Assembly (NCBI RefSeq): GCF_900128985.1
Contig: NZ_FQUC01000017.1
Location: 1 to 64,000 of the forward strand
Origin: Indolivaga macrotermitis
GTDB taxonomy: Bacteria; Bacteroidota; Bacteroidia; Bacteroidales; Dysgonomonadaceae
Direction: 5' to 3'
Length of the DNA: 64,000 nucleotides
Shown here piece by piece: positions 1-64,000 of the stretch (within the stretch, counting starts at the first letter, position 1; each line of letters begins with the position of its first letter). The position numbers were made by a program, and so were the translations under genes. Under the pieces are notes generated by a model. That model saw only the letters and a program-made list of their open reading frames with translations. It had not been told where the DNA came from and ran no database searches.

Positions 1-105
1 GTGATGGGGAATGTTTCGATTAATGATAATGGGGTGATGACGTATGATATTAAGGTGGAGTCGGATTATGATTCGTTTTTGACGGTGGTGTTTGTCTTAA
101 AGTGA
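1..105 (+). CDS. C-terminal fragment of a secreted-type protein (cut by window edge)
   Basis: Frame 1 is open from the first base to a TGA at 103-105, giving the last 34 residues of a protein that starts left of the window. Its end (GVMTYDIKVESDYDSFLTVV, then FVLK) closely resembles the end of the protein at 1797-2408 (GVMSYTVNSLPNYDAFVNVV, then FTLK). I infer that the two are paralogs. Codon style is also shared: many GGG, ACG, TCG and GTG codons. Function is not known; the paralog suggests an exported surface protein. Confidence 0.7.
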   Translation: MMGNVSINDNGVMTYDIKVESDYDSFLTVVFVLK

Positions 106-146
106 GGTCTCTGACTTTTTTATTTTTCTAATTAGAACGAATAACA

Positions 147-1607
147 ATGAAAAAACTGATATATGTATGCCTTCTATTAATAGGCTTTTCGATAAATTCT
201 TATGCACAGAAGGAAACGAGCTGGTGGTATTTTGGATATAATGCAGGCTTGAATTTCAATATATTAAATGATGCTACTGCCGATGATGCTACAACTGTAA
301 CTAATATGCCTGAACCGATTGTTGGCCCTTTAAGTACCCGTGAGGGTTGTTTTACTGTTTCAACATATGACGGACAGCTCTTGTTTTCGTCGGATGGGTC
401 GACGGTTTATGATAAAAACGGGGATATTATGACAAATGGAACCGGATTGTTAGGAAACTTCTCAGCTACCCAATCCGGAATAGTCATACCTCGCCCAGGA
501 AGTACAACTGAATATTATGTTGTAACTGTTCCGGCTGTAGGAGGAACGGACGGGTTAAACTATTCAACTATAGACATCACTATGAGCGGTGGATTAGGGG
601 CAGTAACTTCCAAAAACAATATAATTAAATCCGGATCTGTTTATGAAAATATCGCGGCTGTGCCTAATTCAAACGGAAAAGACTATTGGTTGCTTCACCG
701 TACTCTGCAAACATTCTACGTTTGGGCAGTCACAGCCACTGGTATAGCCACAACCCCTGCATTTACAATCACAAACTCTTTGATTAATACAGTTCGTTAC
801 CCCGGAGAAATAGTGGTATCTTCTGATTTTCTGAAAATCGCATCATTTAATCATTCCGGAGGACAGGTTATATCTGCCATCTTTAATCCTGCAACCGGAC
901 AAATTTCTAATGTACAAGTATTAGAGACCGGCTTAATTACATATGGAGGAACCTTTTCTCCGAATAATAAATACTTGTATGTTGGAGTTCTAGAAAATAC
1001 AGGAGACCTCTATAACATAACGTGGGATAACTTAAGAGCGGGTAATTCTATGACTTATTTGGGAAAAGGTTTCGTTAATGTTAAAGTAGGCCTGAATAAA
1101 CGCCTCTATGGGGTCGAGGTCAGTGTCAATAGCCCGGAAACTCCAACAAAAAATCTATCGGTTGTAATGAACCCAGACGAAGGGGGTACAAATATCAAAT
1201 ATTTTACTAATTACCTTAAGAATGAAGCAGCCTTTGGCCTTCCTGCATTTGCCGCCGGATTTATCCGTATTATTCCTAAAGAACAACCTTTTGCCTGTAC
1301 GGCGCATGACCGGACTTATTCTGTGGAAGTGGATCTTTCGGGTGGAAATGCTCCGGCCAGACTCGAATGGTATTTCGGGGATGGAACGGCTAGGGTGAAT
1401 CAAACGGTTACTACTTCGCAAAGTGAATATTCGCAAAAGCATTCGTATAATAATTCGGGATTGTATACGATTACGGTTACTCCGTATAAAGCGGATGGGA
1501 CTTCTCTGACGCCTATTACTATGGAGGCGAATATTGTTGATTGTTCTTTGAAGGCGAATAGAATGACCCGCTCGGATTTGCTGAATTCCAAACAACTCGC
1601 CGAATAG
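147..1607 (+). CDS. Secreted protein with beta-propeller-like body and C-terminal PKD domain
   Basis: The 486-residue product starts with a signal peptide (MKKLIYVCLLLIGFSINSYA, cleavage before QKE), so it is exported. The middle has repeated beta-rich stretches (for example NKYLYVGVLENTGDLYNITW) like those of propeller proteins. Residues about 395-455 form a PKD domain, with the WYFGDG signature at 408-413 and a YTITVT strand. PKD domains usually serve surface or extracellular adhesion. No type IX secretion tail is evident: the protein ends about 25 residues after the PKD domain. From about 1320 onward codon use shifts to GGG, ACG and TCG, as in the next gene, while the upstream part uses ordinary codons, so the gene looks mosaic. 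Exact role unknown. Confidence 0.8.
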   Translation: MKKLIYVCLLLIGFSINSYAQKETSWWYFGYNAGLNFNILNDATADDATTVTNMPEPIVGPLSTREGCFTVSTYDGQLLFSSDGSTVYDKNGDIMTNGTGLLGNFSATQSGIVIPRPGSTTEYYVVTVPAVGGTDGLNYSTIDITMSGGLGAVTSKNNIIKSGSVYENIAAVPNSNGKDYWLLHRTLQTFYVWAVTATGIATTPAFTITNSLINTVRYPGEIVVSSDFLKIASFNHSGGQVISAIFNPATGQISNVQVLETGLITYGGTFSPNNKYLYVGVLENTGDLYNITWDNLRAGNSMTYLGKGFVNVKVGLNKRLYGVEVSVNSPETPTKNLSVVMNPDEGGTNIKYFTNYLKNEAAFGLPAFAAGFIRIIPKEQPFACTAHDRTYSVEVDLSGGNAPARLEWYFGDGTARVNQTVTTSQSEYSQKHSYNNSGLYTITVTPYKADGTSLTPITMEANIVDCSLKANRMTRSDLLNSKQLAE

Positions 1608-1666
1608 TTTTATCTATAACATAGAATGAGGAATGAAGAATGAAGAATAAAAAAATAAGAAAACAG

Positions 1667-1772
1667 TGTCACTTTTGTTACTTTTGTCACCTTTTTAGAT
1701 TTAATTGTTTGGTTTTTAGCGCTTAAACAAAGTGACATGGGTTACACAAGTGTCACTTTACTGACACCTTTT
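1667..1772. repeat. Cluster of TGTCAC/GTGACA motifs upstream of the 1797 gene
   Basis: TGTCAC occurs at 1667-1672, 1685-1690 and 1751-1756, with the reverse complement GTGACA at 1732-1737 and GTTAC variants between. The same style of repeat occurs at 20480-20586, more than 18 kb away. These could be binding sites or a small dispersed repeat. No protein is predicted from this stretch. Confidence 0.5.
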
Positions 1773-1796
1773 TGTATACTTTTTAATGGAAACAAT

Positions 1797-2408
1797 ATGA
1801 AATATTTGAATATAAGGCTATTAGTTATCGTGATATGTGTCACTTTTACTATCAATGCTACGGCTCAGATAGGGGTGAATACGGATAATCCGAACAGTTC
1901 GGCTGTGCTGGATATTAATGGGTATGATTATGATAAGGGGTTACTTATTCCTCGGATGACGACTGCTCAGAAACTGGCTATTGTTAGTCCGGCTTCGGGC
2001 TTAATGGTATATGATACGGATTATAGGTGTGTTTCTCTGTATAAGGATATGCCTGCTAATCCGGGGACTTTTTCGTGGTCTTGTCTGACTTTGTATAACC
2101 GTCACTTCCTGTATATGCCTTCGGTGAATATTCCTACTTCGGATGGTTCGGGGAGTTTATTGACGGGGACTCAGTCTATTAATCTTTATAATGTGTATTA
2201 TGCGGGGTTTAATTCTCCGAGGGTGAAGAGTACGGGTGCGCCGGCTGTGATTCCGTTTTTTTCAGGTTCGCAGTTGAATTATTATGTGACGTATTGTGAT
2301 CCGTGTATTACGGTGACGGGGATTAGTGAGGCGGGGGTGATGAGTTATACGGTGAATTCCTTGCCGAATTATGATGCGTTTGTGAATGTGGTATTTACGC
2401 TAAAGTAG
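1797..2408 (+). CDS. Exported protein with the Bacteroidetes IGVNT...LLIPRM N-terminal motif
   Basis: I start this gene at the ATG at 1797 rather than 1737, because only this start begins directly with a signal peptide (MKYLNIRLLVIVICVTFTIN, then ATAQ). The 203-residue product continues with IGVNTDNPNSSAVLDI and GLLIPRMTTAQ. This signature is frequent at the mature N-terminus of Bacteroidetes surface proteins of unknown function. The rest is beta-rich, with Cys pairs (CDPC). Codon use is strongly biased to GGG, ACG, TCG and GTG, unlike the housekeeping genes downstream. The C-terminus matches the fragment at 1-105, which suggests a small paralog array. A terminator follows at 2420. Confidence 0.75.
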   Translation: MKYLNIRLLVIVICVTFTINATAQIGVNTDNPNSSAVLDINGYDYDKGLLIPRMTTAQKLAIVSPASGLMVYDTDYRCVSLYKDMPANPGTFSWSCLTLYNRHFLYMPSVNIPTSDGSGSLLTGTQSINLYNVYYAGFNSPRVKSTGAPAVIPFFSGSQLNYYVTYCDPCITVTGISEAGVMSYTVNSLPNYDAFVNVVFTLK

Positions 2409-2419
2409 GGCAAAATGAT

Positions 2420-2450
2420 AGCTCGCACCATAACGATGCGAGCTTTCTTT
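2420..2450 (+). terminator. Rho-independent terminator after the 1797 gene
   Basis: A perfect 8-bp stem (AGCTCGCA at 2420-2427, TGCGAGCT at 2437-2444) with a 9-nt loop is followed by TTCTTTC. It lies 11 nt past the stop codon and between convergent genes, so it may also serve pgk from the other strand. Confidence 0.75.
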
Positions 2451-2471
2451 CACTATATATTTCGAGATAGA

Positions 2472-3734
2472 TTAATATCCTCTGATAGCTTTTACTCCCG
2501 GAAGTACTTTTCCTTCGATAAACTCAAGAAGAGCACCACCACCTGTAGATACATAAGATACTTGATCTGCCAGACCGAACTTGTTTACACAAGCAACAGA
2601 GTCACCACCTCCTACAAGAGAGAACGCTCCGTGTTTAGTAGCATCTGCAATAGCTTCTGCAACTACTTTAGATCCGTGAGAGAAGTTTTCGAATTCGAAC
2701 ACTCCTACAGGACCATTCCAAAGGATAGTTTTTGAATTTTTGATTACTTCAGCAAATTCAGCTTCACCTTTAGGACCGATATCAAATCCAGACCATCCGT
2801 CAGGGATATTGTCAGCATCAGTGATTTGAGTATTAGCATCGTTCGCAAATTTATCACCTAATTTAGCATCAGTAGCCAATACAAGGTTTACATTGTTAGC
2901 TTTCGCTTTTGCCATGATTTCTTTAGCTAATTCCAGTTTATCATCTTCACATAATGAATTACCGATTTTTCCGCCTTTAGCTTTTTCGAAAGTAAATGCC
3001 ATACCACCACCGATGATCAGGTTGTTTACTTTAGACAAAAGGTTTTCGATAATATCGATTTTTGAAGATACTTTAGATCCACCGATAATCGCTGTGAATG
3101 GACGAGCAGGGTCTTTCATGATTTTCTCTACAGCATCCACTTCTTTTTGAAGCAGGTAACCGAACATTTTGTGGTCTGCATCAAAGTAGTCTGCGATCAA
3201 AGCAGTAGAAGCATGTGCACGGTGAGCAGTACCGAACGCATCATTTACATATACATCAGCATAAGAAGCCAATGTTTTAGTAAAGTCTTTTTGCTTTTCT
3301 TTAATAGCTTTCTTAGCAGCAGCTTTTTCATCGTCAGAAGCATCTTCTGCTAAACCGCGAGGTTTACCTTCTTCTTCTGCATAGAAACGAAGGTTTTCTA
3401 GTAAAAGAGCTTCTCCCGGTTGTAGAGCAGCAGCTTTCATAGCAGCCTCTTCACTGGCACAATCACTGGCAAATTGAACATCCACACCCAAAAGCTTAGA
3501 TACATGCGATAAGATATGTTTCAATGAATATTTATCTTCAACACCTTTAGGACGCCCAAGGTGTGATGCTATAATAGGGCTACCACCGTCGGCGATAATC
3601 TTTTTCAATGTAGGCATAGCTGCACGGATACGAGTATCATCTGTAATGTTGAAGTTTGCATCCAAAGGCACGTTGAAATCAACTCTCACAAATGCCTTCT
3701 TTCCGGCAAAGTTAAATTTGTCAATTGTAATCAT
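2472..3734 (-). CDS. pgk: Phosphoglycerate kinase
   Basis: This 420-residue cytosolic enzyme interconverts 1,3-bisphosphoglycerate plus ADP with 3-phosphoglycerate plus ATP in glycolysis and gluconeogenesis. The N-terminal substrate motif RVDFNVPLD (about 17-25), [21 protein letters not shown], the hinge and ATP-site motifs [10 protein letters not shown] and LVGGGDSVA are all present. Length is slightly above the usual 390-400, because of a charged insert near residues 125-150 ([20 protein letters not shown]), which I believe is common in Bacteroidales. It seems to be transcribed alone, with a TATATTTG box at 3816-3823 about 80 nt upstream. Confidence 0.97.
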
Positions 3735-3815
3735 AACTTTTTGAGTTTAAAATATATTTAATGAAATATTTTCTAATGTATTATTCCTAATAACCCTCAT
3801 CGCTGATGGGCGATA

Positions 3816-3823
3816 CAAATATA
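3816..3823 (-). promoter_or_regulatory. Candidate -7 box for pgk
   Basis: The minus strand reads TATATTTG, which fits the Bacteroidetes TAnnTTTG -7 consensus. I see no clear TTTG -33 element at the right spacing, so this rests on one half-site about 80 nt upstream of the pgk start. Confidence 0.4.
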
Positions 3824-3864
3824 CAAAATTATGTTTTAGATATTTTACAGTCGAATCAAAAAGA

Positions 3865-3892
3865 AAAGCCCGGTTACATTTTCTGTAAACGG
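3865..3892 (-). terminator. Terminator of the 3924-4358 gene
   Basis: A 9-bp stem with one mismatch (plus-strand CCGGTTACA at 3870-3878, TGTAAACGG at 3884-3892) is followed on the minus strand by GGCTTTTCTTTTT. It sits about 30 nt past the stop of the minus-strand gene. Confidence 0.6.
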
Positions 3893-3923
3893 ACTCCTTT
3901 TCTTTACTTCTGATCGGAATATA

Positions 3924-4358
3924 TTATTCTTCGCTTTCTTTTTTCTTACCGGGAAGATATCCCCATACTATAGCGACTAATAGTAAGGCAAGAACCGGTT
4001 TCAACCCAACTTTATTCCACATGGAAGGGCTTGGCTTTTCGCTTAATTCGATATTGTATTCCTTAGCTAGTTTAGTTATGGTATCATTATCGATTTCCCA
4101 ATACGTTTCTTCATCATCAGATATAAGTACATATTGCGCCTCACTGTAATTCCATACCGGCATCCAAAACAAACCGAATTGGTCATATGCTATACCAATA
4201 TTTACATGGGTTCCATTATCCATCACCGCATCGGTAGGTAACTTATCCCTAGTTTCCAGATGTACTCCGCTGTGATAAACAATAACCCCTTTTGCCTCTA
4301 CCTGCTGTAATGCCCCAAGGCAGAATAGCATAAAAATAAATAAAATGATCTTTTTCAT
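3924..4358 (-). CDS. Small exported protein with C-terminal membrane anchor, unknown function
   Basis: The 144-residue product has a signal peptide (MKKIILFIFMLFCLGALQQV, then EAKG), a periplasmic part of about 85 residues, and a C-terminal hydrophobic helix (PVLALLLVAIVWGYL, about 120-136) followed by the basic and acidic tail GKKKESEE. This topology would leave the middle in the periplasm and the tail in the cytosol. The middle is rich in aromatic and acidic residues (DDEETYWEIDNDTITKLAKE). I do not recognise a family. It has its own terminator and seems monocistronic. Confidence 0.65.
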   Translation of the reverse strand: MKKIILFIFMLFCLGALQQVEAKGVIVYHSGVHLETRDKLPTDAVMDNGTHVNIGIAYDQFGLFWMPVWNYSEAQYVLISDDEETYWEIDNDTITKLAKEYNIELSEKPSPSMWNKVGLKPVLALLLVAIVWGYLPGKKKESEE

Positions 4359-4896
4359 TGCTTGTTCAATGTTCTAAAAGTGTTGTTGAGTAATAAATTA
4401 TTTAAAGTACAGCAAAAGTATAAAAAAATCATAACAAACAAAAATATTCCCTAACACTCTTATCTACATATAAAACGAATTATCAAGCATTTAAGAAAAC
4501 AAGCAGGGGAATCTTCAATCTTATTGTTGATAATCAAGCTGACAAAATGAAACCAAAAAGAGTCCTCTGCGACAGGGCAAGCCCAAATATCCTTTTTAGA
4601 TATATCGAAAATAAGCCCTATATTGTATTCCCAAATTAAAGTTATATAGTTTCAACAACCTTTTGAATAGACTGTATTTATATAACACAATTTATCATAG
4701 CATACTTTCGGTTAAATTTGCCCCACAAAAAATCAGAGGCATTCCAATATCTATCAAGGTTTTTTCTTTATTACATATAATGACTATACAGCTTAATCTT
4801 TTTTAACGACAAAATATTCATTCTGACATTTAACATTTATAAATTTGTCAGGCTTTTAACGAAATACTAAAATATAACTTATAATATTTTCTACTT
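4359..4896. other. 538-bp intergenic region ahead of the Bat operon
   Basis: AT-rich with no convincing ORF or RNA gene. It separates two divergent units, so it should hold promoters for both the 3924-4358 gene and the Bat operon. TAAATTTG occurs at 4713-4720 and 4840-4847 on the plus strand. I see no strong hairpin or repeat, and the length is unexplained. Confidence 0.5.
4840..4847 (+). promoter_or_regulatory. Candidate -7 box for the Bat operon
   Basis: TAAATTTG fits the Bacteroidetes TAnnTTTG -7 consensus, and its 3' end is 49 nt upstream of the moxR start. A matching -33 TTTG is not obvious. A second copy at 4713-4720 is an alternative. Confidence 0.4.
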
Positions 4897-5889
4897 ATGG
4901 CTCAAGTTGATATTCGAGAATTGAATGAACGGATCGAAAGTAAAAGTGCCTTTGTTAACATGATAACTATGGGCATGGACAAGGTAATTGTCGGTCAGAA
5001 GCATTTGGTCGAGTCGCTCTTAATCGGGCTTTTATCTGACGGGCACATCCTGCTCGAAGGAGTTCCCGGTCTTGCTAAAACTCTTGCGATAAAAACATTA
5101 GCTTCACTTATTGAAGCAGATTATCGCCGCATACAGTTCACTCCAGACTTATTGCCTGCCGATGTTATCGGAACAATGATATACAGCCAAAAGAACGAAG
5201 AGTTCTTAGTAAAAAAAGGGCCTATCTTTTCGAACTTCGTATTAGCGGATGAGATCAACCGTGCTCCTGCCAAAGTACAGAGTGCGCTTCTTGAGGCTAT
5301 GCAGGAACGTCAGGTTACAATCGGTGAAACTACGATGAAACTACCTAAGCCTTTCCTTGTAATGGCTACACAAAACCCTATCGAGCAAGAAGGTACTTAT
5401 CCATTACCCGAAGCACAGGTAGACCGTTTCATGCTAAAAGTTATTATTAACTACCCTAAAAAAGAAGAAGAAAAACTAATCCTTCGCCAGAATATACAGA
5501 ACGAATACGAAGCCCTCAGACCTGTAATGAAGGCTGATGAGATAATTGAGGCTCGCAAAGTAGTCAGTGATGTATATCTGGATGAAAAGATCGAAAAATA
5601 CATTGTAGATATTGTTTTTGCAACACGTTTCCCTGCTGACAACGGCTTACAATCGTTGAAAGGGCTGATCGGATTCGGAGCTTCGCCCCGTGCATCGATC
5701 AGTTTAGCTTTAGCTTCACGTGCTTACGCCTTTATCAAACGCAGAGGTTATGTAATACCTGAAGACGTACGCGCCGTTTGCCACGATGTATTGCGTCATC
5801 GTATCGGTCTTACCTACGAAGCAGAAGCAAGTAATACAACTTCGGACGAAATTGTAAGTGAAATACTTAATAAGGTTGAAGTACCTTGA
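4897..5889 (+). CDS. MoxR-family AAA+ ATPase heading the Bat operon
   Basis: This 330-residue cytosolic ATPase has Walker A GVPGLAKT at 55-62 and Walker B FVLADEINRAP at about 114-124, followed by sensor-region motifs (MATQNPIEQEGTYPLPEAQ) and an arginine-containing lid (GASPRASISL). MoxR proteins act as chaperone-like ATPases that work with von Willebrand A proteins encoded beside them. Here the gene is first in a unit with a DUF58 protein and two VWA proteins, as in other Bacteroidetes Bat operons, where the products support oxygen tolerance and envelope integrity. Its length is normal for the family. The 93-nt gap to the next gene shows no strong terminator. Confidence 0.95.
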   Translation: MAQVDIRELNERIESKSAFVNMITMGMDKVIVGQKHLVESLLIGLLSDGHILLEGVPGLAKTLAIKTLASLIEADYRRIQFTPDLLPADVIGTMIYSQKNEEFLVKKGPIFSNFVLADEINRAPAKVQSALLEAMQERQVTIGETTMKLPKPFLVMATQNPIEQEGTYPLPEAQVDRFMLKVIINYPKKEEEKLILRQNIQNEYEALRPVMKADEIIEARKVVSDVYLDEKIEKYIVDIVFATRFPADNGLQSLKGLIGFGASPRASISLALASRAYAFIKRRGYVIPEDVRAVCHDVLRHRIGLTYEAEASNTTSDEIVSEILNKVEVP

Positions 5890-5982
5890 TCAATGTGTAA
5901 ATACTATTCGTATGGCAGTGTGCCTCTGAAGAAAATACCTGCGGCACATTACATATCTTAGACCATTAGCACATTATATTAT

Positions 5983-6861
5983 ATGGAAACAAGCGAATTA
6001 CTAAAGAAAGTACGTCAGATAGAGATTAAAACCCGGGGATTGTCACGCAATATTTTTGCAGGACAATATCACTCTGCATTCAAAGGTAGAGGAATGGCTT
6101 TTTCGGAAGTGAGGGAGTATCAGTTCGGTGACGATATACGTGACATCGATTGGAATGTGACAGCCCGTTACAATAAGCCTTTTGTCAAAGTATTCGAAGA
6201 AGAACGCGAAATGACCGTCATGTTGCTGATCGATGTTTCGGGTAGCCTTGATTTTGGAACACATCAGCAAACCAAACGGGATATTGTTACTGAAATGGCG
6301 GCAACATTGGCATTTTCTGCAATTCAGAACAATGACAAAATCGGAGTTATTTTCTTTACGAACAAAATCGAAAAATTTATCCCTCCTAAAAAAGGGAAAA
6401 AACACATTTTGTACATTATTCGTGAACTGATCGATTTCCAGCCGACAAATACCCATACCGATATGGCTATGGCTCTTAAGTTTTTGACCAATGCCATCAA
6501 AAAAAGATGTACAGCTTTCTTAATATCCGACTTTCTGGATATTTACGATTATGACAATGCCCTGACCATTGCTAACCGAAAGCACGACCTCATTGCACTA
6601 CAGGTATATGATCAACTGGAAACTGAACTTCCTGCTGTGGGGCTTATTAAAATGTTAGATGCCGAAACCGGTGATGAAACATGGATCGATTCGTCTTCGA
6701 AGGCTGTCAGGGAACGGTATCACAGGTACTATCAGAAACAGTTGATGGAAGTGGCACAAGCCTTTACCAAAAGTAGAGTCGATAATGTATCGATCAATAC
6801 AAATGAAGATTACGTGAAGGCTCTTTTGACTTTGTTCCACAAAAGAAATTATATGAGATAG
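5983..6861 (+). CDS. DUF58 protein with VWA-like fold
   Basis: The 292-residue product carries the DUF58 signature, with GDDIRDIDWNVTARYNKPFV at about 49-68, followed by a VWA-type metal site (LLIDVSGSLDFGT, D84, S86, S88). It lacks membrane segments, so it should act in the cytosol or at the membrane face. DUF58 proteins are regular partners of MoxR ATPases, and the biochemical role is not established. It sits between moxR and the BatD-like gene in the same direction, consistent with one transcript. The start at 5983 directly precedes conserved sequence. Confidence 0.92.
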   Translation: METSELLKKVRQIEIKTRGLSRNIFAGQYHSAFKGRGMAFSEVREYQFGDDIRDIDWNVTARYNKPFVKVFEEEREMTVMLLIDVSGSLDFGTHQQTKRDIVTEMAATLAFSAIQNNDKIGVIFFTNKIEKFIPPKKGKKHILYIIRELIDFQPTNTHTDMAMALKFLTNAIKKRCTAFLISDFLDIYDYDNALTIANRKHDLIALQVYDQLETELPAVGLIKMLDAETGDETWIDSSSKAVRERYHRYYQKQLMEVAQAFTKSRVDNVSINTNEDYVKALLTLFHKRNYMR

Positions 6862-6911
6862 TTGTTTCTCATTTCGAATTATATGAAGGTCTCTTTTACG
6901 CTAAAATACTT

Positions 6912-8015
6912 ATGTTGAAAAAGAATACGTTTATACTGACAATCTTATTTTGCTGTATTTCATTGATACAAATTCCGCTGCAAGCCCAAAAAGCGACAGC
7001 CAGAGTAAGTATTGACAAGCACGAAATATCAATCGGACAGCAAGCAACCATAAGTTTACAGGTAATAGCACCTAAGGGCAGACAGATTGCTTTTCCTGTA
7101 TATCCCGACTCTTTAGTCAATGGAATAGAAGTGCTGGGAATGCCTAAACCGGATACCACTTTTGCCCATGAGGTAATGACAATTACCCAAAAGTATGTAA
7201 TTACATCATTCGATTCGGCATTATACCATATCCCCTTTATACCGGTAATCGATGGTAAAGATACAATCAAATCAAATGATTTTGGGTTGAAAGTCAGTAC
7301 GCCACCTCTTTCGGAGGCGACCAACGCCTATCTGGAACATTTGAAAGCCAATCCTAACGATTCGATTATTTTTGATAAACTGGCGGTAAATGACATTAAG
7401 CCTGTACAGGTTCCCGATTTCGTATGGCAGGATTATTTAGTATATATTCTCGGTGCATTGTTGATACTATTGCTTATAGCCGCAATAATTATAGGTATTT
7501 ACATATATAAGAAAAAGAAGGAAAAAGGTTACTATTTCAAACCTCAGATTATTGAACCTCCGCACGTTATTGCTCTACATGCCTTAGACCATGTAAAAGT
7601 TGAAAAATTATGGCAACAAGGACGTGAAAAAGAGTATTATACAGAAATCACGGACATACTCCGTAAATATATTGAAGACCGTTATCACGTAAATGCTTTC
7701 GAGAAAACATCTGACGAAATTCTAGCGATTGCTAATAATTTTATGTTGGCTGACTCTTCGTCTGACAGTTTGAGACAAATACTGAAACTTGCAGACCTGG
7801 TTAAGTTTGCCAAATACAAACCATTCCCTGACGAAAATGACTTAAGCCTTGTAAATGCTTATCTGTTCATTAACCAGACAAAACTAGAAGTACCTGTAAC
7901 GGAAGTAGTCAACGAAATTCCCGAAAAAGTGGTACACGATAATAATGAACCGGAAACACCTATCGACTGGACTATTTCTGACGATGACATGTTAGACGAG
8001 CATAAAAATAAATAA
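6912..8015 (+). CDS. BatD-like membrane protein of the Bat operon
   Basis: The 367-residue product begins with a signal peptide (MLKKNTFILTILFCCISLIQ, IPLQAQ), then a periplasmic beta domain with a BatD-like start (ATARVSIDKHEISIGQQATI). A transmembrane helix lies at about 180-197 (YILGALLILLLIAAIIIG), followed by a cytosolic helical domain. That last domain (YYTEITDILRKYIEDRYHV ... LVKFAKYKP) resembles the C-terminal domain of BatD at 11046 (FYEEVLRATWGYLSDKLVI ... CEFARYAP). I infer that the two proteins are related partners. It starts 50 nt after the DUF58 gene and ends 15 nt before batA. Confidence 0.85.
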   Translation: MLKKNTFILTILFCCISLIQIPLQAQKATARVSIDKHEISIGQQATISLQVIAPKGRQIAFPVYPDSLVNGIEVLGMPKPDTTFAHEVMTITQKYVITSFDSALYHIPFIPVIDGKDTIKSNDFGLKVSTPPLSEATNAYLEHLKANPNDSIIFDKLAVNDIKPVQVPDFVWQDYLVYILGALLILLLIAAIIIGIYIYKKKKEKGYYFKPQIIEPPHVIALHALDHVKVEKLWQQGREKEYYTEITDILRKYIEDRYHVNAFEKTSDEILAIANNFMLADSSSDSLRQILKLADLVKFAKYKPFPDENDLSLVNAYLFINQTKLEVPVTEVVNEIPEKVVHDNNEPETPIDWTISDDDMLDEHKNK

Positions 8016-8030
8016 GAGATACTGAACAAA

Positions 8031-9014
8031 ATGGAATTTGCAAACCCTAAATACCTGTTTTTACTTATTTTACTGATACCCCTTATCGTATGGTATATCA
8101 TAAAACTAAGAAAAGTACAGCCTACTCTGAAAATGTCCTCAACCGGAGCTTTCAGAGGTGTATCACCTTCGATTAAAGTACACTTAAGACACGTACCTTT
8201 TATATTGAGAATAATAACAATCGCTTTAGTAATTATTGTTATAGCACGGCCTCAGAATTCAAACTCATGGGAGACTTCTCAATCGGAAGGTATCGATATA
8301 GTCATGGCTCTCGACGTGTCGGGTTCGATGATGGCTCAAGACTTCAAACCGAACCGTTTGGAGGCTGCAAAAAAAGTAGCATCTGAGTTTATTTCCGACA
8401 GGGAGCAGGATAAAATAGGCTTGGTTATTTTTGCCGGAGAAAGTTTTACACAAGCCCCTTTAACCACCGATCACGGAGTCCTTCTAAATCTTTTGCACGA
8501 GATACGTCCGGGAATGATCGAAGACGGAACCGCTATCGGGCTAGGTTTGGCTAATGCCGTAAACCGTTTGAAAGACAGCCAAACACAATCGCGTATAGTA
8601 ATTCTGCTAACCGATGGCTCAAACAATCGTGGGCAAATAGCTCCTGTAACCGCTGCAGAACTAGCTAAGAGTTATGGCATACGTGTATATACAATCGGAG
8701 TAGGTACACGGGGTATGGCTCCAGCTCCCGTCATGACTCCTTTTGGCGAAAGAATACAGAATGTACCTGTAGACATCGATGAGAAAACCTTGACGCAAAT
8801 AGCGGAAATGACAGGAGGAGAGTATTTCAGGGCTGTAGACAATACCAGCCTGAAAAAGATATATGCTCAAATAGATTCAATGGAAAAATATCTCATCAGT
8901 GTAAATAAAGTTACCCGTAAGCAAGAGCTATACCTTCCTTATGCTTTATTAGCGGTAGGCTTATTGCTCCTCGAGATAGTTCTGCGCCGTACGTGGTTAC
9001 GGAATATTCCTTGA
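8031..9014 (+). CDS. batA: BatA, membrane-anchored von Willebrand A protein
   Basis: The 327-residue product has N-terminal transmembrane helices at about 7-25 and 56-72, a VWA domain with a metal-ion-dependent site (VMALDVSGSMMAQD, D95-S97-S99, and ILLTDGSNNRG), and a C-terminal helix at about 298-316. BatA proteins belong to the Bacteroides aerotolerance operon, whose products help cells survive oxygen exposure; the molecular mechanism is not settled. The VWA domain probably sits in the periplasm between the helices and may bind partners through Mg2+. It is preceded by the BatD-like gene (15-nt gap) and followed by batB. Confidence 0.95.
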   Translation: MEFANPKYLFLLILLIPLIVWYIIKLRKVQPTLKMSSTGAFRGVSPSIKVHLRHVPFILRIITIALVIIVIARPQNSNSWETSQSEGIDIVMALDVSGSMMAQDFKPNRLEAAKKVASEFISDREQDKIGLVIFAGESFTQAPLTTDHGVLLNLLHEIRPGMIEDGTAIGLGLANAVNRLKDSQTQSRIVILLTDGSNNRGQIAPVTAAELAKSYGIRVYTIGVGTRGMAPAPVMTPFGERIQNVPVDIDEKTLTQIAEMTGGEYFRAVDNTSLKKIYAQIDSMEKYLISVNKVTRKQELYLPYALLAVGLLLLEIVLRRTWLRNIP

Positions 9015-9140
9015 TGAAGTATCATCTGTAATAATAAGTAACAGTAATTTAATAATACATTTTTCAGAATACAGCAAATTATTGTTCTTTTACTTATAAA
9101 ACCAATAAAAAGGTCTGAGATCTTAAAATAAACAATAGAT

Positions 9141-10163
9141 ATGTTTCGATTTGCCAATCCCGAATATTTGTATCTGCTATTTTTACTACCAGTATTAATA
9201 GCCGGATTTATATTCTTGAATATACAGAAGCGAAAAGCTGTTCAAAAGTTGGGCAACCTGCAATTGGTTAAGCGCCTGATGCCCGAACTATCACTGAAAC
9301 GTTCTTATCTGAAGTTTTGGCTCGTATTTTCCATATTCGTATTGGGAATAGTTGTACTTGCACGTCCCCAGTTCGGAACAAAGGTCGAAAAGGTCGAACG
9401 TAAAGGTATCGAACTTGTGATAGCTATCGACGTCTCCAATTCCATGCTGGCTCGTGATATTAATCCTGACAGGCTATCGAAGGCAAAACAGATACTAACG
9501 CGGATTATAGATGAACGCAAAAATGACAAAGTAGCAATAGTTGTATTCGCCGGAGAAGCATATGTGCAGCTACCGATGACTACAGATATACAATCGGCTA
9601 AGATATTCCTTGATAATATAAACCCTTCCCTCGTACCTGTACAAGGAACTGTTATAGGAAGTGCTATAAACATAGCCATGAATAGTTTCACCAGTGAAAA
9701 GGAAGTAGATAAATCTATTATCCTTATAACCGATGGAGAAGGACATGAAGATAACGCTGTACAAATGGCTGAACAAGCCGGATCTGTCGGTATTCAGGTC
9801 AATGTGGTAGGTATCGGGTCAGCACAAGGAGCACCGGTTCCCGTTTCGTCGACCAGCAATGAGATGAAAAAAGACAACGAAGGGAACGTGGTGGTATCTA
9901 AACTCAACGAAGAGATGTGTAAGCAAATTGCACAGGCCGGAAAAGGCATGTATGTAAGAGCCGATAATTCGAATAACGCACTAAAAAGCCTTCAGGCTGA
10001 GTTAGATAAATTACAGAAAAAAAATGTTGACGGAGTTACATATTCCGAATACGATGAAAAATTCCAGTTTTTTGCCTGGTGTATGCTTATCCTACTGATT
10101 ATTGAAGTTTGCATATTCGATAAGAAGAACAAAATATTCAGAGGCATCAGGTTATTTAAATAA
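9141..10163 (+). CDS. batB: BatB, membrane-anchored von Willebrand A protein
   Basis: The 340-residue product shares the BatA layout: hydrophobic N-terminal helices (about 9-26 and 58-74), a VWA domain, and a C-terminal helix near 310-328. The metal site reads IAIDVSNSMLARD, with Asn in place of the usual Gly but with Asp97, Ser99 and Ser101 kept, and IILITDGEGHEDN later. BatA and BatB are paralogs, and in Bacteroides they are proposed to form a complex with the TPR protein BatC. The preceding 126-nt gap is one of the larger ones in the operon and has no clear terminator. Confidence 0.94.
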   Translation: MFRFANPEYLYLLFLLPVLIAGFIFLNIQKRKAVQKLGNLQLVKRLMPELSLKRSYLKFWLVFSIFVLGIVVLARPQFGTKVEKVERKGIELVIAIDVSNSMLARDINPDRLSKAKQILTRIIDERKNDKVAIVVFAGEAYVQLPMTTDIQSAKIFLDNINPSLVPVQGTVIGSAINIAMNSFTSEKEVDKSIILITDGEGHEDNAVQMAEQAGSVGIQVNVVGIGSAQGAPVPVSSTSNEMKKDNEGNVVVSKLNEEMCKQIAQAGKGMYVRADNSNNALKSLQAELDKLQKKNVDGVTYSEYDEKFQFFAWCMLILLIIEVCIFDKKNKIFRGIRLFK

Positions 10164-10231
10164 AGGATGTATTCCTTATTATTTCACTATAATACAGACA
10201 TATAATACCTTTAATGATTTTCGAGAAAAAT

Positions 10232-10975
10232 ATGAAACAAATAATTATAGCACTGTTTATATTCATATCCACATCTGCTTTGTTTGCACAAAGACAGGTA
10301 AGAAAGGATATTCGTAAAGGTAACGATGCCTACAAAGAACAATTATATAATGCAGCCGAAGCGAGTTATAAATCGGCTTTAGAGAAAAATGCAGCATCGC
10401 CTGAGGCTATTTATAACTTAGCCAACTCCTATTATAAACAGGGCAACTGGGATAATGCACTAAAAACATATCAACAATATCTGGCAACCGAAAACTCCAA
10501 CCAGACTAAAATGGGTTCGGCCTGGTATAATATAGGTAATACTTTACTACAGAAAAAAGATCTGAAGCAGTCTATGGAGGCTTACAAAAAAGCCCTTCGA
10601 TTAAACCCAAATGATGAAGAAGCACGATATAATCTGGCTACTGTACAAAAAATAATCAAAGATCAGGAAGACAATAAACAAGACCAAAATAAGGATCAGA
10701 ATAAAGACCAGAACAAGGACAAAAACAAAGATCAGAATAAGGATCAGAACAAAGACAAAGACCAAAATAAAGATAAGGACCAGAACAAGGATCAAAATAA
10801 AAATCAGGATCAAAAACAAGATCAACAGCCGCAAATGTCTCAGGAGAATATCCAACAATTGCTAAAGGCAATAGAACAAGACGAAAAAGAGACTCAGGAA
10901 AAAGTCCAGCAAATAAAGGCTGCTGACCGTAAACAGAAGAACGATAATAACAGGAGACAAAATAAAGACTGGTAA
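10232..10975 (+). CDS. batC: BatC, exported TPR protein with Lys/Asp/Asn/Gln-rich repeat tail
   Basis: I choose ATG 10232 over 10214, because it places the signal peptide (MKQIIIALFIFISTSALFAQ) at the very N-terminus; the product is 247 residues. Residues about 30-140 hold TPR repeats (AEASYKSALEKNAASPEAIY, AWYNIGNTLLQKKDLKQSME, YKKALRLNPNDEEARYNLAT). Residues about 144-201 are a low-complexity run of KDQNKDQN/KDK units, and the tail is Gln/Lys/Asp-rich and probably helical. TPR units mediate protein contacts, so BatC likely links BatA/B to other operon products in the periplasm. The repeat tract may be unstable by slipped replication. Confidence 0.93.
   Translation: MKQIIIALFIFISTSALFAQRQVRKDIRKGNDAYKEQLYNAAEASYKSALEKNAASPEAIYNLANSYYKQGNWDNALKTYQQYLATENSNQTKMGSAWYNIGNTLLQKKDLKQSMEAYKKALRLNPNDEEARYNLATVQKIIKDQEDNKQDQNKDQNKDQNKDKNKDQNKDQNKDKDQNKDKDQNKDQNKNQDQKQDQQPQMSQENIQQLLKAIEQDEKETQEKVQQIKAADRKQKNDNNRRQNKDW
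10661..10835 (+). repeat. In-frame short tandem repeat tract inside batC
   Basis: Six- to nine-base units encoding (K)DQNKDQNK and KDKNK repeat about 18-20 times with small variations such as gatcagaataag and gaccaaaataag. Variation between units is mostly synonymous. It translates to a Lys/Asp/Asn/Gln run without frame break. A tract of this sort can change length by slippage, which would alter the linker length of the TPR protein. Confidence 0.85.
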
Positions 10976-11045
10976 TTGTCCGGGCTTAAAAAAATAATTT
11001 TATTGAAAAATTAGCCATCTGATGATTAATTTGTGAAATAGAAGT

Positions 11046-12890
11046 ATGTACGCAATGCAAAAATATTTAGTATTATTCATTTTATCATTACTTAGCTTAA
11101 GTATAAGCTCTCAAGATGTTAGTTTTAGGGCCTCAGCTCCCAATGCCGTTGCCAAAGGAGACAACTTCCGGCTTATGTATACTCTCCGGGGAGGAGAAGG
11201 TAGCAATATAACTATTCCGGAAACCATAAAAGGATTCGATATACTGTACGGTCCTGCCGTTTCGTCCAGCTACAGTACACAGATTATTAACGGAAAAGCA
11301 ACGACCGATTCTTCCGAGTCATACATCTATACATTGACAGCCTCCGAAGAAGGTACATTTACTGTGCCTGCCGCAACAATCAAAGTAAACGGAAAAACTT
11401 ATACATCAAATACAGTACAGGTAAAAGTACTTCCCCCCGATAAAAATGCTCAAAATAATCAACAGGGAGGAAACCGATCGGGAGCACAAGCGTCTGAGTC
11501 TACTTCTACTGCACAAAAAATCAATCCTTCGGATGCATTTATACGTGCAATCGTATCTAAAACGAAAGTATATGAACAGGAAGCCTTTGTGGTTACTTTC
11601 CGTTTCTATACAACTCTACAGGTATCTGAACTCGGAAAAATAGAGTTCCCTGAATTTGAAGGCTTTATGGTCGAAGATCAAGACCTGCCTCCTACCCGTC
11701 AGCTAACTATGGAACATTATAACGGACGGAACTATTATTCGGTAGATCTCCGCCGTACTCTTCTATTCCCTCAACGTTCGGGAAAGATTACTATACCATC
11801 GGGAAAAATCGAAATGGTGTTTAACGTCAGATCAGGTAAAGCTGTCCAGACATTCTTCGGGCCTCAATATGTCATGACCGATGTAAAAAAAGTAATGACA
11901 ACAACTCCGCTTACGATCAACGTTACCCCTCTTCCGGAAACAAAACCTGCTAATTTTTCGAATGGAGTGGGTACATTTACCATGACACCGTCAATCACTT
12001 CAACCAATATCAAAGCGAATGATGCTGTCACTCTAAAACTTGTAATCTCAGGAACAGGAAATATGAAGTTGATCAAGACTCCCGAACTTCAATTACCTAA
12101 AGATTTTGAGACATACGATCCCAAGATAACCAATGATCTGAAATATACAGACAAAGGGCTAACAGGTAGTAAAACCATCGAATACCTGTTTATACCACGA
12201 TATCAGGGTACATACAAGATACCTCCTGTTCAATTAGTGTACTTCGATAATAATTCGAATTCGTATAAAACTTTATCTACACCCGAATATACTCTGAATG
12301 TAGCTAAAGACCCGAATGCCGGACAAAACAGTGCCACTAGTTTTAACAACCAGTCGGAAGTAAAAGTAGAGCAAGACATCAGATATCTGAAAACCGGAAC
12401 TCCGTCTTTATCTAAAGTCGATACATTCCTGTTTGGATCGGTGGTGTACTACCTGTGGTATACCATTCCATTTATATTATTTGTCGTATTCTTCATCCTT
12501 TACCGTAAACAAATAAAAGAAAATGCGGATGTTATCAGGATGAAAACCAAACAAGCCAACAAAGTGGCGGTTAAACGTCTTAAGCTTGCCGGCAAGTATT
12601 TGCAGTCTCATCAAAAAGAACCTTTCTACGAAGAGGTATTGCGTGCGACATGGGGCTACCTCAGCGATAAACTCGTTATCCCTGTAGCTGACCTCAACCG
12701 CGACAACATAGAGCAGGAGCTAACCAGGTTCGGTGCATCGGAAGATCTTATCGATAAATTTATATCTATATTAGATACTTGTGAATTTGCCCGTTATGCA
12801 CCGGCTGAATCTGACACAGCCATGGACGATTTATATAAAGATACAGTAGATGCCATCGGAGAAATGGAGAATCTAAAAGTAAAAAAATAA
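11046..12890 (+). CDS. batD: BatD, periplasmic/membrane aerotolerance protein
   Basis: The 614-residue product starts with a signal peptide (MYAMQKYLVLFILSLLSLSI; ATG 11055 is an alternative start). It continues with three beta-sandwich-like BatD regions (VSFRASAPNAVAKGDNFRLM, DAFIRAIVSKTKVYEQEAFV, FTMTPSITSTNIKANDAVTL), a single membrane helix at about 475-495 (YYLWYTIPFILFVVFFILY), and a cytosolic helical domain. The family is named from the Bacteroides aerotolerance operon; function beyond that is unknown. Low-complexity Ser/Ala/Gln occurs at about 135-160. It lies 70 nt after batC and 10 nt before batE. Confidence 0.94.
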   Translation: MYAMQKYLVLFILSLLSLSISSQDVSFRASAPNAVAKGDNFRLMYTLRGGEGSNITIPETIKGFDILYGPAVSSSYSTQIINGKATTDSSESYIYTLTASEEGTFTVPAATIKVNGKTYTSNTVQVKVLPPDKNAQNNQQGGNRSGAQASESTSTAQKINPSDAFIRAIVSKTKVYEQEAFVVTFRFYTTLQVSELGKIEFPEFEGFMVEDQDLPPTRQLTMEHYNGRNYYSVDLRRTLLFPQRSGKITIPSGKIEMVFNVRSGKAVQTFFGPQYVMTDVKKVMTTTPLTINVTPLPETKPANFSNGVGTFTMTPSITSTNIKANDAVTLKLVISGTGNMKLIKTPELQLPKDFETYDPKITNDLKYTDKGLTGSKTIEYLFIPRYQGTYKIPPVQLVYFDNNSNSYKTLSTPEYTLNVAKDPNAGQNSATSFNNQSEVKVEQDIRYLKTGTPSLSKVDTFLFGSVVYYLWYTIPFILFVVFFILYRKQIKENADVIRMKTKQANKVAVKRLKLAGKYLQSHQKEPFYEEVLRATWGYLSDKLVIPVADLNRDNIEQELTRFGASEDLIDKFISILDTCEFARYAPAESDTAMDDLYKDTVDAIGEMENLKVKK

Positions 12891-12900
12891 TCGGGTACCT

Positions 12901-13677
12901 ATGAAAAGAAAAGCGTATATGAAACCTATAATAACATTTATATTTATTATTACTGCCATATTCGGACTAAAGGCAGAGACTGTTTCTGAACAAGCCATCA
13001 ATGCTTATCAGGACGGAAACTTCCGTAAAGCCATCGAGTTGCTTGAAGGAGAAATAAAGGTTCAGAAAGAACAGGGTAAAGTATCACCCGAATTATATTA
13101 TAATCTGGGTAATGCGTATTTCAGAGTAAATGAAATACCTGAAGCATTACTGAATTACGAGCGCGCATTACTATATAATCCCGGAGACAGGGATACAAGA
13201 CACAATATAGAATATGCTCAGACTAAAATAGAAGATAAGATACTCACTGCTGATAACTTTTTCCTGCAGATTTGGTTCGATGGAATCCAGAATCAAACTA
13301 CCGCAAATAACTGGGCAAAATGGGCTATACTGTTTTTTGTCTTGTTTATTGCTGCATTATTTGTATTCTTTTTCAGTCCTAAATTAAATCTGAAAAAGGT
13401 TGGTTTTTACTCTGCAATAGTCTGTCTGGTCGTTGTTATATTTACGAATATATTCGCTTACCGCCAAAAAAGCCGGATCGAGAATCGTAATACAGCCATC
13501 ATTATGGCCGGATCTGCTCCTGTAGCCAGCGCTCCCAATACTACATCCAAAGAGTTATTTATCCTCCATGCAGGGACTAAAGTTGTGATCAATAAAGTAG
13601 ATGGAAGCTGGTATGAAATTGAAATTGCAAATGGCAGTATCGGGTGGATACAGAAAGATAAATTAGAAATTATTTAG
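12901..13677 (+). CDS. batE: BatE, TPR and SH3-like domain membrane protein
   Basis: The 258-residue product has a signal peptide (possible start at 12919, giving MKPIITFIFIITAIFGLKAE) and TPR units at about 25-115 (AINAYQDGNFRKAIELLEGE, ELYYNLGNAYFRVNEIPEAL, NYERALLYNPGDRDTRHNIE). Two membrane helices follow at about 142-160 and 165-190. The C-terminal region (about 200-258) reads as a bacterial SH3-like domain (HAGTKVVINKVDGSWYEIEI, NGSIGWIQKDKLEII). BatE closes the Bat operon, and its SH3-like tail could bind cell wall or protein partners; that is inference. The next gene starts 3 nt after its stop. Confidence 0.92.
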   Translation: MKRKAYMKPIITFIFIITAIFGLKAETVSEQAINAYQDGNFRKAIELLEGEIKVQKEQGKVSPELYYNLGNAYFRVNEIPEALLNYERALLYNPGDRDTRHNIEYAQTKIEDKILTADNFFLQIWFDGIQNQTTANNWAKWAILFFVLFIAALFVFFFSPKLNLKKVGFYSAIVCLVVVIFTNIFAYRQKSRIENRNTAIIMAGSAPVASAPNTTSKELFILHAGTKVVINKVDGSWYEIEIANGSIGWIQKDKLEII

Positions 13678-13680
13678 CGG

Positions 13681-14418
13681 ATGATTGGCAATGACACAGA
13701 AGCTGAGCGTTTTGTAGAAGGGATATTACCTTATGAAAGGGATGCTTTTTTATGGTTGAATGAAGTTGTACACAATATATTCTGGGACAGCTTTATGTGG
13801 ATATACAGCGGCAAAATTACCTGGGTGCCGCTAGTTATTGTCGCTCTATTTGTATTTATTTACAAAGTAAAATGGAAAGAAGCCGCTATCCTGATATTCT
13901 GTATGGTATTGTTAGCTACACTATGTGACCAGTTATCGGCAGGAGTCGTAAAACATATATTCGAGCGGTTACGCCCCACGCATCATCCTGATTTTAAAGA
14001 CTTCGTGATCATTGTAAACGATTACCGTGGCGGACGTTTCGGTTTCGTATCAGCACATGCTACCAATGGCTTTGGTGTGGCAACTTTTCTTGCATTGGTA
14101 TTCAAGTACAGGCGATTCACCTGCGTTATTTTCTCATGGGCACTTATTACAGCATATTCACGCATATATCTGGGAGTTCATTTTATCTCCGATATTATCG
14201 GAGGGATGATTCTTGGTTCTATACTTGGATTTCTGGTTTATCTGCTCTTTCAGTTTTGCCGTATCAAAATACTGCATCACACGCCTGAGCAACTACGTAT
14301 TCCCCTATTTTCGAGGCTAAGGGCAAACATTCTCTGCCTGACAATTGTTATCATTGTAATAACAATTTTTATAATAAGTCTACTCAACTTTATATTCGGT
14401 TTTAGTTGGTTCTTTTAA
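13681..14418 (+). CDS. PAP2-family membrane phosphatase
   Basis: The 245-residue integral membrane protein has six or so hydrophobic helices and all three PAP2 motifs: KHIFERLRP (K91, R98, P99), SAHA (S124, H126, where most members have PSGH), and SRIYLGVHFISD (S160, R161, H167, D171). PAP2 enzymes remove phosphate from lipid pyrophosphates or phosphates, such as undecaprenyl pyrophosphate or lipid A. The sequence does not show which. It begins 3 nt after the batE stop, so translation is probably coupled to the operon. No terminator is evident downstream until the small helix-turn-helix gene. Confidence 0.9.
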   Translation: MIGNDTEAERFVEGILPYERDAFLWLNEVVHNIFWDSFMWIYSGKITWVPLVIVALFVFIYKVKWKEAAILIFCMVLLATLCDQLSAGVVKHIFERLRPTHHPDFKDFVIIVNDYRGGRFGFVSAHATNGFGVATFLALVFKYRRFTCVIFSWALITAYSRIYLGVHFISDIIGGMILGSILGFLVYLLFQFCRIKILHHTPEQLRIPLFSRLRANILCLTIVIIVITIFIISLLNFIFGFSWFF

Positions 14419-14476
14419 AAGGATTAATTAACTTTAATGCAACTATCTTTTAGTGTTGACCTTAATATATTCATTT

Positions 14477-14731
14477 ATGACGAAAACGATTGAATACAAT
14501 GAGCTTCGTAAGATTAAAGACAGATTGCCTGATGGTAGTATACACCAGATTGCAGAGAAGCTGAATTTATCTGTTGAGACTGTTCGCAACTATTTTGGCG
14601 GACATGACTATAAGAAGGGCGAGAGTTGTGGTATTCATATTGAATCAGGTCCTTATGGAGGAATTGTTTCTTTAGATGATACCCGTATTCTCGATATGGC
14701 TTTAGAGATGTTAAATGCTGAAAAAAACTAA
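14477..14731 (+). CDS. Small helix-turn-helix protein
   Basis: I start at ATG 14477, because the upstream in-frame start is a GTG (14453) followed by non-conserved hydrophobic residues. The 84-residue product holds a likely DNA-binding helix-turn-helix at about 22-44 (SIHQIAEKLNLSVETVRNYF), then a short glycine-rich segment (GIHIESGPYGGIVSLDD). Small proteins of this type are encoded in many Bacteroidetes, and I know of no assigned target. It is followed 9 nt later by the universal stress protein gene, so the two are probably cotranscribed. Confidence 0.7.
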   Translation: MTKTIEYNELRKIKDRLPDGSIHQIAEKLNLSVETVRNYFGGHDYKKGESCGIHIESGPYGGIVSLDDTRILDMALEMLNAEKN

Positions 14732-14740
14732 AAAAGAATT

Positions 14741-15859
14741 ATGAGCGATAAATTGGTTACACTTGCCATACATACCGAAACTAAGGCTAGAATATTGAAA
14801 ACAGTACTCGAAAGTGAAAAAATCGATGTTACTGTCGAAAATGTAGGTAGTAATGATAGCAACCAGCCGACAGGGGTGCGCTTAAAGATTAAAGAGTCGG
14901 ATTTACCGAGAGCCTTAAATATAGTAGAAAGTCGTAACTTATTTAGCTACAGTGAACCTGAAACTTACAAAACAGATGACGGGCGTAGAAGAATTTTAGT
15001 GCCTGTCGATTTTTCCGATTATTCCCTCAAAGCTTGCCAGATAGCTTTCAATTTAGCAAAAGAAATAGATGCTAAAGTCAAAATTCTTCACGTATATTTC
15101 AACCCTTATTACCCAACAGCATTACCAATGGCTGAGGCTTTTGCCTATCAGGGTAAGGAGGAAGCCGATTTTCAGAATATACTAGACAGGGTTAATAAAG
15201 ATATTCAAAGATTATGCAATAAAATAGATGAGAAAATTGCTGATAAAGAATTTCCCTCCATCAATTATTCTTATGTTCTGAAAGAAGGATTACCCGAAGA
15301 AGAGATTGTGGCATTCGCCAAAGATTATAAGCCCGCTTTGATTGTTATGGGCACAAGAGGTAAAAATCAGAAAAGTGCCGACTTGATCGGAAGTGTTACC
15401 GCGGAAGTCATAGAGATGACCGAGATTCCAATATTGGCAATACCTGAGGAAACGTCGTTTAATGATTTCAAACAAGTAAAAAATATTTCTTTTCTCACAA
15501 ACTTTAGTCAACGGGATTTAGTATCATTTGCCGGAATGATGGACTTCTTCAAAACGTACAATGTAAAAATCCATATGACTCATATTGAGGACAAGACAAC
15601 AGATAAATGGTCTGTTATTAAACTCGAAGGAATCCAGTCTTATTTCAATAAGCAATATCCGAATATCTCAATAGACTACAAGCTTATAAGCGGACAAGAT
15701 GCTATCACAGCGATGGATAGCTTTGTACACGAATCCAAGATCGAACTGATTGCACTAACTACCGCTAAGAGAAATATTTTCTCTCGAATGTTCAAACCAA
15801 GTGTATCACGCAAAATGTTATTTCAACTTGATACTCCTTTGTTTGTTTTACGTGGATAA
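14741..15859 (+). CDS. Universal stress protein with DUF2007-like N-terminus and two Usp domains
   Basis: The 372-residue product has three parts. Residues 1-70 (LVTLAIHTETKARILKTVLE, LPRALNIVES) look like the DUF2007 signal-transducing fold. Residues about 83-225 are a Usp domain (RRILVPVDFSDYSLKACQIA, with the nucleotide-binding motif GTRGKNQKSADLIGSVTAEV). The last 140 residues are a second, more divergent Usp domain (NISFLTNFSQRDLVSFAGMM), without a clear ATP motif. Usp proteins bind ATP or small ligands and act in stress responses. The fusion to a DUF2007-like domain points to a sensor role. A stem-loop at 15894 follows. Confidence 0.85.
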   Translation: MSDKLVTLAIHTETKARILKTVLESEKIDVTVENVGSNDSNQPTGVRLKIKESDLPRALNIVESRNLFSYSEPETYKTDDGRRRILVPVDFSDYSLKACQIAFNLAKEIDAKVKILHVYFNPYYPTALPMAEAFAYQGKEEADFQNILDRVNKDIQRLCNKIDEKIADKEFPSINYSYVLKEGLPEEEIVAFAKDYKPALIVMGTRGKNQKSADLIGSVTAEVIEMTEIPILAIPEETSFNDFKQVKNISFLTNFSQRDLVSFAGMMDFFKTYNVKIHMTHIEDKTTDKWSVIKLEGIQSYFNKQYPNISIDYKLISGQDAITAMDSFVHESKIELIALTTAKRNIFSRMFKPSVSRKMLFQLDTPLFVLRG

Positions 15860-15893
15860 AATTCAGAAACCCATATTTTGACGAAAACGATAT

Positions 15894-15933
15894 AGAGCCA
15901 CCAAATCCGGGATTTCCGGATTTGGATGGTTCT
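15894..15933. terminator. Strong stem-loop between the Usp and DPP III genes
   Basis: A long hairpin: arm AGAGCCACCAAATCCGG at 15894-15910 and CCGGATTTGG plus ATGGTTCT at 15916-15933, loop GATTT, with one bulged T and one G:T pair. No T-tract follows on either strand (AAATCATT on plus), so it is not a textbook terminator and could instead mark RNA processing. Confidence 0.5.
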
Positions 15934-15990
15934 AAATCATTATATAGACTCAGAAATATCTAAATAATTATATATTAATCAATAACTTCA

Positions 15991-18051
15991 ATGAAAAAGA
16001 CTATAGTAATGGCTATAACAGGATTATCGGTTATTTTGGGAGGATGTAAAAGCGAAAAACCAAAAGATACCGTAGCTCAAGAAGACAACTTCACATATGA
16101 GGTCGATGCATTTGCCGATCTGCAAATATTACGGTATAAGGTTCCAGAGTTCGAATCTCTCAGTTTGCAACAAAAAGAGATGATCTATTACCTCTCGCAG
16201 GCTGCTATCGAAGGACGTGATATCTTATTCGATCAAAATAATAAGTACAATCTGGCTATACGCCGTACACTCGAAGCCATTTACGAAAACTATCAGGGAG
16301 AGAAGACCTCCAACGACTACAAAGAGTTTGAAGTATATCTGAAACGTGTTTGGTTCTCAAATGGTATACATCACCATTATGGTGAAGAGAAATTCCTGCC
16401 CGGATTTTCGAAAGAGTTCTTCGAAACTCAGGTTAAGGCTCTGCCTGCCGACAAAGTTCCGGTAAAAGCCGGTCAATCTATCGACGATTTCTTCAAGATG
16501 ATTGAACCTGTAATGTTCGATCCGGGAGTTATGGCTAAAAAGGTAAATCAGGCTGACGGTGTAGACCTCATTAAAACTTCAGCTAACAATTATTATGGTG
16601 AAGGAGTATCACAGAATGAAGTAGAAACATTCTATGCTAAAATGAAGAATCCGAACGATACTACACCCATTATGTTCGGAATGAACAGTCGCTTAGTAAA
16701 AGAAAACGGACAACTGGTTGAAAAAGTTTGGAAAGTAGGTGGACTTTACTCACCTGCAATCGAACGTGTAATAGGATGGCTCGAGAAAGCAAAAGCTGTC
16801 GCAGAAAACGATGCTCAAAAGAAAGTGATAGATAAACTTGTTTCGTTCTATACGACTGGTGATCTGAAAACCTTCGATAACTATGCTATTGCGTGGGTAC
16901 AAGATTCTTTATCGAGAGTAGACTTTGTCAATGGTTTTACCGAAAGCTATGGTGATCCGTTAGGTATGAAGGCCAGCTGGGAATCGGTTGTAAACTTCAA
17001 AAACGTAGAAGCAACCAAACGTACCGAAACTATCAGCTCAAATGCACAATGGTTTGAAGACAACTCTCCTGTTAATCCCCGATTCAGAAAAGAGAAAGTA
17101 AAAGGAGTTACTGCTAAGGTAATCACAGTTGCTCAATTAGGTGGTGATTGCTACCCTTCTACTCCTATTGGTATCAACCTACCTAATTCTAACTGGATCC
17201 GTAAAGATTACGGCTCTAAGTCAGTAACCATAGAGAATATCATGGAAGCATACGATAAGGCCGCAGAACATAGCGGATTCAGCGAAGAATTCGTTTGGTC
17301 TAAGACTGAGCTCGACTTGCTGCATAACTATGGATTTATAACAGATATCCTTCATACCGACCTACATGAGATATTAGGACATGGATCAGGACAATTACTT
17401 CCCGGTGTAGACCCTGATGCGCTTAAAGCTTACGGTTCAACAATAGAAGAAGCACGTGCCGACTTATTTGGTCTTTACTACTTACCTGACGCTAAATTAG
17501 TAGAACTAGGTATCACTCCTGATGCCGAGGCTTACAAAGCAGAGTACTATCGCTTTATGATGAACGGTCTTATGACTCAGCTAACCCGTATCGAACCCGG
17601 TAAAAATGTAGAAGAAGCACATATGCGCAACCGTCAACTAATAGCACGTTGGACTTACGAAAAAGGAAAGGCTGAAAACGTTGTCGAATTTAAGGAACGT
17701 GATGGCAAAACATTTGTCGTTGTTAACGATTATGCAAAGCTACGTAATCTATTCGGTCAACTTCTGGCTGAAATACAACGGGTAAAATCGGAGGGTGATT
17801 TTAACGGAGCCAAAAACCTTGTAGAAAACTTCGGTGTTAAAGTTGATCCAAAACTTCACAACGAAGTGCTGGCACGTTACAAAGCATTGAATCTGAAACC
17901 ATACAAAGGTTTTATCAATCCTGTATATGAATTGGTGAAAGATAAAGACGGAAAAGTTACCGATGTGAAAATATCTTATACAGAAGGATATACAGAGCAA
18001 ATGTTGAGATATGCAAAAGAATTCTCGATATTACCGACTTACAACGATTAA
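15991..18051 (+). CDS. Dipeptidyl-peptidase III lipoprotein (family M49)
   Basis: The 686-residue product starts with a lipoprotein signal (MKKTIVMAITGLSVILGGC, lipobox LGGC with Cys19). It carries the M49 zinc signatures HEILGH (459-464) and EEARAD (486-491). Dipeptidyl-peptidase III enzymes release dipeptides from the N-termini of oligopeptides. Eukaryotic members are cytosolic, while Bacteroidetes forms such as this one carry lipoprotein leaders and probably act in the periplasm or at a membrane. Length is normal for the bacterial group. Two hairpins follow, at 18061 and 18103. Regulation is not visible. Confidence 0.93.
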   Translation: MKKTIVMAITGLSVILGGCKSEKPKDTVAQEDNFTYEVDAFADLQILRYKVPEFESLSLQQKEMIYYLSQAAIEGRDILFDQNNKYNLAIRRTLEAIYENYQGEKTSNDYKEFEVYLKRVWFSNGIHHHYGEEKFLPGFSKEFFETQVKALPADKVPVKAGQSIDDFFKMIEPVMFDPGVMAKKVNQADGVDLIKTSANNYYGEGVSQNEVETFYAKMKNPNDTTPIMFGMNSRLVKENGQLVEKVWKVGGLYSPAIERVIGWLEKAKAVAENDAQKKVIDKLVSFYTTGDLKTFDNYAIAWVQDSLSRVDFVNGFTESYGDPLGMKASWESVVNFKNVEATKRTETISSNAQWFEDNSPVNPRFRKEKVKGVTAKVITVAQLGGDCYPSTPIGINLPNSNWIRKDYGSKSVTIENIMEAYDKAAEHSGFSEEFVWSKTELDLLHNYGFITDILHTDLHEILGHGSGQLLPGVDPDALKAYGSTIEEARADLFGLYYLPDAKLVELGITPDAEAYKAEYYRFMMNGLMTQLTRIEPGKNVEEAHMRNRQLIARWTYEKGKAENVVEFKERDGKTFVVVNDYAKLRNLFGQLLAEIQRVKSEGDFNGAKNLVENFGVKVDPKLHNEVLARYKALNLKPYKGFINPVYELVKDKDGKVTDVKISYTEGYTEQMLRYAKEFSILPTYND

Positions 18052-18060
18052 GTAATTACA

Positions 18061-18083
18061 AGCAGGATATTAGCTATCCTGCT
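18061..18083 (+). terminator. Terminator of the DPP III gene
   Basis: A 9-bp perfect stem AGCAGGATA / TATCCTGCT with loop TTAGC (18061-18083), followed by TTTACTTAG. It starts 9 nt past the stop codon. Confidence 0.6.
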
Positions 18084-18102
18084 TTACTTAGTTATAAAGC
18101 AA

Positions 18103-18137
18103 AAAGAAACCGTAGATTATTCATCTACGGTTTCTTT
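18103..18137. terminator. Bidirectional terminator between DPP III and the inositol synthase gene
   Basis: A 15-bp perfect stem (AAAGAAACCGTAGAT at 18103-18117, ATCTACGGTTTCTTT at 18123-18137) with a 5-nt loop. The stem ends in A- and T-rich runs, so the T-tract works on either strand. It sits between two convergent genes. Confidence 0.75.
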
Positions 18138-18162
18138 ATATATTAAGTTGAACTATTGGATA

Positions 18163-19461
18163 TTACTCGATAAAGTCAACTGTCTCTTCTCCGATCATTT
18201 TGCGAAGTGTATTTTTCAACTTCACATATTGGATAAACAAGTCGTGTTCTGCGATCTTACTTGGCTCGTGCATTGGGCTCTTGAAGTAGAATGACAACCA
18301 GTCTTGGATACCACTCATACCTGCGCGTTGAGCAAGGTCTGTGAATAACACAAGGTCAAGACACAAAGGAGCTGCCAAGATAGAGTCACGGCAAAGGAAA
18401 TCCACTTTCAATTGCATTGGGTAACCCAACCATCCGAACAAGTCAATATTATCCCAACCTTCTTTATTGTCTTTGCGAGGTGGGTAATAGTTGATACGTA
18501 CTTTGTGATAAACGTTTCCGTAAAGTTCAGGATAAAGGTCCGGTTGAAGAATATTATCAATAACCGACAATTTAGACTCTTCTTTAGTTTTGAATGAACC
18601 TGGATCATCAAGAACTTCTCCATCGCGGTTACCTAGGATATTTGTAGAGAACCATCCGCTAAGACCCAACATACGGGTTTTCAACATAGGAGACAATACT
18701 GTCTTCAACATTGTTTGACCTGTTTTAAAGTCTTTTCCACTGATAGGCACTTGTTGTTTAGCTGCAAATTCCCACATTGCAGGAATGTCTACTGTAAGGT
18801 TAGGTGCACCATTGATATAAGCAACACCTTCTGCAACAGCAGCATAAGCATATAAGTTAGAAGGAGCTATATCTGCGTGGTTTTCTTTCATGGCTTTTTC
18901 AAGAGTAGCCAATGATTTGTGAATTTCACCTAGTGGAGTGAATACTTCTGTACTACCACACCAGATCATAACCACACGGTCACAGTTATTTGCTTTTTTG
19001 AAGTCGCGGATATCAGCTCTTACTTGCTCCATTAATTCCCATTTGGTAGGAGCTTGCTTTACCCATGTTCCATGAAGTCTTTTTACGAAATTCTGATCGA
19101 ATACCGCTTTCATAGGTTTGATAGCAGCTAGTTCGTCTTTTACTTTGTCAAGATCTTCATCGGTTAATACTTCTGCATGTTTAGCGGCTTTATAAACATC
19201 ATCTTCGAAAAGATCCCATCCTCCGAATACGATGTCTTTAAGGTCTGCCAAAGGCACAGCGTCTTTGATCTTTGGGAAACGATTTTCTTCTCTTTTACCC
19301 AAGCGCATAGTAGCTAATTGAGTAATAGAGCCAACAGGAACACCTAATCCTTTACGAGAAATTAATGTACCTGCGATAAAGGTAGATGCTACAGCACCTC
19401 CAACTCCAACAACAAGAACGCCAAGTTTACCATTGGCCGGTTTCAATTGTACTTTTTCCAT
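18163..19461 (-). CDS. ino1: Myo-inositol-1-phosphate synthase
   Basis: The 432-residue NAD-dependent enzyme converts glucose-6-phosphate to myo-inositol-1-phosphate, the first step of inositol synthesis. The N-terminal Rossmann motif GVGGAVASTF (about 19-28) is clear, and the family regions WCGSTEVFTP, GKDFKTGQTMLKTVLSPM, NILGNRDGEVL and KVRINYYPPRKD are present. It is shorter than the about 510-residue eukaryotic forms, as is usual for bacterial ones. I reject the longer frame from a GTG at 19518; ATG 19461 begins MEKVQLKPANGKLGVLVVGV. It is the last gene of a minus-strand group with other inositol-phosphate-type enzymes and has a 255-nt leader. Confidence 0.95.
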   Translation of the reverse strand: MEKVQLKPANGKLGVLVVGVGGAVASTFIAGTLISRKGLGVPVGSITQLATMRLGKREENRFPKIKDAVPLADLKDIVFGGWDLFEDDVYKAAKHAEVLTDEDLDKVKDELAAIKPMKAVFDQNFVKRLHGTWVKQAPTKWELMEQVRADIRDFKKANNCDRVVMIWCGSTEVFTPLGEIHKSLATLEKAMKENHADIAPSNLYAYAAVAEGVAYINGAPNLTVDIPAMWEFAAKQQVPISGKDFKTGQTMLKTVLSPMLKTRMLGLSGWFSTNILGNRDGEVLDDPGSFKTKEESKLSVIDNILQPDLYPELYGNVYHKVRINYYPPRKDNKEGWDNIDLFGWLGYPMQLKVDFLCRDSILAAPLCLDLVLFTDLAQRAGMSGIQDWLSFYFKSPMHEPSKIAEHDLFIQYVKLKNTLRKMIGEETVDFIE

Positions 19462-19716
19462 TTTAATTTTTAGTTTAAAATACGCCACAACCCGTGGCAA
19501 TCCTTTAAATATTGGCACTCCAAACTATTTCGGAATGCATATAATAAAATAGTCTTAGTATAAGGCCGTTCTCCATTTTATTCTCCCAACCCGGGCTTTT
19601 CCGCTTACCGGAACCTGATGGTCCAAAGTAAACTTCCATTTTTAGAGACTGAATTATACTACCCCTATAATATTTCAAAAACAAAGTACACGAGAGTCTC
19701 CACTCTCTTCACTTAT
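19462..19716 (-). other. 255-nt leader ahead of the inositol synthase gene
   Basis: No protein-coding signal fits this stretch. Hairpins on the minus strand include GAGAGT-GGAG-ACTCTC (19692-19707), TTCCG-GTAAG-CGGAA and GCCAC/GTGGC arms (19484-19498) near the start codon. The first could end transcription of the HAD gene. I do not recognise a known riboswitch. A long structured leader before a committed-step enzyme is worth noting. Confidence 0.4.
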
Positions 19717-20442
19717 TTAATCGAGTTGAAAAACATCCTTCAACTGCATAAAGTCTGTTATTATCACATCTGCTGTAGCTCCGTCTTCGTCGTCGCCCCA
19801 CCCTTTTCCCTTTAGCCACACTGTCTGGCATCCGTTCTTTGTAGCGGGAACAATATCCTTCGAATGAGAATCACCCAATACAACGATATTGCGGGCAGGT
19901 AAGCCTAAAGCCTTAACTCCTAATCCAAATATTGCAGGATCGGGCTTACGGACTCCGACTACCGCAGATTCTATAATTTCATCAAAGAACTTCAACAGTC
20001 CGAAATCTTCGATAACTGCCTGAACATTACCATAAAAATTAGAAACCAACACCATCGGATAACGCTTGCGCAATTGTTCGAGTATAGGTTTCTCTTTTTC
20101 AATAATATCCTTGGCAAAGGTATAACATTGATTGGAAATAGCAAGTGAATATGATTCTGTTTTATCAACATCCGTCAGCATTTTATTTTCAACCAAATAT
20201 TGTAGTTGCAAACCGGCTTTTATCTTCAGCAAATCATTAAAATTATGGTGTGGCTCCACCACAGGATTTACAGCCAGAAAGCGCTCTGTGTATACATAAG
20301 CTTCCCTGAACTGCTCTTTGGTTACAGGTACTTCTGCTGATACATAGGCATCCCAAAGCACCTCTGCCCAGTGTGTTCCGTTACTATCTATGGTGCCACC
20401 ATAGTCAAAAATAACTCCTTTAATTTCTTTCAGATCAAACAT
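19717..20442 (-). CDS. HAD-family hydrolase
   Basis: The 241-residue product has the four HAD motifs: I, DYGGTID (residues 14-20); II, VLVSNFYG (Ser in the phosphate loop); III, RKPDPAIF (Lys); IV, VLGDSHSKD. The cap inserted after motif I makes it a subfamily IA enzyme, usually a small-molecule phosphatase. The +2 residue of motif I, usually Asp and acting as acid/base, is Gly here (DYGGT). Some HAD proteins share this, but it makes activity less certain. Its position beside inositol synthase suggests a phosphorylated inositol or a related intermediate as substrate, by context only. Confidence 0.8.
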   Translation of the reverse strand: MFDLKEIKGVIFDYGGTIDSNGTHWAEVLWDAYVSAEVPVTKEQFREAYVYTERFLAVNPVVEPHHNFNDLLKIKAGLQLQYLVENKMLTDVDKTESYSLAISNQCYTFAKDIIEKEKPILEQLRKRYPMVLVSNFYGNVQAVIEDFGLLKFFDEIIESAVVGVRKPDPAIFGLGVKALGLPARNIVVLGDSHSKDIVPATKNGCQTVWLKGKGWGDDEDGATADVIITDFMQLKDVFQLD

Positions 20443-20736
20443 AATTTACAAATACTATCCGTAAAAAGGTACACATAGGTGTCACTTCTTTGTTACTTTC
20501 ATGTATACTTTTTGTTTACTTTGTCACCTTACTAAAGAACTATTAATCAAACACTAAAACCTCTAAAAGTGACAAAGGTGACAAAATACACACCAAAATT
20601 TATTTTCGTCTTACCCGTATACTTCAAGCAAGAATATAGCGCTCTATATTATATAGATAAAACGAAAAAATCTTAAATAATGGCAAGTAAAACTACTGAC
20701 CCTTTACTTCTAAAAGCAATAAACAGGTCTGCGGCA
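20443..20736. other. 294-bp intergenic region with TGTCAC repeats
   Basis: Apart from the repeat cluster at 20480-20586 nothing coding is seen. The region lies between the CDP-alcohol transferase stop and the HAD gene start, both on the minus strand, so it could hold a promoter for the HAD and inositol synthase genes. Confidence 0.4.
20480..20586. repeat. TGTCAC inverted-repeat cluster
   Basis: TTTGTCACCTT (20520-20530) is matched by its exact reverse complement AAGGTGACAAA (20575-20585), an 11-bp inverted repeat with a 44-nt spacer. Further TGTCAC at 20480-20485, GTTAC at 20492-20496 and GTGACA at 20569-20574 lie around it. The motif cluster matches the one at 1667-1772. Confidence 0.6.
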
Positions 20737-21654
20737 TTAATACTTTCCGGCATTAATATCCTGTGCGAATTTCCTGCAAATACGCTCGTGGCTCATTACC
20801 ATATAAATAAGTATCGCATTCAGGACAGTAAGTTCAAATACAAAATAAATCCACGGTTGTTTAACCAGTATTGATATAAACAACACAATGGCTCGTGTAT
20901 TGAACGACAAAATGTTAGTCCATTTCATCAAAGGTAAGCTTTTTTCCCTGAAATCCTTGCGGAATTGCTCAGGAGCAGTTTCCCCGTATTTGTCTTTCAA
21001 TGATTTAAACATTTTCTGAAAAGCAGGAGTCCAGCTTTCCTGCCCTTTAGTATATGCCCGGTAAAGAAACAGGTAAGTCTTCTCAAACCAACCGTCTTTA
21101 ACACTGATGCTATTGTATTTTTCGTTTAGCTCTACCGAATTATCCAGTTCGCTTCCCGACTTTCCTTTCAGGAACAGCAAATGGATATTGCGGTAATAAT
21201 CTGCCATAGAGGCTTGTTTCGAATGAAAGTATCCAGCTATAATTGCCAACAGCCAGATATATCCTCCAAAAACAGGCTCTAATCTCATACATATAGCAAT
21301 ATAAATAGATGCGAACCAAAGATCTCCGGCAAATCCATCCAGAGCACGCCCTAGTGGAGAAAAGTTTTTGGTCATACGAGCCAGTTGCCCGTCCGCACTA
21401 TCATACGAATTTGCCCAGATAAGCAGGAAAATCCCCAATATGGAAATCCATAGCTCATCAAAATAAAAACAAACACCTGCGGCTATACCAATGAATATAC
21501 TGGCGATAGTTACAACATTAGGGGTAATTCCTAACTTTTGGAACAATAACGCCCAACGATATCCGATAGGACGATAAAAATAAATATCGATAAACTCTTC
21601 TGTATCTGTCGATTTTAGAGTTGATTCTAACGATGGTTTATTTTGATCCGACAT
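20737..21654 (-). CDS. CDP-alcohol phosphatidyltransferase-family membrane enzyme
   Basis: The 305-residue integral membrane protein carries the CDP-alcohol phosphotransferase signature at 21322-21402: DSADGQLAR, eight residues, then GRALDGFAGD. These enzymes transfer a phosphoalcohol between a CDP-linked donor and an alcohol acceptor and use two metal ions held by the Asp residues. Here the last Asp is one position later than in the usual D-x3-D spacing. About five or six hydrophobic helices are seen, plus a longer loop in the middle (residues about 170-240). With inositol synthase, a nucleotidyltransferase and an ATP-grasp gene nearby, it may make an inositol phosphodiester or a phosphatidylinositol-type lipid. 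Context only. Confidence 0.87.
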   Translation of the reverse strand: MSDQNKPSLESTLKSTDTEEFIDIYFYRPIGYRWALLFQKLGITPNVVTIASIFIGIAAGVCFYFDELWISILGIFLLIWANSYDSADGQLARMTKNFSPLGRALDGFAGDLWFASIYIAICMRLEPVFGGYIWLLAIIAGYFHSKQASMADYYRNIHLLFLKGKSGSELDNSVELNEKYNSISVKDGWFEKTYLFLYRAYTKGQESWTPAFQKMFKSLKDKYGETAPEQFRKDFREKSLPLMKWTNILSFNTRAIVLFISILVKQPWIYFVFELTVLNAILIYMVMSHERICRKFAQDINAGKY

Positions 21655-21710
21655 AATTTGGTTATTTATGTTTTAAATCCCGTTAATCGATAATAATAAC
21701 GGACTAATAT

Positions 21711-22577
21711 TTATTTCAAATTCTTTTGTACCTGTTTATGAATACATTCTGCTATTTTCGGTGCAGCCTGTTCTCTACAGGGAGCAAAGCTGGGCCAGTC
21801 GTTAAAGTCGATGATCTTGAACGACCCGTCTTTAGCAACCACACAGTCTCCGCCATATATTTTTACGTTCAGTACTTCTCCGGCTTTATCGCAAGCTTCT
21901 TTCAATGCCGCTACCGAAAAAGGATACATATTGGCTGCTCCATTGATCTCTTCCAATCCAAACTTACTGTGACTGATATCGAACGGATAGAAATGGAAAA
22001 AGAAGTCGGTATCGGCCACTCCATAAAACTTCACTAAGTCGCCGACCAGATGCTCATTTATAACCGCATTGGGAATACCACGGAATGCAAACTCTTTCAG
22101 TATCTCTTTGGCTTCGGTTATACTACGGGCAAAAGCAACGTCTTCGCGGTGTATTGCATGAAAATCTCCGCGTTTCAACCAATAAGCATTGGCATTCATA
22201 GCCTCTAGCTTTTCGGTGGGATCTTCGTTAGAATCCACAATAATACTTTCGGGATGCGGTATCTTATTTTCAATCAGTATCTCGGTCATTTTCCCTCTGG
22301 TACAGTTTTCGATGCCATAAGCCGAATTTACAACTACCGAACCTTTGTCTTCGAGTTGCTTCAGCCATTTTATGGTACTCTTATCACGCGCCATATTGAA
22401 AATGTAATCATCTTTGATATCACTCAATACAAATTCGGATTCGGTATAATCCTGAACTTCATATCCCATTTCCCTGAGTGACTGGGCTGTCATATTATAT
22501 ATAGTACCATCATTTCCTATGTGATTAGGAGAATATTTAGTCTGGCGTTTCACGCCTGTTAATCTAATCTTAGACAT
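21711..22577 (-). CDS. ATP-grasp-fold protein of the inositol cluster
   Basis: The 288-residue product has ATP-grasp features: a central Lys-rich strand (YWLKRGDFHAIHREDV), a region with paired acidic residues (AVINEHLVGDLVKFYGV), and the C-terminal metal and substrate motif IIDFNDWPSF, where Asp and Asn of D-x-N bind Mg2+. ATP-grasp enzymes activate carboxylates or, in the inositol 1,3,4-trisphosphate 5/6-kinase type, phosphorylate inositol phosphates. I cannot choose between these from sequence alone. It is encoded 44 nt after the nucleotidyltransferase gene and 56 nt before the CDP-alcohol transferase gene, so one transcript is likely. Confidence 0.75.
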   Translation of the reverse strand: MSKIRLTGVKRQTKYSPNHIGNDGTIYNMTAQSLREMGYEVQDYTESEFVLSDIKDDYIFNMARDKSTIKWLKQLEDKGSVVVNSAYGIENCTRGKMTEILIENKIPHPESIIVDSNEDPTEKLEAMNANAYWLKRGDFHAIHREDVAFARSITEAKEILKEFAFRGIPNAVINEHLVGDLVKFYGVADTDFFFHFYPFDISHSKFGLEEINGAANMYPFSVAALKEACDKAGEVLNVKIYGGDCVVAKDGSFKIIDFNDWPSFAPCREQAAPKIAECIHKQVQKNLK

Positions 22578-22621
22578 GTTGTTTTAGTATGGGGTATTTA
22601 CTTTTTGATTTCTTTCCGTTT

Positions 22622-23317
22622 TTAGCTATTCAAGAAGGTTTCAGCCTTAGCTATATCTTCAGCATGGTCTACGTCCACAATCTTAGGGAACGGAAAAGCT
22701 TTTATAAACAACCCGTCGGTAATAAGTTGCCTCTGGAAATTCCGCATTCTCGATTGCCCGCCCGATAAACATGCCTCAAGTGTATCTATTGCTTTGGGTG
22801 TCAGCCCATAAATTCCTCCTGATATATACTTACATGAATCCGATTTATCCAGAAAACCTGTAACCTTCATATTATCATCCACATCTACATACAAAGGCTT
22901 TTCGTCATCGATATAATCGGTCACGGCAACCATTCCATCTGCGTTTTCATCCGCAATAAAAGCTTGTATGTATTTGGTGAAATCGTCTTCTTTAAATATA
23001 GTATCTACTGTAGTTAAGCAAAATTTTCCTTTTCGAAGATAATCACGAAGTTCAAAAAAACTGTGCATCGAACTGGGAGTCGATTTTACCACAATATTCA
23101 ACGGAATACTCAGCTTTATTTGCTTCACATATTCCTGAACCTGTTTCATTTCTTCATTTACAATAATGCTGATAGAGTCTGCATTATTCTTTGCAAAGAT
23201 GTCGATCAGTCGCTGAATCATTGCTATCCCATTGAGTTTTACCAATGGTTTGGGCAAAGCTACACCTTCCTGAGCTAAGCGCGAACCTTCGCCGGCCGCT
23301 ATTATCGCATAATTCAT
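22622..23317 (-). CDS. MobA-like nucleotidyltransferase
   Basis: The 231-residue product begins with the sugar/alcohol nucleotidyltransferase signature IIAAGEGSRLAQEG, followed by LPKPLVKLNG (about 5-30), and contains the Asp site TVDTIFKEDD. This family couples NTP to a phosphorylated substrate with release of pyrophosphate. In thermophiles that make di-myo-inositol phosphate, a similar enzyme makes CDP-inositol from inositol-1-phosphate. Because inositol synthase and a CDP-alcohol transferase are encoded just downstream, an inositol-1-phosphate cytidylyltransferase role is a reasonable hypothesis. It starts 2 nt after the pdxA stop. Another sugar phosphate is also possible. Confidence 0.82.
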   Translation of the reverse strand: MNYAIIAAGEGSRLAQEGVALPKPLVKLNGIAMIQRLIDIFAKNNADSISIIVNEEMKQVQEYVKQIKLSIPLNIVVKSTPSSMHSFFELRDYLRKGKFCLTTVDTIFKEDDFTKYIQAFIADENADGMVAVTDYIDDEKPLYVDVDDNMKVTGFLDKSDSCKYISGGIYGLTPKAIDTLEACLSGGQSRMRNFQRQLITDGLFIKAFPFPKIVDVDHAEDIAKAETFLNS

Positions 23318-23319
23318 AA

Positions 23320-24408
23320 TCAGTCGTTAGGTTCTTCTTTAGTCAAATCCAAAGCTTCGTCACCTCCTTTTTCGTAATATAACTTACGAAGAGGGTTAAC
23401 ACGTGCCGACTCATAAGCCTCACGGTTACGAAAAGTATCGATAGCCATGTAGATAGCTTCACGGAACGATATGTCCGAAGCCTCGTTCTTTCCTGCTATA
23501 TTATATGCTGTACCGTGCGCAGGCGATGTACGTATAACAGGTAGTCCCGCGGTAAAGTTGACGCCTTCTTCCATTGCCAGTGTTTTGAATGGAACTAATC
23601 CCTGATCGTGGTACATAGCCAATACTCCGTCGAAAGAGGAATAATGTCCCGAACCGAAAAATCCATCGGCCGCATATGGGCCAAAGCAAAGGACTCCGTC
23701 GGCGTCGGCTTCTTTCAGAGCAGGTATGATTATATCGTTTTCTTCGGCTCCCAGCAACCCATTCTCTCCGGCATGCGGGTTTAGGGATAAAACTGCAATA
23801 CGTGGCTTATCAACATTGAAATCGCGCATCAACGAGTCATTAAAAATATGTATCGTTTGCTTGATTTTGTCCTTTGTTATATTCTGTGGAACTTGTGACA
23901 AAGGCAAATGACCTGTAACCAAGGCGATACGTAGAGCATCCTTAGCCAGAATCATAAGAGACTTATTACCGTTCTTCCCGAATTTTTCTTCGAGATATTC
24001 GGTATGCCCCGGAAAATGAAAATTATCCTGTTGGATATTATCTTTATTTATAGGCGCTGTTATCAACACATCTATAAGTCCTTCTGCCAAATCTGCGGTA
24101 GCACGCTCTAATGCCATTAAAGAAGCATCTCCGGCCACCTTTGTAGATTTACCCAGTTCAACCTTAATGTCCTCAGGAATACAGTTGATCATATTTACTT
24201 TATTGATCTCTGCTTCCTGTGCGTTTTGTATCAGGTTAAAGGTTACGGGAGGCAGTTCGAGAGCTTTGCGATGGTATGCAGCCACTTTCGTTGACCCGTA
24301 TATAACAGGAACACAAAGCTCTGCAATCCGGAGATCGCCAAAGGTTTTAAGGATAACCTCGTAGCCGATACCGTTTATATCGCCGTGCGTAATTCCAACT
24401 TTTATCAT
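23320..24408 (-). CDS. pdxA: 4-hydroxythreonine-4-phosphate dehydrogenase (pyridoxal phosphate synthesis)
   Basis: The 362-residue cytosolic oxidoreductase acts in the DXP-dependent pyridoxal 5'-phosphate pathway, oxidising 4-phosphohydroxy-threonine. Motifs ITHGDINGIG (N-terminus), ITAPINKDNI, PGHTEYLEEKFG, LNPHAGENGLLG, MYHDQGLVPFK and RTSPAHGTAYNIAG match PdxA, including the histidines that bind divalent metal. Length is slightly above the usual 330. It is followed 2 nt later by the nucleotidyltransferase gene and preceded 39 nt earlier by an unknown gene. That it shares a transcript with the inositol genes may be incidental. Confidence 0.95.
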   Translation of the reverse strand: MIKVGITHGDINGIGYEVILKTFGDLRIAELCVPVIYGSTKVAAYHRKALELPPVTFNLIQNAQEAEINKVNMINCIPEDIKVELGKSTKVAGDASLMALERATADLAEGLIDVLITAPINKDNIQQDNFHFPGHTEYLEEKFGKNGNKSLMILAKDALRIALVTGHLPLSQVPQNITKDKIKQTIHIFNDSLMRDFNVDKPRIAVLSLNPHAGENGLLGAEENDIIIPALKEADADGVLCFGPYAADGFFGSGHYSSFDGVLAMYHDQGLVPFKTLAMEEGVNFTAGLPVIRTSPAHGTAYNIAGKNEASDISFREAIYMAIDTFRNREAYESARVNPLRKLYYEKGGDEALDLTKEEPND

Positions 24409-24447
24409 TCTCGTTTTTTATTCTTTAAGTAATGAAGGCACAATGCC

Positions 24448-25116
24448 TTACTTTATTATATCAAGCCACTGACTGGCTAATAACTCAACATATTCGACAA
24501 AGCCTTTCGCTTTATCCAGCTGATGTATACTATATTCGGGCTGCCCTTCTACAATTGTATTGTCGAACGGGGCATATCCGTCATGCAGGTATATATATAC
24601 ATCTTTCGTTTCTTTATGATAGAATGTAGCATTACCATTCGATTCCAGTGCAAAGGTCACAAAATCTTCGGAATTTAAAGGCTTCACACCTTCTTTTTTG
24701 CACTGTTCGATATATTTTTCTTCCCATCCGCCGAAACCTATAGCTGAATCGGACAAACAGAATGTAAAGTTATTATTTTTTATCAATGTATCTGCCTTAA
24801 CTTCATAAGGTTTGTCGACCCATGTCTGGATAATTCCACCCAATTCGTTAGCTAACAGTTGATGTTCGTCGATAATATTACGCCCCTGCGGTACGCAATG
24901 ATCGACACGGCACACCCAACCTACTGTCGAGCCGTCGGCACGTGTCCATATATATTGTCTGAAACGTAGTCCGTGATTTATTTTAAAATCTACCGTCAAC
25001 GTTTGCTGAAGCAAAGATGCCATTTTAGGAAAAGTCTTTGCAAAGTCTTCACTGGGGCTAAAATGCCCCCCTTTAAATTCTGATAACCTGATGTCTTGTC
25101 TTTTTACCACTGTCAT
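24448..25116 (-). CDS. Conserved-looking protein of unknown function, overlapping rlmN
   Basis: The 222-residue product has no signal peptide, membrane segment or motif that I recognise. It is mixed alpha/beta with aromatic-rich parts (RQYIWTRADGSTVGWVCRVD, YKEIKDVYIYLHDG-like stretch near residue 165). Its ATG overlaps the rlmN stop by 4 nt (ATGA), so translation is probably coupled to rlmN. The pdxA gene follows 39 nt downstream. Codon use is ordinary. No function is assigned. Confidence 0.65.
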   Translation of the reverse strand: MTVVKRQDIRLSEFKGGHFSPSEDFAKTFPKMASLLQQTLTVDFKINHGLRFRQYIWTRADGSTVGWVCRVDHCVPQGRNIIDEHQLLANELGGIIQTWVDKPYEVKADTLIKNNNFTFCLSDSAIGFGGWEEKYIEQCKKEGVKPLNSEDFVTFALESNGNATFYHKETKDVYIYLHDGYAPFDNTIVEGQPEYSIHQLDKAKGFVEYVELLASQWLDIIK

Positions 25117-26150
25117 AACATTTCTCCTTTCTTACTCTTCTCGGTAGATAACATTCCGCAAGCTGCGAAAATATCTTCCCCTCTTGACGATCTTATAGTA
25201 CAGGTAATACCCTTACTTGTTACAAAATCGCGAAATTTAACCATCACATCGTTTGTCGAAGTTTCCAAATCGACATTCGGTATAGCATGAAACCGGATAA
25301 GATTGACCCTGCAATCTAATCCTCTGATAATCTTCACTAACTCTTTGGCATGTTCAATAGAATCGTTAAACCCTTTGAACATAATATATTCAAACGAAAG
25401 CCGTCTTTGCTTCGACCAGTCGTACTGCTTCACCAAATCCAACACTCCCGATAACGGGAAGGCTTTTTCGGCAGGCATAATAGATAATCGCTGATCAGCA
25501 AACGGACTATGTAAACTAATTGCTAAATGTGCGTTACTTTCTTCTAAGAAAAGCTTCAACTTTGGTGTAACTCCTGTGGTAGATACGGTAATTCTTTTCG
25601 GGCTCCAGCCGAAACCGTAATCGGAAGTCATTATTTCGAGGGCATTTTTCAGTTGTCCATAATTGTCCAACGGCTCGCCCATTCCCATGAAAACAACATT
25701 GGTAAGATCATCCGATTCGTCAACCGAAAAAAGCTGGTTGATTATATCATGCGACTTTAAATGTCCCGATAATCCTTGTTTACCTGTCATACAAAATAAG
25801 CAATTCATACGGCAACCCACCTGAGACGACACACACAGTGTAGCCCTGTCATCTTCGGGAATCATAACAGACTCTATAAACTTACCGTTATCCGTTTTGA
25901 AGAGATATTTAACCGTCCCGTCTATCGAACGTTGATTTTCTACGGGATCAGTGCGCCCTACATCATACTTTTCGGACAGCAATGCCCGGTTTGTCAATGA
26001 TATATTCGACATCTCGTCGATAGACATCACTTTCTTTTTGTAAAGCCAGTCGGCTAACTGTTTAGCCGTAAATTTTGGTAAATCACACTCTTGGACGACC
26101 TGTTTGAGTTCGTCTAAAGTCATTCCCAATAAGTGTATCTTTTCTGTCAT
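25113..26150 (-). CDS. rlmN: Dual-specificity RNA methyltransferase RlmN
   Basis: The 345-residue radical SAM enzyme methylates C2 of A2503 in 23S rRNA and A37 in some tRNAs. The 4Fe-4S motif CRMNCLFC is present, as are the second catalytic Cys in FAACGML near the C-terminus, the GEPLDNY motif and SLHSPFADQR. It acts through a methyl-Cys intermediate and needs SAM. Length is normal. The 69-nt gap upstream holds the terminator of pgi (26164-26198), so rlmN seems to begin a new transcript that includes the overlapping gene at 24448. Confidence 0.96.
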   Translation of the reverse strand: MTEKIHLLGMTLDELKQVVQECDLPKFTAKQLADWLYKKKVMSIDEMSNISLTNRALLSEKYDVGRTDPVENQRSIDGTVKYLFKTDNGKFIESVMIPEDDRATLCVSSQVGCRMNCLFCMTGKQGLSGHLKSHDIINQLFSVDESDDLTNVVFMGMGEPLDNYGQLKNALEIMTSDYGFGWSPKRITVSTTGVTPKLKLFLEESNAHLAISLHSPFADQRLSIMPAEKAFPLSGVLDLVKQYDWSKQRRLSFEYIMFKGFNDSIEHAKELVKIIRGLDCRVNLIRFHAIPNVDLETSTNDVMVKFRDFVTSKGITCTIRSSRGEDIFAACGMLSTEKSKKGEML

Positions 26151-26163
26151 TATTATTTTTAAA

Positions 26164-26198
26164 AGATGCTTATCTCAATGTTATTGGGATAAGCATCT
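26164..26198 (-). terminator. Terminator of pgi
   Basis: A 16-bp stem with one G:T pair: plus-strand AGATGCTTATCTCAAT at 26164-26179, GTT loop, ATTGGGATAAGCATCT at 26183-26198. The minus strand continues with TTTTAAAAATAAT. It is 22 nt past the pgi stop. Confidence 0.7.
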
Positions 26199-26219
26199 GA
26201 TCTATTTCAATTAATCTTA

Positions 26220-27563
26220 TCACAAACGTTTCTGAATTTCTTCATGCGCTTTTTCGAAACCGGGTTTGTTCAACAGGGCAAACATATTCTTTTTATAAGC
26301 TTCTACTCCCGGTTGGTCAAATGGATTAACTTCCAGAATATAACCGCTGATACCGCAAGCTTTTTCAAAGAAATAAATCAACTGACCTAAATAATATTCG
26401 CTTAGTTCGGGAACTTCCACTTTGATATTAGGAACCCCTCCGTCCACGTGGGCCAACTGAGTACCCAGTTCTGCCATTTTATTTACGTAATCAACACGTT
26501 TACCTACCAAGAAGTTCAATCCGTCCAAATCTTCTGCGTCAGAAGGTACTTCTACTTTGTGATGTGCATTCGCTACCGAGATCACAGTTTCGAAGATTGT
26601 ACGCTCTCCTTCCTGAATCCATTGCCCCATAGAATGCAAGTCGGTAGTAAAGTCTACAGCAGCAGGATAAATCCCCTTATTGTCTTTTCCTTCACTTTCG
26701 CCATAAAGCTGTTTCCACCATTCAGCAAAGAAGTGAAGTTTAGGATTGAAGTTCACCAGAATTTCTATTTTCTTGCCTTTCTTATACAATTCGTTACGAG
26801 TAACAGCATACTGCTCGGCTAAATTCTTTTCGAACGGAACATCCGGTGTTGTATTCTTTTCCATATACACAGCACCTTCCACCAACTTTTTAATGTCGAA
26901 ACCTGCAACTGCAATAGGCAACAAACCGACAGGAGTAAGTACCGAGAAACGTCCACCGACATTATCAGGAATTACATACATCTTGTAACCTTCGTTTTTA
27001 GCCAGCGTATGTAATGCTCCTCTTGCGGCATCAGTAACGGCAACAATACGGGTTTTAGCAACTGCTTTTCCTACCGAATCTTCCAGTTCTTTCTTCAGAA
27101 TACGGAAAGCAAGAGCAGGTTCTGTTGTAGTTCCCGATTTTGATATATTAATAATACCGAACGATTTGCCTTTCAGATAAGCTAGTAGCTCATAAATATA
27201 ATCTTCTCCGATATTTTGTCCGGCATATACAATAACCGGATTCTTACGGTCTTTTTGCAACCAGTCGAATGAATTGGAAAGGGCTTCGATTACAGCCTTT
27301 GCTCCTAAATAACTTCCTCCGATACCAACAACCACTACTACTTCGCACTTCCGTAACTCGTTTGCGGTAGCCTGAATATCATCCAAATGAGCCGAAGTGA
27401 TAGACGTTGGTAAGTTTAACCATCCCAAGAAATCACTGCCTTTGCCTGATCCCTTGTGGAGAACTTCATTATACTGTTTTGCTAATGCTGCCTTACTCTC
27501 GATTTCAGCTTTGCCTACAAAGGACAAAACCTTATCTAAATTTAAGCTAATAACCTTTTCCAT
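26220..27563 (-). CDS. pgi: Glucose-6-phosphate isomerase
   Basis: The 447-residue enzyme interconverts glucose-6-phosphate and fructose-6-phosphate in glycolysis and gluconeogenesis. Motifs [67 protein letters not shown] and the C-terminal region [16 protein letters not shown] match the bacterial form of about 450 residues. It also supplies substrate for inositol synthase at 18163, since that enzyme uses glucose-6-phosphate. It lies 72 nt downstream of gpsA, with no clear terminator between them. Confidence 0.96.
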
Positions 27564-27635
27564 AACTAGTTTTTATAAATATATAAGTAAGTATTTAATA
27601 GATGTCTTATTTATCAGAGAAGCTAAAGTTTCTTC

Positions 27636-28670
27636 TTATTTCAGAATCTCTCTCAGCCTTTTTATCTCAGCCCGTGCCGGAGCCTTTTCGTAAAGAACAT
27701 TATATACCGTGTCGGCAATAGGCATTTCCACATTGTAACTGTCGTTCATCTCCATGATGCACTTTACGCCATAATAGCCTTCGGCTATCATCTCCATTTC
27801 TATCTGGGCTGCTTTCACCGAATAGCCTTTTCCTATCATAGACCCGAATGTACGGTTACGACTGAAACTGGAATAAGAAGTTACCAGCAAGTCACCCATA
27901 TAGGCAGATTCGTATATCGTCCGTTTTATGGGGGATACTGCATCCACAAAGCGTTCCATTTCCATAATTGCATTGGATACGAGGACAGCCTGAAAATTAT
28001 CTCCATACTTCAGTCCGTGGCAAATTCCGGCAGCAATAGCGTATACATTTTTCAATACCGCAGCCAACTCTATCCCACTAACATCGATAGAAGTGGAAGC
28101 CTTTACAAAACGGTTATTAAATATATTTGCAACCATAGCCGCCCTGCTCAGATTAGGACAGGCAATAGTAGGATAAGTAAGGCGCTCTAATGCTATTTCT
28201 TCGGCATGGCAAGGCCCTCCTATAATAGCCATATTTTCAGCAGGGATATTATAGTATTGAGTCAGATAATCTGTAACGACCAGATTTTCGGGTGGGATAA
28301 TTCCTTTTATTGCCGATATAATAAATTTATCTTCGAGCGGTACTTCCAACTTTTCCAGATGGCCTTTCAGAAATGGTGACGGAACTGCGAGTATCAATGT
28401 ATCGGAGTTCTTAACCACCTCATTTATATCTGAAAAAAATGTAATTCGATCCAGATTAAACGGTACGTTCGACAAGTAGGATGGATTGTGCCCGATACGA
28501 ATAAAATCTTCGATCTGATCGGGGCGGCGCATATACCAGTTGATGTGCGTTTCTTTCGTTAGAACTATCTTGGCTAAAGCTGTAGCCCATGTTCCTCCGC
28601 CTAAAATAGCTATTCTTCCCGGAATTTTCATTTCATTATATTCTGGTTCAACATCAGGTACCTTTTGCAT
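27636..28670 (-). CDS. gpsA: NAD(P)-dependent glycerol-3-phosphate dehydrogenase
   Basis: This cytosolic enzyme reduces dihydroxyacetone phosphate to sn-glycerol-3-phosphate for phospholipid synthesis. The NAD-binding motif ILGGGTWATALAKI is near the N-terminus, followed by SAIKGIIPPENLVVTDYLTQ, GPCHAEEIALE, KNVYAIAAGI (catalytic Lys) and NRTFGSMIGKGY. I take ATG 28670, which overlaps the lysS stop by one base (TGATG); a TTG one codon earlier is rejected, and MKIPG at 28631 is another possible start. The tight joint with lysS implies coupled translation. Length is typical, 344 residues. Confidence 0.95.
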   Translation of the reverse strand: MQKVPDVEPEYNEMKIPGRIAILGGGTWATALAKIVLTKETHINWYMRRPDQIEDFIRIGHNPSYLSNVPFNLDRITFFSDINEVVKNSDTLILAVPSPFLKGHLEKLEVPLEDKFIISAIKGIIPPENLVVTDYLTQYYNIPAENMAIIGGPCHAEEIALERLTYPTIACPNLSRAAMVANIFNNRFVKASTSIDVSGIELAAVLKNVYAIAAGICHGLKYGDNFQAVLVSNAIMEMERFVDAVSPIKRTIYESAYMGDLLVTSYSSFSRNRTFGSMIGKGYSVKAAQIEMEMIAEGYYGVKCIMEMNDSYNVEMPIADTVYNVLYEKAPARAEIKRLREILK

Positions 28671-30400
28671 CAATTGATTTTTCCTATCCAGGATTGAACT
28701 TCTTCGTCTTTAGGATTTGTCAACCCCAATTTGTGTTTTTTATTGAGTTCACACAATTCCTGACGCAGTTTGTTAGGATTCACTTCCTTTAAGTTCTCAA
28801 CAAGCAAGTAACCGGCCTTTTGTATAGCAGAAACCCATTCTTCGGGTATGCCTGCCTCAGTATATTTAGATACAGAATCTCTCTTCACCACCTTCTCTGG
28901 TCTCATCTGAGGGAACATAAGTACTTCCTGAATAGACAGCTGTCCTGTGATCAACATAACCAGACGATCCATACCGATTCCCATTCCTGATGTAGGAGGC
29001 ATTCCGTATTCCAAAGCCCTCAGGAAATCCTGATCTATAAACATAGCTTCATCATCTCCTTTTTCAGACAACTTCAATTGTTCCTCGAAACGCCCTCTCT
29101 GATCGATAGGGTCATTCAATTCAGAATAAGCATTGGCCAGTTCTTTTCCATTGACCATCAACTCGAAACGCTCTGTCAGATCAGGATTATTCCGGTGACG
29201 TTTACACAACGGAGACATTTCTATTGGGTAATCGGTTATAAATGTCGGCTGAATGTAAGTTCCTTCACATTTTTCACCGAAAATCTCATCGATCAATTTA
29301 CCTTTACCCATAGTTTCGTCTTGCTCTACTCCCAGCTGTTTGCAAACTTCGCGAAGCTGGTTTTCATCCATTCCGGCAATGTCGACACCTGTTTTTTCCT
29401 TGATGGCATCAATCATTGTTACCCGTTTGTATGGTGCTTTAAAGTCGATAATATTATCGCCTACCTTTACTTCGGTTGTTCCTAATACATCAAGGCTTAT
29501 CTTTTCGAGCATTTGCTCGGTAAATTCCATCATCCAGTTGTAGTCTTTATAGGCTACATAAATTTCCATTACGGTAAATTCGGGATTATGTGTACGATCC
29601 ATACCTTCGTTTCGGAAGTTCCGCGAGAACTCGTATACTCCATCAAAGCCTCCGACAATCAGACGCTTTAGGTACAACTCATTTGCAATACGAAGGTATA
29701 AGGGAATATCCAGTGCATTGTGATGTGTTATGAACGGACGTGCCGAAGCTCCACCCGGAATACTCTGTAAAACAGGAGTATCCACTTCAAGGTAACCCTT
29801 CTCATTGAAAAAGTTACGCATAGAGTTAAACACCTTTGTCCGTTTTACGAAAATATCTTTTGTGCCTTCATTAACGACCAAGTCAACATAACGTTGACGA
29901 TAACGTTGTTCGGGATCGGTAAAACCATCATAGGTCACCCCGTCTTTCACTTTTACAACTGGTAACGGACGAAGTGATTTTGACAATACAGTCAGACTTT
30001 CTGCATGGATAGATATTTCTCCCATTTGGGTACGGAATACATATCCGGTGATTCCAATAAAATCACCAATATCTAATAATTTCTTGAATACAACATTGTA
30101 CAGATCTTTATTTTCATCCGGACACAGATCATCTCTTGAGATATACACCTGAATACGCCCTTCCGAATCTTGCAACTCTACAAAAGAGGCTTTTCCCATA
30201 ATACGGCGTCCCATAATACGACCTGCAATAGACACCTGCCGTTTTTCGGGGGCATCGTCTACAAAGTTCTGTTTTATCTCTTGTGAGTAAGCATTGGTTT
30301 CATACAACGCCGCGGGATATGGGTCTATGCCCAATTGACGCATTTCTTCTAGACTGTTTCTTCGAACAATTTCCTGTTCACTTAATTCAAGGATACTCAT
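28670..30400 (-). CDS. lysS: Lysyl-tRNA synthetase, class II
   Basis: The 576-residue enzyme charges tRNA-Lys. An N-terminal OB-fold anticodon-binding domain (about 60-170; VSIAGRIMGRRIMGKASFVE) is followed by the class II catalytic core. Motif 1 is near KGYLEVDTPVLQSIPGGA, motif 2 FRNEGMDRTHNPEFTVMEIY and motif 3 GMGIGMDRLVMLITGQ. Bacteroidetes LysRS has a C-terminal extension, seen here beyond motif 3 (about 500-576). A long spacer of 287 nt upstream carries the terminator of the next minus-strand gene. Confidence 0.97.
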   Translation of the reverse strand: MSILELSEQEIVRRNSLEEMRQLGIDPYPAALYETNAYSQEIKQNFVDDAPEKRQVSIAGRIMGRRIMGKASFVELQDSEGRIQVYISRDDLCPDENKDLYNVVFKKLLDIGDFIGITGYVFRTQMGEISIHAESLTVLSKSLRPLPVVKVKDGVTYDGFTDPEQRYRQRYVDLVVNEGTKDIFVKRTKVFNSMRNFFNEKGYLEVDTPVLQSIPGGASARPFITHHNALDIPLYLRIANELYLKRLIVGGFDGVYEFSRNFRNEGMDRTHNPEFTVMEIYVAYKDYNWMMEFTEQMLEKISLDVLGTTEVKVGDNIIDFKAPYKRVTMIDAIKEKTGVDIAGMDENQLREVCKQLGVEQDETMGKGKLIDEIFGEKCEGTYIQPTFITDYPIEMSPLCKRHRNNPDLTERFELMVNGKELANAYSELNDPIDQRGRFEEQLKLSEKGDDEAMFIDQDFLRALEYGMPPTSGMGIGMDRLVMLITGQLSIQEVLMFPQMRPEKVVKRDSVSKYTEAGIPEEWVSAIQKAGYLLVENLKEVNPNKLRQELCELNKKHKLGLTNPKDEEVQSWIGKIN

Positions 30401-30687
30401 TATAATTTTCTTTTCTTTAATCTAATTACCTTTCTCTTACTTGCTTTTATTTTCAGACAAGAAGATTCCGTTTTTAAGAATACCACATCACAACCTATTA
30501 AACATTTGCTGTTTTGTAATAATTCAGATTTTCCTCAATACTACTTTCTTCTATAGATTTTTATAAAAAGTCGCAAGTTGTAAAATTACAAATTATTGGG
30601 TTTATATTCACATATATTCAATAAAAAAAGAATAAGGACTCATCAGAATCCTTATTCTTTTCAGATATATTTTGTCGATATAAAGCT
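30401..30687. other. 287-bp spacer between lysS and the HU-LysM gene
   Basis: AT-rich and without a convincing ORF. It holds the 30627-30660 terminator of the upstream minus-strand gene and should contain the lysS promoter. I find no strong TAnnTTTG box on the minus strand within it. Confidence 0.4.
30627..30660 (-). terminator. Terminator of the HU-LysM gene
   Basis: A 12-bp perfect stem (AAAGAATAAGGA at 30627-30638, TCCTTATTCTTT at 30649-30660) with a 10-nt loop. The minus strand continues with TTTTTTAT. It lies 27 nt past the stop. Confidence 0.75.
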
Positions 30688-32778
30688 TTATCTTAAAATT
30701 CTTTCGGCAAGGTTCTTTGCCTTTTGTATCTCCCGCTGATCTTTTGTACTGGATACTCCGTAATCATCCAAATCGGGTATAACCAGATTGGTTCCTATAG
30801 GAACACGGTTCGGGTTTTGAATTCTGCTTTTATTAGCCTGATAAATATACACCCAGAAGTCTCCGTTTCCGTAATGCTTTGTCGAAAGGTTGCGTAATGT
30901 CACCCCTCTTCTGATAACATCGTATTTAGGCTTCGACTGTTGCTTCTTTACCTCCTCGGTTTTATTTGCGGCAGTCTCCCGTGCTGCTACTTCGGTTTTA
31001 GGTGTCTTTGGTGGATATTTAAGCAAATACATTTGAGCCTTATTTATCACCTCTATCTTTAAATTCTTTGATATTTCCCTATCCGGTACATGCGTTTTTT
31101 TAGAAGCCGAATCTTGCTTTGCAGGAACAGGCGCAACGTTAGCAGGTAATGCTGCAGGTGTTACTTTGACCGAATCTGCGGATCTGTTTGTTTTCAAAGA
31201 ATCCAGCAGTGAACTTGTTTCAGCTATACTATCATCCGCTTCGTCGATCAGAGGTAGTGTATCGGATGTTGTTAAATTCAACCTATCCAGTTTATTCTCA
31301 TAATCGTATTTTACATTGAATAGCGGAATAACGTTATATGCAATAAATCCGAGGACAACCAAACCCAGTAATGTCCATGGTAACACCTTCTTTATCTTGT
31401 CACCTAAAGTAGGGGCATAATAGTCATGATAAGGTATTTCTACATCATCGATATTCTCGGAATATGCTACACTTCTGATTGTTGTAGGCTTATTATTTCC
31501 AACCTGATTAACAACAGGTTCTATATTCTTATCTGCATTGTCGGAATCTTCAATATCTAAGAAATCCGTTTCTGATATAACTATATCATCATCCCGTAGA
31601 AGCGGACGCTCCGGATCTTCATCGGTAAAGATTTTATCATCGTCAGATATATGCTTCAAATCCCATGGGTTTGATTTTGCTGCCGAAGCATCCACAGGTT
31701 TCTCTTCTGATGGCTTGGACAACACTTTCGCCGGAGGCAAAGTCACATCGTCTTCGGTCTCTATTTCAGAATCAACATCGATCAGATCATCCAGCTCCAA
31801 TTCTGATCTCGATGGAACGATCGGCTCAATATATTGCTTTTCCGAGTCCCTCTTACGTGTATCTGGTTTTATCTTATCCTGAGGGGTTGCTTCTGTAACA
31901 ATTTCGTTCTCTACTACATCTGGTGTAGGCATTTCCTCTACAACCCTCTGTTTTTTCTCTTCCGTTTTTATTGGAGCAGACACAGTATTACTCTCTACAT
32001 CCTGCGGTACATGCTCTTCCTTAACTTCTTCTACTTGCTTTGGTTCGGGTTGCTTTTCTGGCTGAATAGAATAATCCTGCGTCGGTGTTCTATCCCCTTT
32101 TACAGGAGGAGCTGTATTAACAGAAACACTTACCAAGTCCTCTTTAGGCAAGGTGATTGTGATGGAATCGGGTTTCTTTTCCGTCGAGCTAAATGTATAT
32201 GTGTATGAATACGAGCTAAATGACGGATACTGAACCGGCGGAGTAGTTGGTCTTACCGGTTGTCCTTCAACCTTATCTTTAATTGGTTGTTCTATATCTT
32301 TTTTTGCCTCTTCCGGTTTATCTTCGGGCATCTTTGTTTCTTTCGGATTATTACTCACAGTTTCCTCTTGTGGAATATCAATGATATATTCTTTTTCATC
32401 ATCCTCGCTTATATCGTCATTCAAATCGGCGTCATCAGACGAATCAAAATCAACTCCGTCTTCCAACAAAATTGTTTCGAATTGCGAGAAAGGTTTATTA
32501 ACTAAATTTTTTAACGTTTTATCGGGTACAAAACTCAATTTATAATGAGCCCGTATTTCTATTTTTTCACCGGTATTAACATCGACACTTTCACGACTGC
32601 TTACTGCTACCAGCTTAAACGTACCAAAATCTTTGATCTTGACAGAGTCATTCTCAAAGATACGGTCGAGTATTAGCTGGAAGAATTCCCTAAAAAAAGA
32701 GTCTGCTTCCTTTTTTGTTATTTTAGACTTCTTGGCCAGAAGGTCTACCAAATCCTGAAGTGCTAGCTTATTACTCAT
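30688..32778 (-). CDS. HU-like DNA-binding domain fused to a membrane helix and LysM domain
   Basis: The 696-residue product has an unusual layout. Residues 1-95 match HU/IHF DNA-binding proteins (LQDLVDLLAKKSKITKKEAD, VKIKDFGTFKLVAV). Residues about 115-460 are acidic, Pro/Lys/Glu-rich and probably disordered. A single membrane helix follows at about 466-488 (LPWTLLGLVVLGFIAYNVIP), and residues about 616-666 look like a LysM peptidoglycan-binding domain (YDVIRRGVTLRNLSTKHYGN, IPIGTNLVIPDL-like end). The predicted topology puts HU in the cytosol and LysM in the periplasm. It overlaps the HU gene upstream by 8 nt. A role in tethering chromosome to envelope is inference. Confidence 0.82.
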   Translation of the reverse strand: MSNKLALQDLVDLLAKKSKITKKEADSFFREFFQLILDRIFENDSVKIKDFGTFKLVAVSSRESVDVNTGEKIEIRAHYKLSFVPDKTLKNLVNKPFSQFETILLEDGVDFDSSDDADLNDDISEDDEKEYIIDIPQEETVSNNPKETKMPEDKPEEAKKDIEQPIKDKVEGQPVRPTTPPVQYPSFSSYSYTYTFSSTEKKPDSITITLPKEDLVSVSVNTAPPVKGDRTPTQDYSIQPEKQPEPKQVEEVKEEHVPQDVESNTVSAPIKTEEKKQRVVEEMPTPDVVENEIVTEATPQDKIKPDTRKRDSEKQYIEPIVPSRSELELDDLIDVDSEIETEDDVTLPPAKVLSKPSEEKPVDASAAKSNPWDLKHISDDDKIFTDEDPERPLLRDDDIVISETDFLDIEDSDNADKNIEPVVNQVGNNKPTTIRSVAYSENIDDVEIPYHDYYAPTLGDKIKKVLPWTLLGLVVLGFIAYNVIPLFNVKYDYENKLDRLNLTTSDTLPLIDEADDSIAETSSLLDSLKTNRSADSVKVTPAALPANVAPVPAKQDSASKKTHVPDREISKNLKIEVINKAQMYLLKYPPKTPKTEVAARETAANKTEEVKKQQSKPKYDVIRRGVTLRNLSTKHYGNGDFWVYIYQANKSRIQNPNRVPIGTNLVIPDLDDYGVSSTKDQREIQKAKNLAERILR

Positions 32779-33061
32779 TTTCAGACAGTTTTTTCAGTTT
32801 ATCTTTCACTACTTGTCCTGGCCTGAATGCCGGAGTAATTTTAGGAGGTACCAGAAAACGCTGTTTTGAAACGGGATTAACAGAAACCCGTTCCTGCCGC
32901 CTCTTTGTTTCGAATAGTCCGAAACCTTGAATATTTATTGAATTAGTACTTGCTAAGTTAGTATTTACAATCGAAACCGCATCTTCTAAAACAGATGCAG
33001 TCTGGTTCTGGCTCCAGTCCAACCGTCTCGAAAGTTCAGCTATTAATTCCTTATTTGTCAT
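32771..33061 (-). CDS. HU/IHF-family DNA-binding protein
   Basis: The 96-residue protein has the compact HU fold: an N-terminal helical part (MTNKELIAELSRRLDWSQNQ), then beta-arm residues (INIQGFGLFETKRRQERVSV, NPVSKQRFLVPPKITPAFRP). The family dimerises and bends DNA in the nucleoid. The end of this gene overlaps the start of the HU-LysM gene by 8 nt in another frame, so the two are probably translated from one message. It is 30 nt downstream of rimO. Confidence 0.9.
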   Translation of the reverse strand: MTNKELIAELSRRLDWSQNQTASVLEDAVSIVNTNLASTNSINIQGFGLFETKRRQERVSVNPVSKQRFLVPPKITPAFRPGQVVKDKLKKLSENE

Positions 33062-33091
33062 AAATTCTCAGGTTTCGTGTGACCTTAAATT

Positions 33092-34390
33092 TTACGATAC
33101 AATGTCCGCATATATATCAAATGGCTCGGCACTTGTTACTTTAACATTGTATATCTCCCCAATTTTCAATTCTTTATCTTTAGTTACCAATACTTCCGGA
33201 TCCACCTCAGGCGAATCAAATTCCGTACGGCCTATATAATAGTCTTCGTCTTCTCGATCAATTATAACTTGTAATACTTTACCTATTTTCGCTTCATTAG
33301 AATCTAGTGCTACACGCTCCTGGATAGCCATTAACACATCCATTCTTTCCTGCTTAACACTTTCCGGTATATTGTCTTCGTATTCGGAATAAGCATATGT
33401 GCCTTCTTCGTTTGAATAAGGAAAGGCGCCCATCCTTTCGAATTTTACGTCTTTCACGAATTGTACCAATTCTTCAAAATCAGCATCGGTTTCACCCGGA
33501 TGCCCTACCAAAAAAGTTGTACGGATATGTATCCCCGGTACTTCCCGTCTAATCCTATTAATCAGCTCAATAGTTTCCTTTTTAGATATATTCCTTCGCA
33601 TTTTGGTTAACATATTGTCACTAATATGCTGAAGCGCTATATCAAGATATTTACAAACGTTATCTTTTTCGCGCATAACCCGAAGTACATCATATGGGAA
33701 TTTCGCAGGATATGCATAATGTAATCTAATCCACTCTACCCCATCTACTTCAGATATTCGCTCTATAAGCTCTGCCAGCTTCATCTCTTTATAGAGGTCT
33801 AGTCCATAATAAGACAAATCCTGAGCTATAATCTGGAATTCTTTAACACCTTGCCCGACAAGCGACCTCACTTCCTGTACGATTTCTTCTATCGAACGGG
33901 ATTTATGCCGTCCTGTCATTATAGGAATAGAACAATATGAACAAGCCCTGTTACACCCTTCTGATATTTTCAGATAAGCATAATGACTGGGTGTTGTAAG
34001 TGCTCTTTCGTATTCGACATCCTGCTTGAAAGACTTCCCTAAGTCTGATATAAGCCCCTTCCATCCGAATTTTCCGTAAAATCTATCGACTTCAGGTATC
34101 TCGGTTCGAAGCTCTTCCATATATCTTTCAGATAAGCAACCCATTACAAACAGCTTGCTTAACTTCCTATTCTTCTTCGCTTGTGCAAACCCCAAAATCG
34201 TATTAATCGATTCTTCTTTTGCATCGCCTATAAAGCCACAAGTATTTATAACCACTATTTCACCTTCTGGCTTTTCGGGATCATGCTTCACAGTATACCC
34301 ATTAGCCAACAATTGCTTCATTAACATCTCAGAATCTACCAGATTCTTCGAACAGCCTAATGTTACAACATCTATCTGATTCTTTTTCAT
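33092..34390 (-). CDS. rimO: Ribosomal protein S12 methylthiotransferase RimO
   Basis: The 432-residue radical SAM enzyme adds a methylthio group to Asp of ribosomal protein S12. The N-terminal MTTase domain (VVTLGCSKNLVDSEMLMKQL, with Cys for the auxiliary cluster), the radical SAM motif CNRACSYCSIP and a C-terminal TRAM region (about 365-432, VLQVIIDREDEDYYIGRTEF) fit RimO. It is encoded 72 nt downstream of ftsY and 30 nt upstream of the HU gene. Length is normal. Confidence 0.96.
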   Translation of the reverse strand: MKKNQIDVVTLGCSKNLVDSEMLMKQLLANGYTVKHDPEKPEGEIVVINTCGFIGDAKEESINTILGFAQAKKNRKLSKLFVMGCLSERYMEELRTEIPEVDRFYGKFGWKGLISDLGKSFKQDVEYERALTTPSHYAYLKISEGCNRACSYCSIPIMTGRHKSRSIEEIVQEVRSLVGQGVKEFQIIAQDLSYYGLDLYKEMKLAELIERISEVDGVEWIRLHYAYPAKFPYDVLRVMREKDNVCKYLDIALQHISDNMLTKMRRNISKKETIELINRIRREVPGIHIRTTFLVGHPGETDADFEELVQFVKDVKFERMGAFPYSNEEGTYAYSEYEDNIPESVKQERMDVLMAIQERVALDSNEAKIGKVLQVIIDREDEDYYIGRTEFDSPEVDPEVLVTKDKELKIGEIYNVKVTSAEPFDIYADIVS

Positions 34391-34462
34391 TCAGTTAAGA
34401 GACATCTCTAGTCCGCAAAATATATGCAATATATTAAATTGCAACTTCAAAGGTAACACAAA

Positions 34463-35419
34463 TTAATGACCAAACAAGGAGTCGACAAATTCTTTTCGCT
34501 GAAAAACCTGTAGATCATCAATACCTTCGCCCAGTCCTATATACTTTACCGGTATCTTAAACTGGTCTGAAATCCCGATAACGACACCTCCTTTTGCCGT
34601 ACCATCCAGCTTGGTGATAGCCAGAGCTGTAACATCTGTAGCCGCTGTAAATTGCTTAGCTTGTTCGAATGCGTTTTGTCCTGTCGAACCATCCAATACT
34701 AATAACACCTCGTGAGGCGCACCGGGCACTATCTTATTCATAACGCCTTTTATCTTAGACAATTCATTCATCAGGCCAACCTTATTATGCAAACGTCCTG
34801 CAGTATCGATGATGGCCACATCTGCATTATTAGCTTTAGCCGAACTTATCGTATCGAATGCGACTGATGCAGGATCGGCTCCCATCGACTGCTTAACAAC
34901 CGGCACATCTACCCGCTCGCCCCAAATAACGAGTTGTTCTACGGCGGCGGCGCGGAAAGTATCGGCAGCTCCCAGATAAACGGATTTTCCGGCTTTTTTA
35001 AATTGATTAGCCAGTTTTCCTATGGTTGTAGTTTTCCCTACGCCATTAACTCCGACCACCATAATTACATACGGCTTCTGGTCTGAGGGTATAGAAAAAC
35101 CATCATTATTATCACTTGAATTATTCTCGGTCAGAAGATCTACAATTTCTTCTCTCAGTATCTTGCTTAACTCTTCTGTATTTACATATTTATCTCTGGA
35201 CACACGTTCCTCGATACGCTCGATAACTTTAAGAGTAGTATCAACCCCGACATCCGAGGTGATCAAAACTTCTTCGAGATCATCCAGAACGCTGTCATCA
35301 ACTTTAGACTTTCCGACAACAATACGGGACAGTTTCGAAAACATGCTTTCTTTTGTTTTCTCCAATCCCTTATCCAATGTTTCTTTTTTCTGTTTCGAAA
35401 AAAAGTCTAAAATACCCAT
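34463..35419 (-). CDS. ftsY: Signal recognition particle receptor FtsY
   Basis: The 318-residue GTPase receives the signal recognition particle at the inner membrane for cotranslational targeting. Present are the NG domain motifs VVGVNGVGKTTTIGKLANQF (G1 P-loop), DTFRAAAVEQL, DTAGRL (G3) and TKLDGTAKGG (G4). The N-terminal acidic domain found in E. coli FtsY is absent, as in many Bacteroidetes. It follows DUF4295, with a terminator at 35500-35531 between them, so it may have its own promoter. Confidence 0.97.
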   Translation of the reverse strand: MGILDFFSKQKKETLDKGLEKTKESMFSKLSRIVVGKSKVDDSVLDDLEEVLITSDVGVDTTLKVIERIEERVSRDKYVNTEELSKILREEIVDLLTENNSSDNNDGFSIPSDQKPYVIMVVGVNGVGKTTTIGKLANQFKKAGKSVYLGAADTFRAAAVEQLVIWGERVDVPVVKQSMGADPASVAFDTISSAKANNADVAIIDTAGRLHNKVGLMNELSKIKGVMNKIVPGAPHEVLLVLDGSTGQNAFEQAKQFTAATDVTALAITKLDGTAKGGVVIGISDQFKIPVKYIGLGEGIDDLQVFQRKEFVDSLFGH

Positions 35420-35499
35420 ACCTGAAATCTATTACTTTTTATTTTGCAATCATTCGTGCTATCCCGAAGATACAACACAAATCTACTAAAGGAAAAACG

Positions 35500-35531
35500 A
35501 AAAAACCTCCTAACAGTTTTATGAAAGGAGG
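35500..35531 (-). terminator. Terminator after the rpmB-rpmG-DUF4295 genes
   Basis: On the minus strand a CCTCCT (35531-35526) and AGGAGG (35511-35506) stem with a 14-nt loop is followed by TTTTTT. It is about 22 nt past the DUF4295 stop and upstream of ftsY. Confidence 0.65.
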
Positions 35532-35553
35532 CTTTTAAATATTTTTAACAAGA

Positions 35554-35715
35554 TTATTTCGCAAAATAATCTTTTACAGATTCATTCGGAACCATTTCTT
35601 CTTTAAATGTGTAAGCTCCGGTTTTAGGAGACTTTACCATTTTGATTACTTTTGCATAATTACGACCATCTTTTGATGATGGGTCGCGGTAACCTGCGAC
35701 TGTCTTCTTTGCCAT
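35554..35715 (-). CDS. DUF4295 small protein
   Basis: A 53-residue ORF with ATG at 35715 and TAA at 35554-35556, with ends MAKKTVAGYRDPSSKDGRNY and VPNESVKDYFAK. It matches the DUF4295 family, a small basic protein of Bacteroidetes with unknown function. It is usually encoded just after rpmG, as here (14-nt gap). Its association with ribosomal protein genes suggests a ribosome-linked role, by context only. Confidence 0.88.
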   Translation of the reverse strand: MAKKTVAGYRDPSSKDGRNYAKVIKMVKSPKTGAYTFKEEMVPNESVKDYFAK

Positions 35716-35729
35716 GGTTTTATCTTATT

Positions 35730-35918
35730 TTACTTGATTTCTTTATGTACTGTCATTCTCTTCAAGATAGGGTTGTATTTTTTCAACTCCAATCTTTCAG
35801 TGGTGTTTCTTCTGTTCTTAGTAGTGATATATCTTGATGTTCCTGCAAGACCACTTTCTTTGTGTTCTGTACATTCCAATATCACCTGCACTCTGTTTCC
35901 TTTTGCTTTCTTTGCCAT
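35730..35918 (-). CDS. rpmG: Ribosomal protein bL33
   Basis: The 62-residue protein ([20 protein letters not shown], and [16 protein letters not shown] at the end) is a large-subunit ribosomal protein. It lacks the paired CxxC zinc motifs of the zinc-binding form (a single Cys in LECTEHK). It lies 21 nt downstream of rpmB and 14 nt upstream of the DUF4295 gene, in one transcript. Confidence 0.95.
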
Positions 35919-35939
35919 TTTTTAGGTCCTCCTCTTAAT

Positions 35940-36179
35940 TTAAGCTTTCAAATAACCTTTTGCTGCCGCATTTTTCAACGCTGCATCCAAACCGATTTTA
36001 TTAACTGTGCGAAGACCTGCGGCTGAAATATTAAGGCTAATCCAGCAATCTTCTTCTACCCAATAGAATTTTTTTCTAAATAGGTTGACATTGAATTTTC
36101 TTTTCGTTTTCTTATTTGAGTGCGAAACATTGTTGCCAACCATAGCTTTTTTTCCTGTAATCTCACAAATCTTGGACAT
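35940..36179 (-). CDS. rpmB: Ribosomal protein bL28
   Basis: The 79-residue protein has the bL28 N-terminal signature [20 protein letters not shown] and the basic run [16 protein letters not shown]. It is a large-subunit ribosomal component. First gene of the unit that runs rpmB, rpmG and DUF4295, with a strong promoter at 36237-36267. Confidence 0.96.
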
Positions 36180-36236
36180 CGCTATTATATTTTATTTTTT
36201 ATTTATTTTATTCCTTGTCGCAGTAAAATCAGGGTG

Positions 36237-36267
36237 CAAAATTAAATCTTTTTTTGGAAACAACAAA
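36237..36267 (-). promoter_or_regulatory. Bacteroidetes-type promoter of the rpmB operon
   Basis: On the minus strand a TTTG (36264-36267) is followed after 19 nt by TAATTTTG (36237-36244). This fits the -33 TTTG and -7 TAnnTTTG consensus with correct spacing. The gene start is 58 nt downstream of the -7 box, and transcription would begin near 36230. Confidence 0.75.
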
Positions 36268-36290
36268 TTTTTATTGGTTAATAACTTAGA

Positions 36291-36585
36291 GCCTGTTTAA
36301 ATTTTATTCAACAATAATTTTATCGCTGCTATTTTTACCAAATCAGAATAAAATCATTGAATACCTTTTTAAGCTATGTTTTCGTTTACGCTCATAAATA
36401 TAATAAAGTTTTTTCTATATATTGTCATTCGGTACAGATTAGGTCAGCCAGATAGACTTCATCCATAATTTACTTAAGCAGATTCTTACAATTAAAAGCA
36501 ACGAGAATTTATATTTATACCAAGAAATGGTTGCTGAGATCAATTCGAATATAGAAAAGCTTACCAATAATTTGAAATAATCTCA
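36291..36585. other. Possible remnant element in the rpmB-OMP spacer
   Basis: The 453-bp gap 36180-36632 is partly the rpmB promoter. The rest starts with GAGCCTGTTTAA (36291 on), which resembles ends of some insertion sequences. A short open stretch lies at about 36450-36580 on the plus strand (ending KSNENLYLYQEMVAEINSNI, then EKLTNNLK and stop). It has no start codon and no intact gene. I call it a possible decayed remnant; nothing more can be said. Confidence 0.3.
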
Positions 36586-36632
36586 AAGCTGTGAATCTGC
36601 CATTCATCAAAGATTGAAAATAATTTTTTTAA

Positions 36633-39218
36633 TCAGAAACCCATCCCTAAATTAATATAAAAACGCCCTCCGTCCTTTGACCCGAAATAAGAAAATTTAC
36701 CGGTATATTTTTTGAAAAACGTAAGCCAGAAACCTCCTCCGCATGAAGTATGCCAGTCTTTTGACGATTCTTCGGGATACCAGACACGGCCGTAGTCAAA
36801 TCCTGCAAATATTCCGTAATCCAACGGTGTAAATGGGTTGTCGAGCCGCCCTAAGTCTAACCGAAGGTCGGTAAACTGATAATATGATTGTTTCCCGACA
36901 AAACGGTTATCCCGGTATCCTCTCAGCTTAACTGTCGAAGCCTGATAGAACTCATATTTATCAGTAAACAAAACATTGCCATTCAGTTCGGTGGCAAAGA
37001 CAAGCCGGTCTGTGATATTAACATTGACACCTCCACTAGCTTTCCAGTAAGTAAAGTTCCGGTCTGCTTCGCCCAGATTCAGCTTCCAACCCAAAGTAGT
37101 AGAAAATTGAACTTTAGAAACTGTCTCCGATAGCTCCTTACCTATTTCGTAAGTTAACCCCAGATCCAGAAATGTTTTGCTCTTGAATATCGGATCGCCA
37201 TGTTCATATATCTGATTGATATAACGTCCCTCATCGTATTTATCTTTTAGCTGGAAGAGCTCAAAAGATGCAGTTCCGACTAAACGGTGTTTTTCGTTTA
37301 ATCGCCAGTAAAGAGAGGGCGCAATATTGTATTTGTCTATTTTAACCTGATTAAAGCTATTTTTCTCATCTTTATATCCCGGCGTATGGTTACCAAATCC
37401 AAAGAAGTTATAGAAATTATTAGGTGTACTTAATGAAGCTTGTACAATAAGATTGAATCGTTCGTCAAACGGAGGGAAGAAGCCCAGATACGAAAACCCC
37501 TGGGCATAATTAAACCCTAAACGGTGGCGATATGTATAAGGCACTCTTTTGAAACCATACATTGTATATGTGGCATAAGCTCCAAGCGACAACCCTAAAT
37601 CAGAATCATATATACCCATGGGAGTAAAATCAAATGTACTGTACTTCAATTTCTGATAGTCGTATTGATGTACACTCTCTACATCAGTCAGAAGTACCTT
37701 TGCATTGTTTAAGGTATCTGCCTCCTTTTTGTAGTTTTTATAATCGTAAATCTTGATCCGATTACCGTCTTCTACATTATACGAATTATTACCTTTTCCT
37801 CCTATCAGCAATACGGGTATCGATTTTTTCCGGTCGCCCTTCACTTCAAACCTGTCATCTCCGTCCAAACCATATATCCATATCTCCGAACTGCGTTCAT
37901 TAAATACTTTCTGGTACTGAGACTTTATTACACTATCGTTAGATATACTAATCAATAATGAATCTTTTGACAATTGTTCTATCTCAAAATGGTCATCACC
38001 TGTAGTTCCGACTATTACCGGAGTTTTTTGAAGAAAGTCGTAATAATTACCTGCTATTTCGGCTAATTGAGACTTCCTTTTTTTCAGATCCGATTTAATC
38101 TTTTCGGTTTCCGCTCCCCTTATCTCTTCGGGAAAGCGATCGAAAGCCTCATTTATTTTGCCGTCGGTCAGTTCACTCTGGATCAACTTAGCTTCCTTTA
38201 GCCACACATCTTTTCCGCTCCTGCTCGTCAGAGTAACATCTAATGCCAACCCCAGAGAATTACTCCTTTTCGCTTTTTTGAACTCATCGTCGTAATTCGA
38301 TATACTACCGAGGTTTAAAACCCCAAGCATGGGCTTCAAAAACAGTCCGTCCACTTTGGTAAAAGCATGGTTACGATCGATGACAATGGGTGAAAACACC
38401 AAACTATCTCCATGCTGTTTTTCCCGCCAACGCCAGTTCTCGGGTATCCTGTTCCAGTCTCCGATCAGCATAGCCAGTAAACATTCTCTGATATACTCTT
38501 CCTGATCTACAAAATAGGACTTGTTTTCCCGCATCTTTTTCAGAACCTCATCCGTCGTTCGTATTGTCGAATCCTGCGAAAAAGCCTTCAGGTCATACAG
38601 CGCAACTAACCTATCACTAATACAAGTACCATCTGCAACGGTATCGGTAGTTGCATTCTTTGGTATATAATATAAATGAGGATTATAAGATGACAGATTC
38701 AAATCGCTTGCCAAATGGTCGGCTACCAAAAACGAATAAGGATTGGTTATTGTATAGGCATCTCCGATGAATTTATCGAGATACGTTTCTTTAAACTCTT
38801 TTTTGTTATATATATCCTGAAAAAAAGACGATTGCCAGAATGTGGTTGATCCCCCGACTAGCTTTATCAAAAATAACTCTCCTTGAGCATTTTTCATAAA
38901 TAGTCCATTAGCATGAGGTACTTGTTTTACAAGACTTAGCCCTCCATGTGTCATCAACAAATCGACAATTGGTACACGCACCGGAGTAAGATAGATATCC
39001 CGGTAATGAGTCCCCCAGAGCGTATTATAGAAATCACTATGTTGGAATGCCCCTTTCGGATAAATTGATTTCAGTATAAAATCAGGCTCTTCTCCCTGAC
39101 GCTTTTCTCCATACAACTGTGTAAATATAGTACCATACAACAACAATACAAACACACTGACTATACGCAGATTTCTCCTCAATTTTCTATCAATCACAGA
39201 CATGTATCCTATGAGCAT
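36633..39218 (-). CDS. Large outer-membrane barrel protein of Omp85 type
   Basis: The 861-residue product has an N-terminal hydrophobic signal (a start at 39203 gives MSVIDRKLRRNLRIVSVFVL, LLYGTIFTQL). A region of about 350 residues follows with the motif FSPIVIDRNHAFTKVDG, which I recall from the N-terminal part of Bacteroidetes barrel fusions. Short GDD repeats come next (GTTGDDHFEI, GLDGDDRFEV). The last 330 residues are beta-strand-rich, with the motif LRGYRDNRFVGKQSYYQFTD, matching the loop-6 R-G-F/Y motif of the Omp85/TamA fold, and end in a final F as typical for outer-membrane barrels. Role is unknown. A TATCTTTG promoter box lies at 39279. Confidence 0.75.
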   Translation of the reverse strand: MLIGYMSVIDRKLRRNLRIVSVFVLLLYGTIFTQLYGEKRQGEEPDFILKSIYPKGAFQHSDFYNTLWGTHYRDIYLTPVRVPIVDLLMTHGGLSLVKQVPHANGLFMKNAQGELFLIKLVGGSTTFWQSSFFQDIYNKKEFKETYLDKFIGDAYTITNPYSFLVADHLASDLNLSSYNPHLYYIPKNATTDTVADGTCISDRLVALYDLKAFSQDSTIRTTDEVLKKMRENKSYFVDQEEYIRECLLAMLIGDWNRIPENWRWREKQHGDSLVFSPIVIDRNHAFTKVDGLFLKPMLGVLNLGSISNYDDEFKKAKRSNSLGLALDVTLTSRSGKDVWLKEAKLIQSELTDGKINEAFDRFPEEIRGAETEKIKSDLKKRKSQLAEIAGNYYDFLQKTPVIVGTTGDDHFEIEQLSKDSLLISISNDSVIKSQYQKVFNERSSEIWIYGLDGDDRFEVKGDRKKSIPVLLIGGKGNNSYNVEDGNRIKIYDYKNYKKEADTLNNAKVLLTDVESVHQYDYQKLKYSTFDFTPMGIYDSDLGLSLGAYATYTMYGFKRVPYTYRHRLGFNYAQGFSYLGFFPPFDERFNLIVQASLSTPNNFYNFFGFGNHTPGYKDEKNSFNQVKIDKYNIAPSLYWRLNEKHRLVGTASFELFQLKDKYDEGRYINQIYEHGDPIFKSKTFLDLGLTYEIGKELSETVSKVQFSTTLGWKLNLGEADRNFTYWKASGGVNVNITDRLVFATELNGNVLFTDKYEFYQASTVKLRGYRDNRFVGKQSYYQFTDLRLDLGRLDNPFTPLDYGIFAGFDYGRVWYPEESSKDWHTSCGGGFWLTFFKKYTGKFSYFGSKDGGRFYINLGMGF

Positions 39219-39278
39219 TTTATTTGATTTACTTATCCCAGTATCTGCCGGTTATTATTTATAGCCTGCCATACGAAA

Positions 39279-39286
39279 CAAAGATA
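39279..39286 (-). promoter_or_regulatory. Candidate -7 box for the Omp85-like gene
   Basis: The minus strand reads TATCTTTG, fitting TAnnTTTG, about 61 nt upstream of the gene start at 39218. A clear TTTG at -33 is not seen. Confidence 0.45.
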
Positions 39287-39342
39287 ATTTAAAAAGAATA
39301 AACACATCGGGGGGCTTATATGTTTATTATCGAACAAATAAG

Positions 39343-39350
39343 TAACTTTG
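39343..39350 (+). promoter_or_regulatory. Candidate -7 box for the radical SAM gene
   Basis: TAACTTTG fits TAnnTTTG and lies 26 nt upstream of ATG 39377. It falls inside the longer reading frame that begins at 39320, so transcripts from here would exclude that upstream start. A weak -33 is all I see. Confidence 0.5.
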
Positions 39351-39376
39351 CTGCATATTTCTTGCTAAAACATTCA

Positions 39377-40303
39377 ATGATAAATAAACCATATAAAGAA
39401 TTCGGTGATTTTCTGAATACCCATTTCCCCTATAAAGTACAAAAGATATCTATCAATGCCGGATTTACATGTCCCAACAGGGATGGATCCAAGGCTGTAG
39501 GAGGATGTACTTATTGCAATAACCAAAGTTTCAGTCCGGGTTACGGAGGCAAGCAACGTTCCGTTACCGACCAACTCCGTGACGGTATTGCTTTCTTTTC
39601 GCACAAGTATCCCGAAATGAAGTATCTCGCCTACTTTCAATCATATACAAACACCTACGATAGCATAGACAAACTGATCGGTCTATACGAAGAAGCCCTC
39701 AATTACCCTAATGTAGTAGGCATAATAATAGGAACACGTCCCGATTGTATGCCTCCGGAACTCCTCGAATATTTCGGTAAATTAAAAGACCGGTGCTTTC
39801 TTATGATTGAATACGGAATAGAATCGACACTCAATTCTACTCTCGAATTTATCAACCGCGGACATACATATGCCGAAAGTGTAGATGCTATAGAAAAAAC
39901 TGCTGCAAAAGGGATTTATACCGGAGCGCATATGATACTCGGCCTGCCCGGAGAAAGCAGAGAAGACACTCTTTCTCATGCCGATAAATTGTCTGAACTG
40001 CCATTAACAACATTGAAGATACACCAGCTTCAACTGATACGGGGTACAGCTATGGCACGGCAATATAGAGAGCATCCCGAATGGTTTAATCTCTTTGAAG
40101 TAGATGATTATATAAATCTTTGTATTGATTTTGCCGAGCGGCTGAATCCTGATTTTATAATAGAAAGGTTTGTTTCGCAATCTCCAAAATCATTACTTAT
40201 AGCTCCCGATTGGGGTTTGAAAAATTTCGAATTTACAACAAAAGTATTGAAAAGGTTTGCTGAACGGAAAACATGGCAGGGAAGACTGTACAATAAAAAG
40301 TAA
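39377..40303 (+). CDS. TIGR01212-family radical SAM protein
   Basis: I choose ATG 39377, because the family N-terminus (YKEFGDFLNTHFPYKVQKIS) starts soon after it and a promoter box sits at 39343. The 308-residue product has cluster cysteines in CPNRDGSKAVGGCTYCNN (C32, C44, C47) and a radical SAM core (GTRPDCMPPE, IEYGIESTLNSTLEFINRGH, HMILGLPGESREDTLSHADK). Its biochemical function is unknown, although members are widespread. It is convergent with the AsmA-like gene, whose stop is only 4 nt away. Confidence 0.9.
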   Translation: MINKPYKEFGDFLNTHFPYKVQKISINAGFTCPNRDGSKAVGGCTYCNNQSFSPGYGGKQRSVTDQLRDGIAFFSHKYPEMKYLAYFQSYTNTYDSIDKLIGLYEEALNYPNVVGIIIGTRPDCMPPELLEYFGKLKDRCFLMIEYGIESTLNSTLEFINRGHTYAESVDAIEKTAAKGIYTGAHMILGLPGESREDTLSHADKLSELPLTTLKIHQLQLIRGTAMARQYREHPEWFNLFEVDDYINLCIDFAERLNPDFIIERFVSQSPKSLLIAPDWGLKNFEFTTKVLKRFAERKTWQGRLYNKK

Positions 40304-40307
40304 CTTC

Positions 40308-43300
40308 TTATTCTTTCTCCGGTTCTGGTTTATCCTTGTCTTTGTTTCGTTTAAACAGGTTCTTCACTTTTCCCACAAAACCTACGACTTTCTTCATAAA
40401 GTTTTGTTTGCCTTGTGATACGCCCACTGATTCTACAACAGGAGGCTGCAATATTTGCCAAAAGTAATTAAAAGTGGAATGGTACGGGTCCCGCACTATC
40501 TCAGAACGAATTTGACGGGGTTTTCTGGCTTTTCCCCTTTTTATATCCGGATTATCTTTTTTCAAGACAGCATTTGCAGCCCTACTTATCAATTTATTTT
40601 CAATCAGTAGCCCATTCTGGTTCTTCAATACCGATATGTGCAGATTATTATAAAGGAACAGCATATCTACCGTTGCACCCTTACTTGTCGCGTCAGTAGA
40701 AAAAGTAAGATCACGGACAATTCCACTTTCAACCCGTGCAGGTGCTAAAGGTGTAATCAATTGATTCAGATCTTGTAAATTAAAATCCGATAACTTAGCT
40801 TTCAGTTTAAAATGATCTATTGCCGAATCGGCAGGTATCGCCCACTCTGCTGTAAAATATCCTGTACCCATCAGTTTTCCATCGGCTAATAAGGTCATGT
40901 GGTGATTCTGATACTTGGCTTTATTAGTAAAATCGGATATGCGTCCGTTCATTTCCGTAAAAAAAATCTTCCCCGGTTCTGTGCCATTTTTAGGCAGCTC
41001 TTCATATACCACATTGAAGTTCGTTACATCCAGACTATCTACGTTAAATACAACAGGTACTTTATATAAGCCTTCGTATATAAAAGGCATAATATTATGT
41101 TCTATTTCAATTTTCTGGTTTTTATAATTTAGCAGATCTACATTTTTTACACTTAATAAACTCGCATTGAGTTCTTTTCTCATAAAGTAGGTTGTAAAAT
41201 CAATTCCCGACAGTGTTACATTATCTACTTTTACATCAAACCAGTCTTTATTCCGGGGATGATAATACGCAAATTCCTGTTTCGGAAAAGCAGCGTCCAA
41301 ATGTATTTTGTCCAAGCGAAACAGACCTTTGCTTTTACTCAGTTCTACATTCCCTATTTTCATCGTATAGTAACCATTGTCAACCGGAAAATGAATATCT
41401 TCTGTTTTGAAATCGAAATCATCCAGTTTAAAATCTCTTTTTTCTGCATTCACATCCAGCCCCTTAAATTTCAAGGTCGTTGTATTTAGCTTTTGATGCA
41501 CATCCGTTCTCCCTGCCAAAGCGCTTTTATAATCTATGGCAGCTTCTGATATATTAAAATTGCCAATAGAAATCAGTGGAGCCAACTCCCTCAGTTGATC
41601 ATATAAATCCGCATCATTATCTGATTTTAATCCCGAATCAGGAGATGTCCTCAATGTCTGGGCTATTTTAATTGCCGGAGCATCTATAATCAGATTGTCC
41701 ATCCGAAATACGGACCCAGTCTGGTCAATTCCGTCTAATAACATTTGGCGGGTTGCAAAACCAAATTCGAGATCGGGTTGTTCCAGATTGATACCGATAT
41801 CGGTAACCTTGATATTATTGATTTTCAGAGGTAACTTCGCCGTTTTCCCCTTTTCACTCTTTCGCGATACAGATGTTTTCTGTAATCCTGATTTTCGAAT
41901 ATCTACTTGTGGTGTTAGTATATCCAGTTTATTTACAGATATACCAAGATAACTATTCCAAACCAGATTATCCAGATATAGATTCTTTGATAGCACCTGT
42001 ATACTGTCTTTCAATACTTTATCAATATAAGAAACCGCTGCATCCGACACATTGGCTTTGAAAACCGCCAGGTCAAATTCCTCTGATTTTGAGCCTTTTG
42101 TCCGGTTACCCACCTCACTATCCCCTGTCTTAACGACTCTTATTCTAGGAGCTTTCAGATCAAATAACCCAAACGTGATTTTCTGCTTCTTTTTGAATGG
42201 GTTATAATTGATATCGCGAATATCAATGAAAGGTGAACTAAAGCCAATATATGTATCCGGAGCTTTTGTCCATGTATTCTCTTGTGGTATAAGCTGTACA
42301 TCCCTTAAATATAGGCGGCCTTTCATTCCTGTCAGTAGCCCTTCTTTTATTTTTAACCGGTATTCTTTGCCGGGCAATAAGTTGTCAAACCTTTCGAAAC
42401 GAAGCCGGAAATTATCAAAAGTAAAATATGTTCCCGAGTTTTCGATAGTCTCTTTGTTTATCAACAGGTTTGTTGCGTTAAAATCGACTTTAGGCAAATA
42501 TAAATTAAGCTCACCTTTTACCGACTTATCCCGCAGCCTGACATTCGCATTATTAATTCTTACATTATCTATTGATAAATGATTAAAGAAAGGCGATATG
42601 ACATTCAGATTCTGTAAAGGATCATCAACCGCAGAATCTTCTGGATTGTCAACCGACTTCGATTTTCGGGAAGGCATTTTCACATATTCTATTTTAGGAG
42701 CGTCTACCGAAAATAGATTTGCTTTGATCCCTTTTTCGTACTGAATACCTGAAACTGTTATAGAATCGATCGAACCCGAAATATAATCGTATTTCGTTTT
42801 TGTTGTTATAGGCGATAACTTCACTCCGGCAATCTGAAAGCGTCCCAGCACGGTATTCAATAACAATTCGTCGACCTCTATATTCTGATTTTTTGTATTT
42901 ACATTACCTTGTATTCCACGTGCATCTATCGCAAAGCCATCTGAATATAGAAACCTTTGCTTCCTGTCTGCTTCGGGATCTACTATGAAATGATATGCTG
43001 CGAAATTAAAATTATCCAGTGTATAAATATCAACCGTATCCTTATCTCTGTTCGTATATTGCAAACGGGCTGTATTTACTCCTATCTCATCTATAGTAAT
43101 GCTGTTGAATAAAGGAGAAACCATTGCATATAATGTCCAGGAGAGAACAGCCGGTTCTTTTCTCTGTTTACTTTGCTTATTTTCAGCGAGAGTATCTTTC
43201 TTATTTGCTTTTTGTAAGTTAAAGTATTTGATTTCTGAATCTCTTACCTCAAATAAACGGGCTTTAAGATTATTCAGAGCATCCTCTCTATTAAAATATA

Positions 43301-44171
43301 CACCTTCCAGACGGATAGATTTGACTCTCGATTCAACATAACTTTCGGGGAGTTCATTATTTTGTATCCACAACTGCTTTTGCGGAATCAGGTCTACATT
43401 CTCTATATTAATAATAGAGTCTACCGTATTTAATTCTATCTTGTCAGTATTAAAAACGAACTGATTATTAGATAATAACACCTGAGGTCGATTAGTCGTA
43501 AAATCAAAATTATCACAGTATAATAGCTTACCGGATTCGAAAGAATCTTCATCCAGACGGAATCCGTAGGCATGAAAGCTCACATCCTTCAGGGCATAAG
43601 TGGAAGTTGACGAACCATCGAATGAAGAATATACAACATGGGCATGTTCCATATTCATTTTCTTTACCGTCAGCACATCAATATATGGAGAAATCAGGTC
43701 ATGCAAAGTTTGATTGGAAGTGTTTTTTGTTTTCTTTTCAAAACGATCCGAATACTGTGAATCAAAAATTTCGACAACCGGATTCTGAATCTCGAACAAC
43801 CGGAAATTCAACTTTTTGTAATTGAATCTCCACGTCAGGTTAATCCCTTCGAAATGAATAGAACCAACATATATTTTAAAATAAGTAGAGGGCAAACTGT
43901 CTTTAGCCGCCCACTCTTTGAAAGTTGCTGTATCGGGTACAAACTGAATATTCTCGATCCGGAGAGAACCGTCAATAATCCCTACTGACAGGTCGCTGAA
44001 CTGCATATCGTAAAATCCGTTGGTAGCTAAATAAACCTCCTTACTGAGTTCACTTTTCAGATAATTCTCCAGTTTGTTCTTTAGATACCAGTTCGCAATA
44101 GTCCCTCCAACTATTAAAAATAAAATAATAGTGAGACTTATTTTTAATACTCTACGCTTTTTTCTCCCCAT
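40308..44171 (-). CDS. Very large AsmA-like membrane-anchored protein
   Basis: The 1287-residue product has one N-terminal membrane helix (LKISLTIILFLIVGGTIANW, about 9-28), followed by a repeated beta-rich periplasmic region. Pattern repeats include LRIENIQFVPDTATFKEWAA and YLRDVQLIPQENTWTKAPDT, and YFTFDNFRLRFERFDNLLPG-like strands. The C-terminal part (DSAIDHFKLKAKLSDFNLQD, LAPARVESGIVRDLTFSTDA) resembles the AsmA C-terminal region. AsmA-like proteins are thought to form bridge-like grooves that move lipids between inner and outer membranes. The tail is Lys/Asp-rich. Expression may start from a box at 44191 framed by a 13-bp inverted repeat. Confidence 0.82.
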   Translation of the reverse strand: MGRKKRRVLKISLTIILFLIVGGTIANWYLKNKLENYLKSELSKEVYLATNGFYDMQFSDLSVGIIDGSLRIENIQFVPDTATFKEWAAKDSLPSTYFKIYVGSIHFEGINLTWRFNYKKLNFRLFEIQNPVVEIFDSQYSDRFEKKTKNTSNQTLHDLISPYIDVLTVKKMNMEHAHVVYSSFDGSSTSTYALKDVSFHAYGFRLDEDSFESGKLLYCDNFDFTTNRPQVLLSNNQFVFNTDKIELNTVDSIINIENVDLIPQKQLWIQNNELPESYVESRVKSIRLEGVYFNREDALNNLKARLFEVRDSEIKYFNLQKANKKDTLAENKQSKQRKEPAVLSWTLYAMVSPLFNSITIDEIGVNTARLQYTNRDKDTVDIYTLDNFNFAAYHFIVDPEADRKQRFLYSDGFAIDARGIQGNVNTKNQNIEVDELLLNTVLGRFQIAGVKLSPITTKTKYDYISGSIDSITVSGIQYEKGIKANLFSVDAPKIEYVKMPSRKSKSVDNPEDSAVDDPLQNLNVISPFFNHLSIDNVRINNANVRLRDKSVKGELNLYLPKVDFNATNLLINKETIENSGTYFTFDNFRLRFERFDNLLPGKEYRLKIKEGLLTGMKGRLYLRDVQLIPQENTWTKAPDTYIGFSSPFIDIRDINYNPFKKKQKITFGLFDLKAPRIRVVKTGDSEVGNRTKGSKSEEFDLAVFKANVSDAAVSYIDKVLKDSIQVLSKNLYLDNLVWNSYLGISVNKLDILTPQVDIRKSGLQKTSVSRKSEKGKTAKLPLKINNIKVTDIGINLEQPDLEFGFATRQMLLDGIDQTGSVFRMDNLIIDAPAIKIAQTLRTSPDSGLKSDNDADLYDQLRELAPLISIGNFNISEAAIDYKSALAGRTDVHQKLNTTTLKFKGLDVNAEKRDFKLDDFDFKTEDIHFPVDNGYYTMKIGNVELSKSKGLFRLDKIHLDAAFPKQEFAYYHPRNKDWFDVKVDNVTLSGIDFTTYFMRKELNASLLSVKNVDLLNYKNQKIEIEHNIMPFIYEGLYKVPVVFNVDSLDVTNFNVVYEELPKNGTEPGKIFFTEMNGRISDFTNKAKYQNHHMTLLADGKLMGTGYFTAEWAIPADSAIDHFKLKAKLSDFNLQDLNQLITPLAPARVESGIVRDLTFSTDATSKGATVDMLFLYNNLHISVLKNQNGLLIENKLISRAANAVLKKDNPDIKRGKARKPRQIRSEIVRDPYHSTFNYFWQILQPPVVESVGVSQGKQNFMKKVVGFVGKVKNLFKRNKDKDKPEPEKE

Positions 44172-44177
44172 AAATGG

Positions 44178-44237
44178 GCTCTGTTAAATACAAATTTAGG
44201 ACAATATAATAAATATTCGTTATCTATTTAACAGAGC
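44178..44237. repeat. 13-bp inverted repeat around the AsmA-like gene promoter
   Basis: GCTCTGTTAAATA (44178-44190) and its exact reverse complement TATTTAACAGAGC (44225-44237) enclose a 34-nt spacer that contains a minus-strand TAAATTTG box. One arm lies over the expected transcription start, 7 nt before the ATG, and the other near the -33 to -50 zone. No target-site duplication is seen, so a regulator operator fits better than a mobile element. Confidence 0.6.
44191..44198 (-). promoter_or_regulatory. Candidate -7 box for the AsmA-like gene
   Basis: The minus strand reads TAAATTTG at 44198-44191, 19 nt upstream of the ATG at 44171, between the arms of the inverted repeat. No clear TTTG is seen at -33. 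Confidence 0.5.
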
Positions 44238-44281
44238 TTGACGTATATTGTTTAGATATGACAGTGAAGAGAACTGCTTTC

Positions 44282-46747
44282 TTATTGCTGTCCGCCCCCT
44301 GACTGTTCGGCAGATCCGCCCCCCATCGCGTCATCATTATTAATACTTCTGGCAGCTTTCTTTATCTGTGCCTTCATCTCTCCGAAACGGTATGACACAG
44401 AGAAGTTAAATGATTGGTTCTTATTATAGTTTATACTTTCTGCAAGGTATTCGGTAGTGTGTTCTTTCCGTGTAAATTTCAATTCTTTCTGGAAAGGATT
44501 CACTGCCGATACATTGAAAGTCAGCTTATCCGCCAGAAAACTCTTTGACAATCCGAAACTATGATAACTAAATCCACTTCTTTTCCCTAATAGATTCACA
44601 TTTCCTGTCCGCCCTCCAAATCCTGCCGAAAATTTAAATGCTTGCGGAAAAGTATATTGAAAATTAGTAAACAGGCGACCGGTAAAACCTGTATTCGTCA
44701 TCCATTCGCCAGGTGAACCATATCCTCTGATATCTGTATAACCGACTGATGTATTGGCTGTAAATCTGATTTTAGACATAGGTGTCCAGCTTACATAGTT
44801 AAAGAGCGAAACCTCACGCTTTTTCCCCACGTTGCCATAAGTCCTGATAATAGTATTTCCTTCAAGCCGTGTTACATCCTCAACCGAGTTGTTTACAATA
44901 TTATAGGACACACTGGTATTCATATTGAATTTAGGCGTAAACAAGCTATAATTCAAGTTGATGTTGTGTGATTTAACAGCATCCAGATCGGGATTTCCAT
45001 ATGAAATAGTGGTCGTATCCGAAGAGTTTACATACGGATTCAGTTGCCAGATTCCGGGACGGGATATACGCATATTATATCCTAATCTGATTGTTTGGGA
45101 AGTAGCCAACTGATACGAAACCGTTGCTGATGGTACTATATTAGAATAGTCTGTCTTGAAATTTTGTTCTGAATCCAGAGGGAATCTTGCTTCGAGATTT
45201 GTTCCTTCATAACGGGCACCCGCTTTAAATCCCCATTTCTTTATCTTGGCTGTATATCCTAAATAGGCGGAAAATATATCCTGTTCATGTTTAAACTTAT
45301 CATTCGACGATGCAATATCTGTCCAGACACCTGTCTCCGGATCATAGTCCTGCCGTCCACTACGGCTATCGCTTAAACGGATAATATACTTCAATCCGGC
45401 TTCCAACGTATGGATTTTCGAAAAGGGAGTTGTATAATCTACCTGAAAGGTATGCTCTTTGGTGCTCCCATCTGAGTATTGATCTGTTCCAAAATCTCTA
45501 AAAGCCAGTACATTTTCGTAAGCTACACGGGATGCCCAATCATCCGGCGATGTCTGGTACCGGTATGAAGCGGTAAACAACCTGTCTTTATTTTTTGCCG
45601 ACGTGTTCTGATAATCGACTTTGACACTGGTAGAGCCATATGTATAATCGTTTACTGCATTTTGGTTATATTCCTGTTGGGTAATATTACTCACATCCGC
45701 ATATTTTGTTGTTCCATAAGACTTCGAAGTGCCATCGCCTCCATATTTGCTAAATCCGATATTAACCAGATTCAATGTATCTATCTCGTAACTAAGCTCG
45801 CCTCCCCCGTATTGTCCGTTCCCTGAATATTTATTACGTCCGGTTGTTTCAACAAAATGCCTTTGTTCGACACCAAAATACTCTCTTGACGAAGACATAT
45901 TAGACCAAGGGCTTTTGTAATCGTAATAATTATAATTACCCGTAAAACCTAGTTTTCCTTTTTTGAATGACAAAAACCCTCCCAGCCCGTATCCTCCACG
46001 GGTATCAGCACGTCCGTTTAAAGTAGCCGTGTAACCTCCCATAGAAGTTTCTTTATTGGTTATAATATTTATAATACCGGCAAGTCCTTCGGCATCGTAT
46101 TTGGGTCCGGGGTCTGTTATCACTTCTATATTTTTAATAGAGCTGGCAGGCATACTTTTCAGTACATCCTTAGGATTACTGGCCAACATACTCGAGGGTT
46201 TTCCATCCAGATAAATTTTATAACTGGTCGACCCTTTCAATTCAATATTATCTTCGGCATCTATTGTTACCATCGGTACTTTTCTCAGCATATCCATGAC
46301 ATTACTCGTTTTCGAGTCGGGATCATCTTCCAGACTATAGGTAATTTTATCCATATCGACTTTTACCAATGGGCGCTGAGCCGACACTACGACTTCCGAC
46401 AACGTAGTCTTATCTCCTCTTAAAAAAATATTCCCGAGATCTACTGTATTTCCGCTACCTACGGAAAAAGCTTTCTCAACAGGTTCTTTGCCTAAATATT
46501 GAATATTCAAAACAAACTCGCCTTTCTTTGTCATAGCAAAGTTAAATGCGCCTCCATCGTCCGTTACCACAGCTTTCTCCAAGACCGACGGCTTCCCTGC
46601 GGGCGTTATTCGTATTGTAGCATATGGTATTGTTTCTTGCGTAAGGGAATCCATCACAACTCCTTTTACGGTTACTTTCGATGTTTGGGAGAATGCTGTT
46701 ATAGGTAATAGCAGCATAAGCAGATAGAGCGGGCGTATGATTTTCAT
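44282..46747 (-). CDS. TonB-dependent receptor-like outer-membrane protein
   Basis: The 821-residue product has a signal peptide (MKIIRPLYLLMLLLPITAFS), an N-terminal carboxypeptidase-regulatory-like domain (KVTVKGVVMDSLTQETIPYA, about 22-100), a plug domain (VMDMLRKVPMVTIDAEDNIE, IEVITDPGPKYDAEGLAGII, about 115-215) and a beta-barrel. It matches the outer-membrane-barrel group that lacks a SusD partner, and no SusD gene lies nearby. Substrate unknown. The C-terminal tail is Gly/Ser/Gln-rich (DDAMGGGSAEQSGGGQQ) after the last strand (FNFSVSYRFG), which is unusual for a barrel that normally ends in a strand. Confidence 0.9.
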   Translation of the reverse strand: MKIIRPLYLLMLLLPITAFSQTSKVTVKGVVMDSLTQETIPYATIRITPAGKPSVLEKAVVTDDGGAFNFAMTKKGEFVLNIQYLGKEPVEKAFSVGSGNTVDLGNIFLRGDKTTLSEVVVSAQRPLVKVDMDKITYSLEDDPDSKTSNVMDMLRKVPMVTIDAEDNIELKGSTSYKIYLDGKPSSMLASNPKDVLKSMPASSIKNIEVITDPGPKYDAEGLAGIINIITNKETSMGGYTATLNGRADTRGGYGLGGFLSFKKGKLGFTGNYNYYDYKSPWSNMSSSREYFGVEQRHFVETTGRNKYSGNGQYGGGELSYEIDTLNLVNIGFSKYGGDGTSKSYGTTKYADVSNITQQEYNQNAVNDYTYGSTSVKVDYQNTSAKNKDRLFTASYRYQTSPDDWASRVAYENVLAFRDFGTDQYSDGSTKEHTFQVDYTTPFSKIHTLEAGLKYIIRLSDSRSGRQDYDPETGVWTDIASSNDKFKHEQDIFSAYLGYTAKIKKWGFKAGARYEGTNLEARFPLDSEQNFKTDYSNIVPSATVSYQLATSQTIRLGYNMRISRPGIWQLNPYVNSSDTTTISYGNPDLDAVKSHNINLNYSLFTPKFNMNTSVSYNIVNNSVEDVTRLEGNTIIRTYGNVGKKREVSLFNYVSWTPMSKIRFTANTSVGYTDIRGYGSPGEWMTNTGFTGRLFTNFQYTFPQAFKFSAGFGGRTGNVNLLGKRSGFSYHSFGLSKSFLADKLTFNVSAVNPFQKELKFTRKEHTTEYLAESINYNKNQSFNFSVSYRFGEMKAQIKKAARSINNDDAMGGGSAEQSGGGQQ

Positions 46748-46816
46748 CTAAATGGTCTTTTAGGTTTAATTTTAAGGTTTATGGATGATAAATCCATCAC
46801 TTTAAAAGTTGTTATT

Positions 46817-46824
46817 CAAATTTA
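46817..46824 (-). promoter_or_regulatory. Candidate -7 box for the TonB-dependent receptor gene
   Basis: The minus strand reads TAAATTTG, fitting TAnnTTTG, about 70 nt upstream of the start at 46747. No -33 TTTG at the right distance. Confidence 0.4.
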
Positions 46825-46932
46825 TATAGTGTCTGTTTTTAGTCTTATCCTAATTCTATACTTCCTGGGTTTGTGTTAATTTATACTTTAATCTTTTACG
46901 GGCTACATTCCGTATAAGTTAATATTCTTTTA

Positions 46933-46940
46933 TACCTTTG
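46933..46940 (+). promoter_or_regulatory. Candidate -7 box for the MATE transcript
   Basis: TACCTTTG followed by CACC fits the Bacteroidetes -7 box. It lies about 50 nt before the leader ORF at 46991 and about 245 nt before the MATE start, so the transcript would have a long leader. Confidence 0.5.
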
Positions 46941-46990
46941 CACCTCTAAAATCGGCATAATTTTAGGTTAAATATAATAGAATATATGAT

Positions 46991-47074
46991 ATGTCGCAAA
47001 TTGATTTAAATAATCACGATTATCAAGTCATTTTCACTCTTTTTTTTCTATTAGCTTTTAAAAGTATAAAATAA
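46991..47074 (+). CDS. Possible 27-residue leader peptide upstream of the MATE gene
   Basis: An ATG at 46991 opens a 28-codon frame ending in TAA at 47072-47074. The peptide starts MSQIDLNNHDYQVIF and ends FLLAFKSIK, with a hydrophobic middle. Its stop overlaps an A/T stem (AGCTTTTA at 47053-47060 and TAAAAGCT at 47072-47079), and a terminator hairpin follows at 47105. This is the shape of a translation-controlled attenuator, but chance is possible for a frame this short. Confidence 0.4.
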   Translation: MSQIDLNNHDYQVIFTLFFLLAFKSIK

Positions 47075-47104
47075 AAGCTCAATTAACTATCAGTACATTT
47101 TTTC

Positions 47105-47147
47105 ACGGAACGTTTTTTAAGGGGCAGAATCGCGTTTCCGTTTTTTT
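47105..47147 (+). terminator. Terminator-like hairpin in the MATE leader (possible attenuator)
   Basis: ACGGAACG (47105-47112) pairs with CGTTTCCGT (47133-47141), with one bulge and a 20-nt loop, and the stem runs into TTTTTTT (47141-47147). It lies 39 nt upstream of the MATE start codon and inside the predicted leader, so it could stop transcription before the gene. Confidence 0.5.
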
Positions 47148-47186
47148 GACTCCGATGCTCTTCACCTTTTTAAATTTTACATTGCG

Positions 47187-48575
47187 ATGCAAAACGTTGC
47201 AAATATTGAAGAATTAGAAAATAAACAAATCTCACGATTATTATGGCAGTACGCACTCCCTGCCATTGTGGGAACGATGGTCAACTCCCTTTATAATGTT
47301 ATAGACCGTATATTTATCGGGTTATGGGTCGGTGACGACGCAATATCAGCTCTGGGTCTCGTATTACCTATTATGAACATTACCGCAGCTGTAGGTATGC
47401 TGGTGGGCGCCGGATCGGCAAGCCGCATTTCGATATTTCTGGGTAAGAAAGATATAGTTACAGCAGAAAAAATAGCCGGAACCTCTTTCGTTATGACTCT
47501 TATACTAAGCGGTATCGTCATACTGGGCTTACTCCTTTTCCTCGATCCTGTATTGAGATATGCCGGAGCCAGTGATGTTACATTGCCTTACGCACGCGAC
47601 TTTCTGGTCATTTTCCTTCCGGGAAACCTATTCCTGTCACTTTGCTTCAACTTCAATAATATGATGAGAGCATCGGGATACCCGAAGAAAGCGATGATAA
47701 CCATGCTTATCAGTGTAGTTACCAATATTATATTAGCACCTATTTTTATCCATTATCTCGGCTGGGGAATCAAAGGTGCTGCCACAGCTACATTTATAGC
47801 TATGGTCGTCGGTTTTATTTTTGTGATGCAACATTTTATGAATCCACGCAGCTTTATAAAGCTACGGGTAAAGAATTTACGCCTTTCTAAAAAAATAGTT
47901 TGGTCTATAACCTCTATCGGGATGTCGCCGTTCTTTATGCAGTTAGCTGCATCTGCCGTTATCTTCTTCATCATTTTCCAACTCCGCAAAGCTGCAGGAG
48001 ATGATACACATGCCGGAGATATGGCTATAGGAGCATATACGATAGCCAATACACTATTGATGCTGATTGTAATGGTAGTAATAGGACTTACTCAGGGTAT
48101 GCAACCGATAGTAGGATATAACTATGGAGCTAAAAATTATATACGGGTAAAGGATACTGTCGTTTATACGATAAAAATAGGTATGGCTATCACTACCTTC
48201 GGATTCATATTAGGATTCTTCTTTCCTCATATATTCGTTAGTTTTTTCAATCCGGGACCTATTCTGGCGGAAGATTCGGTTAATGCCTTACGGATACTTA
48301 TTATCTGCTTTCCGTTAGTCGGATTTCAGCTTGTAGTGACTAACTTTTTCCAGTGTATAGGACAAGCCGGAAAATCTATTCTGCTGAGTTTAACCCGTCA
48401 GGTTTTGTTCCTTGTTCCGGCATTGTTTATAATGCCTCAGTATTTCGGGCTAAATGGAGTCTGGATGTCAATCCCTATCGCAGACTCTCTGGCTACAGTC
48501 ACTACTTTGATATTGTTTGTGATGCAAGTTAGGATACTGAAAAGAGAGGAAGCTTTACATAGTGATACTATTTGA
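47187..48575 (+). CDS. MATE-family multidrug exporter
   Basis: The 462-residue membrane protein has about 12 helices and two similar halves typical of MATE transporters, which export cationic compounds and drugs in exchange for Na+ or H+. Features seen include QYALPAIVGTMVNSLYNVID near the N-terminus (Asn and Asp in helix 1), GAGSASRISIFLGKKD, and QGMQPIVGYNYGAKN in the second half. The substrate cannot be told from sequence. The gene has a long leader with a candidate leader peptide and terminator hairpin, which would fit inducible expression, and a bidirectional terminator at 48594. Confidence 0.93.
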   Translation: MQNVANIEELENKQISRLLWQYALPAIVGTMVNSLYNVIDRIFIGLWVGDDAISALGLVLPIMNITAAVGMLVGAGSASRISIFLGKKDIVTAEKIAGTSFVMTLILSGIVILGLLLFLDPVLRYAGASDVTLPYARDFLVIFLPGNLFLSLCFNFNNMMRASGYPKKAMITMLISVVTNIILAPIFIHYLGWGIKGAATATFIAMVVGFIFVMQHFMNPRSFIKLRVKNLRLSKKIVWSITSIGMSPFFMQLAASAVIFFIIFQLRKAAGDDTHAGDMAIGAYTIANTLLMLIVMVVIGLTQGMQPIVGYNYGAKNYIRVKDTVVYTIKIGMAITTFGFILGFFFPHIFVSFFNPGPILAEDSVNALRILIICFPLVGFQLVVTNFFQCIGQAGKSILLSLTRQVLFLVPALFIMPQYFGLNGVWMSIPIADSLATVTTLILFVMQVRILKREEALHSDTI

Positions 48576-48593
48576 GAACAGGATAGTTATAGT

Positions 48594-48629
48594 AAAAAAA
48601 GAGAGACTAAAGTTTAGCCTCTCTTTTTT
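48594..48629. terminator. Bidirectional terminator after MATE and the nucleotidyltransferase
   Basis: A 17-bp stem with one mismatch: AAAAAAGAGAGACTAAA (48594-48610, approx.) and TTTAGCCTCTCTTTTTT (48613-48629), very short loop. Poly-A and poly-T ends allow use on both strands, between two convergent genes. Confidence 0.75.
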
Positions 48630-48651
48630 ATTCATATCATGTTATTTATCC

Positions 48652-49572
48652 TTATTTCCACAGAGGGCTTGGATATTCTCCATTATCAGCCAATTGTTGC
48701 AGTTTAGCAACTACACCATCACGGTCTTCGGAATAAGTTACCCCAAACCATTTAGATGTGGTATCCAATACTTTTACATCGGCAGTTTTATTTGTAATAA
48801 GATGATCTACCATTAATGGAATGAAATATTCTGCTTTGAGGTTACTTTGGTTCAACTCTAAAAACTTAACGAAATATTCCGCTGAATACTGGAAATATTC
48901 GGGTGTAAATCCCCACATATTCATCGATACAGGTGTATTTTCGGCTAATTCGTACCAATAATTCTCTGCATCTTTATACTGGATCTTACCGTCTTTGCGC
49001 TCGATATGAGTTCTTTCAACCACACTGGTAAGGAATCCGTCTTTATCTGTTTCGCAAACACCGCGTGCTACAGAACCGCTTTCCGACAATGTATTACACA
49101 AACGATATCCAACCATACAATAATGATTTTTACTACCTTCGAGATTTGTCAGGAATTTAGCCAAAGTTTCGAAACCGTCACGACCATAAAAGTCATCTGC
49201 ATTAATTACGGCAAACGGTTCTTTGATTACATCTTTTCCCATCAATACCGCATGGTTTGTACCCCATGGTTTTACCCTATCGGCATGAACTGTAAACCCT
49301 TCGGGTAAATCTGTCAATTCCTGAAATACTATTTCAACCGGAATATGCTTATCATATTTAGATGCTATTTTTTCTACAAACTCTTTTTCGAAAGACTTAC
49401 GGATAACAAATACTAGTTTTCCGAACCCGCTTTTAACTGCATCATAGATCGAATAATCCATGATAGTCTCACCATTGGGACCTAGTCCATCCAGTTGTTT
49501 TAGTCCTCCATAACGGCTACCCATTCCGGCAGCAAGTACAAATAACGTTGGTTTCATTTGGTTTAGTTTCAT
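48652..49572 (-). CDS. Nucleotidyltransferase-family protein
   Basis: The 306-residue product (MKLNQMKPTLF; the second Met at 49557 may be the real start) has the nucleotidyltransferase signature LFVLAAGMGSRYGGLKQLDG near the N-terminus and AVINADDFYGRDGFETLAKF in the middle, with Asp of the DD motif as a metal ligand. A C-terminal region (TSKWFGVTYSEDRDGVVAKL) is typical of the Bacteroidetes group. The family transfers NMP onto sugar phosphates, such as glucose- or mannose-1-phosphate; which one cannot be told here. It is a single gene with a TAACTTTG box at 49589. Confidence 0.87.
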   Translation of the reverse strand: MKLNQMKPTLFVLAAGMGSRYGGLKQLDGLGPNGETIMDYSIYDAVKSGFGKLVFVIRKSFEKEFVEKIASKYDKHIPVEIVFQELTDLPEGFTVHADRVKPWGTNHAVLMGKDVIKEPFAVINADDFYGRDGFETLAKFLTNLEGSKNHYCMVGYRLCNTLSESGSVARGVCETDKDGFLTSVVERTHIERKDGKIQYKDAENYWYELAENTPVSMNMWGFTPEYFQYSAEYFVKFLELNQSNLKAEYFIPLMVDHLITNKTADVKVLDTTSKWFGVTYSEDRDGVVAKLQQLADNGEYPSPLWK

Positions 49573-49588
49573 TTAATGTTATGAACCA

Positions 49589-49596
49589 CAAAGTTA
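49589..49596 (-). promoter_or_regulatory. Candidate -7 box for the 48652 gene
   Basis: The minus strand reads TAACTTTG, fitting TAnnTTTG, 16 nt upstream of the first ATG (49572) and 31 nt upstream of the second (49557). The shorter start would leave a more usual leader. No clear -33 is seen. Confidence 0.45.
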
Positions 49597-49704
49597 GTTT
49601 TTTTGAAACAATAGCGCGTTTTTTCTAAGACAAAAAGGGTATAAGGTTAATCTCGCCAATATTAATTACATACAGCCTTTCTTTTTGCACCACTCATATT
49701 ATAA

Positions 49705-51831
49705 TCACTGGTCGAGGCCTTTCATCGATAAGGCGACCCTTTTGCGGGCAACATCTACTGATATAACTTTTGCCTGTACATACTGATGCAGAGACACTAT
49801 CTCCGTAGGATCAGATACAAAACGATCGGCCAACTCCGAGATATGTACCAACCCGTTCTCTTTGATCCCGACATCAACAAAACAACCAAAATTAGTTACA
49901 TTTGTTACGATACCCGGCAGAATCATTCCCTCCCGTAAATCTTCGATTGTTTTAATTGAGGGATCGAACTCAAAAGCCTGTATCTTCTTTCGTGGATCGC
50001 GCCCCGGTTTATCCAGCTCCTGAATAATGTCATTAAGGGTTGGTAATCCAACTTTGTCATTCACATATTTATTCAGATCCAGTTTTTTCTTTAATTCTTT
50101 ATTATCGATCAAATCTTTAATATTACATTTCAGATCTTTAGCCATCGTTTCCACAATATGATAACTCTCAGGGTGAACAGACGAGTTATCCAACGGATTC
50201 TGAGCATCGGCAATACGAAGGAATCCGGCACACTGCTCAAATGCTTTTTCACCCATACGGGGTACTTTCATCAATTCTTTTCTTGTTTTGAATGCTCCAT
50301 GTTCGGCTCTATAATCGACGATATTTTGTGCCAGTGTAGGTCCCAAGCCCGATATATAAGTCAGAAGATGCTTACTCGCAGTATTTACATTGACCCCGAC
50401 CAAGTTTACACAACTTTCGACAGTTAAGTCCAGTGACTTTTTCAGCTTTGTCTGATCTACATCGTGCTGGTACTGGCCTACTCCTATCGATTTCGGATCT
50501 ATTTTCACTAATTCGGCTAACGGATCCATAAGTCGACGACCGATAGAGACTGCACCACGTACTGTGACATCGTATTCAGGAAATTCTTCCCTCGCTATTT
50601 TTGATGCCGAATAAATAGATGCGCCATTTTCACTTACAACAAATACCTGAACCTCTTTTTCGTAACGGAGGTTAGTTATGAAGTGCTCTGTTTCGCGGCT
50701 GGCTGTACCATTACCTATAGCAATAGCATCTATTTTATATGTAGAAACCAGCTGTACTATTTTATTTCCGGCTTTATGAGTTTCATTCTGTGGCGGATGC
50801 GGATAAACAGCTTCATTATGCAACAAATTCCCTTGTGCATCCAGACAAACGACCTTACAACCGGTACGATATCCCGGGTCGATACCCAACACCCGTTTTT
50901 GTCCCAATGGCGCAGCCAATAGTAACTGACGCAGATTTTCGGTAAAAACGCGGATTGCTTCTTCGTCAGCAACCTCCTTCGATGCTGCTGCAAATTCGGT
51001 CTCTATTGACGATTTCAGCAAACGCTTATATGCATCCTTCACAGCGGCCTCTACATATTCTGATGCTTCGGTCGATCCTTTCACAAACTTGCGGTTAAGG
51101 CGTTCGAGTGCATCTTCTTCTTCGGGACTGATATTTATTTTGAGAAAGCCTTCGGCCTCTCCCCTTCTCATTGCTAATAAACGATGGGACGAACAACGGC
51201 TAAGACGTTCTTCGAGATCAAAATAATCCCTGTATTTATCGCCTTCTTCCTCTTTTCCTTTAACTACTTTCGAAGTAATAAATGCTTCCCGTTGAAATAA
51301 ATTACGAATAGTATTACGTGCCGATTCGTCTTCACTAACCCATTCGGCTATAATATCACAAGCGCCATTAATAGCCTCCTTCACATCATTAACTTCACCT
51401 TTTACATACGCCAAAGCCTTAGACTCCACATCGAAACGCTGCTGAAGCATCAAAGCCTGTGCTAACCCTTCGAGTCCTTTCTTCCGGGCTATTTCCGCAC
51501 GGGTCTGCCGTTTGGGTTTATATGGCAGGTAAATATCTTCCAGTTCTGTTGCATTCCAGCAATTTTCGATTCTGGATTTTAATTCTGGTGTTAGTTTGTC
51601 CTGTTCTTCAATTGTCTTTAAGATTGTCTCCCTACGCTTGTTCAGTTCAGTCAGTTTATCGTAATGCTCTTTGATAGCTGCTATCTGTACTTCATCAAGT
51701 CCTCCGGTCGCTTCTTTCCGGTAACGGCTAATGAAGGGGATGGTAGCTCCGCTATCTAACAGGTCGATTGTTTTTTCGATCTGGGTCTCGCGGATATTTA
51801 ATGCTGAAGATATTAGTTTATTAATGGTCAT
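49705..51831 (-). CDS. tex: Tex-family RNA-binding transcription accessory protein
   Basis: The 708-residue cytosolic protein has the Tex order: N-terminal helical domain (TINKLISSALNIRETQIEKT, PFISRYRKEATGGLDEVQIA), a YqgF-like RNase H fold (RVLGIDPGYRTGCKVVCLD, about residues 318-336), a helix-hairpin-helix region (TYISGLGPTLAQNIVDYRAE) and a C-terminal S1 RNA-binding domain (GMILPGIVTNVTNFGCFVDV). Tex binds nucleic acid and influences transcription; the exact role differs between species. The gene is divergent from the flavodoxin gene, with 204 nt between them. Length is slightly below the usual 720-780. Confidence 0.96.
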   Translation of the reverse strand: MTINKLISSALNIRETQIEKTIDLLDSGATIPFISRYRKEATGGLDEVQIAAIKEHYDKLTELNKRRETILKTIEEQDKLTPELKSRIENCWNATELEDIYLPYKPKRQTRAEIARKKGLEGLAQALMLQQRFDVESKALAYVKGEVNDVKEAINGACDIIAEWVSEDESARNTIRNLFQREAFITSKVVKGKEEEGDKYRDYFDLEERLSRCSSHRLLAMRRGEAEGFLKINISPEEEDALERLNRKFVKGSTEASEYVEAAVKDAYKRLLKSSIETEFAAASKEVADEEAIRVFTENLRQLLLAAPLGQKRVLGIDPGYRTGCKVVCLDAQGNLLHNEAVYPHPPQNETHKAGNKIVQLVSTYKIDAIAIGNGTASRETEHFITNLRYEKEVQVFVVSENGASIYSASKIAREEFPEYDVTVRGAVSIGRRLMDPLAELVKIDPKSIGVGQYQHDVDQTKLKKSLDLTVESCVNLVGVNVNTASKHLLTYISGLGPTLAQNIVDYRAEHGAFKTRKELMKVPRMGEKAFEQCAGFLRIADAQNPLDNSSVHPESYHIVETMAKDLKCNIKDLIDNKELKKKLDLNKYVNDKVGLPTLNDIIQELDKPGRDPRKKIQAFEFDPSIKTIEDLREGMILPGIVTNVTNFGCFVDVGIKENGLVHISELADRFVSDPTEIVSLHQYVQAKVISVDVARKRVALSMKGLDQ

Positions 51832-52035
51832 TGGTATATAAAGTGTTATATTTTTATCGTAATTTATTGTATTTTAACCGTTAGTCTATAGTTTCACAAT
51901 CACTTATCCTTATTTATTAGTAGAAAAACCAACAAATATCATTATTTATTGGTATTGTACAGACAATGAAATCCCTTTTACTTTGTATTCAGATTAAAAC
52001 CAAATTATTTATCACTTTTCAATTAAATAATAAAC

Positions 52036-52536
52036 ATGGCAAAGATAGGCATATACTACGGTTCTACAACCGGTAACACTCAAGATTTAGCTGACCGTAT
52101 CGCAAAAGCTCTTAATGTTGCTTCGGCTGACGTACACGATGTAAGTTCGGCTGCTGCTGATTTCAACCCTTATGATGTTGTCCTGTTTGGTGGATCAACA
52201 ATGGGCATGGGCGATTTTCAGGACGATTGGGAAACTTTTATCGACGATGTGAAAGATGCCGATCTTAATGGTAAAAAAGTTGCCTTGTTTGGCTGTGGTG
52301 ACTCTGTATCTTACAGCGACACTTTTGGTGATGCCTTAGGTAAAATATACGAGGTAATCAAGAATAAAGGATGCCAGCTAATCGGAAGAACTTCTATAGA
52401 AGGTTACACTTTTGATAGTTCCGAGGCTGTAGTTGACGGTCAGTTCGTAGGATTACTTATCGACGAAGATAATGAATCAAACCTGACAGATCAGAGAGTA
52501 GCTCTTTGGTTAGAAGATTTGAAAAAACAAATTTGA
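52036..52536 (+). CDS. fldA: Long-chain flavodoxin
   Basis: The 166-residue FMN protein carries low-potential electrons, replacing ferredoxin when iron is scarce. The phosphate-binding loop GSTTGNTQDLADRIAKAL, the isoalloxazine loops GGSTMGMGDFQDDWETFIDD and GCGDSVSYSDTFGDALGKIY (the extra stretch after this marks the long-chain type) are clear. The next gene, 35 nt downstream, encodes a DUF2023 protein. A weak TTACTTTG box at about 51979 may be the promoter. Confidence 0.96.
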   Translation: MAKIGIYYGSTTGNTQDLADRIAKALNVASADVHDVSSAAADFNPYDVVLFGGSTMGMGDFQDDWETFIDDVKDADLNGKKVALFGCGDSVSYSDTFGDALGKIYEVIKNKGCQLIGRTSIEGYTFDSSEAVVDGQFVGLLIDEDNESNLTDQRVALWLEDLKKQI

Positions 52537-52571
52537 TATACACCATATTAATCAATCTTTTTATATAGTCT

Positions 52572-52919
52572 ATGCAGGTTTTTAATCATCATATCTACGA
52601 ATTCAAGAAAGGAGTACGCGACATGGTTCTCTGTACACTCTCAGCCAATCTGGAAGATAAAGTGATAGCAAAACTCGAACGAAATGGCATTTGCTATATG
52701 ATACAAAGGTTAAGAAAGGGCAATATCAATGTCTTTTTCGGGAAAGAAGAATGTCTTGTTGTAATAAACAAACTGTGCAAAAACAGGTCTCTGGACCAGC
52801 TTTCGCCGGAAGAAGATTTTATGATCGGTACGCTTTTGGGCTACAGTGTCTGTGAACAATGCCGCCGTTATTGTAAAAGGAAGAAAACAGAGAGCGAAGT
52901 CATAGTAGAAAATATGTAA
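52572..52919 (+). CDS. DUF2023 protein encoded beside flavodoxin
   Basis: The 115-residue protein matches DUF2023 (QVFNHHIYEFKKGVRDMVLC, IDQLSPEEDFMIGTLLGYSV-like, with CEQCRRYCKRK at the end). The family is small, of unknown function, and is often encoded next to a flavodoxin gene, which suggests a partner role. Cys residues at 21, 41, 60, 68, 95, 98 and 102 are notable, and the CxxC (CEQC) could bind metal. Start ATG 52572 lies 35 nt past fldA. Confidence 0.85.
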   Translation: MQVFNHHIYEFKKGVRDMVLCTLSANLEDKVIAKLERNGICYMIQRLRKGNINVFFGKEECLVVINKLCKNRSLDQLSPEEDFMIGTLLGYSVCEQCRRYCKRKKTESEVIVENM

Positions 52920-52928
52920 AAATATATA

Positions 52929-52977
52929 GCATTCGGCGTTACTCAGTAACAAAACAGGCCGAAAAGCCTTAGAATGC
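52929..52977 (+). other. Small structured element after the DUF2023 gene
   Basis: Nested arms GCATTC (52929-52934) and GAATGC (52972-52977) enclose a GTTAC-TCA-GTAAC hairpin (52938-52950) and a second GGC/GCC-type hairpin (52957-52968). This looks like a three-way folded RNA of about 49 nt. It is too small for a tRNA, and no T-tract follows. Confidence 0.35.
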
Positions 52978-53029
52978 CATACTCAATATAGTGAATCATT
53001 TCTATTGATAGTTTTTTAGTTGATCATTT

Positions 53030-53067
53030 AATAGCCTCATGACGGGATGTCAAGAGGCTATTCTTTT
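53030..53067 (+). terminator. Terminator after the flavodoxin unit
   Basis: A 14-bp stem with one mismatch (AATAGCCTCATGAC 53030-53043, GTCAAGAGGCTATT 53049-53062), loop GGGAT, then CTTTTTAT. It lies close to the convergent end of the nitroreductase gene and could work for both. Confidence 0.6.
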
Positions 53068-53072
53068 TATCT

Positions 53073-53735
53073 TTATTTTATATACTGCACTTTATTGGCA
53101 TCCCGGTTTTTCGCTTCGGGAGATTCATTCTTATAACCTACCGAAATTCCGAATATTACCTCATGGGTATCAGGCAAATTAATAGCCTTTAATAAATCTT
53201 TTGCATCAGGTTTATTAAAGACACTTGCTACACTGCCAATTACACAAGTTCCGATATTCATCGATTCGGCACTCAGCAGAATGTTCTGAGCAAATAATCC
53301 ACAGTCAACTTCACTTGCTCCATTATTTTTATCTTTGGCTACGATAATCAAAGTCGGTGCACCGTGGAATACACTAAAACCTTCTTGTTGAGCCTTAGAT
53401 GCACTACCGGGCAGCGACTTACCTTTTGCATTCTCTACAAACTTCGCATTAATCTGAGCCAAGAGCTCTGGATTCTGAATAACCCTCACTTCCCACGATT
53501 GCTTATTCAATGCACTGGGAGCATTTATTCCGCACTGTATAATAGTGTCCAATTGCGCCTGAGCCACTTGTTCCGGTTTATAGACACGGATACTTCTACG
53601 GCTTAGGATATTTTCTACAACTACATTTTTGGGAGTTTCGAGTGTTTTCTCGGTTTGCGGCTCTTTCGCTGCCTGGTTACAAGACACCAAAGCCAATAAG
53701 GAAATAGATAATACTGCTAAAATTTTCATACGCAT
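53073..53735 (-). CDS. Nitroreductase-family lipoprotein
   Basis: The 220-residue product has a lipoprotein leader (MRMKILAVLSISLLALVSC, lipobox LVSC, Cys19), then a nitroreductase fold: SRRSIRVYKPEQVAQAQLDT (FMN site), GINAPSALNKQSWEVRVIQN, VFHGAPTLIIVAK, ALNIGTCVIGSV-like and the C-terminal GYKNESPEAKNRDANKVQYI. The family reduces nitro groups or quinones using NAD(P)H and FMN. A lipoprotein form would sit at the periplasmic side, where NADPH is absent, so the electron donor is unclear. Confidence 0.88.
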   Translation of the reverse strand: MRMKILAVLSISLLALVSCNQAAKEPQTEKTLETPKNVVVENILSRRSIRVYKPEQVAQAQLDTIIQCGINAPSALNKQSWEVRVIQNPELLAQINAKFVENAKGKSLPGSASKAQQEGFSVFHGAPTLIIVAKDKNNGASEVDCGLFAQNILLSAESMNIGTCVIGSVASVFNKPDAKDLLKAINLPDTHEVIFGISVGYKNESPEAKNRDANKVQYIK

Positions 53736-53743
53736 AAATTTAA

Positions 53744-54145
53744 TTAGGTTTTATATACCTTTTTCAATATTAATTCAACGATCATCTCTAAATCTTTATG
53801 ACATTTCGGTATTTCCATAGCTAATGCTTTTAGAAATAATATTTTCTCTAGTGATATTACAAGATATTTCTCTTTTTCAATAGCATTTTCTTTTAGATAA
53901 CTATAATCGAATGTACATATTTGATTCCACATTTCTAATCCGTATTCACATATTCCTATATCACCATACAAGTTTTTTATATTGTTTGGGTATTTTTCTT
54001 TTAATATTTTATGATCATCATTATGTATTACCAGATCAATATCTAGCCCAGCTTTACGCAAACCATAATACTCCATTGCTTTTCCTCCGATTATTAATGG
54101 TTTATGGATAAAGCTGTATCCCAATACCTGCCAATTTATCTCCAT
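53744..54145 (-). CDS. Nucleotidyltransferase-fold protein, AbiEii-like
   Basis: The 133-residue product shows the NTase pattern PLIIGGKAMEYYGLRKAGLD, then IDLVIHNDD, with the D-x-D metal motif (D54-D56 in DID). It resembles short AbiEii/MNT-type nucleotidyltransferases, some of which are toxins with a paired antitoxin. No antitoxin-like ORF is adjacent. The gene is notably AT-rich compared with the neighbours, which suggests recent transfer. It ends 8 nt before the nitroreductase start. Activity and target are unknown. Confidence 0.6.
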   Translation of the reverse strand: MEINWQVLGYSFIHKPLIIGGKAMEYYGLRKAGLDIDLVIHNDDHKILKEKYPNNIKNLYGDIGICEYGLEMWNQICTFDYSYLKENAIEKEKYLVISLEKILFLKALAMEIPKCHKDLEMIVELILKKVYKT

Positions 54146-54240
54146 TTAAAAGTACTACCTTATAATCTTCAAACTTAGTAAATGTTTAAATTTAAGTAAG
54201 AATAAATTAAACAACACCTAAAAATTACATATTCAATTTT

Positions 54241-54858
54241 TTAATTATAAACCTGAATGTTTACAGGACTATACTTTATCTCTTTCTGGCAATCGGGATA
54301 ATGCATATAAAACCGATCTGTTGTTTCTGGCTTTTCACGAACTATGGCCGGAATAACATCAACATTCTTTTGCTCCACAGTTGAGGATATCGAAGAAATC
54401 GCCAGCGTTGCTACAGCCCCGACTAGTCCATAATAAGACGATGTACTTACCATAAAATACGGAGAAGTTTTACGATCATAATGCACCGGTGACCAGTTTA
54501 TATATACATTACCTGTGTAATATAAATTATCTGGATCACATGCCTCCAAAGTTAAATAACCATGAGGTAAATTAATAAAATATTCTTTATACCATACCCG
54601 TTTTATTTCATAGTTTCCGGCTGGTACTTTCAGTATAAAATATCCTTCCGGATCTAATCTGACCTTATAGCTCGAACCCTTTTCTATATTTCGCATCTGA
54701 AAAAAGATGTCCTTAACCTTGATGTCCCCATCATTATAAATATTTAATCTACCGAATAGAATCGTTTCATTAGGCTTAGTCTCTAACGTGAATTTTTTAT
54801 CGGTCGTGAAAGACGTCAAAATGAGTAAACTGAAAAATAAATATAATATGGGTTTCAT
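54241..54858 (-). CDS. Exported beta-rich protein of unknown function
   Basis: I start at ATG 54858 because the longer frame from 54921 would begin inside the pheS terminator (54883-54918); the shorter one opens with a signal peptide (MKPILYLFFSLLILTSFTTD). The 205-residue product has a likely carboxypeptidase-regulatory-like beta fold (VRLDPEGYFILKVPAGNYEI), a Gly/Ala-rich hydrophobic patch (YYGLVGAVATLAISSISSTV, about 145-164) that could be a membrane segment, and a Cys/Tyr-rich tail (HYPDCQKEIKYSPVNIQVYN). No family recognised. Confidence 0.6.
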   Translation of the reverse strand: MKPILYLFFSLLILTSFTTDKKFTLETKPNETILFGRLNIYNDGDIKVKDIFFQMRNIEKGSSYKVRLDPEGYFILKVPAGNYEIKRVWYKEYFINLPHGYLTLEACDPDNLYYTGNVYINWSPVHYDRKTSPYFMVSTSSYYGLVGAVATLAISSISSTVEQKNVDVIPAIVREKPETTDRFYMHYPDCQKEIKYSPVNIQVYN

Positions 54859-54882
54859 CTTTAAAGTATAATCTGCATTAAG

Positions 54883-54918
54883 AAAAAAGACCAACCTATC
54901 TAAACAGGCTGATCTTTT
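54883..54918 (-). terminator. Terminator of pheS
   Basis: On the minus strand AAAAGATCAGCCTG (54918-54905) pairs with a near-complement (TAGGTTGGTCTTTT, up to 54883), with mismatches, and then runs into TTTTTTC. It is 30 nt past the pheS stop. Confidence 0.6.
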
Positions 54919-54948
54919 CATATATTTTAGAAATGCCTATATATTTGT

Positions 54949-55968
54949 TTACTGGGCATTTTCGAATTGTTTCAAGAACCGAGAGTCATTTTCGGAGAAC
55001 ATACGCAAATCCTTAACCCTATATTTCAGATTTGTAATACGTTCTATTCCCATACCTAACGCATAACCGGAATATACTTTGCTATCTATTCCGCAATTTT
55101 CCAAAACATTAGGATCAACCATTCCACATCCCAGAATTTCAACCCAGCCTGTATGTTTACAGAACGGACAACCTTTTCCGCCACAGATATTACATGAGAT
55201 GTCCATCTCCGCACTTGGTTCAGTAAAGGGGAAGTAGGATGGACGCAGACGAATTTTAGTATCAGCTCCAAACATTTCTTTCGCAAAGAACAGTAAGGCT
55301 TGTTTCAAGTCTGCAAACGATACATCTTTGTCAATATACAATGCTTCTACCTGATGAAAGAAGCAATGAGCCCGGTATGATATAGCCTCGTTACGATATA
55401 CACGCCCCGGACAGATAATTCTTATCGGTGGCTGTTGTTTCTCCATTACTCGCGTTTGTACAGATGATGTATGTGTACGCAATACAATCTCCGGACTACG
55501 GGCTATGAAAAATGTATCCTGCATATCACGTGCCGGATGATCGTCAGCAAAGTTCAGTGACGAGAATACATGCCAGTCGTCTTCTATCTCAGGACCTTCG
55601 GCTATCGAAAAGCCTAATCGTTTAAAAATATCACAGATTTCTTTTTTCACCAACGATAATGGATGGCGGCTGCCTAACTGTACGGGATACGCCGTACGGG
55701 TAAGGTCGATAGTATCTTCTGATGTTGAGCTATTTTCGAGATTTTCTCTCAATAGGTTGATTCTATCCTGAGCTTTTGTTTTAAGTTCGTTCAGCCTCAT
55801 CCCAATATTTTTCTTCTCTTCCGCCGCCACATTTCTGAAATCATCCATAAGCGCCGAAACAGCTCCTTTCTTGCTCAGAAAGCGAATTCTCAAATCCTCC
55901 AGTTCCTGAATATTAGAGGCTTTAATATCCTCAATTTCGGCTAGTAATTTGTTTATTTTCTCAATCAT
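54949..55968 (-). CDS. pheS: Phenylalanyl-tRNA synthetase alpha subunit
   Basis: The 339-residue cytosolic subunit forms an alpha2-beta2 enzyme that charges tRNA-Phe. The N-terminal coiled-coil (EKINKLLAEIEDIKASNIQE), the class II core (HPLSLVKKEICDIFKRLGFS, DTFFIARSPEIVLRTHTSSV), motif 2 (GRVYRNEAISYRAHCFFHQV) and motif 3 (YALGMGIERITNLKYRVKDL) are present. A Cys-rich segment (CNICGGKGCPFCKHTGWVEI) is seen as in other PheS. The pheT gene is not in the window. A TAACTTTG box lies at 55998. Confidence 0.97.
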   Translation of the reverse strand: MIEKINKLLAEIEDIKASNIQELEDLRIRFLSKKGAVSALMDDFRNVAAEEKKNIGMRLNELKTKAQDRINLLRENLENSSTSEDTIDLTRTAYPVQLGSRHPLSLVKKEICDIFKRLGFSIAEGPEIEDDWHVFSSLNFADDHPARDMQDTFFIARSPEIVLRTHTSSVQTRVMEKQQPPIRIICPGRVYRNEAISYRAHCFFHQVEALYIDKDVSFADLKQALLFFAKEMFGADTKIRLRPSYFPFTEPSAEMDISCNICGGKGCPFCKHTGWVEILGCGMVDPNVLENCGIDSKVYSGYALGMGIERITNLKYRVKDLRMFSENDSRFLKQFENAQ

Positions 55969-55997
55969 CAGAATCTATCCTTAATTTATTTTGTACA

Positions 55998-56005
55998 CAA
56001 AGTTA
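55998..56005 (-). promoter_or_regulatory. Candidate -7 box for pheS
   Basis: The minus strand reads TAACTTTG, 29 nt upstream of the pheS start at 55968. No clear -33 element. Confidence 0.45.
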
Positions 56006-56049
56006 CATTTTCTTTTCTAAAAAAATAATAGTAATCAGAAGTATCCGGA

Positions 56050-57102
56050 CTATTCCGAAACTTTGTAACGAGGACCAAACGGGAAATAACCTGCTTTGCG
56101 GCGCAATTTTAATTTACGGAAAAGGTTCAGAGGTTTCTTTTTTATTTTCCCTTTATAATTTTCAACAAAGTCATCTACAGCATCCAGTATACGCGCTGAC
56201 GATTTACCGTCCCTAAAAGAATGTACTTCATCCATCTTCTTACTAATATTCTCAAGTAAATCAGCCGGACGGCTTATCGCTTTTTCTATAGCTGACTCCA
56301 ATTCATTAGCATTTTGTATATCCAGCAAATGGTTCTCGGGAAAAGTATTCTTATAGGTAACAACCGGCTTATCGAACCACAAAAATTCATAAATAACTGA
56401 TGATGTATCACTAACCATCAGATCGGCCTCTGTAAATAAGCCCAGTTTATCATCTTCCTCACTATACAATGCATTATCATATCTATCAGCCAAAGCTCTA
56501 TATTGCTCTATAGTTTCAGTTTTCATTTTGGGATGAAACGAGAATACCCATTTCCAGTCCTTCTCTTGCAGCAATCGTTCTATTTGGTTATATAAATCGA
56601 CTGTAGATGATAAACTTTCGGTAAAAGTAGGAGCATATAATATAGTGATCCCCTCCTTATCAGTATTTGCACCAGTGTTTACATAGGCATCAAACTTACT
56701 CCAGCCTGTTTCTACTACTCTAAAGAAACCATATTTTTCTTCCAGCCGTTTAAACTCGGGCATAAACATACTGCTTGTGACACAGTATAAATCGAACAAG
56801 CCTCTTATCCGGTAATGATCTCCATAATCTGTCCGTTTAAAGAAAAGCCCGTGAAAGACTTCGACTTTTATTCCGGGGAAAAAATCATAAATATAATTAC
56901 CCGGGGCAAATATTGCTAACGGATTATATTCCATCACATCTTTTATGGATAATAAACGCTTTTCACCGTCTCTCAATCTCACAGTACAACCATCTTCTAT
57001 AAACCAGGCAACATCGTCGCCTCTTTTTCGGATTTCGGTTTGAATCGGTCGTAAGATCGAGTAAGAATAACTTAATGAGACAAATAGCAGATACCTTTTC
57101 AT
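56050..57102 (-). CDS. CDP-glycerol glycerophosphotransferase-family protein
   Basis: The 350-residue product matches the TagB/TagF-type family: an N-terminal fold (KRYLLFVSLSYSYSILRPIQ), VEVFHGLFFKRTDYG, ILYAPTFTESLSSTVDLYNQ, a catalytic-region FSFHPKMKTETIEQYRALAD, and ADLMVSDTSSVIYEFLWFDK near the C-terminus. Enzymes of this kind transfer glycerol phosphate to polymers or lipids. Teichoic acids are not expected in Bacteroidetes, so here it may act on a surface glycan. The tail (FRKLKLRRKAGYFPFGPRYK) is very basic. A box at 57134 may be its promoter. Confidence 0.85.
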   Translation of the reverse strand: MKRYLLFVSLSYSYSILRPIQTEIRKRGDDVAWFIEDGCTVRLRDGEKRLLSIKDVMEYNPLAIFAPGNYIYDFFPGIKVEVFHGLFFKRTDYGDHYRIRGLFDLYCVTSSMFMPEFKRLEEKYGFFRVVETGWSKFDAYVNTGANTDKEGITILYAPTFTESLSSTVDLYNQIERLLQEKDWKWVFSFHPKMKTETIEQYRALADRYDNALYSEEDDKLGLFTEADLMVSDTSSVIYEFLWFDKPVVTYKNTFPENHLLDIQNANELESAIEKAISRPADLLENISKKMDEVHSFRDGKSSARILDAVDDFVENYKGKIKKKPLNLFRKLKLRRKAGYFPFGPRYKVSE

Positions 57103-57133
57103 TCGGAGAACTCTAATTTAATCGATTTAGACT

Positions 57134-57141
57134 CAAAGATA
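57134..57141 (-). promoter_or_regulatory. Candidate -7 box for the 56050 gene
   Basis: The minus strand reads TATCTTTG, 31 nt upstream of the start at 57102. The -33 zone shows only a weak TTTC. Confidence 0.5.
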
Positions 57142-57213
57142 ATTCATAAATCGGACTTGAAACTTTTCACATCAAGATATTTGCCTTAATCCCGACTCCT
57201 AATTTTATTTTAT

Positions 57214-57221
57214 TAGTTTTG
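57214..57221 (+). promoter_or_regulatory. Candidate -7 box for the 57238 gene
   Basis: TAGTTTTG fits TAnnTTTG, 16 nt upstream of ATG 57238. A clear -33 TTTG is not visible, so support is partial. Confidence 0.4.
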
Positions 57222-57237
57222 TAACAAAAAATAAAGA

Positions 57238-57945
57238 ATGAGCGATAAAGAAGTATATTACGGTGATTTAGAAAAGACAAAAATAATAGGTGAACTCTTT
57301 TCTGCTGAAAACGAGTCTAGAAATCAGGAATGGCAACAGACTTTTTTATCCAACGTTGCCGATGCCAGCTTCAAATGTAATGATCCTCAAGTAATAGCAG
57401 GACCTGACGGATTTCCTTACTTTGTTCTGAATATGCCCGAATCCGGCAAAGAGTTTCAATGCTATGTCATTAAACATATGGTCCCTGATTTTATTATGGA
57501 ACATGGGCTTGGTATTGTTTTCAGTCCATCAAAAGGGCAACCCGACTGGGTTTTTACTTATGGCAACCTTGTTAATTATTACCTGAAAGGAGAATTTTAT
57601 ACCGAATCTAAAAACTGGTTTGTTCAGACAGAAGAAACCGTAAAAGAAGATATTAAGATATTGGTCGGACAGCCATCCGAATATATAATCCCGACACAAA
57701 CCAGAAAGATATTAAAACAGTATCTTAAGCAATATACAGAAACCGAACCGAAAATAGTATTGACTAACAGACCCGAGGGCGAAGAGTTCTTACAGCAACT
57801 GGTATTTAACCTGACTCCCGATGATTTTCAGAGTGAAGATCATTTCAAGGGAGTGATGCAGAATATCGGGTGGTTTTTACCCCGTCATTATACGTATGCT
57901 TCTACTTTGGAGAGTACTTTTGGCGAAAATTTCCAACCCCTATAA
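57238..57945 (+). CDS. Cytosolic protein of unknown function
   Basis: The 235-residue product has no signal peptide or membrane helix. It is mixed alpha/beta and acidic. Visible features include PDGFPYFVLNMPESGKEFQC (about 58-77), a hydrophobic strand region (LGIVFSPSKGQPDWVFTYGN) and a C-terminal TPDDFQSEDHFKGVMQNIGW. I cannot match this to a family. It stands alone, with a very stable terminator at 57965, and is divergent from the glycerophosphotransferase-like gene. Confidence 0.6.
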   Translation: MSDKEVYYGDLEKTKIIGELFSAENESRNQEWQQTFLSNVADASFKCNDPQVIAGPDGFPYFVLNMPESGKEFQCYVIKHMVPDFIMEHGLGIVFSPSKGQPDWVFTYGNLVNYYLKGEFYTESKNWFVQTEETVKEDIKILVGQPSEYIIPTQTRKILKQYLKQYTETEPKIVLTNRPEGEEFLQQLVFNLTPDDFQSEDHFKGVMQNIGWFLPRHYTYASTLESTFGENFQPL

Positions 57946-57964
57946 AATAAAAACGGATAGAGGT

Positions 57965-57999
57965 AAAAGAGTATATGTGAATTCACGTGTACTCTTTTT
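57965..57999 (+). terminator. Terminator of the 57238 gene
   Basis: AAAAGAGTA (57965-57973) pairs with TACTCTTTT (57990-57998) and the pairing continues through T:G wobble to an inner GTGAATTCAC palindrome. T-tract follows (TCTTTT). Confidence 0.75.
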
Positions 58000-58051
58000 C
58001 TTTTACCCCACTTAAGTATATCTACAAACAACATTGTTCGTGTTTTTTTAC

Positions 58052-58059
58052 TAAATTTG
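58052..58059 (+). promoter_or_regulatory. Candidate -7 box for fabD
   Basis: TAAATTTG fits TAnnTTTG; fabD starts 125 nt downstream. A TTG at 58034-58036 is 15 nt upstream, somewhat short of the usual spacing. Confidence 0.4.
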
Positions 58060-58183
58060 CCAGCCTTAAGAAAAAGTGACCGGTATCAGCCCAATATATT
58101 TTCATTTATTGAATATCAGTTTCTTAGTTCTGTATATATAAATTAGTAGAAAAGCAATCAAATAATATTTTAGACAAATTAAT

Positions 58184-59065
58184 ATGAAAGCATTTGTATT
58201 TCCGGGGCAAGGAGCCCAATTCGTAGGAATGGGTAAAGACTTGTACGAAACATCTCCTGTTGCTAAAGATTTATTCGAAAAAGCGAATGAAATTCTGGGT
58301 TTCCGTATCACCGATTTAATGTTTGCTGGTACAGATGAAGACCTTCGTCAAACAAAAGTTACACAACCTGCTATATTTTTACACTCTGTTATCTTGGCCA
58401 AAACATTAGGAGCGGAATTCACTCCCGAAATGGTAGCCGGACACTCATTGGGTGAATTTTCGGCTTTAGTTGCTGCTAATGCGTTGTCTTTTGAAGATGG
58501 TTTGAAACTCGTTTATAAACGTGCTTTAGCTATGCAAAAAGCATGTGAACTAAATCCTTCTACAATGGCTGCGGTTCTTGGATTATCTGATGACAAAGTA
58601 GAAGAGATCTGTGCTACCATAACAGACGAAGTGGTTGTTCCTGCAAACTATAACTGCCCGGGGCAAATTGTTATCTCCGGAACGAATGCAGGTATAGATA
58701 AAGCTTGCGAGTTGCTGAAAGAAGCTGGCGCCAAGCGTGCCCTTAAGTTAAGTGTCGGCGGAGCTTTCCACTCTCCATTGATGAATCCTGCCAAAGAAGA
58801 ACTGGAAAAAGCAATTAATGAAACTTCTTTTTCAGCTCCGATTTGCCCTGTATATCAGAATGTAACAACTGTAGCAGAAACTGATCCTGCCAACATTAAG
58901 AAAAACCTGATTGCCCAATTGACTGCTCCTGTAAAATGGACTCAATCTGTAGAGCACATGATAGCTGATGGAGCCACAGAATTTATTGAACTGGGACCGG
59001 GAGCCGTACTTCAGGGACTAGTCAAAAAGATAAACAAAGACGTTGCAACAAGCGGCAAGCAATAA
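58184..59065 (+). CDS. fabD: Malonyl-CoA:ACP transacylase
   Basis: The 293-residue cytosolic enzyme moves malonyl groups from CoA to acyl carrier protein for fatty acid synthesis. It has FPGQGAQFVGMGKDLYE near the start, the catalytic Ser in GHSLGEFSAL, and Arg in YKRALAMQ; a catalytic His lies in GGAFHSPLM. Length is normal. It seems monocistronic, with a stem-loop at 59095 following. Confidence 0.96.
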   Translation: MKAFVFPGQGAQFVGMGKDLYETSPVAKDLFEKANEILGFRITDLMFAGTDEDLRQTKVTQPAIFLHSVILAKTLGAEFTPEMVAGHSLGEFSALVAANALSFEDGLKLVYKRALAMQKACELNPSTMAAVLGLSDDKVEEICATITDEVVVPANYNCPGQIVISGTNAGIDKACELLKEAGAKRALKLSVGGAFHSPLMNPAKEELEKAINETSFSAPICPVYQNVTTVAETDPANIKKNLIAQLTAPVKWTQSVEHMIADGATEFIELGPGAVLQGLVKKINKDVATSGKQ

Positions 59066-59094
59066 TTTCAATTGTATAATCTTTTATTAAAAAA

Positions 59095-59122
59095 CGGCTA
59101 ATTCTTTTCGGAGAGTTAGCCG
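59095..59122 (+). terminator. Terminator of fabD
   Basis: CGGCTAA (59095-59101) pairs with TTAGCCG (59116-59122), loop 14 nt, then CTATATTATATT. The T-run is poor, so the strength is moderate. Confidence 0.45.
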
Positions 59123-59143
59123 CTATATTATATTAAAAACAAC

Positions 59144-59446
59144 ATGAAACATTTACTTATACTTATTTTCGGAATAACCTTATTATCCCAATCTGCTTCG
59201 GGTCAAGATACCACCTCTACACCAAAGCATACGGTAGTCACGCCAAAAGGAACCAGAACTGTTTCGGCGGAAGATCAAAACCGGGAACTAAATGATCGCT
59301 TGCGACGAATAGCGCAAGAAAGGGAAGAAGCTAGAGAAGAGAAACAAAATAAAAAACGAATAATAAAAATAGTTGGGAAAATAGCACTTGTAGCTATTAT
59401 TGGAGGTATTGCAGCTTGGGTATGGCCTCGAAAAAAGAAGTCGTGA
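59144..59446 (+). CDS. Small exported or membrane protein of unknown function
   Basis: The 100-residue product has a signal peptide (MKHLLILIFGITLLSQSASG), a charged helical middle (DRLRRIAQEREEAREEKQNK) and a C-terminal hydrophobic helix (IALVAIIGGIAAWVW) with a KKK tail. This resembles the architecture of the protein at 3924-4358 (signal peptide, C-terminal helix, basic tail), though the sequences are not clearly related. No family assigned. It is 22 nt past the fabD terminator. Confidence 0.6.
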   Translation: MKHLLILIFGITLLSQSASGQDTTSTPKHTVVTPKGTRTVSAEDQNRELNDRLRRIAQEREEAREEKQNKKRIIKIVGKIALVAIIGGIAAWVWPRKKKS

Positions 59447-59477
59447 TATTAGGGCAATTCTGCAATACAGTGCCTGA

Positions 59478-59509
59478 TTTGGTCTCTTAGCCTATTTGCC
59501 GTATCTTCG
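59478..59509 (+). promoter_or_regulatory. Promoter for the YjdM-like gene
   Basis: TTTG at 59478-59481 and TATCTTCG at 59502-59509 are 20 nt apart, fitting the -33 and -7 elements with one base off (TTCG for TTTG). It lies about 30 nt upstream of the gene at 59541. Confidence 0.55.
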
Positions 59510-59540
59510 CCGTATAAAAACATAAAAAACGAATAAACAC

Positions 59541-59873
59541 ATGGCAGAAACACCTAATTGTCCATTATGCAGTATGGAGAATACTTATTTTGACGGAACA
59601 GTATTTGTTTGTCCTGACTGTGGGCATGAATGGACTAACGAAGGCAACAGCGAAGAAACAGACGATACTCCAAGAGATAGTAATGGAACCGAACTTATTG
59701 ATGGTGATGCTGTAACTGTTATAAAAGACCTGAAAGTAAGAGGCTCGTCAATGGTTATTAAAAGAGGCACCAAAGTTAAGAGTATTAGATTAACGGAAAA
59801 TCCGGAAGAGGTTGACTGTAAAATCGATGGATCAAGTATAGTTCTAAAGACTTGTTTTCTGAAAAAAGGATAA
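59541..59873 (+). CDS. Zinc-ribbon protein of the YjdM/PhnA family
   Basis: The 110-residue cytosolic protein has two CxxC pairs near the N-terminus (CPLC at 7-10, CPDC at 24-27), making a zinc ribbon. The C-terminal YjdM domain follows (GTELIDGDAVTVIKDLKVRG, MVIKRGTKVKSIRLTENPEE). The family name PhnA is historical; no phosphonate role is shown for it. Terminator at 59897. Confidence 0.9.
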   Translation: MAETPNCPLCSMENTYFDGTVFVCPDCGHEWTNEGNSEETDDTPRDSNGTELIDGDAVTVIKDLKVRGSSMVIKRGTKVKSIRLTENPEEVDCKIDGSSIVLKTCFLKKG

Positions 59874-59896
59874 AATCTTAATAAAAATATCTGATT

Positions 59897-59935
59897 CCCC
59901 CGATTATTAAACCTTATAATAATCGGGGGCTTTTT
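59897..59935 (+). terminator. Terminator of the YjdM-like gene
   Basis: A 12-bp perfect stem CCCCCGATTATT (59897-59908) and AATAATCGGGGG (59918-59929), then CTTTTTATA. Confidence 0.85.
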
Positions 59936-59978
59936 ATATATTTCTTCTCCGATGATAATCCTTCTTGGAAAGAAAATA

Positions 59979-59986
59979 TACCTTTG
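59979..59986 (+). promoter_or_regulatory. Candidate -7 box for the EamA transporter gene
   Basis: TACCTTTG lies 24 nt upstream of ATG 60011 and fits TAnnTTTG. No clear -33 TTTG at proper spacing (only TTGG at 59965). Confidence 0.5.
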
Positions 59987-60010
59987 TAATATTAAATAGG
60001 ATAAAGTAAG

Positions 60011-60907
60011 ATGAAGTTTAAAGGTTATTTATGGGGATGTGTGTCATCTGCGACATATGGACTTATCCCTCTTTTCGGGCTACCGGTGTTACGCAAAGCC
60101 GTAAGTTACGATTCCCTTCTTTTTTATAGATTCTCGTGCGCGGCAATACTTCTTGCCTTGATTATGTTTCTCCGGAAAGAATCTTTTAAGGTGACGAAAA
60201 AAGAAGTCGTCCCTCTTATCATATTAGGTATCTTATTTGCATTGTCCGCTCAATTCTTATTCTGGAGTTACAGTTTTTTAAGCGTGGGACTGGCTTCTAC
60301 AATATTATTCACCTACCCTATTTTTGTAGCTATGCTAATGGCTGTATTGTTTAAAGAACGGATTTCACGGATTTCTCAACTGGCAATTGTCGTTGCATTC
60401 TCCGGTGTTTGCTTATTATATCAGGGAGATGTTTCTATTAATGTATGGGGACTATGCATAATTCTTCTTTCCGCCCTATTTTACGCTATATTTATTATAG
60501 TTGTGAATAAATCTCCGGTAAAGAATATGCAAGGAGAAAAGCTAATCTTTTATGCTTTATCTATCAGTGCCTGTTTCTTTTTCATTCAAGCACAAGTCAA
60601 AGGAGGAATTCAAATACTACCGGATACTGAGTCTGTTATAAACATTATAATGTTAGCCACTATCCCTACCGTAGTATCATGCATTGCAATGGTATACGCA
60701 GTACAATATATAGGCTCAACATCAACAGCCGTATTAGGGGCTCTCGAACCGGTTACCGCTGTAGCAGTAGGTGTTTTTGCTTTCAATGAAGTATTCTCTC
60801 TAAATCTGGCTATCGGGATATGTTTTATTCTGACTGCCGTTCTCCTTATTATTATGTCGGGACGGATAGAGAAAATAGCCAGACAACGCTCGTTCCATAA
60901 TAAATGA
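60011..60907 (+). CDS. EamA-family transporter
   Basis: The 298-residue membrane protein has about ten helices in two EamA repeats (LWGCVSSATYGLIPLFGLPV and WGLCIILLSALFYAIFIIVV), with motifs FTYPIFVAMLMAVLFKERIS and GALEPVTAVAVGVFAFNE. It belongs to the drug/metabolite transporter superfamily, exporting or importing small metabolites; the substrate is not known. It is one gene with its own -7 box at 59979. Confidence 0.92.
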   Translation: MKFKGYLWGCVSSATYGLIPLFGLPVLRKAVSYDSLLFYRFSCAAILLALIMFLRKESFKVTKKEVVPLIILGILFALSAQFLFWSYSFLSVGLASTILFTYPIFVAMLMAVLFKERISRISQLAIVVAFSGVCLLYQGDVSINVWGLCIILLSALFYAIFIIVVNKSPVKNMQGEKLIFYALSISACFFFIQAQVKGGIQILPDTESVINIIMLATIPTVVSCIAMVYAVQYIGSTSTAVLGALEPVTAVAVGVFAFNEVFSLNLAIGICFILTAVLLIIMSGRIEKIARQRSFHNK

Positions 60908-60969
60908 TATTTATTAGAAAACAATACAAACAAAGAATATCAGATAACACGACAGACCTGTTTTTGTTG

Positions 60970-60977
60970 TATCTTTG
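60970..60977 (+). promoter_or_regulatory. Promoter -7 box for the U32 gene
   Basis: TATCTTTG followed by CA is a typical Bacteroidetes -7 site, 27 nt upstream of ATG 61005. It overlaps the earlier in-frame TTG at 60975, which supports 61005 as the start. Confidence 0.6.
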
Positions 60978-61004
60978 CATTCTTTAAAAACAGAATATAT
61001 CGAA

Positions 61005-62279
61005 ATGAAAAATATTGCTGATTATGAAATCATGGCACCTGTTGGATCATACGATTCACTGGCTGCAGCAATACAAGGTGGAGCTGATTCAATTTACTTT
61101 GGTATTGAAGGTTTGAACATGAGAGCCAAATCCTCCAATAATTTTACAACCGAAGACTTAAAGAATATAGCCAGAATCTGTCAGGAGCATGGCATGAAAA
61201 GCTATCTTACAGTAAATACTATTATTTACGATAACGATATAAACTTGATGCATCAAATTGTTAATGCAGCTAAAGATGCAAACGTTTCGGCAATCATTGC
61301 TTCCGATGTTTCGGTTATGATGTATGCAAGGAGTATAGGAGTAGAAGTGCATTTATCAACTCAACTAAATATCACTAATTCAGAAGCCCTGAAGTTTTAT
61401 GGGCAGTTTGCCGATGTTGTTGTATTGGCACGCGAACTAACACTCGATCAGGTTGCTGATATATATAAAGATATAGTAGAGCAGCAGATCAAAGGCCCTA
61501 ACGGAGAACTTATACGTATTGAGATGTTTTCTCATGGAGCACTATGTATGGCAGTCTCAGGAAAGTGCTATTTGAGTTTACACGAAAGAGATTTATCCGC
61601 CAACCGGGGAGCCTGCAACCAGTTATGCCGCCGCAGCTATATTGTAAAAGATAAAGAAAGCGACATTGAGCTAGAAATAGACAATGAATACATAATGTCA
61701 CCCAAAGATCTGAAAACTATTCATTTTATGAATAAGATGATGGATGCAGGTGTAAGGGTCTTCAAGATAGAAGGCCGGGCCAGAGGTCCCGAATATGTAC
61801 GTACAGTTGTTGAGTGCTATAAAGAAGCAGTCAAAGCATATTGTGAAGATAACTACACTGAAGAAAAGGTAGAAAGCTGGAATACCCGTCTTGCAACTGT
61901 TTTCAACAGAGGATTCTGGGATGGATATTATCTAGGACAACGCTTAGGAGAATGGACAACCAATTATGGCTCCGGAGCAACTAAACGCAAGGTATATATC
62001 GGTAAAGGCATCAAATACTTCTCAAATATAGGAGTGGCAGAATTCCTTATGGAAACACAGTCTCTTAAAGTTGGAGACGAAATATTAATAACCGGACCTA
62101 CAACAGGAGCTGTATCTCAAATCGTAGATGAAATACGGGTTGATCTTAAACCTGTTCAGGAGACAATAAAAGGCGAAAAATTCTCTATTAAATTAACAGA
62201 AAAAATCAGACCTTCAGATAAACTGTTCAAAGTTATTTCTGTTGAACCCAAGAAGAAGTTCGTTGAGAAAGATTCATGA
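61005..62279 (+). CDS. U32 peptidase-family protein (tRNA hydroxylation type)
   Basis: ATG 61005 is chosen over a TTG at 60975, which lies within the -7 box. The 424-residue product has the U32 signature IEMFSHGALCMAVSGKCYLS and NRGACNQLCRRSY, with four Cys that in related enzymes can bind an iron-sulfur cluster. It begins YEIMAPVGSYDSLAAAIQGG. E. coli relatives such as TrhP act in tRNA hydroxylation, so the peptidase name may be misleading. A C-terminal beta-rich part (about 330-424) is usual for the long form. Confidence 0.88.
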   Translation: MKNIADYEIMAPVGSYDSLAAAIQGGADSIYFGIEGLNMRAKSSNNFTTEDLKNIARICQEHGMKSYLTVNTIIYDNDINLMHQIVNAAKDANVSAIIASDVSVMMYARSIGVEVHLSTQLNITNSEALKFYGQFADVVVLARELTLDQVADIYKDIVEQQIKGPNGELIRIEMFSHGALCMAVSGKCYLSLHERDLSANRGACNQLCRRSYIVKDKESDIELEIDNEYIMSPKDLKTIHFMNKMMDAGVRVFKIEGRARGPEYVRTVVECYKEAVKAYCEDNYTEEKVESWNTRLATVFNRGFWDGYYLGQRLGEWTTNYGSGATKRKVYIGKGIKYFSNIGVAEFLMETQSLKVGDEILITGPTTGAVSQIVDEIRVDLKPVQETIKGEKFSIKLTEKIRPSDKLFKVISVEPKKKFVEKDS

Positions 62280-62362
62280 ATAAAATACGATTAATAGATA
62301 AAATCTTGGAGTTTTAGAACTAAAAATCGCACATCTTGTTTAATATTGTATTGAAGATAAAT

Positions 62363-62397
62363 TTTGGTCAAATACAACCTAAAAGCAATTAACTTTG
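62363..62397 (+). promoter_or_regulatory. Candidate promoter for the DUF937-OmpA gene
   Basis: TTTG at 62363-62366 and TAACTTTG at 62390-62397 are 23 nt apart. The -7 box lies 13 nt upstream of ATG 62411. Confidence 0.45.
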
Positions 62398-62410
62398 TAC
62401 GATATTAATT

Positions 62411-63649
62411 ATGTCACGGATATACAATTCCCTCAAAGATATACTTACAGACAATGCTATAACCAGGGCATCCGAATTTCTCTGTGAAGAAAAAAGTAAA
62501 ACATTAGATGCGGCTAACGCAATTATCCCTTGTTTACTTGGAGGGTTATTAGCTAAAGGCAGTACTACTCCCATACAAATAGCCCTATCTAAAACGGCTA
62601 AAGAAAATAACTATATTGTAGATAACACACTTGCTATATTTTCCGGAAATGCCGACGAAAAAATAAGCTATGCCGGATTTCGCTTTCTGGATGCAGTTTT
62701 TGGCGATAAGCTAGGTGAATTTACCTCTTTAATTTCATCTAAATATGGAATTTCTTATTCGAACTCGGACCAACTGCTTTTAATGATCTCTCCTTTTGTT
62801 GCAGGGGACTTAGGCTACAGAGTAACAGAATACAGATTAGGTATAGTTGGGTTACTAGGGCGTCTTAATTCCGAAAAAAATAATTACATAGGTCTTATTC
62901 CTAAAGAATTTTGCTCCATATTCAGTCTGCCGGACAACAGTTATCTTGGAAATTTTCTTCCTGAGATAGCATCTACCGAAGCCGACGATAAAATTAAAGT
63001 ACCAACGCCATCGTGGGTTATCTGGTCTGTTTTATTAGCTGTTTGTCTGGTATTTGCCCTTTGGTGGAAGTCTTGCAAGGATTCAACATCTACCAAAGTT
63101 AAGGAAAGCGTCACCACAGCCACATCTGCAGTAGTAGAAGGCACTATTAACACTGTATCTAAAGCCTTAGAAAAGGTATCGACGATAGTCATTCTACCTG
63201 ATGGAAAAAAACTTCAAGCATATAAAGGAGGAATGGAAGACCAGCTGGTCAGATTTTTGGCTGATGAATATTCCTCAATAAGCCCTGAAGTATTAAAAGA
63301 AAAATGGTTCAAGTTTGATAATATAGAATTCAAACATGGTAGTGCCTCCGAGTTAACTGATGTATCTTTTCCTCAATTAAATAATATTGCTGCTATATTA
63401 GCGTACTATAAAGAGACTCAAATTGTAATTGCAGGGTTCACAGACCGGACTGGAACAACTGAAAGTAACCTTAAATTATCCCGAGACAGAGCGAATACAA
63501 TTAAAGACTATCTATTAAAATCCGGAATTGAAGCTTCACGTATATCGACTATCGGATATGGAGATCAATTTGCAACCTATTCAGCAGATGCTCCTGATAT
63601 AGACAGAGCACTCGACAGAAGAATATCTCTACGGTTTGATAAAGAATAA
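62411..63649 (+). CDS. DUF937-membrane-OmpA fusion protein
   Basis: The 412-residue product has an N-terminal region (about 1-185) like DUF937 (AANAIIPCLLGGLLAKGSTT, ISPFVAGDLGYRV). A membrane helix at about 200-216 (WVIWSVLLAVCLVFALW) is followed by a periplasmic linker and a C-terminal OmpA domain (IVIAGFTDRTGTTESNLKLS, RDRANTIKDYLLKSGIEASR, DRALDRRISLRF) that binds peptidoglycan. The predicted topology has DUF937 inside and OmpA in the periplasm. Its function is unknown. A terminator follows at 63687, and another OmpA-type gene converges from the right. Confidence 0.85.
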   Translation: MSRIYNSLKDILTDNAITRASEFLCEEKSKTLDAANAIIPCLLGGLLAKGSTTPIQIALSKTAKENNYIVDNTLAIFSGNADEKISYAGFRFLDAVFGDKLGEFTSLISSKYGISYSNSDQLLLMISPFVAGDLGYRVTEYRLGIVGLLGRLNSEKNNYIGLIPKEFCSIFSLPDNSYLGNFLPEIASTEADDKIKVPTPSWVIWSVLLAVCLVFALWWKSCKDSTSTKVKESVTTATSAVVEGTINTVSKALEKVSTIVILPDGKKLQAYKGGMEDQLVRFLADEYSSISPEVLKEKWFKFDNIEFKHGSASELTDVSFPQLNNIAAILAYYKETQIVIAGFTDRTGTTESNLKLSRDRANTIKDYLLKSGIEASRISTIGYGDQFATYSADAPDIDRALDRRISLRFDKE

Positions 63650-63686
63650 AGGGTAGAAAATATTCCAAAAAGAATAAAATAAAAAA

Positions 63687-63714
63687 GAGTTGTCCAGTTG
63701 GACAACTCCTTTTT
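63687..63714. terminator. Terminator between the two OmpA-type genes
   Basis: GAGTTGTCC (63687-63695), loop AGTT, GGACAACTC (63700-63708), with CTTTTT after on the plus strand and a TTTTTT run on the minus strand as well. It is shared by two convergent genes. Confidence 0.7.
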
Positions 63715-63738
63715 ATCAATATTGTAAATATTCTATTC

Positions 63739-64000
63739 TTATTCAGCGAAGAATATTGCAACACGGTTCCATGCATTTTCTTTGTATGGTTGTTCTGTAG
63801 AACCTTTCCATTCAGTAGAAACACGGTCGCTGCTGATACCATATTTTTCGATAAGAGCTTTAGCAACAACTTTAGCACGTTTTTCTGAAAGCTTCATGTT
63901 GAATGCAGCTGTACCAGTTTGTTTGTCTGCGTAAGCAACAATCTTAACTTTAGCGTTAGGATTAGCTTTCAAGTATTCAGCTGTATTGTAGATGCTGATA
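63739..64000 (-). CDS. OmpA-family protein, C-terminal part (cut by window edge)
   Basis: The frame is open from the stop at 63739 to the right edge, so the true start lies beyond 64000. The last 87 or so residues contain the OmpA C-terminal peptidoglycan-binding motif: VKIVAYADKQTGTAAFNMKL, SEKRAKVVAKALIEKYGISS, and PYKENAWNRVAIFFAE. A TTG at 63972 opens nothing new. OmpA proteins link outer membrane and wall. The full domain layout cannot be seen here. Confidence 0.85.
   Translation of the reverse strand, partial: ISIYNTAEYLKANPNAKVKIVAYADKQTGTAAFNMKLSEKRAKVVAKALIEKYGISSDRVSTEWKGSTEQPYKENAWNRVAIFFAE

Follow-up and report, generated by a model that had tools for sequence, protein, structure and literature searches.

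The window examined here is a stretch of 64,000 nucleotides from Indolivaga macrotermitis. On its reverse strand, a short HU-type gene (HU1) is followed by a long one whose product joins a second HU domain (HU2) to a membrane helix (TM) and a LysM-type domain. The features of the locus are:

33092..34390 (-): rimO, upstream, in the same likely operon
32771..33061 (-): HU1, 96 aa, retaining proline and basic arm; 3′ end shares 8 nt with the start of HU2
30688..32778 (-): HU2-TM-LysM gene, 696 aa, 78.7 kDa, pI 4.7
32497..32757 (-): HU2 domain, residues 8-94, assigned by Pfam and by fold
31408..32478 (-): putative cytosolic linker, residues 101-457, acidic, predicted disordered, fast-evolving
31309..31407 (-): single membrane helix, residues 458-490, predicted N-in, C-out
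30937..31308 (-): putative periplasmic linker, residues 491-614
30691..30936 (-): LysM-type domain (about 615-670) and C-terminal helix, residues 615-696
30623..30661 (-): likely intrinsic terminator past the HU2-LysM stop, stem AAAAGAATAAGGA/TCCTTATTCTTTT, loop 10, T run

Both rimO and ftsY lie upstream of HU1, the former as claimed in an earlier first-pass annotation of this DNA, and the order rimO-HU1-HU2 is usual, occurring in most relatives whose locus extends that far. In a Paludibacter MAG (L033), the HU pair stands behind a recJ-like gene instead. The 8-nt overlap between HU1 and HU2-TM-LysM sits in ...GAAAATGAGTAATAAG..., and directly after the stop of the latter comes a 13-bp stem with a T run, which was spotted by direct reading of the sequence, its 10-base loop exceeding the limits of the automated scan. 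Given this stem and T run, HU2-LysM is probably the last gene of the transcript, and rimO, HU1 and HU2/LysM likely form one operon. The Bacteroidetes promoter motif did not exceed its chance frequency, and sigma-70-like sites were as numerous as in shuffled sequences. We saw no protease or regulatory gene adjoining the HU pair.

Domain architecture of HU2-TM-LysM

The 696-aa open reading frame proved real, lying exactly where the first-pass annotation had placed it and on the same strand. Its 357-aa linker behind HU2 consists of 26% Asp plus Glu, carries a net charge of -53 and is predicted to be disordered, and residues 458-490 are the sole strong hydrophobic helix in the AlphaFold model, with KIKK on its N side; the acidic linker and the one membrane helix described previously are thus both borne out. 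The N flank of this helix is net basic in most members of the HU2-LysM family, and the sequence of HU2-TM-LysM has no N-terminal signal-like or hydrophobic segment. Together with the well-established positive-inside rule, these features lead us to expect an N-in/C-out orientation, and a bridge from cytosol to periplasm, as had been proposed, is the best reading of the topology.

At the N-terminal end, the HU2 domain passes Pfam PF00216 with 74.4 bits (cut-off 22.4). Its AlphaFold model shows the HU fold, with two helices, a beta arm and a C-terminal helix, at a mean pLDDT of 82.7 when HU1 rows are added to the alignment, compared with 45 for the HU domain in the full-length run, where the alignment was shallow, and the top PDB matches of the model in Foldseek are HU and IHF (E ~1e-8). 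An HU-like domain is therefore well founded. Its earlier description as a DNA-binding domain fits the fold but not the DNA-contact residues: in the window protein, valine replaces the intercalating proline (Pro63 of E. coli HU-alpha), and the equivalents of Arg55, Arg61, Lys67 and Lys70 are lost or reversed. In the family as a whole, valine occupies the Pro63 position in 29 of 43 HU2s, Val or Ile replaces Arg55 and Arg61, Glu replaces Lys67, and the arm charge averages -0.7; Asn at position 90 is nonetheless invariant (43/43) and is followed by a conserved (K)PF. In the deepest family members the HU2 arm is canonical (NPQTG/NPRTG), which makes the ancestral unit look DNA-binding. Measured by the intercalating proline and basic arm of a canonical DNA-bending HU, HU1 passes and HU2 fails. 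HU2 is accordingly an HU-superfamily domain that is non-canonical as a DNA-bending HU and, in the window protein, is predicted to be a poor DNA binder. The domain is still basic overall in the window species (pI 9.4), so weak DNA contact, or DNA binding as a homodimer, is conceivable.

For the C-terminal domain, the LysM assignment stands by family profile, NCBIfam model and predicted fold, but not by the Pfam cut-off. The family profile leads to the LysM domain of Kbp (PDB 7pvc, E = 3e-7), PRK11198 matches with E = 1.3e-8, below its equivalog cut-off, and residues 615-696 are modelled by AlphaFold as a beta-alpha-alpha-beta fold at a pLDDT of about 77-90. Structure prediction of the domains, suggested earlier as a check, has in this way returned an HU fold at one end and a LysM-type fold at the other. 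With Pfam LysM (PF01476), the isolated domain gives no match, and weak matches arise in 6 of 17 relatives, the best at E 0.00067. Because the domain falls short of this cut-off and its closest relatives of solved structure are Kbp and phage-tail proteins, binding to peptidoglycan cannot be taken for granted. Elsewhere in the order, the version of the protein in a Tannerellaceae MAG (L032, 4078-5766) has three LysM-type domains in a row past the membrane helix, its gene running beyond the contig end. An unrelated OmpA-type envelope protein (L058/L117) has a LysM domain of this kind at its end (FWVYIYEANR...), which indicates that this LysM type is common to envelope proteins of the order.

HU1 and HU2 as a pair

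HU1 lies directly upstream of HU2-LysM in 43 of 50 distinct homologues, with overlaps of 4, 8 or 11 nt as the rule and short gaps as the exception. The remaining seven comprise a partial locus (L052, whose HU1 is visible in L086) and six proteins in which HU1, HU2, TM and LysM are fused in frame; L118 holds a seventh such fusion. These single-protein forms (L022, L025, L026, L027, L051, L118 and L119) span at least five genera and three families. In that of L025 (664-1737), the second HU is cut to about its last strand and helix, and HU1 looks intact.

A tree built on about 100 columns, many of whose inner forks are open, places HU1 and HU2 in two clades that are distinct from one another and also from the ordinary HUs in the tree (100/92 support). 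HU1 keeps Pro63 in 37 of 43 cases and, relative to E. coli HU-alpha, retains Lys/Arg at 53-55 and Arg58, its arm charge averaging +3.5 against +3. The first-pass annotation had described an overlap with a normal HU gene: the overlap holds, but we reject the word "normal", as HU1 forms a clade of its own, adjoins HU2 and travels with it. HU1 is best described, from these patterns, as the apparent dedicated partner of HU2-TM-LysM in a two-gene unit.

Gene fusion and conserved adjacency are a classic sign of a physical pair, and for HU and IHF the natural form of such a pair is the dimer. The conserved overlapping order and the natural fusions thus point to an HU1/HU2 heterodimer. As the proline and arm residues are lost in HU2 and kept in HU1, DNA contact is more likely to be made mainly via the co-encoded HU1. 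The simplest history would start from an ancestral pair in which both arms bound DNA, followed by decay of one arm in most Bacteroidales.

Distribution, selection and genomic context

The same domain order is common to the 50 distinct HU2-LysM homologues, most of them from Bacteroidales and the others from a single, more distant family of the phylum. Of 41 close genomes, 30 gave matches in a search with the single protein, and the LysM profile picked out its domain in 32 of 148 Bacteroidales sampled. Inspection of the loci behind these profile matches showed most to be HU-TM-LysM units and a few to be other LysM proteins. Beyond the order, 99 genomes sampled across the class yielded nothing convincing, and a phylum-wide sample contained the full unit in three genomes of one distant family (f137). 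In the members from this family (L110, L111 and L112), a further conserved stretch of ~60 residues follows the LysM domain. The genome that holds the window is Dysgonomonas-like, and a scan of named organisms gave three loci, the closest in D. capnocytophagoides.

Between Dysgonomonas species, dN/dS was 0.02-0.03 in HU, about 0.1 in LysM and looser, at 0.10-0.31, in the linkers, several saturated dS values having been left out. The HU and LysM ends are thus under strong purifying selection; the linkers drift and seem to serve mostly as spacers.

The same genome encodes an HU-CCDC81_bac_1/bac_2-TM-SPOR protein (L034, G000:C36, 772-2004). This kind of protein is widespread: at E <= 1e-4, PF18175 finds a match in 135 of the 148 Bacteroidales sampled, and in 115 of these the match is over its cut-off. 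With both proteins present, the genome may have two nucleoid-wall links. A second, more degenerate HU/LysM set lies by hisS (L123, G000:C22:104500-108500, 835-2516); it consists of an 83-aa HU-like protein, a 286-aa HU-like/TM/LysM-type protein that has hardly any HU arm, and a TM-LysM protein of 154 aa, and congeners carry LysM matches corresponding to it. ParB-type proteins are present in the window's genome, and a search of it for MinC gave no match.

Discussion

In this study, we relate an unusual HU protein to its genomic partner and to a possible role at the cell envelope. Domain order, topology signals, genomic pairing, natural fusion and the asymmetric loss of DNA-contact residues are read directly from sequence; the heterodimer, its binding to DNA and to the wall, and its biological role are what we infer. 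On balance, we lean towards HU2 being the wall-anchored subunit of an HU1/HU2 heterodimer that links the nucleoid to peptidoglycan. Soluble HU1 and the HU2 domain would be made side by side from overlapping genes and would then pair, the pair holding DNA mostly via the HU1 arm. From HU2, a long acidic disordered tether would run to one inner-membrane helix, beyond which the periplasmic LysM domain would hold peptidoglycan. Such an arrangement would physically connect the nucleoid with the cell wall; it may serve to position the chromosome, to segregate it, or to coordinate division with the nucleoid. Against this heterodimeric tether speak the acidic linker, which would repel DNA, the failure of the LysM domain to reach the Pfam cut-off, and the basic pI of HU2 in the window species, with which it might bind DNA as a homodimer. 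More tentatively, and with somewhat less conviction than doubt, we suggest for these Bacteroidales an ancient, dedicated two-subunit HU, one subunit of which is built into the membrane and grips the wall, as a direct and largely sequence-independent nucleoid-peptidoglycan tether beside the HU-TM-SPOR tether.

Several of our findings could be read differently. The proline and arm charge are lost in most HU2s, the linker of HU2-TM-LysM is long and acidic, and the HU-type domains at the genome's second locus are still more degenerate, all of which would suit an envelope scaffold with no link to DNA, in which HU2 is a docking domain for HU1 or other partners and the linker recruits proteins. Protein docking has already been proposed for CCDC81-type HU domains. 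The partners of HubP bind mainly its acidic cytosolic part (PMC8789113). Nevertheless, HU2 is accompanied by an HU1 with its DNA-contact residues kept, and the HU2 arm of the deepest members is canonical; we regard such a scaffold as rather unlikely. It is a good deal harder to believe, as the first-pass annotation implied, that an HU2 homodimer alone binds DNA and tethers the chromosome, with HU1 an independent nucleoid protein. The strong PF00216 score and the basic pI of HU2 in the window species would fit, but its arm residues and proline are lost, and fusion of HU1 to HU2 and the conserved overlap of their genes speak for a common function.

The dedicated partner and long exposed linkers would also be in keeping with sequestration, whereby HU1 is held at the envelope and freed, for example by proteolysis, according to the state of the wall, altering nucleoid packing or expression. 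We consider this very improbable, as a protease or regulatory gene adjoining the pair was not seen and the natural fusions would make HU1 non-releasable except by cleavage. Finally, the idea that HU, membrane and LysM segments were joined by chance or in assembly found nothing in its favour and is rejected with near certainty, given the same order in 50 homologues from many genomes and the low dN/dS at both ends.

If true, the wall-anchored heterodimer would couple the nucleoid directly and mechanically to the cell wall, and would be a natural case of an asymmetric HU that has given up one of its arms. To our knowledge, chromosome positioning and segregation in Bacteroidales are poorly known. 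The two-gene unit is compact and conserved, and in some cases it is one fused protein, which makes the idea testable with simple biochemistry.

Comparison with known systems

The first-pass annotation knew of no described function for this order of domains. This remains so for HU-LysM proteins, of which our literature searches, whose coverage did not take in Burroughs et al. 2017, returned no study, but not for the layout in general, since an HU-membrane-SPOR precedent exists in Bacteroidetes: in that work, in Cell Cycle, Burroughs et al. reportedly predicted HU-CCDC81_bac_1/bac_2-TM-SPOR proteins with a role in chromosome partition. An HU-TM-wall layout had thus already been predicted, and we found no description of a two-subunit HU (anchored plus soluble), of its LysM end or of the natural fusions. 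The HU-CCDC81_bac-TM-SPOR proteins (PF18174, PF18175, PF05036) likewise combine cytosolic HU-superfamily domains, one membrane helix and an outer domain of peptidoglycan-binding type. They differ in that their HU domains belong to PF18174/PF18175, that a single chain holds both, no separate partner gene having been seen, and that their wall domain is SPOR rather than LysM-type; they are near-universal in Bacteroidales, whereas HU-TM-LysM occurs in about a fifth. In the window protein, neither PF18174 nor PF18175 is listed even at E 0.1, and the C-terminus carries the LysM-type domain with no SPOR domain. We therefore reject membership of that family, although by analogy the window protein probably works like its members.

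Kbp (YgaU), a potassium-binding protein whose LysM comes closest to the C-terminal domain among solved structures, is a BON-LysM protein and lacks both an HU domain and a membrane helix of the HU2-TM-LysM kind. IHF alpha/beta and HU alpha/beta share the HU fold, and in IHF two diverged subunits pair; both of their subunits are soluble and proline-bearing, whereas here one is membrane-anchored and has lost the proline. With engineered single-chain IHF (PDB 2iie), the likeness to the natural HU1-HU2 fusions goes no further than layout. In HubP/FimV of Vibrio and relatives, a periplasmic LysM domain, a single membrane helix and a long acidic cytosolic region recur in reversed order, with LysM at the N end. 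HubP comprises periplasmic LysM, TM, acidic cytosolic repeats and a C-terminal TPR region; polar targeting requires its LysM, which also suffices for it, and the protein is linked to the chromosome origin by way of ParA1 (PMC8789113). It thus differs from the window protein in contacting the chromosome via ParA1, in lacking an HU domain and in having a TPR region, for which the window protein gave no match. Overall, the predicted HU-CCDC81-TM-SPOR proteins are the closest relative in kind, and HubP is the closest tested analogue.
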